Shown here in pieces: positions 1 to 64,000 of a DNA stretch of 64,000 nt. The position numbers were made by a program, and so were the translations under genes. Source of the stretch: Kalmusia sp. IMI 367209 (lineage: Eukaryota > Ascomycota > Dothideomycetes > Pleosporales > Didymosphaeriaceae); assembly GCA_027946365.1 (NCBI GenBank), contig JAPEUQ010000017.1, forward strand, positions 62,001 through 126,000. Reading direction: 5' to 3'. The notes under the pieces are model-generated. The model saw only the letters and a list, made by a program, of their open reading frames with translations. It did not search any database and was not told the DNA's origin. Each line of letters opens with the position of its first letter. Position 1 is the first letter of the stretch.

Positions 1-188
1 TCTTCATTAAGGATAAACCACAGGATATGGTGACATATTGAAATGCAATAGGATCTGGTAACGGCCCACCGTGGCTCCATGGATTCGTCGATTGCCACCG
101 CATGCAGTACTCCCAGGCATAAAGAGATGGCGCCCTTTGGTCGCAAGGAACAGGGACGAGTTTATCGCTTTCTTTCCTGACGACCATA

Positions 189-2290
189 ATGCCTTCCTAC
201 AAGCTTTTGGGTGGTGCCGTTGCACTTGCTGGCTACGGTAAACATAATGCGTTCGCCAGTGTAAATTTTACTAATGTTGCTCGTAGCGATTGCGCAAGGT
301 GAGGTCCAGTCTAAAGTTATTTGCGATGCGGAGACAAAGATCTGTTATTCGTCGTACTCGAACGCAGCGTCCGGATTGACCTTTGGTATTGCTCTTCCAA
401 AAACTGTCACCGACCCATACGATGCAATCATCAAAATCACGGCCCCAAAAAATACTACATGGGCCGGTTTCGCCTGGGGCGGCCAAATGGTGTGGAATCC
501 TCTCACTGTCGCTTGGCCAAATGGCAACTCTGGGGTTGCATCAGCACGCTTTGCCTAGTATGCAGATTTCGGCTTAGTATACCTTCCTTCCTAACAATGA
601 GTAGTAGTATCAGCTTGCCGCAAGGCTACGACGGTGCCGAGCACTTCCTTTTGAAGGGTACCACACAGAACAACACCCATTGGACAGTCAACGCCTTGTG
701 TAAAGGTTGCACGGGCTGGCAAGACGTCGACGAGAACCGCTTTGTTCTGAATGGCACCGGCACAACGCAATTCGCCTGGGCCTTTGGTACCTCTGCGGTC
801 GAAAATCCAGCTCGGAATGACTCTGCGTTCAATGTACATGCCGATGTCGGGCACTGGACCCATGATCTGAACGCCGCTCGCATTGACAACTTTGACCAGT
901 TGGTGAAGAGCAATCTACTGACAAAGCCTACAGCTAGCGCCACCGCTATCCCCCCTGCCAACACCGTCGTAACGAGTGTCAGGTCCACCGGCACCACCAA
1001 TGCCGGTGCAGCCATTCCGGCTTCGTGCTCTGGCGCTGGAAATCCACAGTACCCAGGCACTTTGGCGAGTGGTTGGAAGGCAACTAAGGTTGCTGGAGGC
1101 CTGACTCTCCCCCGAAGCATTCAATTCGACAGCAATGGCAACATGTTGGTTGTTCAGGCTGGAAAGGGTATCTCATACCATGTTGTCGGCACCGATGGTT
1201 GCATCACCTCAACGAAGATGTTGGTCTCCTTGAACAGCCTTAACCACGGCATTGCATTGAGTGTAGATGGCAAGACCCTATATGCCAGTTCTATGACCCA
1301 AGCCTTCAGCTGGCCGTATGATGCTGCGGCTGCAACCGTAGGGACACGCACGACCATCATCACCGGAATGGTCAACGGTGGCTCACATTTGACACGCACG
1401 CTTGCCATTGCGCCGCACGCGCCAAACCTTCTCGTTGTTTCTCATGGCTCGAACGCGAACATCGATAGCGCCACTTCCAGTCCATCTGCTGGCCGTGCCA
1501 TCATCAAAGTCTTTGACCTCTCTGCCATCCCAAGTGGAGGTTACAACTACGTCTCTGGAGGCTACACCGCCGGCTACGGACAACGTAATGATGTCGGCAT
1601 GTGTTGGGATAATAACAACATGTAAGTTTTTAAGCGGAATCGCTAGAAATGTCCATATACTAATAACACAGGCTATGGGGTGTCGAAAACAGTGGTGACC
1701 AGTTCACGCGCAACGGCAAGGATATTCACAATAACAACCCAGGCGAGAAGATTCATTACATGGGTGATGTCACCAAGCCCAACAACAACTGGTACGGATA
1801 TCCAACCTGCTTCACCGTCTGGCAACCAAGCGACTTCACCGACAAGACCTTCAAGGTCGGCGACTGGTTTGTGCAGACCCCTAGCTCGTCGATGAACGAC
1901 GACACCTGCAACCAGAAGGCGACCAAGCCTGCCATGACCCTCTTCCCCCACTCCGCACCCATCGACTGCAAATTCAATGCGGACAACTCCAAGATGTTCA
2001 TCACCTTCCACGGCTCGTGGAACCGCTCACCTACGACGGGTTTCAAGCTTGTAGCCGTTGACTTCAAGAAGGGTGACGATGGCGCTTACGTGCCGGTTGA
2101 GCCGCTCACAAGCAACAGTGCTGCCAAGGATATTTTCTCCAACCCTGATGTTACCAAGTGCGCTGGTAACGGGCCGTCGGCGAGCTCCGGCTGCTTCAGG
2201 CCTGCTGGTCTAGCGTTTGATAAGAGTGGCAGGCTGTACATGACCAGCGATGTGTCGAATGGTGAGCTCTGGGTCCTTGGCCAGACTTGA
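189..2290 (+). CDS. Secreted AA8-AA12 PQQ-dependent sugar dehydrogenase
   Basis: Predicted extracellular oxidoreductase with an N-terminal cytochrome b domain (AA8, as in cellobiose dehydrogenase) and a C-terminal six-bladed propeller of the PQQ pyranose/sorbosone dehydrogenase family (AA12). In the family the propeller oxidises sugars and the heme domain passes electrons on, for example to lytic polysaccharide monooxygenases. Exons 189-237, 287-557, 608-1621 and 1672-2290. The first intron lies inside the signal peptide (MPSYKLLGGAVALAGYAIAQ); the second has a perfect CTAAC branch point. In the heme domain the WGGQM stretch supplies the likely Met ligand and FNVHADVGH the likely His ligand. 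A Thr/Ala/Pro-rich linker leads to the propeller, with motifs such as LPRSIQFD, NHGIAL, FHGSWNRSP and RPAGLAFDKSGRLY. The protein ends at LWVLGQT, so no cellulose-binding module follows. Domain assignment is firm; the substrate is unknown. Confidence 0.88.
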
Positions 2291-3426
2291 GATACATGGG
2301 AGCGTTGATTTAGGGCATTGGTCTGTATATATGGCTAGAAGATGGCAACATCCTTTCTTTATCCATACAAATTCTATCGTTGAACTTCTGTACAATGATG
2401 CTTCCTATGGTGAATTTGATAACTTTGGATTATGGCGTTGGCCGGGGTATTGTATATATTGAGGTAGATCACACAAGGTTTGGTGTCGATGCATGAATCT
2501 GTGCTGACGTAGAGTTCTGGGTCGAAGTAACAAATGTTAATGAGGCTGATACTACACGTATGGATGTTGTTGCAATCCATACCTGTTGTATGGGAAATGG
2601 GGTAACTCTCTGTTCATCTTATAAAATATTTTGTCTCTGCATTATGGATATTCGTATACTTTAAGTAGTACGTTTAGCGAGCGCGTTTGCTCTTTCAACG
2701 TTACAATAGAGGACTAGTCGTCCGCCTGCCCATGAGCCCTCGTAGAAAGGCTGTGAAATTGGTCCGCCAGTGAATGTCGCCGCCACGCAATTACCATACA
2801 GCCTTATTTGCGCCATGCTGTTCAGGATATATCACGCGCTAGTATTCTGTTAGCCATCATTGCTTCCTTCATTATTCACTGTCCTGATCAATCAACGAGG
2901 TGGTTTGGCGTGCAACTAGATTGTGAAATGAACTTTAGGGGTCAACGATCCCGTACGGTGCCATGGATCGCATGCTGCTAGTGCCCAACACGCGCATTGA
3001 TAACTTGGATCATTCGAAATTTGTGGACTTCTGAGTCTACGTCTCCATAGCCAAGGCACGTCAACAATACTGTGTCCCACGGGAATAGCGAGATTGCTCA
3101 ACCGCTCAAGACTAGCTAAGTGATTCCCACTATATATGTAAGTCGGAGCATCGGTGGTGCCCTCGCTGTACAAATCAACCGACGCATAGAAATCGTCAAC
3201 GCGATTCCCACTTTCGAAGTTCCTCAATTGTTTGTCGGTTGCTTTGACTAGTACAAACGTAAGTCAAAGAGACTGGAAGTAATAGAGGAAGGAGCCTTCC
3301 GCAACACGTGATAGCGCGTCCTTACCCCGTCGATCGCGTCAACTTGACTTCCCATCTTTTCGCCTTCTCTCTTAACGCTTCTTCTCCGCTTCTCTGAATT
3401 CCCTTTTGTTGCCCGCTAAGTAGGCA
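2291..3426. other. Intergenic region
   Basis: No gene recognised. It holds the 3' flank of the dehydrogenase gene and the promoter of the next plus-strand gene, with a pyrimidine-rich stretch at 3350-3400 just before the start codon. A minus-strand open frame at 2916-3227 has no ATG and resembles nothing I know. Confidence 0.5.
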
Positions 3427-5118
3427 ATGCAGGCCATGACCGGTTCGTCCGCAGACTCCACCGAGCTCCCTCCAAAAGAAACACGAACACACCAGTCCTC
3501 ATGCCAGCTCCATATATCTCCGCTAAACTCACAATGTAACGCAACGACGAAGCGTAAGGCTGTGTGCCGCCGCCGTTCCAATTACTACACAGATGGGGTT
3601 CTCCCTACTTGCGCACAACACAAGGATCAGAAGATACCAGCCGGCAGATGCCAGGCGGTTGAGAAGTGTGGCCAACGTTGCGGTCGTCTTACCAAAGCCG
3701 ACCCACCCTTTCACCTTTGCGACAAACACCACGAGGGCACCGACACGCTGCCTTGTCACCTGTTAGGGCTTCCCGTTGAGCTTCGACTGATGATATTTCG
3801 ACATGTGTTTCCAGAGAGCATTCCAGAAAAGCGGATAGACCCAGCTACAAAAGAGAACACGCTTTCCATATCCCTTCTGAAGGTGAACCGACAAATTAGC
3901 GCAGAGGCGATGTCTGTTCTATACGAATTGGTCCCATTCAAGGTCGGCATCCGAAACGAGAGCATATGCATCTGTAACAAGACTCTTCTTCGCTATCCCA
4001 ACGAGTGTGGCATGTCAAATCATATTCTCACTCTTGATGAACATCTCGAATTTCCAGCACTGAAACGAATTCGTAACTTCGATATATCTGTCCATTTCGG
4101 GCGCGCAACCTTTGCTCCTTGGGGTATTGGAACAGGCATTTTTACAATGCAGTACATCACGACAGAAGATTACTACCTTTATAGTCTCCGAAATACAATT
4201 CAAAAGTTCATTGGGCTTATTGGGCGAGCAGGTAGTGCTCTTAAAAACAAGGGGAGCGTTACTGCAGGGATCCGAAGCCTAGAACTAACGCCGCGTATCA
4301 CAGAAGATCGTTGGGATTTCGATGAGATACTGGCCGCCGTCGCCATGGTTGCGGAACCTCTCAAAGCTCTAAGCAAAATTCAACGTCCGCTTCTCCACGA
4401 GGCTTCCTTACTTCCATGTAATCCGAAAATGCCACCAAGGTCTCGAACGAACCATGTAATGGATTCTCAATCGTACGACGCTGAATACAAAGCATACCAA
4501 AATGAATGGCAGACTGAAATGTCCCAAACATCTGGGTCAGCGCCTGAGAGCTATGTTCAGCCTTTGAAGAGCAGAGCAGACAAAGCGGTGCGGGAACTGC
4601 AGAAAATCGAAAGATTCGTCTCCGTGCTCCGGAAACGACACTTGGCAACATTACATCCGTCATGTTACTCACGACCCAACCATGCAACTTTCGACGGAAT
4701 TGCTCGAGTCCTTCATGCAGCTCGTCTGGCCAGTGAACAATACAATCTAAGGGCTCTTGCTAAGATCCGAGAAGCTTTGACGCAGCGTTGGGTGGATTAT
4801 CAGAAGCAGCAGCAAGAGGACAACAGGGTCGTGGCTGATTCTCTGTTAGACATGCTAAGTCCTAAAGAAGCATCGAAGGCAACCCGTGAACACAAGGCCA
4901 AATTTTCCTTCCCACAACAAGAGTCACGACAGATTGAGTTCGACTATGCTTGGTCCGAGCTGGATTTTTATAAGCTGGACAAAGTCAAATTCAAGGGGGT
5001 CACCACGTCGGATGATCGGGAGCGTCGCTATTTCACAAAAAATGGAAAGCAGACTGCTCGCCTCAAGACTCCACAATTTGTAAGAATACTTCCCCTCAAA
5101 GTTAAAACACTCCACTGA
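3427..5118 (+). CDS. F-box-like protein with two N-terminal zinc-knuckle repeats
   Basis: Unnamed protein of about 563 residues. Residues 108-135 (LPCHLLGLPVELRLMIFRHVFPE) fit the F-box-like motif common in filamentous ascomycetes, and LLKVNRQISAEAMSVLYE after it is typical of the same group. Such proteins are usually proposed as SCF ubiquitin-ligase adaptors. Before it are two tandem copies of a C-x9-C-x12/14-C-x2-H pattern (C37, C47, C62, H65 and C75, C85, C98, H101), which look like paired zinc-binding knuckles. The C-terminal half is basic and partly helical, with no domain I recognise. An alternative 3' end is possible: GTAAGA at 5080, CTGAC, and CAG at 5126-5128 would splice to a stop at 5164 and replace the last 12 residues with VRSLRLSGSSP. 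A real gene is likely; the function is inferred only from the F-box. Confidence 0.75.
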   Translation: MQAMTGSSADSTELPPKETRTHQSSCQLHISPLNSQCNATTKRKAVCRRRSNYYTDGVLPTCAQHKDQKIPAGRCQAVEKCGQRCGRLTKADPPFHLCDKHHEGTDTLPCHLLGLPVELRLMIFRHVFPESIPEKRIDPATKENTLSISLLKVNRQISAEAMSVLYELVPFKVGIRNESICICNKTLLRYPNECGMSNHILTLDEHLEFPALKRIRNFDISVHFGRATFAPWGIGTGIFTMQYITTEDYYLYSLRNTIQKFIGLIGRAGSALKNKGSVTAGIRSLELTPRITEDRWDFDEILAAVAMVAEPLKALSKIQRPLLHEASLLPCNPKMPPRSRTNHVMDSQSYDAEYKAYQNEWQTEMSQTSGSAPESYVQPLKSRADKAVRELQKIERFVSVLRKRHLATLHPSCYSRPNHATFDGIARVLHAARLASEQYNLRALAKIREALTQRWVDYQKQQQEDNRVVADSLLDMLSPKEASKATREHKAKFSFPQQESRQIEFDYAWSELDFYKLDKVKFKGVTTSDDRERRYFTKNGKQTARLKTPQFVRILPLKVKTLH

Positions 5119-5164
5119 CATACCCCAGGTTCGAAGCCTACGGTTGTCCGGGTCTTCGCCTTAA

Positions 5165-5978
5165 GTAGAAGAAGCATGGGGGGTAGCACAAGCAGCATTG
5201 TACAGTTCCAAAATTGTTTTAGTATACTCTAGCCTGAGGGGATTCGAAATCATAAGGCGAAGTAGAAGAGCCACTTATTAGCCTTCTCTGGGGAAGCACG
5301 GTGGTGACACTCATAGGGTTCATAGTTTTTTTTTTCTGGTAGCAGTCTTTTAGTTGGCATTGATGAGTGCATGTGTTAACAGAATCTTATGACTTACAAA
5401 ACCAAGCCAGAATACCAGGAACCCATTGCGAATGGAGTGACCGCTTGGTGTTCAATATGCACAAGGACGCCACGCAAGCTTTCGTCTCGTAACTGCAGAA
5501 CGCTACGGCCATGACCTTATCACGATGTAGAAGCGATACTTTGCATGTTCTTATAAGCCGCACATCGGGGTACCCAGAGAACCCTCATCTCTGATTGATC
5601 CCCTTATAAGCATGATCTATCGCGTCGCAACACGATGTCTCCTGTAACGTCAGTTACGTGGTGCGGCGTCTAAGTCAATCTGCTCCATCTCAAAACTCTT
5701 ACCAGATACTATCTTTCACATGTCCTTAATCTCATCGTAAAACAAGTTCATAGGTTTGTACATAAATCCCACCAAAAGGTAACCATGGTCAACCAAATCA
5801 TATAGAGGCATTTACCGTCCACCGTCATTACTATGAACATGATCCCATCACCGTGCCGCTTCACACCCAATGCATATACACAATGCCCTTTCGCTCATCG
5901 ATCACTACCATCCGGCTCAGTTCCACTCCCCTTCACCAAACCAGTTCAACCAACCCAGTCCACAAAACCTCGCACAGC
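5165..5978. other. Intergenic region between convergent genes
   Basis: This lies between the 3' ends of the F-box-like gene and the P450 gene. It contains a T-run at about 5327-5337 and no credible gene. Short plus-strand frames at 5833-6221 are mostly antisense to the P450 last exon. Confidence 0.5.
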
Positions 5979-7678
5979 TCAAACTTTCCTCCTCCTCATC
6001 CCGACCTCGAGACCCAGCGGCTTCCGCAGAAACCCCTCCCTCGTCTCCATAGCGCCCTGCCTGAGCTCAAACTCGTACCGCCGGAACACCGTCCCCACGA
6101 TAAGCGCCAACTCCATCTCGGCCACGTTGCGGCCCACGCACGCTCTCGGTCCGTAGCTAAACGGAATGAAGGCATTCTTCTGCTGCTCGGTGATGGTTTC
6201 CCAGCGCTCCGGGCGGAATGACGCTGCGTCGGCGCCCCAGATGGAGGGAGCGTGGTGGATCGTGTACGCGGGGACAGAGAGCACGGTGGCCTGCGGGAAG
6301 TGTGTCGAGGCGACGGTGATGCCCGGGCCGGGGGGTACGACGCGTGGAAGCCCGAGGGAAGACGTGCTATGGATGCGCATCGTTTCTTTGATCACTGCGT
6401 CGAGGTACGGTAGGTCCTTCACCTGGCTGAATTGCGGCACTGCGTCTGCGTCCGGTAACGCCTGGTCCAGCTCCTCCTGCAGTTTCTTGACTACGTTTGG
6501 ATTCTGCAGGCAGTGGTAGAGGAGGGCACAGGACGTGTTGGAGGTGGTGTCTGAGCCGGCGATGAGCTGGGTGAGGGCTTCGGCGGTGAGTTCTTCGCGG
6601 CCGAGTTTGGCGCCGGATTCGTCGCGGCCTTCCATGAGGCGGGCGAGAAGGTCGACGCGGTCGGAAGGAGTGTTGAGGCGCTCATTTACGCGGGCGATGG
6701 CGATGCCGGCGAGGTTTTCGACGGCTTTGATACCTTGGGTGAAGAAGGGATCTGGGAGGTATTTGGCGTAGGGCTTTAGTTGGGGGAGGCAGCCGAGGGT
6801 TCTGAGATCACGCATTAGCATGTATGAAATACACTGCGGAAGGAAACGAGGTGGGAGAGCGATTGAAAGGAAGATAAAGTGATGAAAGAGAATACACATA
6901 CCCCGAAACCTCTCCCCTTCGATTCAGCACCTCAATAGCCTTCGCAAAAGTCGGCTCACTATCCGGCGTCTTCCTCACCTCCGCAACATCCATGCCCTTC
7001 TCCAGCATGCCAAACGGGGCCCCGAACGCAAGATCCCCAATAACATCAAAGGCCAAATAATTGAACCAGTTAAGCGCATCCATCTGGAAGTACCCGCCGT
7101 TTGCGCCGTCCGCTCGTTTGTCCCATTGTCTTTGAAGCTCTTCGAGGTTGTGATGGATGTACTGCTCGAACTGGCCGACGGACTTGGCGGAGAAGGTGTG
7201 CGAGACAGTCTTGCGCTTGCGCGTGTGTTCCGCGCGGTCGCGCGTGTTGAAGAGGCCGCGGCGGATTGAGACAAAGGCGTCATAGTATTCGCTGTTTGGG
7301 CTGTCAGTCTCTCTTCCCATCAATCTACAATTCCCTTCTTTCCTAGTCTCTCCAAAGCCCAATTCTAGCGAGACGATTTACTCACCTCTTCAGAAACCCG
7401 TTCCCGTGTCCATATATGACGGGAATCGCATCTGCATCCGCAATGCTGACATGATTGGGTGCAATTTTCACAAGCACTCCATACCGCTTGTGCGCCTCAT
7501 CCACAGCTAGATACCTCCTCCCCCTCCGTGCCTGGTACATCAGCCATAGATTCGAGAACTTTGCGGCGAGGGGCCCCGGGACGGAGCGGATGGACCAGTT
7601 GCGTAGGTAAGGCAGGACATAGTAAAGGACGGGGATGAGGAGGAGTGTGTACGGGGAGAGGAAGTTGGTCAAGAACAT
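5979..7678 (-). CDS. Cytochrome P450, benzoate 4-monooxygenase type (CYP53)
   Basis: Microsomal P450 that in this family hydroxylates benzoate at the para position, feeding the protocatechuate branch of the beta-ketoadipate pathway and detoxifying plant phenolics. Exons (transcript order) 7678-7386, 7291-6902 and 6801-5979 give 501 residues, the usual CYP53 length. Introns are 94 and 100 bases. An N-terminal membrane anchor (FLSPYTLLLIPVLYYVLPYL) is followed by a proline hinge RSVPGP. Visible P450 motifs are the I-helix AGSDTTSNT, ExxR as ETMR, the PERW region, and the heme-binding loop FSYGPRACVGR. CYP53-like stretches include GRRYLAVDEAHKRYG, YGHGNGFLKSEYYDAFVS, DLAFGAPFGM and TMRIHSTSSLGLPR. 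I chose the ATG at 7678 because it opens the anchor; an upstream in-frame ATG would only add an unconserved leader. Family membership is confident; benzoate as substrate follows from the family, not from the sequence alone. Confidence 0.9.
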
Positions 7679-8509
7679 TGTTCGCGTACCGATACACGGC
7701 GGCCGGGAACGGAAGGAAGGAAGAAGGAACAAAGACGAGAACAAGATAATGCTGTAGGAGGTCTCACACCGGCAGAAACCTCGTCTTTCTTTATACACGT
7801 CTCACCCTCAGCGCGCATGCAGTCGTCATAAGCCCAGAGCCAAGTCTGCTCTTTTACGACCTGCACTGCATCACAACTCTCCACTGCATGTGGATTTCCG
7901 TGAACGCGACCACCAGGCGACGTCCACACCAACCTCAAGCTCCCGTCTAATCCCCAACAGGCCTAGCCTCGTCCAATCACATTGCTTCTATTGCTTCTCA
8001 CGATAGCCGACCTCGAGCTCCGTTCACGACCCCGCGTTCAAAGCACCCCGAATTACCCCCGCATCTGACCGCGGACGTAGCCTGCCAACTGTTCCGAGTC
8101 GGAACAGGGATCCAGCATATTTGTGGAGGGCTCGTCTGCGCCGAGTTAGTCCCGCTTCTGTCCACTTTTCACTGTGTCGGCTTCAGAAAACGGTTTCTGA
8201 GGCTGGGTGTCGAAAGGCAAGAAGATGCCGAAAGAGGGCCGATTGAGTCGCTCAGGCATGAATGTAGTGGCATGCTCGGCCGAGCCGCAAAAAGTATTCA
8301 CTCATTCACATGGGCAGAAATTTCATCGTAGCACTTCATAATGACAAAATGATATTAGGCATAATCAACTGTGGTAAAGGAAATCGCACGAAGGAATTCG
8401 CCAAAGAGGGGGTGTCGACGCTTTGATCTTATGCCAATCCAGACGCCCATCATGGTATCATACGTACACACTGACCTGCAACCCAGCTTCCTTCTTCGTC
8501 TAAATCCGT
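7679..8509. other. P450 promoter and ErdS 3' flank
   Basis: No gene seen. The first part is the upstream region of the P450; the rest flanks the end of the AspRS fusion gene. Confidence 0.5.
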
Positions 8510-11500
8510 CTAATCGTCGTCTTCAAAAAAATTCAAGATAGCCTTGATTGCCATCGGGCCCAGCCCGTGTGGCGGATAGCAAATGTAGCTCGGGTCGTCC
8601 GTCGCACCCAGCTTCTCACGGAACTCGGTCTTGTTGGTGAGCTTGAGCTCCGTGGCAATGGCATGGTAGGCGCGGCTCAGCACCTTGACGCGCGTGCCCT
8701 TGACGTTGTGGCCGGGCGTGAACTTGCTGCTTGCACCGCCGCCGAAGGTGATGTTCGTGGCCCCGCCCTGCGCGACCACCTTCATGGCGTGCAGCACTGA
8801 GTGCTCGATGGAGCCCGAGGGTGCGTTCGGGAAGTCGAGAGAATACTTGACTTGCCAGCCGTGATCGGGGCTCAACTGAGCCATGGCGACGAAGGCACAG
8901 ATGGTGCCATCTGGTGTCTGGGCGACGTGATATTGACGGTGCTCCTCGTCCTGCCACGGGTGGATGTTTGTCAAATGCACCTGGCGACCCTTCCTGTTCT
9001 TCAGCCAGTCTTCTACACGAGCGTCTACCTTCTTCTTCATCTCATCGGGTGGCGGGGTACCAATGGGATAGTCAGTGATCTTGACGCCTTCCTTCTCTGC
9101 GTGTCGAATCTTGCGCTGCACATCAGAATCGTTCAGTGCGGGGTTATGGGCAGGGTCCACACGTTGTTCAGCGACAACGGAGAAAGTGCGCCAGTTGAAC
9201 TTGGTGGCTAGCACTTCCTCGGCCTCGTGGCCAACCAGCAACCAGAGTGGCTTCAAGTTGCGCTCCTTCTTGATGTATTTGAGATAACCGGTCATCGTCT
9301 TCAAGTACTGAGTTTGGTGGCAAAGAGGGTCACCAACAGTGATTGCGAAGCCATCTTGAGGTACAAATCCTACAGCAGCACCCGTGTACTCGTCTCGCCA
9401 GATCTCCGTACGTGGCTCCAGCCACGACGTGTTCGTAGCGTCTCCATAATTGGCAATGAGCTTGGTGATAGGCTGATAATCTATTCCTGCAGCGGCTCGA
9501 TCTTGACCTTCCCAAGGCGGATGCATCGTGCTTGCATCTGGATGACGCAACTGCTTGATGACGGGTTTCTCTGGCAAGCTCTTCGGGTCGCGAGGGAACA
9601 GAGACGCATGTCGGATGTTGCCTAGGTTCAGCAAAAGCATGAGAATCCGCTCCAAACCAATACCACCACCACCGTGCGGGGGTGCGCCCCATTGAAAGCC
9701 CTGGATGTACTCTTCCATTGTCATCGGGTCGACCTTCAGCCGGTGCATCTTCTCAAGAAGCATGTCTGCGTCATGGATACGTTGGCCGCCACTTAGAATT
9801 TCTTGACCGCGGAGGAAGATATCAAATGAGTTGGTGAGGTTCGAGTCGTTCGGGTCTGGCATTGCGTAGAACGGTCGTGCATTGGTGGGGAATTTATCCA
9901 AGATGTAGTAATCTGTGCCCAACTTTTGTTTGATGACACGCCCGAGCTGCACCTCGTCTCGTGTGCCCATGTCTTCGTTCTCGTCAAGAGGATTTCCATC
10001 GTCATCCCTCCAGCCAGATTCGTTGAGCATGCGGATACCTTCGGCGAACGGAATGATGGGAGTTTCATCTAACCAGACTAGGTCCTCGTGGGGGAAGTGG
10101 CGCTTGACTACTTCGATCTCAGGGCGGAAGCGTTCGTAGATTCCTTTGAATATCGTTTTGAATGTTCGATCTAGTACTCGGAGGACTTCGTGATAGTGCT
10201 CGTCAATGGACATTTCGAGATCAAGGCCAGTGTACTCAGTCAAGTGGCGATACGTGTTGCTGTTTTCTGCTCGAAAGACAGCACCGATCTCGTAAACCCT
10301 CCCGAAATCGGCGGAAATACACATCTGCTTCGCCAACTGGGGACTCTGAGCTAGGAAAGCGCCGCGACCAAAGTATTCAACCTTGAATACGCTGGCACCC
10401 GATTCAGTTGCACCGCCCTGAAGTTTGGGCGTGTGGATCTCGATGAAGCCTTCGGAATCCAGTTGGGAACGGAAGAGGTTGCAAATTCCGGACTGGATGC
10501 GGAAGATACCCTGGGATGCCGTTGTTCGCAGATCAATGACACGATTGCTCAAGCGTGTCCTGTCGTTAATCCTTACTCGAGCGTGACCCTCCTTGTTATC
10601 GGGACGTGAGAGTTCCTCATCGACCTCAGCCTGTGTGACCTCAGCCTCGTGAACATTGAATGGTAGGTGCTCAGTAACGGCAGCCTCGACGTGCAGTTCG
10701 TGAACTGCGACCTCGATGTCGTGGATAGTGGCACCTGTGACTTCGCCTTGCTTCGAATTTGGCACCTGAAGTATGCCTTTGACGAGTACGACGCTCTCGG
10801 CCTCGAGATGCTCAGCCCAGTAAAGCATGTACTTGGAAATATCAGCATGCTCAACCAGAATGCCTTGGATGGTAGCGAGCTGCTGCCGAAACACGAAAAA
10901 GACGAACTTGGAGCTCATCTTCCTCAAGTGGTGAATTCTAGCGCGGAAAACAACCTGTTTCCCAGCAGCGCTAGCAGAGAAGTCCCGTATGTTCATGCGT
11001 GGCTCATGCTTCCACTCTGCAGCATAGGTGTTGGGACCGACCAAACCGTACTTGGCTTTTTGCTCCGGGGTAAGCTCTTGCTCGGCTTGGGCTTCCATTT
11101 CCTTTTTCCTCCGCTCGATTTCCTTCTCCTTCTCCAGGACTTCCTTCCGTCGCTCTTCTTGTTGTGCGTGCTTCTCATGCTTTCGTAGCTGGTTCCGTGA
11201 CATGGGCTCACCATCGCGGTTGAGAGGGACGTCGCCATCGCTGGAGGAGTCGCCGCCGATATGCAGCCTCTCTTTAACAGCTCGAATGGGGGAGTGGGTG
11301 GCGGTGGAGCCTGAGCGGTGGTGGCTCGAGCCGAACGTCTTGCTGCGGCTGGGGCTATCGGTGCGACGATGGAAGATGCCGCTGTCATTCTTGGAAGAGT
11401 GGTGATCTATGCTGGTCCTGCTGTCCGCGGGTGAGAGTGGGTTATCGCGCTTGATCTCTCCACTGGGTCGCTCTCGGTGGGAGAAGACACCAGAGGTTCT

Positions 11501-11617
11501 GGGCGAAGCGATGCCCCCGTTCGCTTTGGGCGACTTGACCCCACCGCTCTCGTCGTCCGAGGCGGGGTTGCTGTGGGTGCCCGTCTTGAGCTTCCCCAAG
11601 ACCTTCTTGAGAGACAT
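8510..11617 (-). CDS. erdS: AspRS-DUF2156 fusion, ergosteryl-aspartate synthase
   Basis: Single-exon gene of 1035 residues. Residues 1 to about 150 are a low-complexity Ser-rich extension, followed by a charged helix ([20 protein letters not shown]) and a class II aspartyl-tRNA synthetase with OB-fold and catalytic core. Motif 2 is seen in [22 protein letters not shown] and motif 3 in [17 protein letters not shown]. From about residue 730 a GNAT-fold DUF2156 aminoacyl-transferase domain follows, with [36 protein letters not shown] and [18 protein letters not shown]. In fungi this fusion charges tRNA-Asp and transfers aspartate to the 3-hydroxyl of ergosterol, making ergosteryl-3-beta-O-L-aspartate, a membrane lipid. 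No ErdH-type hydrolase gene is adjacent here. Whether this gene also supplies Asp-tRNA for translation cannot be told without the rest of the genome. The start at 11615-11617 is the first ATG and opens [11 protein letters not shown]. Confidence 0.93.
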   Translation of the reverse strand: [1035 protein letters not shown]

Positions 11618-12731
11618 GGCGAGTGAGTCAGCCCGCGCGACGCCTGCTTCTGGGAAGGCGGTCGGAGTTGGGTTCGCCCAGTCTGAGAGAGTCTAGTTGG
11701 CGATACGCAATTGCGGCCTTGGTGAGGCTGGTGAGCAGGCTCCGGTCTGCGCAGACAAAGGAAATAAAAACAAGCAGGTCAATCGTATGAGGGGCGGGTC
11801 TCTTTGAGCAAAGCAGCCCAGCAGCGGTAAATATCGGATGGGCGGTTGCCGCAGGGTGCTTGTTTTGTGCGGGCTACCCGGCTTGTGCTGATGACGAAAG
11901 GGCGAATCTTCGCGTGGGCTGCTGGCCGAAACCGATGAGGAATGGAACTGGGCGGGTTAGCGCAAGCTTGATCCGCGTCCGGGCGGTACGTCAAGGCAAC
12001 GTCAGGCGATATTCAGTGACTTCAGGAACAGCGCAATTCACCATGCACAACTGCGGAAGAAGCTGGGGGCGAGGACAACACAGCACGCAGCAGAGCGGTC
12101 AGACGGCGGGGTACACGCCTTTTTCCCCCCTTCGACTCTCGCCCGCCGAACGCGGTACGGCGTGCATTCACTCGCCGACGCCATTGCTGGTTACTCAGAG
12201 GCATGCTGCTGACACATCCGTCCTCTTCCGGTTCGAGCAAGTCTCATGGACAAGTGCGGGTAGTTCGGCGCGCCGAAGCTCAGTGAAGCTTTTCCAAGCT
12301 CGTCAGCCCTGCATGCACGTCTCCACATAGGCCGCTTTGGACCGTCTTTGCTGGACCATGGGAAAGTCGCCTGCGATGACTGATGGCTGTGCAGATGCGA
12401 GCGACAGCCTCCGCCTCTGCTGAATAGCGAGTTTTTGCTGGCCCTGACCACACCCGATCCCGATCCTACAGCCTGTTCCTTGATAACGCCCGCGGCCTGT
12501 GCCACATGCACGCGGGCGGTGCCAACACTCGGGTGCAGTGCTAAGATTCATGTCCTGAACCTTCGTCTTTAAACCTGCCATTTAATATGAGCTCAAGGGC
12601 CAGAAAGAGCCTATCAAACGCCGCCCTTGGGACCAGCGTCGACAATCCGAGACACTGCCCAGTCGTAGCTTCGTCATCTGCCTAGCATATTCGTACAATC
12701 TGCCTTGTTCTTTGGCCCGATAATCATAGAT
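11618..12731. other. Intergenic region upstream of ErdS
   Basis: ErdS promoter plus the 3' flank of the questin-oxidase-like gene. Overlapping frames on both strands (for example 11860-12330 plus and 12191-12581 minus) have random-looking composition and no family signature, so I do not call them genes. Confidence 0.5.
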
Positions 12732-14193
12732 CTACTGGAGTTCAGGATACGCAAATTCAACGTCATCCTGTGTCTCGAACCCTCCCCAATGCTTGAACTC
12801 ATCTGCAAATTGTACTGCTGCTTTGAGGTAGAATCCGGACTCATCGCCCCAAGTCTCTGACGCAACCTTCATCGATCGCAAAGCTGCTGCTGTTAGCAGA
12901 AGTTATTTTGGTGAGGGGGAGAGGCTATACATTTGACGTAATGCGCGTCCAGCGAATGAGACGAGCGGAGGCCCTTATCGAGGACAAACTTCCAGTTCCT
13001 GCCTTGCAGATCGTACTCGTTGATCCTTTCGAGCTTGATCTCCGGTCGGACCTGTGCGATGTAAACAGCGAGCGTGAATAACCACCACTGCCGAACCAGG
13101 CTGATGTGGAACTTGGCTGGGATCAGCGGAAGCAAGAGTCGCACCGCGTGGGAAGACGTCAGCAGATGGACGAAGAAGAAGTCAAATCTAGAATCCCCCG
13201 CTGGGTCGGTGCCCACGAGAATGGCGACAGCTGTTTGTTGCGACTCCTCGAATTGCTTCTTCGGGTCCGAAAGCTCCCACGCGTTCCAGTATTCCAAGAA
13301 AGCATCCTCTCGCTCTCCCAAAACCTTGGTAACGTCTCCACTGCGGTGGTGGTAGAGGCCATCAAATCTCTTATCCTTCCTCACTTTATGTAGAACGTCG
13401 AGTAGCGACGTGAATTTGATAGGAGTAGGCTTTGTGTACGATGGGTCGTCGATGTATTTGTGGAGGGAACCGTAGAAGCATGCGCCGAGGGCTAAGGCTT
13501 CAATCGCGACTGTTCTTGAGTTGAGTTCGTAGGCATAACCGAGGTGGATGAGTGGATGAGCTACTAGACGCTCATTAGTTTTGCACGGCACCCAATTCGC
13601 GTGCACGTACGCCCTGAAATGAGACCATTGATCAATGGTTCCTTTCCCTCGAACAAAAACTCCGTCAAGAGAGCCTTCCAATCATAGCGCCTCAGGACCA
13701 ATTGATCCTCAAAGAAATCGACGAATGCGCGCTGATACCTGCGAGCAATTAGACCAGCCAAGCAAGCGACGAACACGCCATACTCTCGCTTTCCTAAAAA
13801 ATCCCGCCAATCTTCCTTGGATATCTCTCCAGGTGAGTCACGCCATGGTTCTAGTTCTTCTGATTCCTTCTCGTATATGTCGTTCAAGTGCTCATGCGTC
13901 CCACCCAGAATGTACGCCGAGCCTAGGATCTAAGACGCAAGCTTAGCTGCCAATAGTGGGAGTCACTTTTAAATTGCGCCTACATGTGGTGCATGGTTGT
14001 GGAATCGTAAGTTATGGTATATGATCGAGTGGTTTGCGTGGTTGGCCTTGAGCAAGTGCTTGAGCGTTCGTGGTCGCTTCTCGGCAGCTGTCTCTACGTC
14101 GTGCGTCTCTACGGGAGGGATGTCAATGGTAGGATGCTGCTGACCATCCGAACTGAGGAAGGCTGGTAGCTTGAACGATGGGAGAGTAAACAT
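12732..14193 (-). CDS. Questin-oxidase-like protein (DUF4243)
   Basis: Member of the questin oxidase-like family, whose named members catalyse a Baeyer-Villiger-type ring cleavage of the anthraquinone questin; most fungal paralogs are uncharacterised. Exons 14193-13984, 13929-13611, 13563-12931 and 12889-12732 give about 439 residues. Introns are 54, 47 and about 41 bases; the last acceptor is ambiguous in 3-base steps at a CAG repeat. Family-like motifs are NHSIIYHNLRFHNHAPH near the N-terminus, ILGSAYILGGTHEHL, DWRDFLGKREYG, EPLINGLISGLAHPLIHLGYAYEL across the second splice, and WGDESGFYLKAAVQFADEF near the C-terminus. No polyketide synthase or other pathway gene is nearby, so a role in secondary metabolism is not supported by context; the neighbours are ErdS and alpha-tubulin. 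Substrate unknown. Confidence 0.87.
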
Positions 14194-14479
14194 TTCTTAG
14201 AGGGTTGAGGTTTAGAAACTCCGTGCGGAATTGCGGGGAAGCTGGCGCGATATTGCTTTAACTTGGCCTGTGCGTGACATCTCGGCGCTATTCGCGGACG
14301 CATTGGACAAAGCGTACCAGATTTCACAGCAGCACATTTCAATAATATCGTCATATGAATATTTGACGTGTGCATTGACTTTCAAGCCTCTATGCCAACT
14401 TTCCAGGATCTCGACTATCAATCTCCCGCTTGTTAAGCTAACGAGGGCGTCTGTACCGCTGTCTCGAAGGGTATATTGC

Positions 14480-16205
14480 CTAGTACTCGCCCTCCTCCGC
14501 ACCCTCATCTAGGGAGTCGCTAGCAACCTCCTCGTAATCCTTCTCCAATGCTGCCAGATCCTCACGAGCCTCAGAGAACTCGCCTTCCTCCATACCCTCA
14601 CCAACATACCAGTGAACGAACGCGCGCTTGGAGTACATGAGATCGAACTTGTGGTCGAGGCGGGACCAAGCTTCGGCGATCGCAGTTGTGTTGCTGAGCA
14701 TGGATACGCTTCGGTCGACCGCGGCGAGCTCGCTGCCGGGGGGACTGATTGGCCTATGTATGGATTAGCACGGAACGTATGCGTTGGCAGTGAGCTACTC
14801 ACTTGGTATAGTTGATGCCGAGCTTGAAACCGGTAGGGCACCATTCGACCAGGTTGAAGGAAGCCTTGGCCTTCAGAGCTCCAGCAGCAGCTGTGCAGTC
14901 GCGAGGGACGATGTCTCCACGGTACAGAAGCGCAACTGCCATGTACTTTCCATTACGCGGGTCGCAGACGACCATCTGATTATTTGGCTCGAAACCTGGT
15001 CATGTTAGCAGTGACTGGCGAGAGTGATTAGGACACTCACACTGGAAGGTCAAGTCGGAGACCTTGAAGCTCTCGTGAGAGCTCTTCTTGGCTGAAATGA
15101 CAGGAGCATAGCTGATAAGCGGGTAGTGGATTCGCGGGTACGGGACCAAGTTGGTCTGGAATTCGTTCAAATCAACATTGAGCGCACCATCGAACCGCAG
15201 GCTGGATGTGATGGAGCTGACGACCTGGGCGATCAGACGATTGAGGTGCTCGTAGTTGGGGCGAGGAATGTCCAAGCTACGGCGGCAGATATCGTACACA
15301 GCCTCATTGTCGACAAGGAAAGTGCAGTCGGAGTTCTCGATTGTGCTGTGAGTAGACAGAACAGCATTGTAAGGCTCTACGACCGAAGTCGAGACGCGGG
15401 GAGCAGGGTACACGGCGAATTCGAGCTTGCACTTCTTGCCGTAGTCGGTGGAGAGACGCTCCAGGAGGAGAGCACCGAAACCAGAGCCGGTTCCGCCGCC
15501 GAACGAGTGGAAGATGAGGAAGCCCTGAAGCGACGAGCAGTTGTCTATCTCGGTCAGATATAGGCTCCTATCGCCTTCATGTGAGGTAAATCCCTACCAG
15601 CAACGCGTCGGATACGGTCGATGACACTGTCGACCATCTCCTTGCCAATGGTATAGTGACCGCGGGCGTAGTTGTTGGCAGCATCTTCCTTGCCGCTAAT
15701 TAGGAGCTCGGGGTGATAGAGCTGGCGGTAGGCACCGGTGCGGATCTCATCGATGGGAGAGGGATCCAAATCGACGAAGATGGAGCGCGGCACATACTTT
15801 CCGCTTCCCGTCTCGGTGAAGAAGGTCTCATAAGAGCCACCCTCGGAGAGGTCCTTCGCGTCAGGATCGGGGCGGCCATCAGCCTTCAAGCCATGCTCAA
15901 GCAGGTACCTAGGATCTGGTCAGTCGACCTTGGGCGCATGCGGTGGCGGGTAGGCGCGTACAGTTCCCAAGCACTGTTACCGAGCTGGACACCAGCCTGG
16001 CCGATGTGGAGGTGGCAGATCTGGAGAGGAGAGAAGGTTAGCAAAGCTCTCGATGCAACAATTGACCTGCGGGCCGACTTCAGATCATTTTCTCTCCTAC
16101 AGTCGCCAAGGTGGCGGTCAAGGCAGCCAGGGGAGGCACCCCTCTGACCAGATACCCCGCGTAAACAATCAAATTCGGAGCTCGTATACGTACCTCACCA
16201 CGCAT
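14480..16205 (-). CDS. Alpha-tubulin
   Basis: Structural GTP-binding subunit that pairs with beta-tubulin in microtubules. Six exons: 16205-16194, 16020-15962, 15908-15598, 15544-15041, 14995-14803 and 14753-14480, giving 450 residues. The first coding exon is only 12 bases (MRGE), followed by a 173-base intron, as often seen in fungal tubulin genes. The spliced product reads [24 protein letters not shown] at the junctions and carries [20 protein letters not shown], the GTP loop [37 protein letters not shown], and the acidic tail ending DEGAEEGEY. The terminal tyrosine is the usual target of detyrosination where that occurs. Identity is certain; whether this is the only alpha-tubulin or one of two paralogs cannot be judged here. 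Confidence 0.97.
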
Positions 16206-17028
16206 GATGGGCGTTCTTCAGCGCTGTATCAAACAGACGGGTGAATGGAAAGTTAAGAGGTTGAGGTCCGGGGGCGTTGTTGTCGTGTACTGCCGTTCGT
16301 GCAACGAAGCGGTGAGTGCTGTGCTGTGGGTTTAGCGGGGCAAAGTGTGTTTATTTGGGGATGGCGTGCCGTTTGGCGACTGGCCGACGCGCATGGGCCC
16401 CGCCGCAGGGGCGCTTCATGGGATTGGATGTTCATCTTTATCCGCCTGCCCCTGTGCATACGGCGTGATGGAAAGGCTGTATACGCGATTGAGACGCGTT
16501 AATGCACACGCTAGCCTTGCCTTCGCTCACACACAGAGTCTCAAGGCGAGCCACAAGCCCGAGCATTGTAGTGATGCTCCGATTGCTGTACAAACAGGTC
16601 TATGGTTGAGATTTGCGCGGAGAGAGAGTACGCACACACCTACTTCACAGCTCAATTTACAATACCAGAGGATAATGCAGGACTCGATGCTCAATTTGTA
16701 TCGTCTATAATGCGGCTAAGAATTATGCCTTCTAACTATGCAAACAAATGAAAATCATAGCCCGCGACTGCTCAGCGCTGGGACTCAACTCCAAAACAAC
16801 CTGCCGCCATGCCTAAACGCTTTTCTCCAAATGCTGCTGCTGAGGATCTAATGCGAATGTCTCAAAGGATAGGAAGAAATCTTTTAGAATGCGTAGTAGT
16901 AGTGGGCGAGTGAAGTGACTGAACACTGCTCACATACTCATGTTTGTGAAAATGTAACGTGCTACCATGGATTGCACAACACAAGCGCAGGTTACTGGAA
17001 ACCTTTGCTGCGAGAACGCCAGGTCAAA
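16206..17028. other. Alpha-tubulin promoter region
   Basis: Upstream region of alpha-tubulin and 3' flank of the channel gene. Plus-strand frames at 16299-16710 and 16915-17343 overlap one another, lack motifs, and the latter runs antisense into the channel gene; none is called. Confidence 0.5.
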
Positions 17029-19995
17029 TCAATGAAACCGCCGCATCTCGATGTTATCCGTTTGAGCGCGTATCGGAGCGCCGAATGCGTGGTCTGTACT
17101 CTCTGTATTTGGAAGGGCACCAGAGCTCTGTGCGTGACGCGCTTCCTCGACGCTGGTCCTCATAGCTCTAGGGCTGATAAGCCCGGATCGCGGGTCGAGC
17201 TTCTCCTTGCTCTCATTAGAGTCGCTTTCGGGGATATCAGCCATTCCCGTCTCCTCGTCTTGGTGGCGGCTGCGGCCAAAAAATCGATTCCTATGGTTGC
17301 TTCGCTCGCGTGCCTGAGAGCTGTCTGTATTCACACGCTGTAGACGGCCAAATTGATGGCTAGGTCGGGAGGAGATAGAGGTGGAGCGTCCCGCCTCATT
17401 CGATGAGCGGCGATCCTGGGAATGTCGAGACGGAGACGTGACTCTCACCACAGTAGCTTTCGTCTGCGCCATGCTCTCCCTATCCTCAAAGACATCGCCT
17501 GGGATATCGCTGAAGTTGACGTCTCTCATACCCAACGAAAAATCGACACGGCGTCCCATAGCTGCCATCGATTCGCCTCGAGCACGACTGCCCGTACGAA
17601 GGATAGATTGATGTCGGCCAGGAACCGCGGTAGAGTCAGCCGCCTCGTTCACAGCGTTAGCCGGCGGAGGCACCAGAGGCTCGTCCTGGGATTGTTCGTG
17701 GAGCATTCCGCTGGGGTTGTCCGGTGTACCGTTGTGACCCATACCGGGGGTAGGCTGATGAGGAAGATTCTGAAGGTACATGGGGAATGACTCCTTTTGT
17801 CCAGGGTAGCGCATGCGCGGGCCTTCGATCCCACACTCCTGCATAGAGATCATCAAGGCACAAATGAACTTGTTCCGGCGCTGGAGACGGAGTAACTCAT
17901 TTTGCCAATTCGACTTGTAGAAGAAGACGACATTGAGCGTGAGCGAGTGAACCTCCGTGACCTGCCTCAATTCTGTGAGGATGTTGGACCCGTACTCTCG
18001 CTTTTCTGCAGTGACAAACTCAAGCAGGCGTCGACGAAGGGCGTCAATCTGGTCAAGAGTAGTGCCAAATTTTATAATGACAGGCACAGCCTCTGCGAGA
18101 GCACCGGACCTTCGCTGGTTGAGAATGAATAATCCATTCAGGTAACTATTAGGGGCTTGTACGACGTGGCCTTCCATCTTCTTGAATTCCGTGTAAAGCA
18201 AAGCGATTTCTTTCACGAAGTAGTCGTCACCGAGACCAGCGGCACCAGTATTACCGTAGATGGTAACACGGTCTCCGACGTCGAAAGGATGCTTTACGAA
18301 GACAAAGATGACGGACTGCAAGAACTCTTGCGCGGTGGCAGAGAAGAGCCAAGACAGAGCAAGGACCGTGGAGCCAGCAGAGGTGAGGACACCAGCGGCG
18401 GACGTGGAGATGAGCGAGATGAAGACTAGGATAGTAATAACAACAACGATGAACAAGAATACGTCGTCAAGCTTACTGACCACGGAGTCCAAGTCTTTCA
18501 AGGATGCTGTGATGGACTTGCGCTCACGTCCGATTTCCACGCAGACGGCCTCCAGTTCTTCCATGGAAATGTCACCGTTCATGTCCTTGTCGAACATGGA
18601 GAACGCAGCGTCCGCCTCGTCATTGTTTTCGAAGGCATTCTTCAAGTCGTCAGGGTGCACGGTCTCTGTCTCCGGGCGAGAAAAGGTTCGATATAAGCGT
18701 CGGGCTAGGATCTGACTACCCCCTGTACTGCTAAGAAGCGCTAGAACGACCTGACTCGGGTGGCTACTCGAAGCCACTTGACGGCCAGTGAAATCTCCAG
18801 CGACCTTTCCGGCAATGTCTCCAAACTTGCTAAAAGCTTCTTTGGTATTTTTCTGTGCCTCTTTGACAAATTGTCCAGGAGTACGAGCACCGGATGCCGT
18901 TCCATCCTTTGCCTCAAACTCGGAATCTTCCATGGCAATCTTTTCCTTGGAGTACGTGTAGAGCTTAGCTAAGCTGCCAATTTGGAATTTGTTCAGCTCA
19001 ATCCTATCAGCGTAGGTGCGTAGATGGAAGCTAATAGCAATGAGTTGAATGATGATCTTTTCGACGAAGTTGAGCGTGATTCCGACCAGAAAGGAGACCA
19101 AGACCTTGTTCATGGTGGTTTCCCAGTGCTTGGTAGTTTTATTCCCGTCGGTATGGTGGTTCTTCATAGTGGGGAGGAACGAAATCTCAATCGCAAGGAA
19201 CCAGAAGAATAGAGTAGCTGGGAGTTCGAGTTGTTTGCCCATATCTCGCCATTTCTTGCTATTGTTGGTGAAGAGACTCGAGACCAGACCAATGGGCCAA
19301 GGCAAGCATTTGGCTAACATTCTGCCAGCCCAAAGAGTCAACCAGACGATTTCCAGCCAAATGCAAAACCACACCATTCTGACGCCACCGACAGAGGCGC
19401 CCTTGAACTTCAAGGCGCCAAGGAGCAACGGGATTAAGATGATGAGGACCAAGGGCGTGATGTAGGTGAAATACCGGACCAACCAGCTCGAGTTGTGGAC
19501 CTTCTTGACGAAGCGAGAAAATTTGGTCGATGGATTCTCAGGCGGTTTGTAGAGTGCCGTTCTCTCGTGCAGTGGGTTCGTAGCCGCATCGAATTCATCG
19601 ACGGGGTCCTCTCTACGTGACCGCGTCCGTCGCATAGATCGAGATGCTGATTGTCCCCTTTCGAGGCCTTCCTGATGAGAGATCTCGCGTTCGACCTGAA
19701 GCATAGCTAGGTCATCGTCCAAGCGGCTAGCCTGCTCACGAGTCTGCGAGGGAGACTGCAGCGACCCAGCTCGGCCAAGTTGAACAGTATCAACGGTCAG
19801 ATGGCTCCCTGCTCGGGCCCTGCGCACTCCCGGTCCAGAGCCAGCGCCCTGATTCGAGTTGTGTTGGCTTAACTCCTCCCCCACAAAGGTGCCGTCGTCG
19901 TCGGAAGACCGTTGTTGGTGGGCAGCCGAGGACGGCATGTGAGTGTTGCTGTCCATGTCGTACGTCGGCTCTGGCCGCTCGACTGGGGTGCTCAT
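17029..19995 (-). CDS. MscS-family mechanosensitive channel with EF-hand
   Basis: Single-exon gene of 988 residues in the fungal Msy1/Msy2-like group, which in fission yeast sits in the ER and shapes the calcium response to hypo-osmotic shock. After a disordered Ser/Arg-rich N-terminus come membrane segments at about 176-197, 207-227, 259-275 and 296-322, then a linker. An EF-hand at about 467-480 follows ([15 protein letters not shown], with the D-x-D-x-N-G-x-I-x-x-x-E pattern intact). The MscS pore region runs from about 511 ([19 protein letters not shown]...[26 protein letters not shown]), followed by the beta domain. The last 250 residues are Ser/Arg-rich and probably cytosolic. The EF-hand suggests calcium feedback on gating. 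The start at 19993-19995 is the first ATG. ER location is by homology only. Confidence 0.93.
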
Positions 19996-22141
19996 CTTGG
20001 CTGGTCCTCCAGAAAGTCCACGATTACAAACAAGAGCCTAGGAGAAACCCGCCAAAGTGTACGTGTGTGGGGTTTCCGCTCACCCACTGTGGTTGCGTTC
20101 GTGGAGCGAATGCGTGCTCGCGTACGGGTTGAGACCTCGCCCTAATGGGCTGCTGTGACGTCGGGCCTCCGCTAAGAGCAAGCGATGTTGACAATGGCTA
20201 GTGAACGACGGTAAGAAGAGGGTAGAGCGTTGTGGTAGAGGTGGAATGAGAGTGAGGTGCGCACGCCGGCGAAATAACCAGACACAAAAGACGGGTCAGT
20301 GTGCTAAATAGGGAGCGGCGATTGGCATGCGATAGGTCGGGGGAACGCGGTCCTGATCAGCGATTTTCAATCTCTAGCCAAAATCTGTCGATAAAGAAAA
20401 CTGGGTCATTGCGAATCGCGGTAGCACAAAAACACCGACGCCAAAAGCTGGCGTGTGAGCGGGACCTGCCGCCCGATGTTGGGAGATGAAAGCCGTCCCA
20501 AAAGAGGTTTCGCCGCCGCACGTTTCGTGTGCTCAAAGCCTGGCACAAAGGGCACAAAGGAAGATTGCCTGTGTTTGGTTCGCTGTCGGCTCCCGTGGGT
20601 GGACGCCCGTTTTTTTTCGCGCGCTACGTCACTGCTGCAGGTCCCAGAGCACGACACGCCATGGCGGGCGCCCCTACAATCCGTCTCATTCGTGGCACGC
20701 CTGCACGCCCTCGTCCCGCTGAGGACGCGACGTATGCTGTGCAACCCTACGCTTTCGGTGATGCCTCATACCTTCGCGCCAAAAGCTGTCCACCCCTTCT
20801 CCTATCATCCCTCGCCCTGCAACCTTATCGCAAGCACATGTTTCAACGGTCCGGGAGGTGGCTTGCGGCAAGGCGTAAGCGACCGCACGCACCAGGATGG
20901 CGTAGACGGCGGGCCCCTGAAGACCTTGGCGGAATCTGTCGTGCGTGGGGGGATGCTGACGATCGGCAACTCCACCTCACTCCAGACGGATGTGTCGAGT
21001 TCCCGATTCCGTTGTCGATTGTCCCACAAAATCTCCAGATCGATTAGATCGTGGATCCAGAGTCCATCTCTCGCTCCCCACCCCTCGAGCTCCTTGTCAC
21101 CGCTTCCTCGCCTTCCGAAGCACACGGCTTGAAGAGGCGCCAAACTCAAAGGCAGCTGCTATCGCATCGTGAGGCAGTCCAACGGCATGGCTACGAATGA
21201 GAGGGTATACGAGTATCAATGACGTTAGCCTGGGGCTTGACTAGTAATGTGGTGTTGGCTGAGCTTCTTCATTTCTTTCCAAGCATCTGTATCACCTTCT
21301 TCGCATAACTTAGAATCGTAGGACGAGTGAGATCCTGTTCTGCTGCGATATATTTGCAAAAAGGAAAAAAAAAAAAAGAAGAAGACTATTGACTAGAGAG
21401 CTTTCGGTTCGACCCAGTCGCATCCTTAGCCACTCTCAAGTATCAAGTACTCACTTTTCATAACCAGTCTAGATTTCGCACGCACACGGGGGCGGTCAGC
21501 GATCTCATTCGTCATCTGATCCATTGAAAACCGTCTATATATTATTCTCACCTGCATTTACCCACTAAAATACCGCTTTACAGCATCCTAGACCACAGGC
21601 TTTCGAGCAACCTCAAGACTGTTTTCGGTGCATTAGGACTACCAAAAGCATTTGCTAGGCTGGCGTATTTCAGTTCATACGCTAGCAATTTCTGCACAGC
21701 ACCCATATACGCTTCGTATCCCTCGGTAACTCACTTACATAGTGTTTGCTAAGTTCCATTCATGGAAATTTCCACCAATATTGTATATGAAGCTCATCTC
21801 TACTCCTTCGTTGAATCAAAGTCGCAGAGTTTGTGCGCTATACGTCGATCATTTACTAGACACCAGAGGGTCAACGTTCGTAGCATGCATCCTAAATTAA
21901 TACATGGCACGATACTACATGGCTTTCGTGTAAGCACATGCTGTTTCGCTCTCTGTCGGGCGCCTTCCTTTCCCCGCTATAGTGGCTGCCGTTTGCTCCT
22001 ACGGCGCTTGCCCTCACTACCAGCACCGACGTCCTCTACGTAAACAACCCCAGACACCTACGCTGTACCCACGCGCCTCCACTCAACTTCGTCTGCCCAC
22101 TGCATCTCAAACTTGACGAACTCTCCACCAAACCAAACACC
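19996..22141. other. Long intergenic region between divergent genes
   Basis: About 2.1 kb shared by the channel gene (minus) and the SMP-domain gene (plus). The half near the channel gene is GC-rich, with several mutually overlapping open frames on both strands between 20300 and 21170, none with a family signature. An A13 run lies at 21365-21377, and pyrimidine-rich DNA precedes the ATG at 22142. No tRNA was recognised. Confidence 0.5.
21365..21377 (+). repeat. A13 homopolymer in a purine tract
   Basis: Thirteen consecutive A inside a longer purine-only stretch in the intergenic region. It may be a nucleosome-disfavouring promoter element or simply a length-variable homopolymer. Confidence 0.8.
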
Positions 22142-23055
22142 ATGTCGTCCACCGAGGAGCTCAGGAATACTGTAAGTGTCTGCTATTTCCTATTGTAAGG
22201 TGTTGCAGCCTCATCATACCCGCAGGCTTGTAAATCCAACTCACTCTTCCACAAGGTACTCGACAAGTTGCAGCACGATCCACTCAGTATTACGACTGAC
22301 GATGCTCGTCGCTTGAGCGAGCACTTCGAGGCCACTGACGCCCGCTCAGCCAAGATCATCTCTGCCGTTGAATCCCTCGCCGTGGCCTCCCGTGACATCA
22401 ACTTCCTGGGCCCGACGATTGGACAACACGAGCCACATCTTGCACAAATGGCTCTAGTCAATGACCTGAAGGCGGCCGTTGAACAACATCCTAAGTCTGT
22501 CACACCCGACATCCTCAAGGCTACCCAGGGCATCATTGGCAGTAAGTACAATTTCCCCCATAGATGCAAAACATCTTGATTATACCTAAGGGACACTTTA
22601 CTAATGCCGATGACACAGAGATGCAGCGCGCTCTCGGTCAGAACAATGCCCCCAATCCTGAATTGGAGGCTGAGCTCCAGGCGGAATTCGCTAAGATCGA
22701 GCCCAAGATCGAGCAAGGCACTGTCACCAAGGCAGAAGCTGACCATCTCCACTCCCTCGAAGCTCGTGCGCACGGCCACACTGAGAAAGGCGGCGTCACG
22801 GCAGTTGCTCAGTCAGTGGCTGCGAAGCGTGAGCGTGCCCTGTCGCTCAGCGACACCACGAATGAGAGCCGTACAGGATCCAGTGCGAAATTGAGCCCTC
22901 CCACCACCGCTGCCACGTCCACCGCGCCTTCCTCTACGACTGCTAGTGGCAAGATGGCCACTCTCTCTCTCTCGGAGAATGAGCTCAAGGATCTCTCCAA
23001 GAGCGAGACCAACCACGTCCACGCTCGCAAGGGCAGCGCGGTCGAGGCCCACTAA
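22142..23055 (+). CDS. SMP (seed-maturation-protein-like) domain protein
   Basis: Protein of 260 residues. Exons 22142-22171, 22226-22541 and 22619-23055; introns of 54 and 77 bases have GTAAGT donors. The second half contains a segment (GTVTKAEADHLHSLEARAHGHTEKGGVTAVAQSVAAKRE) that fits the SMP domain known from plant late-embryogenesis-abundant proteins and found in many fungi. The first part (DPLSITTDDARRLSEHFEATDARSAKIISAVESLAV) looks like a second, diverged helical unit. The C-terminus is Ser/Thr/Pro-rich and ends HVHARKGSAVEAH. There is no signal peptide or membrane segment. A stress or desiccation role is plausible from the family but not shown. It stands alone between long intergenic regions. 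Confidence 0.82.
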
Positions 23056-23828
23056 GATTGATCAGGCTCCTGACTTACACTGGTGGATCGCGTGCTGAGG
23101 GTTACCAGACCTTACTTTACATCAAGGGCTCCCAGAGAGCAATGAAGTTTCCATGACTATGTATCAGTAGTTAATTGGAATATGATACCATGACCACGCA
23201 AAGGTGCACGGTGCTAGCTTCAATGTATTATGCAGGGTACAAGGCCAAGGGTACAAAGCCGAGGGTGCCTGGCCGAAATTTGCATCATCTGTATGAACTT
23301 TGCTCAAAAGTGTGGGGAGGTGAATTGACACCAAGGGTTCATAACATAAGGAAGGAAACACCTAGCGCATCGGACTCAAAACAGTATCCTTCTAAGGTTT
23401 CCTCAAGAATATATGAAAGTGATATAGTCCAACACACAAAATACACAAGCCAAAATCCTCAATACATGTGCCACGTAGGTACATACCATCTATATCTCTT
23501 GGAAACTATTCGGCAGTGCACTGCACTAGAAAACACTACACTAAGCCCAGGAGGTAGAAAGTCCAAGGTCATATGTATCACTGGACGCCGCACTTTCTTG
23601 AGTTATTCCGAGCCATAATATGTCCACAGTTGGTTGCCCAATAGCTAGGGAGGACGTAAGGTAGTTGGAAATGTGTTTGTGTCTGCACTGCATTCTATTT
23701 ATGGTATCTCATTCGCTCATGTGTACATTCGCCCCTCCCCGTCCAATCCTGAACCCCCCTCCCACCTAGACATACGTCTGGAATATGATAACCAAAAACG
23801 CAGATTCTAGCCATTCATGGTAGGGCGA
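23056..23828. other. Intergenic region between convergent genes
   Basis: 3' flanks of the SMP gene and the RanGAP gene. The plus-strand frame at 23175-23618 has no recognisable features. Confidence 0.5.
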
Positions 23829-25393
23829 TCAAGCCGACGGCTTAGATTTGATCTCAGTCTTAGCTAACGTATCTGCTAGATCATCGACATCCTTGTCCTG
23901 CTTCTGCGACACATTTGCGTCCTCGGCCTGCTGATCGGCGATGATGTCCCGCGCGGCTTTCTCCTGTGTCTCGACGCCCTCATCCTCGGCATCGCTTCCT
24001 GCTTGAGCCTCGTCCTCGCTTTCTTCTTCGTCTTCGTCTTCGGATTCGAGCTCGTCGAGGTCGCCGATACCCCAGTAAGTTTCGTCGTCTGAACCGACGC
24101 CATTGGAAGCCTGGTTGGGGTCAGTAAGTAGCGCTATATGGAGGTTTTGAGGAGGGTTAGGAATGAATGGTCTGTATGTTGAGGATGCTGGGGTGCGCTG
24201 GTCTACGACATTTTGGTGGACCGCTTCCGGAGTCAGCACTTACGTCTTTCCGCTTCTCCAGCTCCTCACGAAGCTTTTCGATGGACGGGTCCTCCGCATC
24301 AAATTTGTTGCCCTCGAGTTCGATCCGTCGTAGAGCAGGCAGCTTAGGAAGCGCATCAGCGAGCCCAGCAACACCCTTCGCATTTATCTCGTTGAACTCT
24401 AGGCGGAGAATCTCGAGCTTGCTGTTCTTTCCCTTCTGCAGAGCGGACGTGAAAGCAATGCCGCCACGGCCACTGAGCAGACAATCGCCCACACCGAGGT
24501 CCTTGATCTGCGGCCAGTTGCCCACAACGTTAGCGAGGGCTTTGGCACCAGTGGCGGTGAACGTGTTATCCTGCAAATCAAGAACTTCGATCTTAGTAGA
24601 ATGCCAGAAACCGTTGTTAAGGAGATGCGTTATGCCTTCGGAGCGGATACCGTTCTGCACCATCTTAACCTCCTTGACGCCTGTATGCGCAGCGTATGCC
24701 TTAGCCCAAGCGGCCATGCTGCCGTTCTCAAGGCGGTTACGGCCGCAGATTACGGTCTCAAGATTAGGAACCTCTTGACCATCCTTCCTGGCAGCCTCCT
24801 TCTTCTCTGCGAGCGCGGTGAGGGCGTCAGCGATTAAGACACCTGCTGCTGGGCCCAGGCCGTTGTTGTTTAGGATGAGGTGGCGCAGAGGCACATGCTT
24901 GGAGAGGAAGTCTACGAGAGGTGCTTGAGTGTTCAATCCAAAGGCATTATCGGAGAGGTTGACGGTGTAGAGGTTCGGCAGTGTCAGGAGCGAGGTCAGG
25001 AGAGCGGAGAGCGCTTGCGGGATCTCGGAGAGGAGGCGTCCTGTGAAGACGTCGGCGAAGTTTGCGACCTGTAGTACCAGGTGTCAGTCAACGAACAAGT
25101 AACTCTTGTATCATGAGCCCTGGGAAAACACGATATATGACGCGTAAAGGTAGACCGGAAAGAGAATTGAGGCTTATGGGGACCTGGAGGGGTAAACAAA
25201 CCTGCAACTTCTTCTTCGTCTCGAGGACCTTTGCAAGCGCCTCACTAGCCCCTATTCCCAGTGTGTTACCCAAAAATCGCACCTCCTCGACATCCTCATT
25301 CTCCTTCAGCGCCTTGATATGCGGCTCGATGTCTTCGGCGGTATCGAGCTTCAGGCTTTTGCCCTCCAGAGAGAAGACCTTGGATTCAGACAT
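23829..25393 (-). CDS. rna1: Ran GTPase-activating protein (RanGAP, Rna1)
   Basis: Cytosolic activator of Ran GTP hydrolysis, which sets the direction of nuclear transport. Exons 25393-25202, 25068-24244 and 24110-23829; both introns are 133 bases; product 432 residues. It is a leucine-rich-repeat protein very close to fission yeast Rna1: NLSDNAFG, FLSKHVPLRHLILNNNGLGP, the conserved loop ICGRNRLENGSMAAWAK, VKMVQNGIRSEGI, KIEVLDLQDNTFTATGAKAL and LGVGDCLLSGRGG. The last exon encodes the expected highly acidic tail (ELESEDEDEEESEDEA) and a short basic end. It is head to head with Cox17, with 266 bases between start codons. Assignment is firm. Confidence 0.96.
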
Positions 25394-25659
25394 GGTGCTA
25401 TCAAGCTGTCAAGTCCCAAAGACCAATAAAGATACTCGAGCCGAGAACAAGAATATGCGCGCTGTAGAAGGGGGTTGATCGCGGGGAGAGGCTACACAAG
25501 AATTGTTGTTTTGGTGCGTTGGTGGGGTCTATTGGGCGTTAGGCTGATCCCTGCATAGTGCGGCATTCTGGATCGGCGAAAGCGGAAGTGCCCGCCAAGC
25601 ATTTGAGATTCAATTCGCATTGCTAAGCAAGCAATCTCCGAAGCACTACACACATCACA

Positions 25660-25992
25660 ATGGGATCAGGACAGTCAGGTACGTTGGAACTGCTGCGTAT
25701 AATTCTCGTCGGCTAATTCGACAACAGCACCGGCACCTCCGCCACCAACGGCCGCCAATTTGGGCGCAGACGTGAAGACTCCCAGTACACCCGCGAAACC
25801 AAAGGTATGACACCTTCAAGCTGGAGGGGATGGCAGCTAAATGATGCTTAGCCATGCTGCGTCTGCACCGACGAAAAAGCCAAACGCGATGAATGCATGC
25901 TCTTCTCGAACTCGAGCAACGCTCAAGAAGAATGCGCCGACCTCGTAACGAAATATAAGGACTGCATGGCCGGCTACGGGTTCAAGATATAA
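25660..25992 (+). CDS. cox17: Cytochrome c oxidase copper chaperone Cox17
   Basis: Small intermembrane-space protein that delivers Cu(I) to Sco1 and Cox11 for cytochrome c oxidase assembly. Exons 25660-25678, 25728-25804 and 25852-25992; introns 49 and 47 bases; 78 residues. The short exons hide it from a simple ORF scan. The last exon starts at the copper-binding PCCVC and carries twin C-x9-C motifs (C-TDEKAKRDE-C and C-ADLVTKYKD-C), ending KDCMAGYGFKI as in other Cox17 proteins. The N-terminal part is Pro/Ala-rich (APAPPPPTAANLG). No mitochondrial presequence is expected, because import uses the Mia40 pathway. Confidence 0.95.
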
Positions 25993-26225
25993 CTATGTAC
26001 CACGTAGGAGGCTGGATTGTATTATACTTGTTCGAGCCGAAATACACTGTACAATACGAAAGCATGGGCATGGCGTCAAGCATTTTGGGGGAGTGAATAG
26101 AGCTTGGTATTGAGCTGTAACCCTACTTGTACATGAATGATAACTAGAACTTCCCTCCATCCAAAAATCTCTAGGAGATGGGTATCTTGATAAACGTTCA
26201 GAAAACTGAAAACCATGACTTGACC

Positions 26226-28042
26226 CTACTGGGTCTTGCTCTTCGCTTTCGAAGCTGCTGCGCCGAATAACTCGCTTTTACTGAGTAATGTCCCTAAGCT
26301 CCACAAATAGCAGAGCGCGAAACCGCCGCAACCTATGATTGCATTCGCCACGACCCAAAGATCCGGTTTATCGATAGGTGGGGCGACGAAAGCCTCCACT
26401 ACATGCCACCCGACCATGGCAAGATAGATATTGAGATGTAGAATCTTCGACAACAGACTGAGGCCACCTGTCGTCCCTTCATGGTATGCAGAGAATGAGA
26501 CAGGCGGTAAGCCAAGTAAATATGCCCAAAGTAACGATATAACAAAGTACGGTACTCTTAGCTCATCCCGCTTCAACAGTGGAAACATAGTCCAGACTCC
26601 GAGCATATTGGCCAGACCAACCCAACCGCGAATGGATGGCAAGAGACCTCCTTGTCCACTTAGCAGGACAGTCATTGGAAGCAACGGCAACAGAACGTTC
26701 TTTTCATGAACCTGATATGAGCAGAGAAAGAAGCCCCAAGAGGTTGCGGCTAACGCGAGAGGAACCAACTGCTTGCGTGGTCGGAAAAATAGGATCAGGC
26801 ACGGCGGTGCGATCGAGATAGATGTGGCAACAAGAGCTGCTCGTTGAAGCAGAGGACCTGAATACTTGTGAAGCTTATGAAAGGTGTGAATGGTGCACCA
26901 GATGTTGGCAACCTTGTCTTCGAATAGTCCTCGAGCAAATGGGAAGATTCTGTGTATTGATTGGGCCACTTGCAAGACGTAAGGATAGTACCAAGCCTCT
27001 TGATCTAATGAAATCGGAAGAGATTCGAGTAGTGGAGGGAGAGGAAAGCCTTTTTGCGGCACGCTCTGGAACGTGTCGTAAGCAACCCCTGCGAGGAACG
27101 GGAGATATAGTAGCGCAAAAGATGCGACGGTAGTTATGGCAATCAACAAGAGGCGTGTGATATCGATTCGCGGGAAAATGCATATCCCAAGAAGATATGC
27201 AAAGACAGCAGGCGCATAGAATAACGCCATTTGTTTGAAGCCTAGAGCACCCACAAAGAAGACGCAGCTCCAAAGATGACGCCCAGCGAGCATGCTTGAC
27301 ATGCTTGCCACGGCGAGGCCAAGCATGACGGTATTATACTGAAAGTGACCATGATCGATCAGTAATGTGGCAGGCTGCATGAGAATTGCGACCATTGCGA
27401 TCGACGCTTCCCAAACATTGACCTTCTCGGCTCGAGAGTATCGTCGCAAAAAGATGATGGTCGCGGGGATGTATATGAGGTATTCGGAAACGAAGACGGT
27501 AGCGCGCATATATATCTTCAACGACGGATCGTCAAGGGCTCTGGAATCGAATAGTGCGAACCACTCCGGATTGATAGTGGAGCCACTTGTTCGTGTTAGC
27601 TTTGCACAACGGCGTATATTGATACAGATAACACGTACATAATTCCAAGAAGCCAACTATGGTATGCGGTAAGAGGGGGATAGTCCAGGCCCCACCATCC
27701 TAGGTCATAGAAGTACCATTGCGAAATGGGGAGGTGCTGTGTAATTTCCATCCAGTGTCGCTGAGCTTCGAAGTCGCCATGCATAGGTGGGGACTCAAAG
27801 CCAGAGTATCCCCAAAGACCGGTCGTCCATCGAAAGAGGCCCACGGCCATGAGTATCAGAGGTATGGTGACCCATTGCGACACCACTCCCTTGGCAGGCC
27901 AAAGAAAGGCAACGAGCGGAAATGCAGGCTTGCGGGACTGGTTGGTCTGGTCTACGTCGAGAGTTCCGTGGGTAACATGAGCAAGAGAGCCGTCCTCAAT
28001 CTTTCTCCGCCTGCGAGGTTTGTAGCCCTGCGGCGAAGCCAT
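26226..28042 (-). CDS. alg6: Alg6-type dolichyl-P-Glc:Man9GlcNAc2 glucosyltransferase
   Basis: ER multi-pass membrane enzyme that adds the first alpha-1,3-glucose to the lipid-linked oligosaccharide for N-glycosylation. Exons 28042-27639 and 27585-26226 (intron 53 bases) give 587 residues. The ALG6/ALG8 signature is clear in the first luminal loop: PPMHGDFEAQRHWMEIT, WYFYDLGWWGLDYPPLTAYHSWLLG, then GSTINPEWFAL across the splice. More family stretches follow: LIDHGHFQYNTVMLGL, GFKQMALFYAPA and SYQVHEKNVLLPLLP. Many hydrophobic segments span the protein. DYPPLTAYHS favours Alg6 over Alg8. I chose the ATG at 28042 (MASPQGYKPRRRRK). The frame continues upstream without a stop, so a longer leader is possible. 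Divergent to the nucleolin-like gene. Confidence 0.93.
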
Positions 28043-28777
28043 AATGAGAACAATACAGAGCCTTAGACGTCCGCAGAGGTTAAATCGTAATTCGCGGTTG
28101 GCAGGCGACGTTTCCGCTAGACTAGCGCGCAGACTTGCCAAACCGCTCACCGCCTTGGGAGCTTGGACCACCAGCCCCGCTGAATTTTTCAAAAACCGAA
28201 CTTTTTCCCGCCACGCTCTTTCTCACCACCACTCTCGCGCTTCTTCTTATCGCGCAACATCATCTTCTCCTCAACATCAGTCGAGGCTTTATTCGTGGCT
28301 TTGTGGGCATTTGCTAGCTACTGAGGGCTTTACGAGAGAACTGCGACTCTCAAACAGACATATTCTATCAAGTCAGTGGGCACATATGAGTTATCTCCGT
28401 TACACACAGAGGATCAGAGGGCATGCCAGTCGCTCATTAGAGCACGGCGAGATTCATCAGTGGGCTTTTCGCTACTGCGGCTATTCATCTTGTCTTCTCG
28501 GCATCTTGTGGGAACACATCGCCTTGAAGCGTGGGCTTTTACGTGGGCTTCAGAAATTTACACCTTAGGGCGTAAATTTCTTCGAGAGATTCCTGTGGGC
28601 TTTTCGCGATCTGAGACATCAAGTTGGCTATCGGCGCATCGCAGTCTCTTCGAGACCAGCGCTCGAATGACGAGACCTGCGCGTCTTTACCTCTTTTCCT
28701 TCTGTCAATTTTGACTCTCGAGAAACCTTTCCCCACAGCATACTGATACATACTAGGACTAGAATATTACGATCACC
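28043..28777. promoter_or_regulatory. Divergent promoter of Alg6 and nucleolin-like gene
   Basis: 735 bases between the two start codons. The half nearer the nucleolin-like gene holds repeated GTGGGCTTTT elements (28460, 28531 and 28595, plus GTGGGCTT at 28543 and degenerate forms near 28290-28330). An open plus-strand frame at 28044-28568 lacks any domain and I regard it as chance. Confidence 0.55.
28460..28607 (+). repeat. Repeated GTGGGCTTTT(CGC) promoter element
   Basis: GTGGGCTTTTCGC occurs at 28460-28472 and 28595-28607, GTGGGCTTTT at 28531-28540 and GTGGGCTT at 28543-28550, all in the same orientation, 170-320 bases before the nucleolin-like start codon. A further copy, GTGGGCTTTTCG, lies at 32565-32576 upstream of the exopolyphosphatase gene. 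Spacing and identity suggest a transcription-factor site; the factor is unknown. Confidence 0.6.
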
Positions 28778-30323
28778 ATGTCGAAGACCAAGGCCGTTTC
28801 TAAGCCGTCCAAGAAGGACTCCAAGAAGTCCGAACTTTCCTCGGTGAAGGAGGGCCGCGTCACCAAACCTGCTCAGACCCTCAAGGCCAAGAGCAAGGAG
28901 ATTGCTAAGTCCGCTTCGAAGAAGAAGTCCAAGAAGGCTCCTACTCCCGAGCCTGAGTCGGAATCTGAGTCTGAGAACTCTTCTTCCAGCGAGGCCGATA
29001 GCGATAGCGATAGCTCCGCCAGCGAGGACGAGAAGGCCCCCGCTAAGGCTAAGACCAATGGAGCTGCTAAGCCCGCCGTAGCAGCAAAGGCCAAGGACGC
29101 CAGCTCTGATTCTGATTCCTCTGACAGCAGCGAGGAGGAAGATAGTGATGAGGAGATGGAGGATGCCCCCAAGGCTACTCCCAAGGTCAACGGCTCAGCT
29201 AAGGCCGCTGCTAAGGAGGATTCGGATTCTTCGAACTCTGACTCCGACTCTGAGAGCGAATCTGACGAGGAAGCGAAGCCGGCCGCGAAGTCTGCGAAGG
29301 CCGAGGTACGTAATTTACTTCGATCACGTATATATCCCGCTAACAACAGCATAGGCTTCAGATGATTCTGCCTCGGACTCCGAGTCCGACTCTGGTTCCG
29401 ACGACTCCAGCGAGAGCGACGAGGAAGAGCAGGAGGCTCCGTCCAAGAAGCGCAAGGCTGAGGCTGAGGCCGAGCCCGTGGTCAAGAAGACAAAGACGGA
29501 GTCTGCTGGTGAGGAGGGTATTGCCAACCTCTTCGTTGGAAACCTCAGCTGGAATGTCGATGAGGAATGGTTGTCGTCTACATTCGCGCCGTACGGCGAG
29601 ATCGTCGGCTGCCGCATCATCACCGACCGTGAGTCTGGTCGTTCCAAGGGGTAAGTCACTATTCATTGACTTCAGGGATATTTCTAACGTCACTCTAGCT
29701 TTGGATATGTCGAGTTTTCCTCAGCTGAATCGGCGAAGAAGGCCAAGGAGGAGCTCCACGATTCAGACCTTGACGGTCGTGCTTTAAACGTTGACTTCAG
29801 TCAGCCTCGCCAGCAGGGCGGACAGGACAAGACCCAGGCTCGCGCCAAGCAGTTCGGTGACAAGCGTAGCGCCCCCAGCAACACCTTGTTCATTGGTAAC
29901 CTTTCGTTCGACTCTACCAATGAGTCGATCGGTGAGGCCTTCAGCGCCTTTGGCGAGATCTCTCGTGTCTCTCTTCCCACAGATCGCGACACTGGTGCTC
30001 CCAAGGGCTTTGGCTATGTGGAGTTTGGTTCCGTCCAGGAGGCTCAGGCCGCTCTTGACGGTCTGACCGGCTCTAACGTCGACGGACGCCAAATCCGCAT
30101 TGACTTTGCCTCTGCTCGTGACAACAGCGGAGGAGGTGGTGGTGGCCGTGGCGGCTTCGGTGGCGGTCGTGGTGGCGGTCGCGGCGGCGGTCGCGGCGGT
30201 TTCGGCGATCGTGGTGGCCGTGGAGGTCGTGGAGGTCGCGGTGGTGGCCGTGGCGGCCGTGGTGGTTTCTCCACCAACCGTGGCGGCTTCAACGATTTCA
30301 AGGGCTCGAAGATGACCTTCTAA
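28778..30323 (+). CDS. Nucleolin-like RNA-binding protein (Nsr1/Gar2 type)
   Basis: Nucleolar protein needed in yeasts for 18S rRNA processing and small-subunit assembly. Exons 28778-29305, 29355-29650 and 29699-30323; introns 49 and 48 bases; 482 residues. The N-terminal half alternates Lys/Ala-rich and long Ser/Asp/Glu tracts, likely casein kinase 2 targets. Two RRMs follow: one begins NLFVGNLSWNVDEEW with RNP1 SKGFGYVEF (split by the second intron), the other begins NTLFIGNLSFDSTNE with RNP1 PKGFGYVEF. The C-terminus is a glycine-arginine-rich RGG domain (about 30133-30280), ending GGFNDFKGSKMTF. This is the classic nucleolin order: acidic, RRM, RRM, RGG. The antisense strand of the RGG and acidic tracts gives long spurious frames that I left out. 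Confidence 0.95.
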
Positions 30324-30956
30324 GCGTCCTCTGACACGACCATACCCCCCGTAGCAACTCATACATGACTATTCAATGGGTCGGTAAGTCTTCGGTTTGA
30401 GTAGGCGCGTATGTCGTACATGTGAGCTTGATATGGATGCTCAGAGATGGCATGACTTCTGCGATGTAATCTTTCCTCATCCCATTGTTTTGGCGTTACA
30501 GGATCAAAAGTAGTCTCATATGATATGCCTTATATCTGACATCGACACGAATAATGTTGACGGAAGAGAAGGGTTGCGGATTAGTCTGTGTAAATTAGAT
30601 ATCAATCATGGTTTACAAACTCTCCACATTTCTCATCTCATAAACGCAAGGTTAACGAGTCTTCAAACGATATTCCTCTGCTCGTGAAGTCAAGATGATA
30701 GTTTTGCCATCAGCGTAGTCTCCAAGCAGTTACCAGAAGCGACTTGATGTTCACGGTAAGTGCAAGGGAAAAAGCGAGAGGCTCATATTTACTTTGTGTT
30801 ATGGAGCAACGCATTGTATACCCTATCAACACTTCCAGTGGACTGGTCGCCTACCCTCCACTCATCCAAATGTCTTCGTACATATCAAGATGATACCCAG
30901 CCTGTTGCTAAACTATATATTTTCGGTGAACCGAATCGCAACACGCGGCCAAAAAT
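30324..30956. other. Intergenic region between convergent genes
   Basis: 3' flanks of the nucleolin-like gene and the exopolyphosphatase gene; AT-richer than the neighbouring genes; nothing else recognised. Confidence 0.5.
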
Positions 30957-32303
30957 TCACATATCCCAATTTCTCACAGCATCCTCAACGATCGGCCTGA
31001 TCACCTTTCTCCCCGCGCCAGACTGATGTGTCCAGACCATCTGCCTCGGTGCCAGCTCTTCCGCCCTATGCCACGGCTTCAGCCCCAGGCTCTTGTCGTT
31101 CTCCAGCGCCTTAGACACCGCCTTGAACAAAGCGTCCGCTTGCACTTTATCAATGCGAACATCGTCGCGCACAGTAAGCACTATCTCGCGCATCTTCTTC
31201 TTCTCGCCATCCTTGCCCTTGATCTTGTATTTGTTCAAGCAGACATCGATGTCGACATTGATGGCTGCGGTCCAAGCCGCGTGGACGGCGAACCAATGGA
31301 AGAGCTCGCCGAAGCCGGTCTTTTCAATCTGTTCGTCCAGGGAGTAGGGAATGGATGCGAAGCCAAGGCTGACTGTAGGCGTATTTGGAGACGGAGTGTC
31401 GACGAGATCGCCTTTCCAATCTCGCCTGAGAAGATCGCGGACGCTCAGATCGTCGAGGTCCTTCTTCGCCTCCTTCAGCCAATCGTCAACTGCTTCCATC
31501 TGGTCATATAAATCTTTATCTGACCATCTGCTGCGCGCGAGCACGCGTCTGGAAATATCAATGTCGGTCTGTGTACCAGCTTCCAGGCCCCCAGAATCGA
31601 TCGCTATCGCGGAGAGGATGAGTTCCAGAAGCTCGTGCGGCAGATGATATTCCTCGGGCAGTTTCTCGAATTCATCAAACATCTGGCGCGCTACTAGACT
31701 CGTGCAGCTTGCTACTTTCTCGAAGACGCGAGGCGATGCATCCGGTGCCACGCCCTTGTCCACGTGGTGATCAAAGATACTCAATATCTTCGCCCTGTTC
31801 CATTTGCGGAGTGGCGATGCGTGATCGACAAGCACGATACCTTTCACTTTCAAACTCAATGTCTCTGGGTCCTCAGGTAATTCGTCCATAGTCAATAAAT
31901 CATCATGACCACTTGTCATCTTCGAGTTTTTAAGCGCGAGTTTATTCTCCGGTCTCAAGTCAAGGGCATCCGTCTGTGTCTGTAGTAGAGCAATCGCTTT
32001 CGCCGGATGCGAAGTATTCTGTGTCGAATGCTCCAGGTGATATGCCCAGGTGAGGGCGCTCGTCATGCTATCCAGGTCGCCCGCCTCGTTTCCCATCACG
32101 AAAACCCATTCTGATTGCCGCCCTGCCTGCCAGTCGACAAGAAACTGCTTTTTGGTGTTTCGAGACCATTCAGAGAAGTGCCCGACACCAATTTGCTCCA
32201 TGGGCCCAGCGGCTTTGGTGTCAAGGATGACTTGATGGGGAGGTCGGGATGCTGCCGAGAAGGACGCTAGGAGCGCGGACGGCAATAGTCGCAGGGATTT
32301 CAT
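30957..32303 (-). CDS. Exopolyphosphatase-like DHH/DHHA2 phosphoesterase
   Basis: Single-exon protein of 448 residues related to yeast Ppx1, a metal-dependent enzyme that releases phosphate from the ends of inorganic polyphosphate. Metal-binding motifs are visible: VMGNEAGDLDSMTSAL, IVLVDHASPL, the DHH motif as FDHHVD, and AIDSGGL. The DHHA2 domain fills the C-terminal part (GFASIPYSLDEQIEKTG to the end). The N-terminus MKSLRLLPSALLASFSAASRPP resembles a secretory or mitochondrial targeting sequence. The conserved core starts only at about residue 45, so this may be a compartmentalised member rather than the cytosolic enzyme. Substrate assignment is by family. Confidence 0.9.
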   Translation of the reverse strand: MKSLRLLPSALLASFSAASRPPHQVILDTKAAGPMEQIGVGHFSEWSRNTKKQFLVDWQAGRQSEWVFVMGNEAGDLDSMTSALTWAYHLEHSTQNTSHPAKAIALLQTQTDALDLRPENKLALKNSKMTSGHDDLLTMDELPEDPETLSLKVKGIVLVDHASPLRKWNRAKILSIFDHHVDKGVAPDASPRVFEKVASCTSLVARQMFDEFEKLPEEYHLPHELLELILSAIAIDSGGLEAGTQTDIDISRRVLARSRWSDKDLYDQMEAVDDWLKEAKKDLDDLSVRDLLRRDWKGDLVDTPSPNTPTVSLGFASIPYSLDEQIEKTGFGELFHWFAVHAAWTAAINVDIDVCLNKYKIKGKDGEKKKMREIVLTVRDDVRIDKVQADALFKAVSKALENDKSLGLKPWHRAEELAPRQMVWTHQSGAGRKVIRPIVEDAVRNWDM

Positions 32304-32781
32304 GATGCTAGCATAAGATATAGGTTATTGCTAGAAGAAGGAAGTGTGATGTTGCATATTGCGAAGTATTTTCTGTGTGCTGGTGTTGTTGGATCTTCAA
32401 AGGATGGGGCGACGTCATCGTCGCGAAACGTGCGCGAGTGGCTGGTCTGGAACAAATTGGCATTCGTGGCGCGTGCATAGTTGCTGAAGCCCCATCGCGC
32501 ATGCAGGGCATTTTGGTCGTTCGTTAGCACCGAGTCATATGACGGTAGGATACATTCCTCTGAGGTGGGCTTTTCGACGAACTCGATTCTGTCCGTACGA
32601 CCTCAGTCGTCGCCCTCAATTCCATCGAGCTTCATCATTCAATCTGCGTAATACTACTACCCAAAGCCCTTGCGCTCTACCACGAGACTGCAATCGCTAA
32701 GGCCATTCGAATATTGACACCATGTTGCGTGTGTCACGGAAGATTTAATAATAGGATATGTGTACTTGATGATCATTTCAC
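32304..32781. promoter_or_regulatory. Exopolyphosphatase promoter region
   Basis: Upstream region of the exopolyphosphatase gene and 3' flank of the quinone reductase gene. It includes GTGGGCTTTTCG at 32565-32576, matching the repeat found before the nucleolin-like gene. Minus-strand frames at 32300-32530 are not supported. Confidence 0.45.
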
Positions 32782-32982
32782 CTATAGAATAGTACACTTA
32801 GATGGCAAACCACAAGGCCCCCCTTCCTTTTCATGTTTGCTCTGTTGCGATTGACCTGGTACCGTGGCCTGATGTGTATTCCGCACCCCGTTGACAGCTG
32901 GAGTACCTCCAGTCCCAGGGCCGACTTTGCCAGCTGCCGTGTTCCCCGCTGCCACCGTCTCCTTCTGCCCTGGAGTATCTAG
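32782..32982 (-). other. Predicted stop-readthrough extension with CaaX box
   Basis: Directly after the TGA of the quinone reductase, the same frame continues for 66 sense codons to a TAG at 32782-32784. It encodes a Gly/Pro/Ala/Thr-rich linker (for example TAAGKVGPGTGGTPAV), a polar stretch (QSQQSKHEKEGG) and the C-terminal CGLPSKCTIL. The last four residues, C-T-I-L, form a CaaX box; a terminal Leu favours geranylgeranylation. A second cysteine six residues before the CaaX cysteine could be palmitoylated. Readthrough would give a protein of about 270 residues. No short intron removes the TGA and keeps this frame: candidate GT..AG pairs of 17, 22 and 34 bases are too small and out of phase. 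Function is inferred. Confidence 0.6.
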
Positions 32983-32985
32983 TCA
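32979..32985 (-). promoter_or_regulatory. Leaky stop context TGA-CTAG
   Basis: On the minus strand the stop codon reads AAG TGA CTA G. UGA followed by CUA is the established context for efficient ribosomal readthrough in fungi and animals, used to make peroxisomal isoforms of several metabolic enzymes. Its position between a complete enzyme and an open, CaaX-ending frame makes chance less likely. Confidence 0.65.
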
Positions 32986-33931
32986 CTTGACAGTCTTGCT
33001 GACTGTCTCATAGAATGATCTTCCCTGTATCGTAGCTATCTCGATCTCCCTTGCCGAAGGCTGACGCGACCCATCCGATCCAGCAAAAGTCCCAGCGCCC
33101 CAAGGGCTCCCGCCATGAACCTCACTCAAGTCCGACAGCTGAGCTGCAGGCACGTCAGTCTATCACCCATTCCTCTCTTTAGGATTTACTCACCAAACGC
33201 CTTGGCATACCCAAATGGCACATAGATGATCCCCTGATGCACCAGCGTGCTCAGCGCCGCAATCGCTGTGCTCTCCTGCCCCCCACCCAGTCCGCCCGTC
33301 GACACAAATAAGCCCGCGTACTTCCCGTGATACGAACCTTGCGCCCACTGCTTGCCGGCGCGGTCCCAGAACGTCTTCCCTAGGGTTAAAGTAAGTACAT
33401 TGAACAGAACAAGGAGTAGGTACGTAGGTATTTCAGCTAGATGCTATCGTCTGTTGCCGAAGTGTTCGAACATTCGTCGTAGCCATCTACCGAAGACGAA
33501 CCCACTTTGTACCTCGACATTACTCACACTGAGCGGGGAAGTTGCCGTAGCGCGTGGGAATGCCAAAAAGGAAAGCGTCGAAGGGCTCGAGTTGGGCGGG
33601 GTCGGAGAGGACTTCAACGTCGGTGGGCTTGGGCGGCGCGTGCATTTTGGCAAGCACTTCGTCCGAGAGGGTTTCTTTGACTCTGTTGTGGAGGAGAGGT
33701 TAGTGAGGGGGGAGTGAAGGTGTGGAGAGGACGTACTGGAAGAGAGTCACGGAGCCCCCAGCTTCTTCGATGCCTTTCTTTTCGGCTTCGGCCTGGTGTT
33801 TGGTATTAGTCGGAGGATGCATGTATGAGCTTCAGTGGTGACGGTTGATTGCACACAGTGGAAGCCTCGAAACGTACCAATTGCCTGATGTGGCCGTACA
33901 TCGAATAGTATGCAATCGCAATCTTGACCAT
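32983..33931 (-). CDS. WrbA/Pst2-type flavodoxin-like NAD(P)H:quinone reductase
   Basis: FMN-dependent two-electron quinone reductase of the WrbA family, which includes yeast Pst2/Rfs1/Ycp4 and the fungal allergens Alt a 7 and Cla h 7. It protects against quinones and oxidative stress. Exons 33931-33878, 33792-33737, 33682-33528, 33379-33194 and 33143-32983; introns 85, 54, 148 and 50 bases; 203 residues, the family length. Visible parts are the flavodoxin phosphate loop [90 protein letters not shown] and the end [10 protein letters not shown]. The frame was rebuilt from five short exons, and all junctions are in phase. The stop is TGA followed directly by CTAG, and the same frame stays open beyond it (see the next entry). 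Confidence 0.93.
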
Positions 33932-34899
33932 GTTGAAAGATGAGGTATTTCGAGCTGTGTGCTGAGAGAGAGAGGGCCTGCAGGGTAGACGGAGGTGTTG
34001 TCGATGTGTTGACGGAAGCAACTTGATCAAGGGCCATGAAAGCCTATATACCTCTCCATCAAGCTTCCAGACCAGCCCTGCGTTTCCCTCGAACCAATTG
34101 ATGCCCTACGCTCCCAATTGGTCACATCATAATATCGCATCATCCCAAGTACCACGGAAGCTCTTGACCCCTCGTGCAAGCTGTCAAACTAGACTAGTCT
34201 CCGCTTAGCACCCTCGTTTGCGGTGGGAAGAGCCGTATTTGCTAACGTCATCAAGATAATGATAGCCGTAGTGTCCTAGTAGCTTCATTAGCTCACAATT
34301 GGTAATGCTGCGAAATACAAGTCGCCAATCTCTGTGTCCTTCGCCTAATTGACAAGATATTCAACTCTCGTAATGATTTGTTCAGCACCGGCATGGGTGA
34401 CTAACAGGAACTGACGTAGGGGCAGAAGAATTGTGCGAGCACATGTGTCAGCAAAGTCGTACCTTGGCTTTCCCCAAGAAGGCTTAGAAGATGGGAGCCG
34501 AGATGCGGGAGGTTCGATTAGGCAAGAAGCGCAAACCAGATTAGAAAGAGGTATTGGTATAGATGAGATTCTTGTGTAGGATTATACATTGGGAGCTCTC
34601 TACCACAGTAGGCAGATCGGCAGCTGTAAACTAATTGTAGAGGAACATGCGGCATCTGCTGGCTTGATGCAGGTAAAACCATTTTGAAAGAAAACCCCAG
34701 TTTTCCTTCCCGTTCCCTCCATGAATTTCGCAAAACTTTTTTTCTATGCAGAGCCGCTTCATCGCAGGTGGCATCTTAGGCCTGGTAGTCTAACTCCAAG
34801 CTCCATGTTGATGCTAGCAATCGTTAATCGTAAGTTGATGATCGTGGTACAAGAAAGAGGAAAGGCAAATGGCTGCTAAAAATATCGATGAGTCGATCA
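33932..34899. other. Quinone reductase promoter and F-box gene 3' flank
   Basis: No gene recognised. The first part is the promoter and 5' untranslated region of the quinone reductase; the rest is the 3' side of the next minus-strand gene. Confidence 0.5.
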
Positions 34900-36395
34900 T
34901 CAAGTCGAAATGGAAAGGAAACGTCGTCGAACGCCAGCCAGGAAGTCAGCTTCGTCCATGCTTTGGAAGGGACCTTCCTCTTCTTTCTCGTACAAGCCAG
35001 TCGAGCCGTAGGGTCCTTTGCCGCTGGAGTTCAAAGCACCTGGCCAGGTGCCATCCGAAGATATTCCAGCAAGAGAAAAGTCGCCATGTACCAGCTTCAA
35101 GCTCGGTTCAAAAATACAATCAGCAAAAAACAATTCCACATAGAGCTCTTTAGGGACGACGCTTTGGCACTTGCGGCTGATGAACTCCCGAGCGTCCTGA
35201 AGTAGCTTTTCAAGAGCCGTGGTCGCCTCCTGGGTAGAACGGCCGTGTTCATGACCGCACAAATGCAGTGCTCGCACTTGAAGATCGCCGTGGAATTTTG
35301 CGTTGTCGTCGGAGAACAAATCGGCGCATACAGAGGGAAGAGAAATGGACAGCGTCTCTAGCTTCGGGCAGCTTCGGAAAAGCTCACAGAGATGTTCCGA
35401 GTCAGAAGGAGAACCAGGGTGAGGGTGCCAGAAGCCATCTTGTGACCGCGGGCTATGCTCAAGGACCCGGAGAGTCGAACGCGCAGCCTTAACAATAGCT
35501 ACAACGCCGTCAATCGTGATAGTAGAGATGCATGTCATGTAGAATTCCTCCAATCGTGTCGCGGTGCGTGCAATGGCGAACAAGTCGCGATCGGTGATTG
35601 GCATGAAAGTGGTGTCGCCGAATATTTTAAGGCGTCGAAGCATGCTAAAGTTGACGGATTGCAGTGGCTCCAAGTCGATCTGATTCTCCGCTTCAGCAGC
35701 TTGCTGCGACGTTACGTCCGTTGCGAGCAACTCCAAAGACTCAAGCGGCTTTCCACTGCCCAGAAGAAGGGTCCGCCATGCTTGCGCATCCAGGTGGCGG
35801 ATTGTCGTCCAGGGAAGAGACACGGAGGTCAAGTTGGTGCAGTTTCGGAGCGACTCGAACACCATACGGTCTGTCTGTGCCGTGTAAAAACCGTGGAACC
35901 ACATGCGCTTGATCTTAGCAGCGACGCCCGGGAACTTGTCGAAGGTTTGGACCGTCTGCTTCAGCGAGCCGAAAGGGTCGCGGTAGACGGCGGTGCCTGT
36001 CGGCCTGTCAATTAGCTCGTACAGCCCATAGTTCTCACGGCGGCAGGACAACTCGGCCCATCTCTAGGCATTGTCAGTGATGGCCGTCCAGACGAGTCAG
36101 ACGGATTACCCACCTCTCCGCCCTTCCAGCGGCGAATGTAGACATCTTTGAGGGCATATTCCAATGCCCACTCGTGCCACTGCCAGCACACCAGGCGCAT
36201 TGCAGAGGTCGCATCCCACCGCAGCATCTCTGTCGGGACGGGACCCCTCACGAAGCGCTGGAGAGTGGCCTTCTGGTAGGGCATGGGCGGCTGGGACAGG
36301 CCGAAGGTGTAGGTCGGGCCATTGCGTATATTGGATTTGGCTGCCTCTTCAAGGATCTTGGAAAGGATTTCGTAGGGGATGTCGGTAATGTGCAT
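34900..36395 (-). CDS. F-box protein with LRR-like C-terminal region
   Basis: Protein of 481 residues; exons 36395-36114 and 36063-34900, intron 50 bases with CTGAC branch point. The first residues, MHITDIPYEILSKILEEAAKSN, are a good F-box, followed by RLVCWQWHEWALEYALKDVYIRRW, a common continuation in fungal F-box proteins. The remainder shows loosely repeated Leu-rich segments (NCTNLTSVSLPW, KPLESLELLATDV, SMLRRLKIFGDT, TRLEEFYMTCIS, CPKLETLSISLPS, LQVRALHLCG), consistent with a degenerate LRR solenoid for substrate recognition. The likely role is a substrate receptor of an SCF ubiquitin ligase; the target is unknown. Start codon chosen as the first ATG, directly at the F-box. Confidence 0.85.
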
Positions 36396-39233
36396 TGAAG
36401 TGATGGTCGGGGACGGGGGGGTAAGGCTCGATGTCTGCTGGTACAGAGCAGGAGCTCGCTTCTCTGGTCGGCTACAGGGTGGATGACGTGGGTGAAGGTG
36501 TTGAGTGTGTGTGTGAGTCAGTCAAGAGTCAGTCAGACGGGGCAGGCAGATGTGGCAAACGTCTGGAGAAGACGAGGGCAGGCGCTCTTATAGCAGCTCA
36601 CGACGACAGGGAGAGACAGATTTTTATTAGAACAAAGCGTGTTAGTCAACGGTGCAGAGCTTCCCCAGCAGGCGCTGCAGCGCCAGGCGGCCCGGCTGGC
36701 TGGCGGGTGGTTTGGAGTGGATCGCCTAGGGGCAACGAAGCAAGTGAATGACCCCATGTGTGCCACTTATGGCGGGACCGCTGGCTGCACGCGTGAGCAG
36801 CCGTGGTTTGGAGGCGTGGTCGAAGCTGCTGTTTAGCGGAGCTGCGGAGAAGGAGCGATGGTCGAGCTTGGCCTTACATCACTAGCGCCAAACAAAGCCC
36901 TTACGACTCAAAGGGTCAAATTTCTCAGGGCGTGACCCGTCACATGAGCAGCATTGGGTAATAGATTGCTCTTCTTGACACCACAAAATTCACCCTGGAG
37001 CCACCGAGCACCGACAGCGCGACACCCAGACGACTCGGCTGCCTGCCATTTCACACGCCCGACTGCCCTGGCCTGCCCTACGCGACAGTGCTCTTGCCGC
37101 TTGCCGTTGGCATCGCCCAGCCATGGTCGACGACGGCCAACACCAGCACCGCGCAGACAGACACCGGGACGCGCCCTGCGGTACGCTCCTCGCACCTACA
37201 ACCGGGTCGCCATGTTGCTTCCAGGGCACTGTACACGTACATTCCGCTTCGTCCGACTGTCGCCCTGGCTCTTCGGGAATGAAGACGTCTGTCGCCATCC
37301 GCATCGCGTCTCACGTCTTCGGTCACGACAGCTCTCGCCATGACCACCGTTCGAGTCGCCATGCATCGTGCATCTTGTGCTGACCCGCTAGCCTTGTGCT
37401 TGGATCGTGCCTTGTCGAGAGCCGTACCTCTCTTTCACATCCCATCGTCGACCGTGGTGCACAGCATCGCCCGACTTCGTTGCTATGGATCGAAGCTTCC
37501 CAGCGCCCTGACTGCTGGACTAGAGCAAAGATTTTTCGCCAATTGCGATTCCACTTGCTGACATGTGTCCCATTCCGCACAGGATCCACTCGCACCTTGC
37601 TGTCGTTGTCGTCGTCAAGTAAGAGGATCCTCTTACGTTTCAAAACTTCCCCGCCTTGCGTCGTGATGCATCGTGCTCATTTATGCCAGCGATCTCTCTT
37701 TCGGGAACCATATTAGCCCCGGCGCCAGCAAACTACCCGAGCGCCATACTGCCCAGTAGCAAGAGCTAGCAAATTGTAGCCAGGGCAGTCGCCATTGTCC
37801 TGGGAGGTTTGGCAATCGTTCCTGCGATCAGGCTATGAGAGTGGAATGCAGAGGATGCATGCAACCGCTCACCATATATTGAACAACAATGGCGTTATTT
37901 CACCCTGCTTGGGGACTAGGTGCTCCAGGACGAGCATATCCGCGAGTTCGCACAGGCACTATTTTGAGCCTCTCCCCAGATTTCCATAACCTAACAAATA
38001 GGTTACCCCGCATATTCGCTCCTGGGGCGTTTAGTTCTGAATTGCAACACTAGTTCTCCGAACCCCTAACACTAGAACGAGCCAACAGTGCTAGTTTGAA
38101 AATTCATAGACGCCGTTACGCGAGATGCAGCGGCCATTCACGGCTTTACCGACGACGCTGTTCACGATGGGGCTGAGATGTTGGTCACAGGTCATGCGGA
38201 GGTTACGGCACGCACGGTTCGCAGACAACACCACGACCGAGCATCGTGACCGCCTCCGGGACGCGCTTGCTGGCACAGCTAACGTATCCGCGTCGGCCCC
38301 GAAATCTCGACCCGTGACGCATGTTGGCAAAGTCCAGAGCTTCACAGCCCGACGGGAGTAGAAGACCGTCTCACCCGTCGAGTAGTACCTTTCCACAGGA
38401 CATCGCAGTCATAGTGGATCCACCGTCGCAATCGGGAGCTTTGTTGGTGCTATGCTGAAAACAGCTGGAGCCTCTTCTCGAATGGAGACCGCCGCCTTCG
38501 AGGACAATGATTCGCAGTCCAATGACCGAGGCGAGGGTTGACTAGTCTCAACTGTGTGACGATAGTGACGGATTGATGAAGGGGCGCCCGTAACAATGCG
38601 TTCGTCTACATTCTGAGATAGGCATTCTCTTTGCTATTCGATTGTTGCGACGTACTGTGTCGCCATCCATCCGCCATAGAAGATATGTCCGTTCACAATA
38701 AACGCATTGATAATGCATCTACCCATGTTGTGACGGGTAGTTATCATGTACGACAAGAACTGATAATGTACCATACGTATGAGCTTGACCGATGATACCT
38801 TGTCTGCAATTCTTCCAAAAGGCTATCATTTGGACTAACGTACGGACATTGACATCCGAGATTGGCTCCACGTTTCAATGTCCTCGGTCGCACCGAGCGT
38901 TACCGTCGATATCTACGGTGGAACAGAATACTCATTGTAGTTGTTGCTAGAGAATCCTTCAGCTGGAAAATGCATCTCGTCCTGATGCGGGTGAAACCTG
39001 CGATCATGAACTACTGCACTCGTACATGAGTGTCTCTCCGTTCGCTTGCGTCTCAGCTTGCAGTGCAACGTAGCAAAGTCACGCGGTAAAGTGCATAGAA
39101 AACGCAGTCTGCGCGCACGCATCAAGTTGCCTTCACTCGAGGAGGAAAACAATGGGTATCATTCGTCCAAATCCGTAGCGCAATATTCAGGTCCATAGAC
39201 CGCCACTATCAGCATCCACCCTTTACTTCACTG
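36396..39233. other. Gene-poor 2.8-kb interval
   Basis: The longest interval in the window without a recognised gene. The first third (36400-37400) is GC-rich with overlapping open frames on both strands, including a 14-base palindrome at 36671-36684. The rest is closer to average composition. Frames at 36908-37383, 37323-37716 and 38091-38396 have no family signature, and the last lacks an ATG. I saw no transposon ends or tRNA. It may hold the long promoter of the F-box gene, a non-coding RNA, or decayed sequence. Confidence 0.45.
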
Positions 39234-40896
39234 TCATCTCCCTCTCCGCACAGCGTTGCTGTCCATATTGTTGGCATGGGCTAGCAAGAACTTGCAGCAC
39301 GTGAGCGTGTACTTGCATGCCTTGGTCCACGCCTCATCTTTACTTTTCGACATCTGAATGCTCTGGTCGTGTATCTTGTCTTTACGGATCTCGTACGGTA
39401 GTCTCATGCCTCCAGCCCCGTCCCCCACACCACCTAACCCCCCTGCAGTGTGCACGCCCTGATTCTCCACAAACTCGCCTAGCTGTCGAAGACACTCGAG
39501 AAAAGCTACCATGGCGGAATCAAACTTGCGATGCATGAAGCCAAAGTTGATGGGGAAGTCACCTGACGAGTAGAGCTCGAGGCGCTGCTTGCTCAACGTC
39601 GGTGACGAGGCCGGCAAGTGTCGCGCATCAACCGTCGAATTGCCGCCTTTCACCTCAGTCTTCATGATAGTGGAAGAAGAGCCCATGGGGCAGAGCTCGT
39701 AGCCTTGGAATTTGAAACCCAGGCGCTCGGCGAGCGTGGCGAGGAGGAGGCAAGTTTGGCCCCAGGCAGCGTTGAGCTCTGGCCAGTCCACGTAGGGAGA
39801 GGGAAGGCGGCCGAGGCGTAGGCCGTTGATTGTAGCAAAGTGGTTGTCGTGCGTGATGTTAAAGGTGTCGTTGTAGACGCTTCGACGTTGCAGTTGTCGC
39901 AGGATTTCTGTGTCGTGGGCGTGCTTTATTGTCAAAGCGTCACGCTCGCTTTGGAATTCGGAGAGCTGGGTAGCGAAGGCATTCCTGTTTTGCCAAAATT
40001 GGTTCTCTTCTTGGTCGATTTTGCGGGACTCGAGTTCTAAAGCTGCGAACTGAGCGTCTATGTCTGCCTTTTCTGCTTCTAATTGTTTGAGCTTTGCTAT
40101 GGCCGCAGCTTCTTGGTCTTTTGCCTGCTTGAGCGCTGTTTCTGCCGCTCGGATTTCCTCGGTGCTGGGTACGTCCGTATTTGCTCGACGGAGATAGTCG
40201 ACGTACGCATCGCGTTCTCGAGTCGACACGGCTAAACGTTTCTGTAGCCCATCCACGAGCAACTCTGTGCATTCTACACAAATGGGATGATCGATATCCG
40301 AGCGCGCGGAAAGTATCTCGAACATGCGTTTGGTGGTCTCGAGGCCATCAGCCATGCTGCCTCCACCGACTGCTCCGACGTTGCCAGCTGCACTTGCCCT
40401 TCTCGTCATTTCTGGAGTGTTTGCCTGCGTCTCGGTAGACTGTGACGGGCGGTCTGGTGTTCGCACTGGTGCTGGAGGCGATGAAGGCGGGTCCATCATC
40501 GACTCAGACATCTGTACGTTGATGAACGACATAGCTGCATTATTCGCTCCATAAGGGTCGAAGCGTGATGACGGAGCGCTGCGCTTGAAGGTAGGGTTAC
40601 GCGCAGACTGTATGGCAGCATTGTACGTGTTGTAGCGCGGAGACGGGTAGGCTGGGCGCGACTGGCGGGTACGGTCGGTTGTTGAGGATTGTAGAGTGCC
40701 TTGAGCTGTGGAATCTGTACCTTGGGTTATAGAGTCTATACATGACAATCATCAGCATGGTATGAAGACACGAGTATTCCAGCTTACCAGTTAATAGCTT
40801 GAAGGCTGCAGGATTGAGCTGGTCTATTGAGGGGTCGATGTCTATGGGTGTCCTGCAGTTTTGGCAGGACAGTGTCGACCTCTTGTCATTTGCCAT
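39234..40896 (-). CDS. atg6: Autophagy protein Atg6/Vps30 (Beclin 1)
   Basis: Scaffold subunit of the class III phosphatidylinositol 3-kinase (Vps34) complexes used in autophagy and vacuolar protein sorting. Exons 40896-40788 and 40735-39234 (intron 52 bases) give 536 residues. The N-terminus has the conserved SCQNCRTPIDIDPSIDQLNPAAFKLL; a Ser/Pro-rich linker follows. CVECTELLVDGL leads into a coiled coil rich in Ala, Glu, Lys and Gln (about 210-285). The C-terminal BARA domain shows HDNHFATINGLRLGRLPS, VDWPELNAAWGQTCLLLATLAERLGF, GYELCPMGSSS and INFGFMHRKFDSAMVAFLECL. Its start is 283 bases from that of the divergent Scm3 gene. Confidence 0.96.
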
Positions 40897-41179
40897 GGCT
40901 TAGTATAAGACTCGGGGTAATGCTAAGGTGCCTCGGTCGTGTCCGGAATCACCACATTGTGCTCGTGGAATGAATGATGTCGTTGAGGCTCAAGATCAGC
41001 TGCAGGTGCACAGGCGCACAGGCTCCCGTGGCAGGGGTCGCACGCGGGGTGAAGCGCGCTAAGCCCTAAGGCGCGTTCCCAGCCATCGCGTTCGTGCTTT
41101 GCGCCTGAGAGCCATGATCCCCACCACTCGACCTCTTCGCATGAAAGCTCCCAGCTCCATCGCACCCAGATTGTTCACC

Positions 41180-43531
41180 ATGGAGCCGCCTGCGAAACGA
41201 TTACGCATCTTGAAGTCCGTTGAAGTCGACGAAACGAACCCTCAGTACGTGGCTGAAAAGGAGAATCAGCGCGTCTGGTTAAAGAGCAAATTCGAATCCA
41301 TCTTCGCCAAATATGAAGGCATTCCCGAGGCCATGAGTGATGAGATAGATATGCGAGGCAATGGGCAGATTGCAGTGGACAGAGGACACATGAAGAAGCT
41401 GGACAAAGAATACCGAAAGCGGCTTGGACGTCGTCGAGCTGTCCAGCCCGACGACACGCAACTTTTGGACGACCTGTTCGCGGATCAGAATGAGATGGAT
41501 TTAGATGACACTGAATTGGAAGAAGATGACAAGGACGAGTTGGCGCCGTCGGAGTCACCGAAACCTAGGAAGCGGAAATACGTCGAGCCGTCGAGCGCAA
41601 GTGCGCAGAATCACCAGATAATTACTGCAATACAACCGATCACGAATGCACCCACAAACGCTACGTCACAAGCCACACTCCCAGCCTCCGCAAACCCCGC
41701 AGCAAATCTGGTCCAGATGATACCGTTTCCTCAAACTCCGGCTGGACAGCAGGCTCAAACCGCTTTCGTCGCCCAGACAGCCCAAGTCATACAACAAGCC
41801 GCCATGTCTATCTTTTCAAACTTCCTCTCCAATCTCCCTTCTCAACAATTGAACCTTCTCGAAACGCCCGTCACTCCAGTTGCGAAGTTTACTGAGATTG
41901 CGCCCGCCACTGCGCCTGGACTGCATTCGCGGCCACCTATAAGTCAAGTTCCAGCCGTGGATGAGCGATCGAATTCCATACATTGTACATGGAGTGAACC
42001 GAAGAAGATACGGCGTGCATTTGCGAAGGGCGTCTTCATCAGATCTGCTGGGCGCGATCATTCTCACACAGAGATCCCAAAAACTCTAGAGATTAATATG
42101 GCGCAATCTGTAGATAATATAGAGCGAACGAGTGTATCTATTATTGACAATCAGGGAGTGGGTGTAGGCAAATCTGCGATCAAATCCCGAACCAAGCGCC
42201 CTCAACAAGCTACACGGAGGTCCCTTTACAATTTTACAGCGGAGGATGATCAGTACATAATCGAGTCAAAAGTCTCGCACCAACGCACGTGGGACGAAAT
42301 CATCAGTAGCCGGACAAAGTGGACTGGATGGCCAAAACACCCATTCCACCGTCGTTGGCAGAAGCATTTAAGAGAAAAGGCTTCAAAGTTGGTGGCTGTG
42401 AAGGCCATGCATCCGATTGTTACTGCGGTCGATTCTGACTTGAACGTAAAGACAAGCGACCATTCATCTCTGAAAGAGCCCCAGGTGCAAGACGCGCATA
42501 TTTCAAGTTCACCCACAGTAGCTCATCATTTGCCTACACCAAGCTCTCTTGAATATCATGAGGGTAAGGAACATGACGAAGAAGTCTACAATAATGCTTG
42601 CGAAGACATCGAGGATATCATTGCATCAGGTGATCATTTCGACGCAGACGACAGAGACTTATTATCACTTGCTGGGACAGATCAAGCGATGGGAGATGCC
42701 CTTGAAGACGCTGTGACAGAAGAAGGCACGCTCGAACTTGATGTTATTCAAAGCACGCCAGAACCGAATCATGCCATAATGCAATCTGTCGAAGCGGAAA
42801 CGCCGTGGAAAAAGCCAAGCGATGACGAGAACACCTTGCGAGTCTCTGTTAGCGATGAAACGAGAACAGTCATTGAGGCGAATAAATACGCAGCCCATGA
42901 CCAAACATCGCCTGAGGATAAAACTTCTGTGATCGCCTTGTCTCCTTTGAAAAAGTCAGGCCAGAAATTAACCTCGAAACTCCAGCCTATCAAATACCAG
43001 ATCGATCCTGAATCTGAAGACAACCTTGACTTCATCGAGATCGAATCACCAATGACGAAAAATAAGTACCAGTGCACCATCTGCAAGCAATCTTTTGGGA
43101 CCGAGACTGTCCTCCTACGCCACCAAAAAGAACCGCACCCCAAAGAAGTGCACGTACGCCCGAGGGAGCAGATCCTGGAAACCTCACCACTGCCCACTGC
43201 AAGCGAAGATGATGAATTGTTGGCACCTGCGACTCCCCACGTCAAGCGCGAGTCGCTCACGCCACCACGCAACTTGCTGCTCACTACTCCTGCACTCAAG
43301 ACACCGATGTCGGCATCTCAATCAATGATGGGGCATTCCTCAGGCGCCAACTCGGCGTCGAAGTCCAGGTCGGCGTTCTTGAAGAAGGTGAAGAAGTCTT
43401 GGGCAGCAAGTGCACAGAAGTCCATGCCGGGCTCGAAGTCTGCAGCGAAGCGGCGGAGCTTAAATCTAGGCCCGAGGAAGAGAGCATGGGACAACTTTTG
43501 TGATGGGAGCGAGGATGAATTGGCCTTTTGA
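41180..43531 (+). CDS. scm3: CENP-A chaperone Scm3 with Myb-like and C2H2 segments
   Basis: Predicted centromeric histone H3 (CENP-A/Cse4) chaperone. The Scm3 core lies near the N-terminus: NQRVWLKSKFESIFAKYEG, DEIDMRGNGQIAVDRGHMKKL, then basic and acidic stretches. Downstream is a Myb/SANT-like segment (YNFTAEDDQYIIESKVSHQ and TWDEIISSRT...HPFHRRWQKHLREKA), a long acidic region, and a C2H2-like finger (YQCTICKQSFGTETVLLRHQKEPH). It ends in a basic Ser/Lys-rich tail. In filamentous ascomycetes Scm3 is known to occur fused to DNA-binding modules, so this order supports the call. Single exon, 783 residues from the ATG at 41180 (MEPPAKRLRIL, good ACCATGG context). An in-frame ATG at 41114 would add 22 residues. 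Confidence 0.85.
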   Translation: MEPPAKRLRILKSVEVDETNPQYVAEKENQRVWLKSKFESIFAKYEGIPEAMSDEIDMRGNGQIAVDRGHMKKLDKEYRKRLGRRRAVQPDDTQLLDDLFADQNEMDLDDTELEEDDKDELAPSESPKPRKRKYVEPSSASAQNHQIITAIQPITNAPTNATSQATLPASANPAANLVQMIPFPQTPAGQQAQTAFVAQTAQVIQQAAMSIFSNFLSNLPSQQLNLLETPVTPVAKFTEIAPATAPGLHSRPPISQVPAVDERSNSIHCTWSEPKKIRRAFAKGVFIRSAGRDHSHTEIPKTLEINMAQSVDNIERTSVSIIDNQGVGVGKSAIKSRTKRPQQATRRSLYNFTAEDDQYIIESKVSHQRTWDEIISSRTKWTGWPKHPFHRRWQKHLREKASKLVAVKAMHPIVTAVDSDLNVKTSDHSSLKEPQVQDAHISSSPTVAHHLPTPSSLEYHEGKEHDEEVYNNACEDIEDIIASGDHFDADDRDLLSLAGTDQAMGDALEDAVTEEGTLELDVIQSTPEPNHAIMQSVEAETPWKKPSDDENTLRVSVSDETRTVIEANKYAAHDQTSPEDKTSVIALSPLKKSGQKLTSKLQPIKYQIDPESEDNLDFIEIESPMTKNKYQCTICKQSFGTETVLLRHQKEPHPKEVHVRPREQILETSPLPTASEDDELLAPATPHVKRESLTPPRNLLLTTPALKTPMSASQSMMGHSSGANSASKSRSAFLKKVKKSWAASAQKSMPGSKSAAKRRSLNLGPRKRAWDNFCDGSEDELAF

Positions 43532-44206
43532 GATTCTAATCTATGCTCTTACCGGCTACACTGAGAGGGTATTTAGAATTCGGCGTGGAACAATGACGGC
43601 ATAAAAAGGTGCATGTCATGGCAGATAGATAGGGATCAAGGGACCCAAGTGGGCGATTGATTATGATACCCAAATGTTTACAATGAACTCGTAATATTAC
43701 ATGATGATATCCAATACAGAGTTGTTGTTGTTGCCGAACATAATGTTCCCTGTTCAGCGTCATACCAACCGATCTCCTTCATTCCCCTAGGTTCATCATT
43801 CCGTAATAAGACAGGCCAATATGTAACTTTAGCCGAGCTGCTCAATGTTCAGTATCTCGCGTTGGCTTGAGCTGTTGACAAAACGTGCATCTTCATGCCT
43901 GTCCTTCAGGAACGTTCTTAAGCATTATTGGCGGGACGATGACGAGTCTGTGTTGGCCTTGGTGGCGACCGAACCTGAGTCTGATGAGATAAATTCCGGG
44001 TACCATGTAAACGCTGTGAAATACACGATCGAGGATGCTAAGCATTATAAGTTAATCAAATGTCCGGATTTTGGTGCCAGGAAGTCATCGTGGCCAACTT
44101 TGAGCAGCGATGGATTATTGCTGTCTGAGATCAGATCTTTGTCGACGTATTCCCGGTATCATCAGTCGTGGGTATGTCCGTCTCCTCCATCTTTACATCT
44201 CCAAGA
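43532..44206. other. Intergenic region between convergent genes
   Basis: 3' flanks of Scm3 and of the UBE3D-like gene. A plus-strand ATG-initiated frame at 43845-44243 (132 codons) overlaps the end of the opposing gene; see its own entry. Confidence 0.5.
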
Positions 44207-44243
44207 TCAAACCTCTCCAACAATCCCAACCTCCCATCCCTGA
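43845..44243 (+). CDS. Doubtful small open frame
   Basis: An ATG-started frame of 132 codons, beginning MFSISRWLELL, with fairly ordinary amino-acid composition up to about residue 105 and then a Pro/Ser-rich end that is antisense to the UBE3D-like gene. No family recognised. It may be a lineage-specific small gene or chance; I lean towards chance. Confidence 0.15.
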   Translation: MFSISRWLELLTKRASSCLSFRNVLKHYWRDDDESVLALVATEPESDEINSGYHVNAVKYTIEDAKHYKLIKCPDFGARKSSWPTLSSDGLLLSEIRSLSTYSRYHQSWVCPSPPSLHLQDQTSPTIPTSHP

Positions 44244-45846
44244 AACTTCCTCGCGCTCGCCGGAAGCACATCTTGACTCGTATCTAACGCCCTGCCTAGC
44301 TCCTCAAACAGATCCCCTGGGAATTCCACGTCTTCTACCAATGCACTCTCCGGCTCGCCTGGTTTCAGCGGAACCCAGGTCTGGCGTTGGTAAAATACTT
44401 TCATTGCGCGCGTCGGATAGCGCTGATCTATGGAAGAGGAATAAAATAGATCTGGCGTGAGGATCCATAGGAGGAGTGAAGGGACGGGGGAGGAGACGGA
44501 GGAGGTGTTAGGATGAACATGGAATCTACGGAAATTTTGATTCTCGATGAGGTAGACGAGGCGGGCTGATATCCACTTTTGTATGGGGTAGGTGGTGGGT
44601 GGTTTGGAGGGGTAAGCGGAGAGGGAGATGCAGTATTTGTAGATGAGCCAGCCAGAGGAGGGGTTGTCTGTGTTACCTAGGACATGTTTACAATATTTGC
44701 AGAGAAGGGAGATATTCGAGTTCTGATACTTAGGTCAGCATAGAGCATACAAGGAAGAATTCGCAAAGCTTGAAAGATGTGGATGTAGCCTGCTCTTATC
44801 CCACCATTCCCATGAGCCTGTGGGTAAAATGGCAGTGAAACGACCAGGCCGCTCCCCCACAGCACCGACGGGCCCATCAACCAAAGGAAGAGGATCCGAA
44901 GGTGTGCGAGTTAAGTGTATGGAGCCCATTACTCTAGGGGATTTGTATCGACGACACTGCCATTGAAAAAGGCCAAGGTTGCCTTCTTAATCCCCATGAA
45001 GTTACACTCGTAACGTGCATCAAGCAAGATATAGAGAAAGCGTTATTGACTTACCTCCACCCCTCTACAATCCTGCTCCTTCAGCAAGAAGCTCGCTAGG
45101 TCTACAAAGCCTACACCTTCAGCAGCCTCCAGCCTATTGCCGGCAGCATACCCCTTCCTTTTGATAGCATCTTCGTTCGTGTGATCATGCAGATGATGCT
45201 CATCCGGCTTATGGCAGTGCCAAAAGTCCATCATCTCAGCCCAGTTTTCGTTGGGGAGATCTCTCCACTCTTGAATCACATCTTTCGGAATGATGACCCC
45301 TTGGCAGCTCTTGCAATGGATTGTTACTGCCTTCATTTGATCCAGCGACGCGCCATCCCAAGGCACAAGATTCGCCTTTCGTTCTTCTGACCGCAGTGTC
45401 CCAAGCATGTCGGACCCTTCTTTCTCTTCAATTTGCAGTCGCAGCGTCAGGCTCTTGCTCGGGGGGCTCGCTGGGAGTGAGAGCGCAGCATCTCCTCCTC
45501 CTTCCACTTGCATAGGGAGTCGAATTGTAGCCGACTCGCCTTCGTGGCTAACGGTAATGGAGCGCCCATCGCTTGCTAGCTTCGCCTTCGTCTCACGCGT
45601 GTGCACGGTACGCAGTGAGGCATAGAATGAGACGGTCCTAGCATGTAGCAGAAGCTCTGCGTAGAGCGTGATCGAAGACTCGTTCATGGCAAGACGTTGC
45701 TCAGGCTGTTGCGCGTCCTGGAGTAAGTTTTGAGATGCTATAGATGCGGGTGATGCGCTGGGCTTAGGATCAGTTAGTATCTTCACCGTCTCTTTCGGAA
45801 GCTCGAGCGCATCGTAGGCGGACGCGGGGAGGGCAGAGGGTGGCAT
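44207..45846 (-). CDS. UBE3D-like E2-binding protein (HECT_2 family)
   Basis: Homolog of human UBE3D/H10BH, a ubiquitin ligase-like protein that binds E2 enzymes. The N-terminal exon (45846-45055) contains TIHCKSCQGVIIP and WRDLPNENWAEMMDFWHCHKPDEHHLHDH, matching the family's Cys/His-rich core, and ends QDCRGVE. The last exon (44722-44207) starts NSNISLLCKYCKHVLGNT, the second CxxC half of the core. It continues with ISARLVYLIENQNFRRFHVHP and SLLLWILTPDLFYSSS and ends with the conserved RAMKVFYQ...GWEVGIVGEV. Joined directly they stay in frame (435 residues), but the intron would be 332 bases, long for this genome. It contains an open stretch (about 44940-45014) that could be an extra exon. 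Identity is confident; the middle junction is not. Confidence 0.82.
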
Positions 45847-46179
45847 GGCTTAGTTGTGTAAGCCATACTGGTCGTAGTGAAGTTGAAGTAGAGAGAGCTC
45901 GTTCGCCGTCGACTAAGGCGCAATTCTAGCTCCGAAGTAGCCCCGCTTTCATTCCTTTCCACGCAGATGAAGTATCGTACCCTCAGCCGAAATCCTCAGA
46001 CTTATAGTTGTAATTCTCACATTGGCGGAAGATCGGAGCTGCCTGGACCCTTGGCCACTTGCTCATTTACGCGGGTGCGCGGAGGGCCATAGCTCGAAAA
46101 TGCGGACCACCCCATCAACCTCCGCAAAATAACGCTGTGAACTACACCCACACCACCCAATTGCTTCCCTCTACTCATA
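45847..46179. promoter_or_regulatory. Divergent promoter of UBE3D-like gene and Erg26
   Basis: 333 bases between the two start codons, serving both genes. No specific factor site recognised. Confidence 0.5.
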
Positions 46180-47346
46180 ATGGCTTCCCGCAACCCGGTG
46201 CCTTCCCTCGGCAGAGTCCTCGTCATCGGCGGCTGCGGCTTTCTCGGCTCCCACATCGTCTCCCTAATTGTGAAGCGCCACCCTTCCACCATCGTCTCCG
46301 TCCTTGACCTCCGCACGAGCGCGAACCGCAATGCCTCGCCGCAGGTCTCATACTATGACGGCGATATTACCGACCTGGATGCTCTAAAGAAGATATTTGG
46401 GGAAATCAAGCCAGATGCGGTTATCCATACGGCGTCGCCGCATTTCCACTTGCCGCCCGCTGTCCACGACAAGGTGAATGTGCAAGGTACGAAGAACTTA
46501 TTGAAAGCAGCGCAAGAGACGGGCGTAAAAGCTTTTGTGTATACTAGCTCGGCGAGCGTGATCCTGGGCCCAGCGTCCCAGCTGGTGAATGCAAATGAAG
46601 AGTGGCCGATGGTGACGGGGGACGCGCAGCCAGAGTACTACACCACCACCAAGGTACCACCCCTAAGGCTCCCTTCTTTTTTGTCGTGCTAATTAGACAC
46701 AAAGGCATACGCCGAAACCGCCGTCTTGGAAGCAAACCGCACTCCCGCCTCCTTCCTCACCTGCGCCATCCGCCCTGCTGGTATCTTCGGCGAAGGCGAC
46801 GTGCAGCTCCTTCCACCCATGATAGGCGCGTACCGCAAAGGACAGACTAAATTTCAAGTCGGTCCCAACGACAACCTCTTCGACTTTACTTACGTTGAAA
46901 ATGTTGCGTATGGCCACCTGCTCGCCGTGCAGGCGCTGCTACACTCGCACAAGATCCTGCCTACCGTACCACTAGATACCGAGCGCGTGGATGGCGAAGC
47001 CTTTTTCATAACAAATGGGCAGCCTGTGTACTTTTGGGATTTTGCGAGAGCGGTGTGGCATGAGGCCGGGGACCGGATACCGTTGTCAAGTGTGTGGAAG
47101 CTGGATACGGACTTTGCGATGGCGGTCGGGGGTTTGTTGGAATGGGTGTTTTGGGCCATTGGGAGGACGCCAAATCTCACAAGGAAACAAGTAAGGTATA
47201 GTACGTTGAGCAAGTATCACAACATCGACAAGGCGAAGCGCCGGCTTGGATATCATCCGCTTGTCGAGCTGGATGAGGGCATTCGAAGAGGTGTACGTTA
47301 CATCCTAGAGAACGAGACAAAGCAGGCGCAAAAGAAAGATCAATAA
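46180..47346 (+). CDS. erg26: Sterol-4-alpha-carboxylate 3-dehydrogenase (Erg26)
   Basis: ER enzyme of ergosterol synthesis. Acting with Erg25 and Erg27, it oxidatively decarboxylates the C-4 carboxysterol to a 3-ketosterol using NAD(P)+. Exons 46180-46653 and 46705-47346 (intron 51 bases) give 371 residues. The Rossmann motif VLVIGGCGFLGSHIV is at the N-terminus; DLRTSANRNA, YYDGDITD, DAVIHTASPHFH, GTKNLLKAA and FVYTSSASVI follow. The catalytic Tyr and Lys are in EYYTTTK at the splice junction, then AIRPAGIFGEGD, FDFTYVENVAYGHLLA and FFITNGQPVYFWDFARAVW. A hydrophobic segment near residue 310 (AVGGLLEWVFWAIG) may attach it to the membrane. All are typical of Erg26. Confidence 0.94.
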
Positions 47347-47888
47347 GACATGCGTTGAGGAGAAGGATATGAATATCACGACTACGTTCTGGGACCACAC
47401 CTTCGGAAAGCATGTAGATATTGTAATACATGAAACCTACTGATCTACTATGGATCTGCATGGCGCCATTTGACCGCTACGCTCGTTATGCGCCGTAGAT
47501 TCAAAAAAGGAACTGGGAAGCCATGCAAATAGATGCGACTAACCCTTATAACACCGTCCAGGACTCCTGATGTGTGGACCCATTGATGGTGGGATCCGGG
47601 TATCAACCCTCAATCTATACGAAAGCCGTGTCATCATGAAAATGTCTCCACCCCATGCAGCCGGGGCCCGCAATGTGCACAAAATTAGAAGAAATTCCTA
47701 GAATTACCGTTAGCACTCTGGAACCGACCAGGTCCAAGGTGGGTGAGCCAAAAACCCGGTCACCTCGGCAGCTTGCAACAATCCACGTTTGTATCATGTG
47801 TTCTGATGTGAAACTGCACAAAGCAGCCGAACAGGCCTGCACGAAGTGGCCGGACGTCTACGTCACCCACTGCAGCCGATTATATAAC
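47347..47888. other. Intergenic region between convergent genes
   Basis: 3' flanks of Erg26 and the two-domain E2 gene; nothing else recognised. Confidence 0.5.
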
Positions 47889-49463
47889 TTACTCAGCACT
47901 GTCCTGAGCCGACCGTCGTAGGCGCCGATTGTATATCTTCTTGTCGTCAGGACCTCCCCAGAAAAGCTTCGCAGCCTCGAGATTGACCAAAGTGCGCGGA
48001 TCGTAAGCGGGAGATTCCTCTTCGATAGCCTCAATAATAGCCTCGATGTGTGACCGCATGTCTTCCTTGCGAACAGCATTGTAGCAGAGGATACCGTCTG
48101 GAGAGACGCGGTGGTGGAAGATGGGGGTTTCGAACTTCACGCGAGGTAGGACATCTGGAAACTTTGGGCTCAGATAGATCATAATGCGGAACATACCCCC
48201 ATCGAGATTTGTCATCGGCCGTCCAAAGAATACTAATCGCCAGACGAAAGGGTTCTTGTCGACCAAGTCGAGGTCGAGCGTGACAGCATCATTCTTCTTA
48301 TAGTTCTCGACAATCTGCTCAAATTGTCGCTGAAGATTGCTTGCTATGCCAATCTCGTTCTGAACAGCCTTGATGCCATCGGCAGCCCAGCCAACTGTCT
48401 CTTGGTTCAGCTTCTCAAGAATGGTCTGAAGACGAGCCTTCAATGACGAATACTGGAAGCTGCCCTCCATATTGTTGCCTGGCCCCTCAAATGGCATCTT
48501 CTCAAACCTCTCACCGTCCTTGTGCTTCTTCATTTCTGTCTCAATGCTGGCCAGGTACGACTCGTAGTACCACAGGAACCGACGCTTGCAAAGATCTTTG
48601 AACGGCTCAAACGGCGCATCGGAAGCACCCGCTTGGTAGTCCTCCTCCGCATTGTAGACGGTAACTCCGGGTGTCTTCCCTCGCTTGATTCCCAAGTAGT
48701 CTTCAAGTCGTTCAATCACAGATATGCGCAATGTCTCATGGCGAATCTTCGCTACATAAGCAGCCTGGTTCTTCTTGTCGTAGTCGGAATTCGCGTCTTC
48801 GAAGCCGGGTTCATTTTCGTAGGGATTCGAGGACATGAGACTCTGGATAGAGATCAAGATTGACTCCAGGCCCTGTGCGGAAGACCACTCCTCGCCCCGT
48901 TCGCCTCGCCATGTGCTACTTTCATGTCAGTGAACCTGATTGACCAATATAAGCCTAAAGATAGTAATTGAAGCAATAGACCGAACACCTTCGTAGCCCA
49001 CGGGTAGCGAGACAGCTACGCTTGTATAATGATCCTGAGGTCACACGCCTCATCATACAGATTCCATCATCAGTGTGATATTCACCCAGGGCCCCTCGCT
49101 CGCTCGGTATGGGACTTACCCAAGAATTGATAAGCACACCCTACCTCCAGCATAAATATTCGGATTGAACCTAGTATGGCCATTATTGGTTGTGATTGAC
49201 TGGACCTGGGGTGCCTTCGTAGGATATTCGCGGCCGAATTTCACGCTGAAATCGAAGAAGCCGAACTCGTACGGGGTGTCTGGGGGACCGATGATGAGGG
49301 CTCGCACATGTCGGACGTCGATGTCCCGGCAGGCAACTGCGAGAGCTGCCATACGTTAGCAGTTGTCGTAATCCTTAGGCAACAAGTATTGGCACTCACA
49401 AAGATCTGAACCCCGCTGAATCTCACTCAGCTCCTGGGAGTTTTTAGCTCGAAACAGTTTCAT
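47889..49463 (-). CDS. UBE2Z-like ubiquitin-conjugating enzyme with a second UBC domain
   Basis: Exons 49463-49400, 49345-49120 and 48915-47889 (introns 54 and 204 bases) give 438 residues. The first UBC domain resembles human UBE2Z/USE1: DVRHVRALIIGPPDTPYEFGFFDFSVKFGREYPTKAPQV, then [32 protein letters not shown] with the catalytic Cys near residue 92, and ISIQSLMSSNPYENEPGFE. A helical linker follows. Residues about 300-430 then read as a second UBC fold: FGRPMTNLDGGMFRIMIYLSPKFPDVLPRVKFETPIFHHRVSPDGILCYNAV, with a Cys near 374 in the catalytic position, but HHR where E2s have HPN. The second domain may therefore be degenerate or use another chemistry. The ATG at 49463 is the first in frame. 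Divergent to Trs23. Confidence 0.88.
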
Positions 49464-49970
49464 ACGCGTATTGAGCCACGTACTCGAGTGATGCGTAATA
49501 TTGACTGGTTTGACATCGTATGAGCACCTAAGGGAGGCTAGGTGCGGAGAGAGGATAGCTGCAAGCTGGCGTCGCACAGGGTGGTGTGTCTGTGTGCCGG
49601 TGCACTTTAGTTGAGCAAGGCAGTGAACCAGAGTGGGCGACGGTGGTGGGTGCTCGGAGTTTGAGTTAGATCAGAGGCCACCGCCGTCTGTTGAGGGTGA
49701 AGTGTGGAGCCTGGCTGGTGAAGCTCGCGACGACGTGGGGCAGAATGCGGGCGGTCAGATCCCTGTCCCTTAGAACCTCACCACCAAGGGCCCGTGCACT
49801 GGAGCTCAAGGAAACACCGACGAGCTGTTGTATGCGATTAGCGACCCGGCTTGCGCTTCAGTGAAACCTGGGATCCATCTATACGGACTACAACTTGGAA
49901 ATTTCCAAAAAGCTACGGTAGGACTAGGCAAGCACACAAACAAGGGGCTCCGTTCAACAAATCGATCACG
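49464..49970. promoter_or_regulatory. Divergent promoter of the E2 gene and Trs23
   Basis: 507 bases shared by the two genes. No specific site recognised; plus- and minus-strand frames at 49806-50181 are chance overlaps. Confidence 0.5.
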
Positions 49971-50557
49971 ATGTGAGTTACCTCCGCGCACACTTGGTAG
50001 TGGCTTACTTGCCTTACAAAATGCTAACCTTCGCAGGGTTGTCTTTGCTCTCTTCGTAATCAGCAAATCTGGCGGTCTAATCTACAATCGCGAATTCCAC
50101 ACTGGCATGAGCAAGCTCGGCAGCAACGACCTCCTCATGCTCGCAGGGTCATTCCACGGGTACGCCCTCCCAAGCCCGTAGTCTTCATACTTCAGCTCAC
50201 TAGATATTTAGCATGCACGCTATAACGAAACAGCTGTGTCCAAACCCTCCCGTACCACCGCTCCCCGCCTCCACCGGCGCCGCAAACCTCGCCCCCTCTC
50301 CCTTCACACACCGCGCGACAGGCCTCGAAGTCCTCGAAACGTCACAGTTTCGCATGCAATGTTTTCAGACGCTCACCGGCATCAAATTTTTGCTTTTTAC
50401 GGAACCTCAGCAACCGAATATCGATACTATGATGAAGAAAATATATGAGCTCTATGCAGATTTTGTGATGAAGAATCCGTTCTATACGGTGGAGATGCCG
50501 ATTAGGTGTGAGAAGTTTGATCGTGGCCTGGATGGGTTTGTCAAGGTGAGAGGCTGA
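49971..50557 (+). CDS. TRAPP complex subunit Trs23 (TRAPPC4)
   Basis: Core longin-fold subunit of the TRAPP complexes, which activate Rab1/Ypt1 in ER-to-Golgi traffic and autophagy. Exons 49971-49972, 50037-50159 and 50212-50557; introns 64 and 52 bases; 156 residues. The first coding exon is just AT: the start codon is completed by the G after the intron (AT, GTGAGT...CGCAG, GGTTGTC), giving MVVFALFVISKSGGLIYNREF. Further family motifs are SNDLLMLAGSFHGMHAITKQL across the second splice, GLEVLETSQFRMQCFQTLTGIKFLLFTEP and MKKIYELYADFVMKNPFYTVEMPIRCEKFD. The split start means a plain open-frame scan misses the N-terminus. Confidence 0.92.
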
Positions 50558-51022
50558 AGAAGGGCGCGGAATCGATACGGATCATTGGAACTTATGAACT
50601 GGACGTGGTTGCCGCCATGGGGCAGCCCCAGGAGTATGATGCAGAGCCCAGGTTTGAAAGAGAGCCCTATCTTAATCCGGCAGTATATAGCGAGGGGGAA
50701 ATACACCCGATTGCATTACATTGGGAATGCTCAGAGGTAGTGTGAGATGGACTTTTGGACCAGATATCGACTCCGAGAGCATGGTTAATAAGAAGACAAA
50801 GGAGGTCTAGTGGATGACAACTGATAGATTAATAGATAATGTTTATAGCACATATCAGAAACACAGACTAGCATGACTTTTTTTTTTGGAATGTTTCATA
50901 TGGTCTATTCTAGGAAGCCTTTATTGGCGTCTCCGTAGAGGTGCGCAGACACTCGTATGCGCAGTCATGAGTCTTCTTCCGCTGAACGCCTCAGATGCTT
51001 GACACCCATCGTAGTACTAGAC
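50558..51022. other. Intergenic region between convergent genes
   Basis: 3' flanks of Trs23 and Rpn10, with a T-run of about 11 near 50878. No gene recognised. Confidence 0.5.
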
Positions 51023-52070
51023 TCAAGCCGTGTCCATCTTGTCTGGGTCATCCTTCTTGTCCTTGCTTCCGCTACCACTTGGCTGACCTTGATCGTCCAA
51101 CAAGGGCTGTTTCTCATCACCTTCGGCCACGGGCTCCAGCTCGGACTTGCCTTCCGCAGCTTCCTTGGCCCTTCTCTCCCTCTCCTTCTCTAGTCGTGCC
51201 TTCTCTTCTTCGAAGCTCATCCTTAACGCTAATGCGAGTTCTGGATCTACAGACGGGTCGACGCCGAATTCGTAAGAATTGCCACCAGTGTCGCCTCCCT
51301 CTCCGCCTGCGTTGCTTGGCCCTGCCCCCCCCCCGGAGCTACCATCACCACCGAGTATGGGTGTAGTGACTAGGGAGTCGCTGAGTAGGTTGGAGCTTGG
51401 TTGGATGACGGCGAGATGTGATCCCTCCGCGCTTTGGCATGCCTCGCTGAATTTCTCAAGCTTCCTAGTTGTCTCATCTCCGAGTTCGCCGAATGCGATG
51501 ATGTCTACGTTTATGCCGTTCTTTTTCATACGTTTTGACAGCTTCACGAGGTCTTTCTCCTCCTCTTCGATCGGACTACAGGTAAATATGACTATACGCT
51601 GCTTCTGGGACTTATTCTGGCGATGCTTGAGGGCCAGCTATATCATCGTTAGTTCAACAGATTGTGAGGCAGCCACCTGAATGACGTACTGCGGCGACGT
51701 TGATTCCCGTTGAGAAATGTGAGGTTCCCTTTATTTTTGTCCTGTGTAGCCCGTCGAGGATCTTTCCAATATCCGTAGTGAGGGTGGTGAGAATCTCCGG
51801 TGTGTTTCCTCCCATGCTCATGAGTCCGACAGACGACTCTGGATTCGCCCCAGTCTTCGCGGAGAAAATGAGGCTCACGGCGTCGGCTTGCGCTTCCCAT
51901 CGTGATGGTCTAGTATCGCATCAGTATTCAGAGCTATTATCAATAGCATATTACGTACACGTAGTCGCCGTTCCGACTCGCTTCGCTATTGTCGACGCTG
52001 CTGATGGTTAGCGAGACCAAGAGGCAAATAGGTGTCGCACTGACATTATCATAGACGCTTCTAAAACCAT
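51023..52070 (-). CDS. rpn10: 26S proteasome ubiquitin receptor Rpn10
   Basis: Regulatory-particle subunit that binds polyubiquitin and stabilises the lid-base contact. Exons 52070-52045, 51997-51959, 51909-51690 and 51637-51023; introns 47, 49 and 52 bases; 299 residues. The spliced N-terminus reads [33 protein letters not shown], the start of the von Willebrand factor A domain. It continues NPESSVGLMSMGG, TKIKGTSHFSTGINVAALALKHR, QKQRIVIFTCSPI and KKNGINVDIIAFGE. A Gly/Ser-rich linker leads to one ubiquitin-interacting motif (DPELALALRMSFEEEKARLE) and a Lys/Asp-rich tail. Two acceptors three bases apart before exon 2 would give VDN or SVDN; the former matches the family. Divergent to Nbl1. 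Confidence 0.95.
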
Positions 52071-52687
52071 CGTGACGAGATTGCTGATTCAGTTGTGGGT
52101 GGTCAAAAGTGGCGCGAGTGGAGTGTGGTTGCGGAGTACTGGCTGTTGCGGAAGTCGGAGCTACTCAAGCTCACAAGCGAGCAGTGAAGCCGGGGATTAT
52201 ACGTCGGTCACGTGCGACGTTGCTCTCCACCTGGAGGGGTCCGTGGCCCGTTGATTTGTCTTGCTTTGGAAATATCTCTCGCAAGGTTGGTTAAATCCTT
52301 CTACGTAATCAAAGTGGGTGATGTTTGTGTCGAAGAAGCAGAATCCGATTGCCTGTAAGTTGCGCCCAATATCTAGTAGCTAGGGATCGAATTGTCAAGC
52401 AGTCGCTTCGAAGGTCGCTGGGATCACAGGGTTTCGCGTCATGCCCAGCCGTCCGCCAGCTGTTAGCGCGGTATGGTTGCCCCGTGCGCCAGTCGCGACG
52501 AAATCCCCATCACTGCACTCCGCTTACTTCTTCCATCTTTACACCAACACCAGTTTATTGAGAGGTCGCATACACACCCTTGAAAAGCCCCCAGGCGTAT
52601 CAGTACCTCTGCTCCTTTGTGTAGATAGCATAGCGATCGGCGTGTGCTCCTCAAACCGGATCATAACAATAAACAAACACCAACATC
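52071..52687. promoter_or_regulatory. Divergent promoter of Rpn10 and Nbl1
   Basis: 617 bases between the start codons. GGTGGTCAAA at about 52099 is near the proteasome-associated element GGTGGCAAA but has an extra base, so I do not call it a site. Confidence 0.45.
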
Positions 52688-53234
52688 ATGTCGCAACTCA
52701 CCACGGAAGCCAAAGGCGCCATAAAGGCGAACCTCGAGCTTGAGCGTAAGCATCTTCGACCTTTACTTTTATGACTACTAACAAAAATCAGTGAAGGCGC
52801 GTAGTGAGAAGCTAAGCGCGATGTGCGAAGCGCAAGTCGCCAGTCTACGATCGCGGTTGGAGCGTCGCGTCAATCGCATACCCAATAGCAAACGTAGCAT
52901 GAGCATCACTGAACTTCTCGACGTCCCCATCACTGTGCCCGTCAAAGCTCCAAAACTTCCACCGGCAAAGAAAGAAGTTGCAGCAGCTGCAACGCAAGCT
53001 CCTGTACCAGTTCGCACCACAGTTCAACCAGCTGCACGGAAGACGAGGGTAGCGCCTTCAAAACCTGCTCCGAAACCTGCTCCCAAGACTACGCGTGGTA
53101 AAAAGAGGCCGTCAGACGACGGTGACAAGGAAAATGAGGAGCTCAATGTTCCCAAGAAGCGCGCCAAAGCCACTACCAAACCTGCACCACCGGCTCCCCG
53201 CACCACCAGCACGAAGTACTCGTGCCGCTTCTAG
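52688..53234 (+). CDS. nbl1: Borealin-like chromosomal passenger subunit Nbl1 (frame interrupted)
   Basis: Fungal Borealin/Nbl1, which joins survivin (Bir1) and INCENP (Sli15) to place Aurora B at centromeres. Exons 52688-52745 and 52792-53234, intron 46 bases. The conserved helix is complete: ANLELELKARSEKLSAMCEAQVASLRSRLERRVNRIP, then RSMSITELLDVPI. A Lys/Pro/Ala-rich region with DGDKENEELNVPKKRAK follows. The frame stops at 53232-53234 after TSTKYSCRF. In the +1 frame the sequence goes on as RAASRKVVPPATQVLSPKPN and ends TRTRRAR with TGA at 53320-53322. This resembles the usual fungal Nbl1 tail (QVLSPK...NSR). One extra C in the CCCC run at about 53191-53194 would explain it. The passenger-complex binding part is intact either way. 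Confidence 0.8.
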
Positions 53235-53322
53235 AAAAGTGGTACCCCCCGCGACTCAGGTTCTTTCACCTAAACCGAACAACAATAGTCGACCCACAAC
53301 ACGTACACGCCGTGCACGATGA
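53235..53322 (+). other. Out-of-frame Nbl1 C-terminal tail
   Basis: In the +1 frame relative to the Nbl1 stop, this stretch encodes a basic tail with VVPPATQVLSPKPNNNSRP and ends in RRAR before TGA. Its composition and the LSPK motif fit a cyclin-dependent-kinase-type site seen in fungal Nbl1 tails. Likely coding in the true transcript if the upstream C-run is a base too long. Confidence 0.5.
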
Positions 53323-55424
53323 TGGGTGCTCTGTCGGCTCGCCTGACCACCAATTGAGATTTTGTGGCGTTCTTGGGCATTTTGGGGCATGGACCTAGTT
53401 TGAGATACCATTATTATTATCAAGGTTCTGTCGAGCCCCGGATGAGGAGGTCATCTCAGGGCGTTGCCCAACGGCGTCGAAGCAGCCCTGCGCTGTTATG
53501 TACCACACCATCCGCCCTCGCGGTAGTTCTAGGCTTTGATTCACGGGAGTCCAATGGAATTAGCCAGAGAAAGGGCAGGTTGAGGCGAAGCATCGGACTT
53601 TGGAAATCTAACAAAGGGCCGGGCATGATGTACGCCCTGTGGGATTCGTGTCTTGCTTCGAATGCACCAGTGAAGAACTAAACGTTTTGTCGTAGGCATG
53701 TGAATATATGTGACTAGCGTCAGGCGTCATGATAGCGAAGGAAATAGATTTGGTTTGGAGGCAACTCAAAGTTTGCACACGGAGAAATCTTTTTGTTAGC
53801 ATACGAGTGGATGCATTGCGAACAGTTGCTACGGCTAGTCATCTGGCGTGAATCCTACGACACAGCATCGCAGGTGCGCACAGCTGTGTGCAAAAGTACG
53901 CACACGTCGCGACACAGATGGCATTGGTGAAGCGCCGATCATGGCCCGGTCTTCTAATCGCCCATGCGCGGAGCCGAATAGCGTTTGGTAGCGCGCAAAG
54001 ATGCACTGCATGTTTCAACGTCTGCGCAAAAGCGACGACTATGCCCTGAATGTTGCCCGCCTTCAACATCATCGCGTGAGAACGCTTGCCGAGCCACGGC
54101 GATCGGGCCCACAACGCTGCGGTCTCCGCTCGCTGGCAGAATGGCCCCCCACACTATCCGGTGAGCACTTGTCGCACTCGCCACAGCGAAGGAGCCGAGC
54201 ATACGTAGTCTCTCTTTAGGACAGTTGGCACCTTTCCTGGAGCGCTGTTTGCAATGGAAAGGGCTTGTTGGATGCCCTCGTTGCTGAGGAGCGTACCCCC
54301 CGCTGCTCGTCCTGGCTCTGCGTGCATCTAGAGCATGAGATTGACGGCATGGGGAGCGATGGCGCAGTTCGCGGATCACAGCCTCAGGCACGCCACGAAG
54401 CGCTGCGGATCCCTGCGGCGTGTGGCCACTGGTAAGCAACCGGCAACTTTGAATGCATATGCAGCGTTTCCTCGTAGGGTTCACCGGTCAAGCCTCGCGT
54501 CGCAGCAGTGCAGACATGGCGAGCAGTGTTTGGTCGCTGGCGGCAACTGGCCGCGGGGCATGTCGACACTGTGACCGCCCTTTGGGGCCGTTTTGAGGGC
54601 GGCCGTCCGGTCTTTTGGTGGAGGACTGGCGGGATTGCAAAAAGTGGCACACCCTCCTCGCCGGACAAATGCACACGACGGCGTGCAGCAGCAACGACGC
54701 AGCTTGCGTCTGCAACAACCAAATGACGCAGGCACGTCTCTCGCGTGAATTCACGTCGAAACGGCGCTGCAACAGCGAATAATAGGATCCGCTCGTATTG
54801 TGTATCTGCGGGCTGACTATTGAAGTCGGGGCTTGGTTCGTTAGCGGCTTTTTGCTCCAGGCAGCAGTGCTTGGCAACAGTTGACGACCACTTCTCGACA
54901 CACCGAAGCACTACCTCGATCTCCCATCCCACTCCACGCCCTCTTCTTTCTTCTCTGTTTTGCCTCCGCCTGTATCCTCAGGCTTCATCACCTGGCTGTC
55001 GCGCTTTATCCGCCCTTGCTCGTTGCATATCTTCCCGTGCCGCAGCCCGTCTTACGCTGCGCCGCCCTCATATACCCTCGCCCCCGCTGGCCATCGACAC
55101 GCTTGCGAGCGCCCTTCCACTCTACTCTACTGGATTCCGCTGGCAACTCTCACGCCTTTCTCGTCAATTGCTTTCCATCCCCGCTCGCCCTGGGCCGTTC
55201 ATTGATGAAAGCGTGACCCTCGGACGACTCGACTGCTCTCTTCTGGCTGCTGGCCAACAGGATCGCTCCGTCCTCTCGATTCTTCCCGATTCGGTAGGGC
55301 GGCCTCTCATCGTGACTCCTATTCACCTGAACCGGGCCTGCAAGTCTGGCACTCGCGTGACTCATAGCCGGGTCGTCACACAGAGAGAGACGTCCTGATT
55401 GTACTCGTTACAGTCACAGCCACT
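53323..55424. other. Long upstream region of the C2H2 factor gene
   Basis: About 2.1 kb without a recognised gene. Several overlapping frames on both strands (53954-54484 and 54384-54932 minus; 54820-55398 plus) lack motifs. The last 500 bases are pyrimidine-rich, like a long 5' leader of the transcription factor at 55425. Confidence 0.45.
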
Positions 55425-57818
55425 ATGTCGGCATCCCACTCCCATCCCCGCCGTCGACCTATTAAGGCATCGGCCCCCCCTCTCTCAACCCATGGAATGT
55501 CCCTGCGAAAGAGCGGCACCTTCTCTTCGCCCAAGTCGGTCTCGTCAGACATTTGTGACCTGGACAATCAACAATACATGCCTCGTCGCTCGCCAACAAG
55601 CCCTGAGAGCCTTGAGCGGCTCCTCCAGGACTCTAGCGTCCGTCGTGTTCAGAACCTGCTCGACGATTTCGACAAGAGGGTTGCTGGCCACAAGTCCTCC
55701 ACTTCTGGCACAAGCATCCTGTCGGACCCGGAGGTCCTGCCGGTCCCGGGTCTATTTCTAACTACTTCGAGCCTGGAGGCCACCCATATGGACATTGACC
55801 CCAAGCCAAAAGCCCAGCAAGCTTCGCACGAACACGCCTCGGACAGCGGGCTTGGTTCCAGCATCAGTGACTCCAAAGACGGTAAGACTCGACTGCAGCT
55901 TCTCGCCGTCCTGGACCGGGGTTCTGACATACTTAAAGGACAAGCGACTGCTCGTGAATCCATCAGCACCTCTGTTTCTTCTTCTCACGCTGCCATCACG
56001 CGCTCCTTCAGCGCCCTCGGCAGCTCAGAGGAGAAGCACACCCTGAGCGAGTATGCTTCGCAGCAGATTCGACAGTACATCGTAGAACCCATCCTCGCCG
56101 AGGAAGCGTTGAAGGATTTCCATCCTTTAATCACCGACGTTCCTCGTCGGATAGGTGAGAAGAATATCTGCAATCTTCGTGATCTCGAAAAGACCTTGAT
56201 CTTCCTGGCTCCGGTAAGTGGTATTCGATATCTTTCTGAGAGTGCAAAAGCTTATTGCATTCTTCGTGGTTTTAAGGAGCTTTCGGCAACTCCGGCATCG
56301 TATCTACAGTTCTGCGAGCGATCAATTCAACTCTTGCATGCGACAGTCGACCGCCTCTCCGAACAAGACCAACGACTTCCTTCCGACCGCCCGTACACTA
56401 ACAACTACTTTCTCGATTTGGTCGAACAGATCCGACGCTACGCAGCAATCATGGCCGCCACACGACGCAAAGAGGAGAATGGAGATGAGCTCGACGAAAT
56501 GGACTATTCCCGGTATGCTAATACGCCATTCGCCTTGGCCTTTCGCACCACGCTAACTCCTGGAAGTGATGAAAAGATCACCCTCCGCGGTGGGTTGAGC
56601 CACAACGGTCGCCCCGCTGAACTAGTCCGAGAGAAGAATGGCAAGACCATTTCTCTCGCCGAGGGTGCTGATGGTGTCTCTACCGGCTTCTCATCCGCCA
56701 AGCGGGCCTTGTCTGATGACGAGATGGATGCCGACGAAGTCACACGATCCATGGCTCGCAGGAGAAAGTCTGACAAGCCAGGTGATGTTATGCACATTTG
56801 CCGTGACTGCAAGAAGGAGTTCAAACGCCCTTGCGATCTGACCAAGCACGAGAAGACTCATTCTCGTCCCTGGAAGTGCACTGAGGAGAAGTGCAAGTAC
56901 TTCGACCTGGGATGGCCAACCGAGAAGGAGCGCGACCGCCATATCAACGACAAGCATTCCAATGCCCCTGCGCAATACAAGTGCTTGTATCCGCCTTGCA
57001 CGTATGCGTCGAAGCGCGAGTCCAATTGCAAACAGCATATGGAGAAAGCTCACGGCTGGGAATATGTTAGATCAAAGAGCAATGGCCGAAAGAAGGCTCA
57101 GACTGGCGGGAGCGATCGCTCCCCGCCAACCCCGCTGACGCCATTCCTTGGTACGCCCCAATCAGCAACTCTTTCGACTCCTATCACCCCATTCGCTCCT
57201 TCGCCGTCTGTTCCGATGATCGATACTTTTGACTACAATCCATATGGATTTGCCACTCCTGCCCTCAATATCAATGCCTTTCAACCGGACTTCCGTCGGG
57301 ACTCAGTTACCACCGATGGATCTGCGCTCACGTACTCCTCTGGGCATTCTCCTACAGAGCCAACTTCTTTCGAAGATGCTGTGACCCCAGATGATACCTC
57401 TATCAACCACAATGACATCTACAACAACTGCACCCTCAACACGAACTTCAACGGTGTCTTCCAGCAGCCTACGCCTGCGATGAGCACCGGCTTCGAGTTC
57501 GAGTCGCTGCAGTTCCCCATGACGTCAGGACCGGCCAACGTTCCTCACCTGTCTCCTAGCGGACAGGCTGATATGACTCTGTTCTCACCTCCGATGCATC
57601 TGGACGAAGGCTTTGGAGAAGGCATGGATACCACTTTCAGTCCACCCACTGGTGACTTTGAGCTGTTTGGGGATGCCGCTCCAGCAAACATGACGCTTGG
57701 TGGGACTAGTGGCTTTTTCCCTGACATGAACAATTTCGGTGGCCAGTTCGACAACCTATACGTTGAACCAACTACTACCTTGGATGACCTGATGGGAAAC
57801 TTCGGTAACCAGCAGTAA
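55425..57818 (+). CDS. C2H2 zinc-finger transcription factor
   Basis: Regulatory protein of 776 or 797 residues. The N-terminal part carries phosphorylation-prone Ser/Thr-rich stretches and a conserved helical region (EYASQQIRQYIVEPILAEEALKDFHPLI to RPYTNNYFLDLVEQIRRYA). The DNA-binding region has HICRDCKKEFKRPCDLTKHEKTH, an unusual CTEEKCKYFDLGWPTEKERDRHINDKH and CLYPPCTYASKRESNCKQHMEKAH, followed by a basic stretch (RSKSNGRKK). The C-terminal third is Pro/Thr/Phe/Met-rich and acidic, like an activation domain, ending DDLMGNFGNQQ. A 63-base segment at 56214-56276 (GTAAGT...TTTAAG) looks like an intron but is in frame and stop-free, so both forms are possible. Targets are unknown, and I assign no name. 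Confidence 0.88.
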   Translation: MSASHSHPRRRPIKASAPPLSTHGMSLRKSGTFSSPKSVSSDICDLDNQQYMPRRSPTSPESLERLLQDSSVRRVQNLLDDFDKRVAGHKSSTSGTSILSDPEVLPVPGLFLTTSSLEATHMDIDPKPKAQQASHEHASDSGLGSSISDSKDGKTRLQLLAVLDRGSDILKGQATARESISTSVSSSHAAITRSFSALGSSEEKHTLSEYASQQIRQYIVEPILAEEALKDFHPLITDVPRRIGEKNICNLRDLEKTLIFLAPVSGIRYLSESAKAYCILRGFKELSATPASYLQFCERSIQLLHATVDRLSEQDQRLPSDRPYTNNYFLDLVEQIRRYAAIMAATRRKEENGDELDEMDYSRYANTPFALAFRTTLTPGSDEKITLRGGLSHNGRPAELVREKNGKTISLAEGADGVSTGFSSAKRALSDDEMDADEVTRSMARRRKSDKPGDVMHICRDCKKEFKRPCDLTKHEKTHSRPWKCTEEKCKYFDLGWPTEKERDRHINDKHSNAPAQYKCLYPPCTYASKRESNCKQHMEKAHGWEYVRSKSNGRKKAQTGGSDRSPPTPLTPFLGTPQSATLSTPITPFAPSPSVPMIDTFDYNPYGFATPALNINAFQPDFRRDSVTTDGSALTYSSGHSPTEPTSFEDAVTPDDTSINHNDIYNNCTLNTNFNGVFQQPTPAMSTGFEFESLQFPMTSGPANVPHLSPSGQADMTLFSPPMHLDEGFGEGMDTTFSPPTGDFELFGDAAPANMTLGGTSGFFPDMNNFGGQFDNLYVEPTTTLDDLMGNFGNQQ

Positions 57819-58907
57819 TTTTTGGCACTGCCACGGTTAACCAGCGAGCATTTGCATATGTACTTTTCGAACTTCTTATTATGTAGTGACGGCCTCTTTT
57901 CAATGGGCGTTTAGCGCTTACATGGGATGGACTCTTTCCTCAATGATCGGGTGGCATAGGAGTTGCCTCTTTCAGGTGGAGAGATGGAATTCAAGGGATT
58001 CATGAAACATTTGGGTTGCCCGGATCTGATTCTCAGTGTGCGATTGCACTAGAATAACAGAAAAACCTAAAAAAACAAACGATCTTTGTTTTCGCGGGTT
58101 CACTGCTTCCGGCTAGTATAGGTATCTTTTGGCTCTTTTAGATCTCCCCCCTTCTTATCTTTGACTGGAGGCTGGGTTGAGGTCGCCAGATAGTGTACAA
58201 TACAGAAATTGTGGAGGAAAACCACGTGTGCCACTGTGTTGAATCGTGACTCTTATGGTGCCTCAATTGCCGGGTGGCTTAATTGCAGGGGAGGTGCAAC
58301 GGTTATCTGTGAGCCCGCCACGGCAGCATATTCGTGCACGTGAGACTTTTCAACTCTATGTAGAGTCTTTCTAATACATTGTGGAGCGTTTCGCCATCTG
58401 CAACATTGTCGGTGAGGTGTAGGTAGCAGAGGAGAGGACTTATGACTTATCACTCCGCCTGGTGGCGCAAGACGCGCTCCAAGTCCGTCCACTGTGCCGG
58501 ACTTGACGATCGATATTACGCTCATTGGCATCCGGGGGCCCGCTAGCTGATGTTTGTCTTAGCGCCAATAGCTCCAGGCGCGCCCGTCTGAGCTGAGACC
58601 AATTACCGTCACGGACTCGCCTCGCACGGGCGTTTCATGTCGCCTGGCATGCCCCCCTCCGGTGCCGTCTGCTTGATCTCCTCAACCTCGTCGTCCTCTC
58701 GAGGTGGAGCCAGTCCTTCCCTTGGACATTCCAGTCACTCTCTCACAACTTTTGGTCCTTTGTGGCCACGACAGTCTTTACAGGGTCGCGCCGGTCGTGT
58801 GCCCGTCTACGAGCTCACCGCGAGCACTCACACTACTGAATCGAACAGAATTCAAACACACGGTCCCTCTTACACGTTCACATTTCGTCATAGGACGTCT
58901 GATAGCT
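57819..58907. other. Intergenic region before the MFS gene
   Basis: 3' flank of the C2H2 factor and promoter of the transporter. The transporter frame is open upstream to 58704 but begins there with GTG; no ATG precedes 58908 in frame. Nothing else recognised. Confidence 0.5.
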
Positions 58908-60588
58908 ATGTTGGGTTTTCATCGCAGGACGAGGTCTTTGATCCCCGTGAAGGATTTGGCGAAGTATGACAAGGTGCCGATGATTGAGGAGGAGGAATTG
59001 GAGCTCGAGGTGGAAATGGAGGATGGTGAGCTCGAGGATGCGACGGCCAAGGCGCGTCAGAGGCAATTGATTCTAGTCTTTGTCGTGTTTCTAGCAGAAG
59101 CGTACGTTGCGGTTGTATACCATGTTCTCAGGGTCCAGGAGCTAATGAAGTGTGCAGCATTATGGCTTCGTCACTCCAGCCACAGCTCCAAATGCTGGTT
59201 TCGGATAACGACTACTGCGGAAATCTCTCGACGAGCTATCTGAGGAGTATACTTGATTGCGCGTATGCATTTGGGGGAACGACAGGAATCTTCTGGGGAT
59301 ATCTGGCAGACCGTATGGGGAGGCGTCGCGTCACGCTGATGGGCCTTTGGACGATGTTCGTTTGCTGCCTGAGCATGGGATTTGCGACCGAATTGGCTGC
59401 TTGCACTCTCTTCCGCTACTTTGCGGGACTGGCAAGCTCGACTGTGGTGGTCACCACGCTCACCATGATCGGAGACTTGAGCAAGAACTTTGAGGAGCGG
59501 GTCAAGAATGTGGCAATGCTACCGCTAATTGCTCTCTTCGGATCCATCGGCCCAGTCATTCAAGGGATGGTTTCGGAGAGCTTGCACTCTACTAGTGCGG
59601 TGTGGGAGAAGTTCCCCATTTTGGGCTCCCAGCTTGCATGTGGGAGTCTCGTGCTACTCATCGCCATCACCGCTACTATCTGGCTCCAAGAGGTAGGCAA
59701 ATAGGCCTCCTATGTGATTTCGATACTAATAGCTTCTAGACTCTACCTCTTGCGTCGAACTCACAGACGGACCACATAGATCTAGACTGCGAAAAGGCCG
59801 CTTTCCTCACTGCCAATGATTCAGATGACCCGAGGATTGCTGTGATGGACTTTGTCCACCCGGAACCTATCACCATCAACCAGTTCATGCAAGCGCCGTC
59901 TTTCCTCGTTCTGCTTGCATCCTTCTCCTTGCTTTCCCTCCACGCATCCACGTTCGATGTTGTCCTACCCCACCTTGGCCACAGCAGCTCGCAACATGGA
60001 GGAATGGGTATTCCGTGCCCATGGCTCGGTCTCACCGTATTAATTGTTAAAGGCGTTGCAGGAATCACCCTCAAGCACGCCATTCCCTCGGCGGTAGAGA
60101 AATTTGGCCTACTCAAGCTTTACCGCTCGACCTCTCTCCTGTTTCCGGCCATCTACGTGATCACGCCTCTTTTCGCTCTTGCCGCAGCATGCTCAACCGA
60201 CTTTGTTGCGGTGACATCCGCCATTGGCCTTCTCGTCAAACACATCCTCGGCGGTGGAGCTTCCATCCTCGTTGCGCTTCTCGTGCTGAACACGACTCCG
60301 GATGCATACTCAGCAGGTACAGTCGTCGGCATTATGCAAATCGCAAACCTCTTCAAGGCTCTCGCGGTGGCAGTCAGCGGGGCCAGCTTCTACCTCGCCA
60401 ACGACATGAGCGTAGCAACAACCAACCTCATCCTCTGGACTTGCCTGGCCCTCTTCGGCGGCTGTGGAGCTGCCTTGGCGTACTTCGTCCGCGAGAGACC
60501 TAGTGTCGAACACGACTTCCCCAGCGAAGTACTTTGCTGGGAGACATGCTTTGATGCAGACGCAGAGAAGAGCGATTTCGACATGTGA
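58908..60588 (+). CDS. Major facilitator superfamily transporter
   Basis: Polytopic membrane transporter; exons 58908-59101, 59158-59692 and 59740-60588; introns 56 and 47 bases; 525 residues. It begins with a hydrophilic acidic N-terminus (MIEEEELELEVEMEDGELEDA), then TM1 RQLILVFVVFLAEAIMASSLQPQLQML across the first splice. The MFS signature between TM2 and TM3 is GYLADRMGRRRVTLMG, followed by FRYFAGLASSTVVVTTLTMIGDL and GPVIQGMVSE. The central loop is short and acidic (DLDCEKAAFLTANDSDDP). The second half has AGTVVGIMQIANLFKALAVAVSGASFYLAN. It resembles the fungal YCR023C/ZrmA-like drug:H+ antiporter-related group, but the substrate cannot be told from sequence. The start at 58908 is the first in-frame ATG; one at 58980 is an alternative. 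Confidence 0.88.
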
Positions 60589-60688
60589 ATTCACGCGCGG
60601 ATCACAGCCTCACATTCTTTTGGACATGCATCATGTCACTCATGAAACGATTGGATATTTACGCAGTTGAAGCGTTTCTCTCCTCCTT

Positions 60689-60712
60689 CACACACACACA
60701 CACACACACACA
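60689..60712 (+). repeat. (CA)12 microsatellite
   Basis: Twelve uninterrupted CA units just downstream of the transporter stop codon, probably in its 3' untranslated region. Likely length-polymorphic between isolates. Confidence 0.95.
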
Positions 60713-61075
60713 GTCCTTGAGCACATTTGTGCATTACGTCTGTACAATTTTCGACATAATCTGGCTTCGCGCTTGGTTTATTCGGTGTTTCCTTGGGAGC
60801 GAAATTTGGTATTTCTGGCGACAAGAATTGTGTCTGCCTTATGTTAGGATACGAGGGTCAGCGTCCGGCATCTGAAACACGCCAGACCATGGCCGCCCGG
60901 CTGTTGGCTCTGACACGTTTGCGGAACGGTTGGCCAGTGTGCGATGAGACTCGGATCTGAGATGTGGATGGCCAAAGGTCCTTGTGTATAGTGGTCAATA
61001 TATTATTTCACCGTTGATGTGCTCCTTCTCCGCAGTTCTCCGCACTCGAGGGTGAATGGTGGCGCCGCACGTGTG

Positions 61076-61091
61076 GCGCGCGCGCGCGCGC
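61076..61091 (+). repeat. Alternating (GC)8 tract
   Basis: Sixteen bases of alternating G and C, upstream of the NTF2-like gene. Alternating purine-pyrimidine GC DNA can adopt the Z form under negative supercoiling. Confidence 0.9.
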
Positions 61092-61452
61092 TGGCCCACA
61101 GAGAACGGCGGTCTGGTCTGGCACTTGTAAATTGCGGGACAGACAGGGCCCCTGCATGGGTCCCGCAGCAACCATCCTTCAGGGTCAAGCAGCGTTGCGC
61201 CTGCGCCGGTACACTCGCCCAGTCGCGACTCCTTGTTTACTGCTCACACGCGCCTTTCTGCTCTCCCCCAAACTCCCTTGGACTGCTTGCTCGCCGCATT
61301 CACAACGTGTTTGTTTACACCACCGCCGTGCCACCACCCCTCCACTCACCCACCCTCGAGCGTATAAGTTCGCCTATCGATAAACAACAAACGACTCGAC
61401 CTCGCCGCACGTAGCAGCCAACACACTTATCCCGCCCCTTTCGCGCGCCACC

Positions 61453-63496
61453 ATGACGCTCAGCGCGAAGTACAAGGCCTTCTTAGCCAGCCCGTCGTCC
61501 GGCGCGCTCGCCGACAACGCGTCGCTGCACTACATCACCACCCTGACCACCATCAACGATGCGCCTGCGATAATCAAGCACCTCGCAGTGCAGGAAAAGC
61601 TGCTGAAGAAGAAGGAGCAAAAGGTGCTGAGCGCCATCGAGAGCGTTAATGGGCTGTGCGTCGACGTGGAGACCACAATCGAGTTTCTCGCTGGCGGCGG
61701 CGCATACCTGCCCGGCCTCGACGACAATTTCGTCGCCGACAGGATAGTGAACCTGCCATTGGTAGGTCTTCCTGGCGCAAACACACGACCAAGGCTAACA
61801 CGAGTGCGCAGGTGCACATCGTCCACTTCGACAGCCAGCAAAAGATCTCCCAGATCCGCCAGTACTGGGACCAAGGCGCCCTCCTCAAGCAGATCGAGGT
61901 GATTGGCGCACGCGCTCGCAACTGGCCCATCCGCGACGGCAAGGACCAGATCCGCCTCATTGCTTCGAGCGCATCGCACACTACTCAACCCGAGTCGGCT
62001 GCATCCTCACGTCCATCGACCGCAGCCCCCGGGTCAGACGACGTCTCGGTAACTGATCGCCCGATTGGCTCGCGGAGGTCGACCAACAATGCAATGAATG
62101 ATCCGCATGCGTCGTTGTCCTTGTTCGAGCCGCGGAGGGTCGATGAGGAGGGCGAGTTCGAGGCGCATCCGATAGCATCGCGAGCACAGTCTGCGAAGCC
62201 TCCTCCGCGCGAGCTGTCTGAGCTATTTGTGAGTCACTCCAGAGTCCGTCATACAGTCCCAGGACACAGATCCGTGCACAAATTTGTGTATGAGTCATAT
62301 GTACTAGGATCGATTCGAGCCATGATGCTTGCCCAGACTACTTTTGAGAGACATAGGCGGCATAGACTGACGTATCTTGTCTTTAGGTTGGAGGAGAAGC
62401 AAGCACTCCCACGCCAAAGAACGGACCCGGAATCCCCGTGAAAGCTGGCGGCGGCAAGAACTTCAAGCCCAACCGCTTGTTTGACGAAACAGATGAGGAG
62501 CCTGTTCCCACTCCTATGAGCGTGAAGACGAACGCCAAGAAATACGACCACTTTGAATTCGGAGAAGGCGAGGATACGCCTAAAGCTCGCGAGACGTCTA
62601 GGCCTACGAATAAGAAGCACCAATCCCAATGGGACTTTGAAGATTTCGTCACACCTGAGAAGACCAAGCCTAAGGTGTTGGGCCAGAATGTGCGTCACTT
62701 TGGGTGGAGCGACGACGAGGTTGGTCCTTCTCTTCTAATTGACGTTACTTTTGTTTCTTTGCTTTCTTTTCTGCACTGTGTCATCCCAGGTTGCAGAAAT
62801 AGACTGCAGAAAATCACGACCCGTAACTATATCCAAGGGATGAGTGCTAACTTAGTCATCAACAGGATGAACATTCCCCTGTACGTCGCGAGGTCGTCCA
62901 CAAGCCACGACGAGATGCAGACACACACTTTGAGTTTAAGGATGATGGTAGTTCCGAAGGCCGAGAGAAGCCATTCACATCCAAGGGACGCCAGCACAAC
63001 AATGGACTCGGATTATACAAGGACCACGTGCTTGGAGGCGACTCTAGTAGTGAGTTCGACACGCCTAAAGGTGATTCCAAAGGTCCTTTGAACGATGTGA
63101 CCCACATCAAGAATGACATTCGTCAGAAGGACTTTGGCGCTCATTGGGAGATGAAGGATGACAGCCCGGGCTTTAACAAGGCTGCTGAAAGTAAGAAGCT
63201 CACACAAAATCAGCAGAAAGTACTCAAGACCATGGACGCCAACTGGGGTAACTACGAGCCATCTCCTGAACAGCAGAAGATCAGGATCGCAGGTAATGGA
63301 ATGGTGAGTGCCCAAACGATATTTGGCACACGGGAGACAATCACTTACCATATGTCAGGGTGGTCGCAAGACGACAGCAAGCTGGAGCCTCTACGAAGAA
63401 GAAGCTGACACGTCAAAGAAAGAGAATACAGGCATCAAGTCAATGGGCAACGGCATGGGCGGACGGAAGGGCAGCGAGTTCAACTGGGACTTCTAG
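61453..63496 (+). CDS. NTF2-like domain protein with repeated aromatic-acidic tail motifs
   Basis: Exons 61453-61761, 61812-62228, 62387-62719, 62866-63303 and 63359-63496; introns 50, 158, 146 and 55 bases; 544 residues. All junctions are in phase 0. The first 155 residues fit an NTF2/SnoaL-like fold (DRIVNLPLVHIVHFDSQQKISQIRQYWDQGALLKQIEVIG, then RNWPIRDGKDQIRLI). A Ser/Pro-rich linker follows. From about residue 295 the tail carries spaced short motifs with an aromatic pair next to acidic residues: HFEFGEGED, QWDFEDF, HFGWSDDE, HFEFKDD, HWEMKDD, SWSLYEEE and the C-terminal NWDF. I recognise no named function; a scaffold using its tail motifs for partner binding is an inference. The start ATG at 61453 has a CCACC context. 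Confidence 0.88.
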
Positions 63497-64000
63497 GCGG
63501 AGCAGCCCGCCCGCAAGCGGCAACGACAACGCCGCCTCCCTGATTTCGCTGATCGAGGCATGACGAACGATAAGCACGGCCCTCTAATGCGATGATGAGC
63601 AATGATGGCAGCTAGTGACGCACGCCCTGTGCAACACTGCTACGACTAGCGAGTCTACGGTCTTCTTGTCTATCTCTGTCGGTATATCTCCTTGTGTATT
63701 CTTTGGTTATGAGAGGTTAGCGACGCACGACGAGTGGAAGTTGTGTTTAAAGTATGATATCCTGTATGCTCTGGCTGGACAATTTGGTCTGTTTGAATAG
63801 AATGACTTTGGTTGGCGGAGGCTGTATGCATAGCTTGCCCAGAAGCGTGTTGAGCGGGCCTTTTGTTTGTTGAATACCATGTTTCCTCTTCATGTTGCTT
63901 CTTGGTTCTCGAGCGTGCTTCATCTGCTCGTCGCTTATCTCAACTCAGCATGTATCTCTTCGTGCGAATCTGCTACCTTGTTCGTGGTCATTTCAGGTGT
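63497..64000. other. 3' flank at the window edge
   Basis: Downstream of the NTF2-like gene; no gene recognised before the window ends. Confidence 0.5.

What the first reader, a model, noticed from the sequence alone, without database searches (positions are those of the whole stretch)
32782..33931. Quinone reductase with a leaky TGA-CTAG stop and a 66-codon extension ending in a CaaX box
Seen: the 203-residue WrbA-type frame ends AAG TGA CTA G. The same frame is then open for 66 codons and ends CGLPSKCTIL before TAG. Known: UGA followed by CUA promotes readthrough in fungi and animals, giving dual localisation of metabolic enzymes, and CaaX boxes direct prenylation. Inferred: a small fraction of ribosomes make a membrane-anchored, prenylated and perhaps palmitoylated isoform, while most enzyme stays soluble. 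From memory, some yeast paralogs (Ycp4 type) have longer tails with C-terminal cysteines, so the two localisations handled elsewhere by paralogs may here come from one gene. No in-phase short intron can bypass the TGA.
Basis: partly seen in the sequence, partly recalled or inferred. Interest (0 to 1): 0.88.

Follow-up and report, generated by a model that had tools for sequence, protein, structure and literature searches.

The report
Quinone reductase with leaky-stop membrane tail
A fungal quinone-detoxifying enzyme ends at an unusually leaky stop codon, and the stretch behind it spells a conserved lipid-anchor tail that other fungi appear to attach by RNA splicing, so one gene probably makes both a soluble and a membrane-bound enzyme.

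Summary
A five-exon WrbA-type quinone reductase gene (minus strand) ends AAG TGA CTA G; the frame stays open for 66 codons and ends GGPCGLPSKCTIL-TAG. The tail is a homologous module: 29 of 177 fetched proteins carry CGLPxKC-aaX in frame at the same place. The window tail scores 38.8 bits against their profile; the next best of 83,844 window 13-mers scores 6.3. Long and short forms interleave in the tree and one pair is identical over 192 residues, so this is one gene with two ends. In those fungi the tail is probably joined by splicing. Here that route looks closed: no branch-point motif between 33060 and 32782 and no consensus donor between 33060 and the stop, while 4 of 4 real introns have both. 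UGA-CUA-G, the known high-readthrough context, remains. Best reading: functional readthrough adding a prenylated anchor, a CaaX version of the splice/readthrough mosaic known for peroxisomal signals in fungi. No RNA, ribosome or peptide data and no DNA of relatives could be examined.

The parts
32983..33931 (-). WrbA/Pst2-type NAD(P)H:quinone reductase gene, 203 codons, five exons, introns 33877-33793, 33736-33683, 33527-33380, 33193-33144
   Evidence: Splicing restores a protein 84-90% identical to the named nearest homologues (P0002, P0010, P0012, P0018, P0020); NF002999 196.5 bits (cut-off 141), TIGR01755 180.4 bits (cut-off 132.5)
32983..32985 (-). First stop codon TGA
   Evidence: the seven nearest relatives in the tree end at this column (six) or one residue later (P0021)
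32979..32985 (-). TGA CTA G, the high-readthrough stop context
   Evidence: context described in PMC4207609 and PMC12233894 (passages); 9 of 2193 TGA in the window
32981..32986 (-). GTGACT, a possible relic of a 5' splice site GTGAGT around the stop (inferred)
   Evidence: Last residue of 111 of 111 short forms is compatible with an NNG codon, as a stop inside G|TAA or G|TGA would require; inference only
32785..32982 (-). 66-codon in-frame extension: low-complexity linker plus conserved tail
   Evidence: linker 71 residues from QG to GP against 41-66 in 29 long-form relatives
32785..32823 (-). Conserved tail GGPCGLPSKCTIL
   Evidence: 38.8 bits against the profile of 15 distinct relatives' tails; next best in the window 6.3
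32812..32814 (-). Invariant upstream cysteine of GPCGLP, possible palmitoylation site (inferred)
   Evidence: Invariant in the 12-row alignment A1
32785..32796 (-). CaaX box CTIL; Leu at X suggests geranylgeranyltransferase I (recalled rule)
   Evidence: relatives end CVVQ 16, CVIL 6, CTVQ 3, CLIQ 1, CEIM 1, CVIM 1, CVVL 1 of 29
32782..32784 (-). Second stop codon TAG

Best explanation
One gene makes two forms of a cytosolic FMN quinone reductase. Most ribosomes stop at UGA and make the soluble 203-residue enzyme. A small fraction (not measured here) misreads UGA in UGA-CUA-G and adds 66 residues ending GPCGLPSKC-TIL. The last cysteine is prenylated, the upstream one perhaps palmitoylated, and that fraction of the enzyme sits on a membrane, where it could reduce membrane quinones. 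Shown here: the gene, the stop context, homology of the tail, lack of the usual splice signals. Inferred from relatives: the tail is a conserved alternative C-terminus of this same gene. Inferred: readthrough as the route, lipid addition, membrane location, purpose.
For: Tail homology: 29 of 177 fetched proteins carry CGLP.KC; window tail 38.8 bits against next 6.3. The core pattern was found at 2 places in the 42.8-Mb own genome (the reversed control also twice), the other in an unrelated gene, so its in-frame presence within about 200 nt of this stop is not chance. Same gene: long form P0054 (250 aa, on a 1058-nt contig, so most likely a transcript) is 100% identical over 192 residues to short form P0135; P0045/P0092 99.5%; LONG rows need at least 8 changes on well-supported branches of the tree. 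No intron with the usual signals: from 33060 to 32782 no YTNAY branch point and no GTRNG donor before the stop, while 4 of 4 real introns have GTRNGT donors and CTNAY sites. UGA CU(A) promotes readthrough in fungi (PMC4207609, passages); UGA CUA G is called the high-readthrough motif (PMC12233894, passages). The stop position matches that of the nearest relatives, three of whose four named species were looked up as Didymosphaeriaceae. The genome has three separate loci matching prenyltransferase beta subunits.
Against: No RNA, ribosome-profiling or peptide evidence. No Dothideomycete long form with the tail is among the 177 proteins; the third protein search, on the tail region, returned none of 33 candidates at E up to 10, but it also failed to return the known long forms, so it was too weak to count as absence. 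TGA-CTAG is no commoner or rarer in the window than chance, so the context alone proves nothing. Absence of a branch point has some chance probability too: 1.7 CTNAY are expected in that stretch. Codon usage was uninformative: extension frame -0.09 bits per codon, other plus frames -0.26 and -0.17, but a minus frame -0.04, and exon 5's own frame did not win either. No unusual RNA structure after the stop (z -0.59).
Confidence: 0.74

Rival explanations
1. Alternative splicing: a weak, unrecognised intron removes the TGA and joins the tail, as it seems to do in Sordariomycetes.
For: Relatives' long forms look spliced: short KHVG* against long KHDGAK (P0092/P0045), KAFGA* against KAFGGIANG (P0135/P0054). 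In the window 36 in-phase GT-AG pairs of at least 35 nt exist; the best placed start at 33003 (GTCAGC) or 32991 (GTCAAG) and end at ATCAG 32869 (135 and 123 nt), losing only a few residues; a consensus-like donor GTGAGG lies at 33125.
Against: No YTNAY branch point in 33060-32782, where every such acceptor lies (1.7 CTNAY expected by window frequency); no GTRNG donor between 33060 and the stop; GTGAGG at 33125 would cut out at least 49 codons of the enzyme's conserved C-terminal part; the donor at the stop itself (GTGACT) is in phase with only one listed acceptor, GAG at 147 nt.
Confidence: 0.1
2. Relic: the tail was once joined by splicing, the intron decayed in this lineage, and the open frame with CaaX is a decaying leftover that is rarely or never translated.
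For: The linker is longer (71) than in all 29 long-form relatives (41-66), as if a former intron were now included; openness alone is compatible with chance.
Against: GPCGLPSKC matches relatives such as P0054 letter for letter and the CaaX is intact; the stop happens to sit in the strongest known readthrough context (9 of 2193 TGA in the window).
Confidence: 0.13
3. The TGA is a sequencing error or a strain variant, and the gene normally encodes the long form only, like yeast Ycp4.
For: A tail of this kind in the protein itself exists in C. albicans Ycp4 (PMC4556627, passage).
Against: The seven nearest rows of the tree, from four named species and two unnamed contigs, all end at the same column or one residue later.
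Confidence: 0.03

Closest known systems
Cryptic peroxisomal targeting by readthrough or alternative splicing in fungi (Freitag 2012, recalled and as cited in PMC4973966; Stiebler 2014, PMC4207609, passages)
   Same: UGA CU(A) context; short hidden C-terminal targeting signal; mosaic of splicing in some species and readthrough in others
   Different: Signal is a CaaX lipid anchor with an upstream cysteine, not PTS1; enzyme is a WrbA-type quinone reductase; extension 66 codons
Ycp4 of Candida albicans (PMC4556627, passage)
   Same: Flavodoxin-like quinone reductase with a long C-terminal extension ending in CAAX
   Different: There one of four separate genes, tail in the protein itself; here one gene, tail behind a stop codon
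Drosophila Syx17 readthrough extension with predicted farnesylation signal (PMC3840789, passages)
   Same: Prenylation signal predicted in a readthrough extension
   Different: Different protein, kingdom and extension
Pst2 (Protoplast secreted protein 2, PDB 5mp4) and Alt a 7 short forms
   Same: Same enzyme body, 266.9 bits over residues 1-200
   Different: Short forms end at the first stop, no tail annotated

Membership tests
WrbA / NAD(P)H:quinone oxidoreductase type IV | Matches curated family models over their cut-offs | tested here: met
   NF002999 196.5 bits (cut-off 141), TIGR01755 180.4 bits (cut-off 132.5)
Functional translational readthrough | Leaky stop context UGA CU(A) | tested here: met
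   TGA CTA G at 32985-32979; PMC4207609 passages
Functional translational readthrough | In-frame extension with a homologous functional signal | tested here: met
   Tail 38.8 bits against relatives' profile
Functional translational readthrough | Extension cannot be explained by splicing | tested here: inconclusive
   Sequence signals speak against splicing (no branch point, no consensus donor near the stop), but in-phase GT-AG pairs exist and no RNA was seen
Functional translational readthrough | Stop context and frame conserved in close relatives | not testable with these tools
   No DNA of relatives in reach; only the stop position is seen from proteins
Functional translational readthrough | Ribosome or peptide signal past the stop | not testable with these tools
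   No such data
CaaX-box proteins | C-terminal Cys-aliphatic-aliphatic-X | tested here: met
   Ends CTIL; 29 relatives end CaaX-like. The first 'a' is Thr in the window
CaaX-box proteins | Lipid attached in vivo | not testable with these tools
   Prenyltransferase-beta loci exist in the genome, no more
Ycp4-type flavodoxin-like protein with tail in the main frame | Tail in the main open frame | tested here: not met
   TGA separates body and tail
Stop-in-donor alternative splicing (inferred for Sordariomycete orthologues) | Usable donor at the stop and in-phase acceptor with branch point | tested here: not met

The most novel reading that the evidence does not exclude
Across Pezizomycotina the short form's stop codon lies inside a 5' splice site (NN|GTAAGT or NN|GTGAGT), so retention gives the soluble and splicing the lipid-anchored enzyme. 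In Didymosphaeriaceae one base change at donor position +5 (GTGAGT to GTGACT) would both kill the donor and turn TGA-GT into TGA-CT, switching the gene from splicing to readthrough in one step, with the former intron now read as linker. This would explain how fungi flip between the two routes for hidden C-terminal signals.
Probability: 0.3. Interest if true: 0.85.

Novelty: new variant of a known kind. Interest (0 to 1): 0.76.

Why it matters
If true, it extends readthrough-based dual localisation from peroxisomal signals to lipid anchors. It would show that a quinone-detoxifying enzyme family keeps a soluble and a membrane form by three routes: separate genes (yeasts), alternative splicing (Sordariomycetes, inferred) and stop-codon readthrough (here). 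It would also make the evolutionary switch between splicing and readthrough directly testable on one gene, and it may change the annotation of many fungal proteins of the Alt a 7 family that are listed as short forms only.

Tried and rejected
Codon-usage test of the extension: no discriminating power. RNA structure after the stop: ordinary (z -0.59). Paralogue with its own CaaX in the same genome: none seen; the 203-residue query matched only this locus (which scores only the best candidate stretches), PF03358 gave only an unrelated FMN reductase at C25, and the tail pattern elsewhere lies only in an unrelated gene that looks like a membrane SNARE (my reading). Fungal DNA in the viral or prokaryote collections: A1 gave one distant locus; the tail pattern gave 10 stretches with bacterial titles and 1 viral contig, not examined further. 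GAPDH as a readthrough control in the same genome: its stop is TAG GAA, not a known leaky context, so it is no positive control; its 11-codon extension is told under Noticed in passing. No Rfam match in the window at gathering thresholds. Third protein search on the tail region: nothing.

Papers were seen only as search listings and passages, none read whole: passages of PMC4207609, PMC12233894, PMC4359377, PMC4973966, PMC3840789, PMC4556627, PMC6916069, PMC11616006 and PMC10822820. That I found no CaaX readthrough isoform of this enzyme in print rests on the searches only, in an open-licence library. Freitag 2012 is recalled and seen as cited in PMC4973966.

Full report
What is there. The finding lies on the minus strand. 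Joining five exons (introns of 85, 54, 148 and 50 nt, with GTACGT or GTGAGT donors and CAG or TAG acceptors) gives a 203-residue protein. It matches NAD(P)H:quinone oxidoreductase models over their cut-offs and, among solved structures, Pst2 best (5mp4, 266.9 bits). The closest named proteins are from Paraconiothyrium brasiliense (90%), Paraphaeosphaeria minitans (86%), Bimuria (85%) and Karstenula (84%); the first and the last two were looked up as Didymosphaeriaceae. The gene ends AAG TGA CTA G; the frame runs on for 66 codons to TAG and ends GGPCGLPSKCTIL.

Is it more than chance? Open length alone is not: 66 open codons occur in 4.8% of mononucleotide shuffles of the extension and in 17.7% of random window frames, though the 16 long-ORF stops listed in the window are followed by only 0-49 open codons. 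The tail decides it. Two protein searches (120 rows listed of 5777 and of 7931 matches) gave 177 different proteins. Of these, 29 carry CGLP.KC near the C-terminus, 111 are short forms of 200-208 residues, and 37 are others (long algal or fusion proteins, aberrant ends such as P0047 and P0106) that I left out of the comparisons. The named long forms come from Colletotrichum, Fusarium and Neocosmospora, Neonectria, Podospora and other Sordariales, Chaetomium kin and Xylariaceae, all Sordariomycetes as far as I recall; one, P0054, has no species name. Most tails read GPCGLPxKC; the ends are CVVQ 16, CVIL 6, CTVQ 3, and CLIQ, CEIM, CVIM, CVVL one each. A profile of the 15 distinct 13-residue tails gives the window tail 38.8 bits; the next best of 83,844 stop-free 13-mers in six frames of the window gets 6.3. 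A degenerate DNA pattern for the core occurs at 2 places in the 42.8-Mb genome, this one and an unrelated gene; the reversed control pattern also hits twice. The chance that it lies in frame just behind this stop is therefore very small.

Same gene or a paralogue? In a tree of the first 191 residues (141 rows: 29 long, 111 short, the window) long and short forms interleave: the LONG label needs 14 changes, at least 8 forced by well-supported branches (the bootstrap had not settled). P0054 (long, 250 aa) is identical over 192 residues to P0135 (short, 205 aa, Podospora aff. communis); P0045 and P0092 from Colletotrichum are 99.5% identical. P0054 lies on a 1058-nt contig with an uninterrupted frame, which suggests a transcript (inferred; its DNA was not seen). 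The tail is thus an alternative end of one gene. In Sordariomycetes the ends diverge at one point (KHVG* against KHDGAK; KAFGA* against KAFGGIANG), which points to splicing (inferred from proteins). The annotated junctions vary among species, so some may be gene-prediction guesses.

Can splicing do it here? The best placed start at 33003 (GTCAGC) or 32991 (GTCAAG) and end at 32869; a consensus-like donor, GTGAGG, lies at 33125 but would cut out at least 49 codons of the conserved enzyme. From 33060 to 32782, where the acceptors lie, there is no YTNAY branch point (1.7 CTNAY would be expected by window frequency, so the absence is telling but not overwhelming), and no GTRNG donor between 33060 and the stop; all four real introns have both. 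The would-be donor at the stop, GTGACT, is in phase with one listed acceptor only, a GAG at 147 nt. Splicing is therefore unlikely, though rare or unusual splicing cannot be excluded without RNA.

Readthrough. UGA CU(A) suffices for readthrough in fungi (PMC4207609, passages) and UGA CUA G is called the high-readthrough motif (PMC12233894, passages). In the window 9 of 2193 TGA are followed by CTAG, so the context would be met by chance at about 1 in 240 TGA. A review states that fungi show a mosaic, with peroxisomal signals attached by splicing in some species and by readthrough in others (PMC4973966, passages). The present gene fits that mosaic with a lipid anchor in place of a peroxisomal signal. 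Prenylation signals in readthrough extensions have been screened for and predicted before, for instance Drosophila Syx17 (PMC3840789, passages; PMC4359377, passages). In my searches I found no experimentally shown case.

How it would work. Most enzyme is soluble. A small fraction carries the tail, is prenylated at the last cysteine (Leu at the X position suggests geranylgeranyltransferase I, recalled rule), perhaps palmitoylated at the upstream cysteine that is invariant in the 12-row alignment, and sits on a membrane. The arrangement C-G-L-P-x-K-C-a-a-X recalls the tails of Ras proteins (recalled, no call). C. albicans Ycp4, in the same enzyme family, has a ~90-residue extension ending in CAAX, and the family protects that yeast from oxidative stress (PMC4556627, title, start of abstract and passage). 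The own genome holds three separate prenyltransferase-beta loci, as expected of a fungus.

A bolder reading. The last residue of the short form is compatible with an NNG codon in 111 of 111 rows, against 79 and 59 of 111 one and two positions earlier; but 105 and 109 of 111 at the next two positions, and the rows are related, so this is a hint only. It fits stops that lie inside G|TAA or G|TGA donors. In the window the stop region reads AA|GTGACT. A single change of GTGAGT to GTGACT would kill a donor and create UGA CU. The window's linker is longer (71 residues from QG to the tail) than in all 29 long-form relatives (41-66; some of these are shortened by dubious junctions), as if a former intron were now translated. 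This needs DNA of relatives.

Limits. No DNA of any fungal relative was reachable; the third protein search, on the tail region, returned nothing, not even the known long forms; no Dothideomycete long form with this tail was seen; codon usage and RNA folding were uninformative.

Noticed in passing
G000:C27:1592270-1593478 minus (L013), outside the window: The phosphoglycerate kinase gene of the same genome ends SALSSK and its TAA stop overlaps the end of a GTAAGT donor motif; of the AG acceptors tried by script over about 400 nt, one (GGAAG, 52 nt, a weak acceptor) would give an end in ...SRL, a peroxisomal signal type, as in the splicing route reported for Aspergillus nidulans.
   Followed up: partly
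G000:C6:646887-647407 minus (L011, L012), outside the window: The GAPDH gene of the same genome stops at TAG GAA; the frame behind it is open for 11 codons and ends in ...VTPKL, which resembles a relaxed peroxisomal signal, but the stop context is not a known leaky one.
   Followed up: no
window 30957-32303, minus strand: 448-residue ORF downstream of the gene with GNEAGDLDS and DHH motifs; looks like an exopolyphosphatase of the DHH family (my reading, no family search).
   Followed up: no
relatives P0043, P0111, P0163-P0165: Annotated long forms differ in where the junction is placed, some cutting into FYETVAK, which suggests that gene predictors invent junctions to reach the tail; the annotation of this family needs RNA data.
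   Followed up: partly
relative P0106 (Delitschia confertaspora), 226 aa: A protein annotated past the usual stop (SKVNFGGINEVRESVTAGEGPKTKGTA) but without the CaaX tail; perhaps a truncated long form.
   Followed up: no
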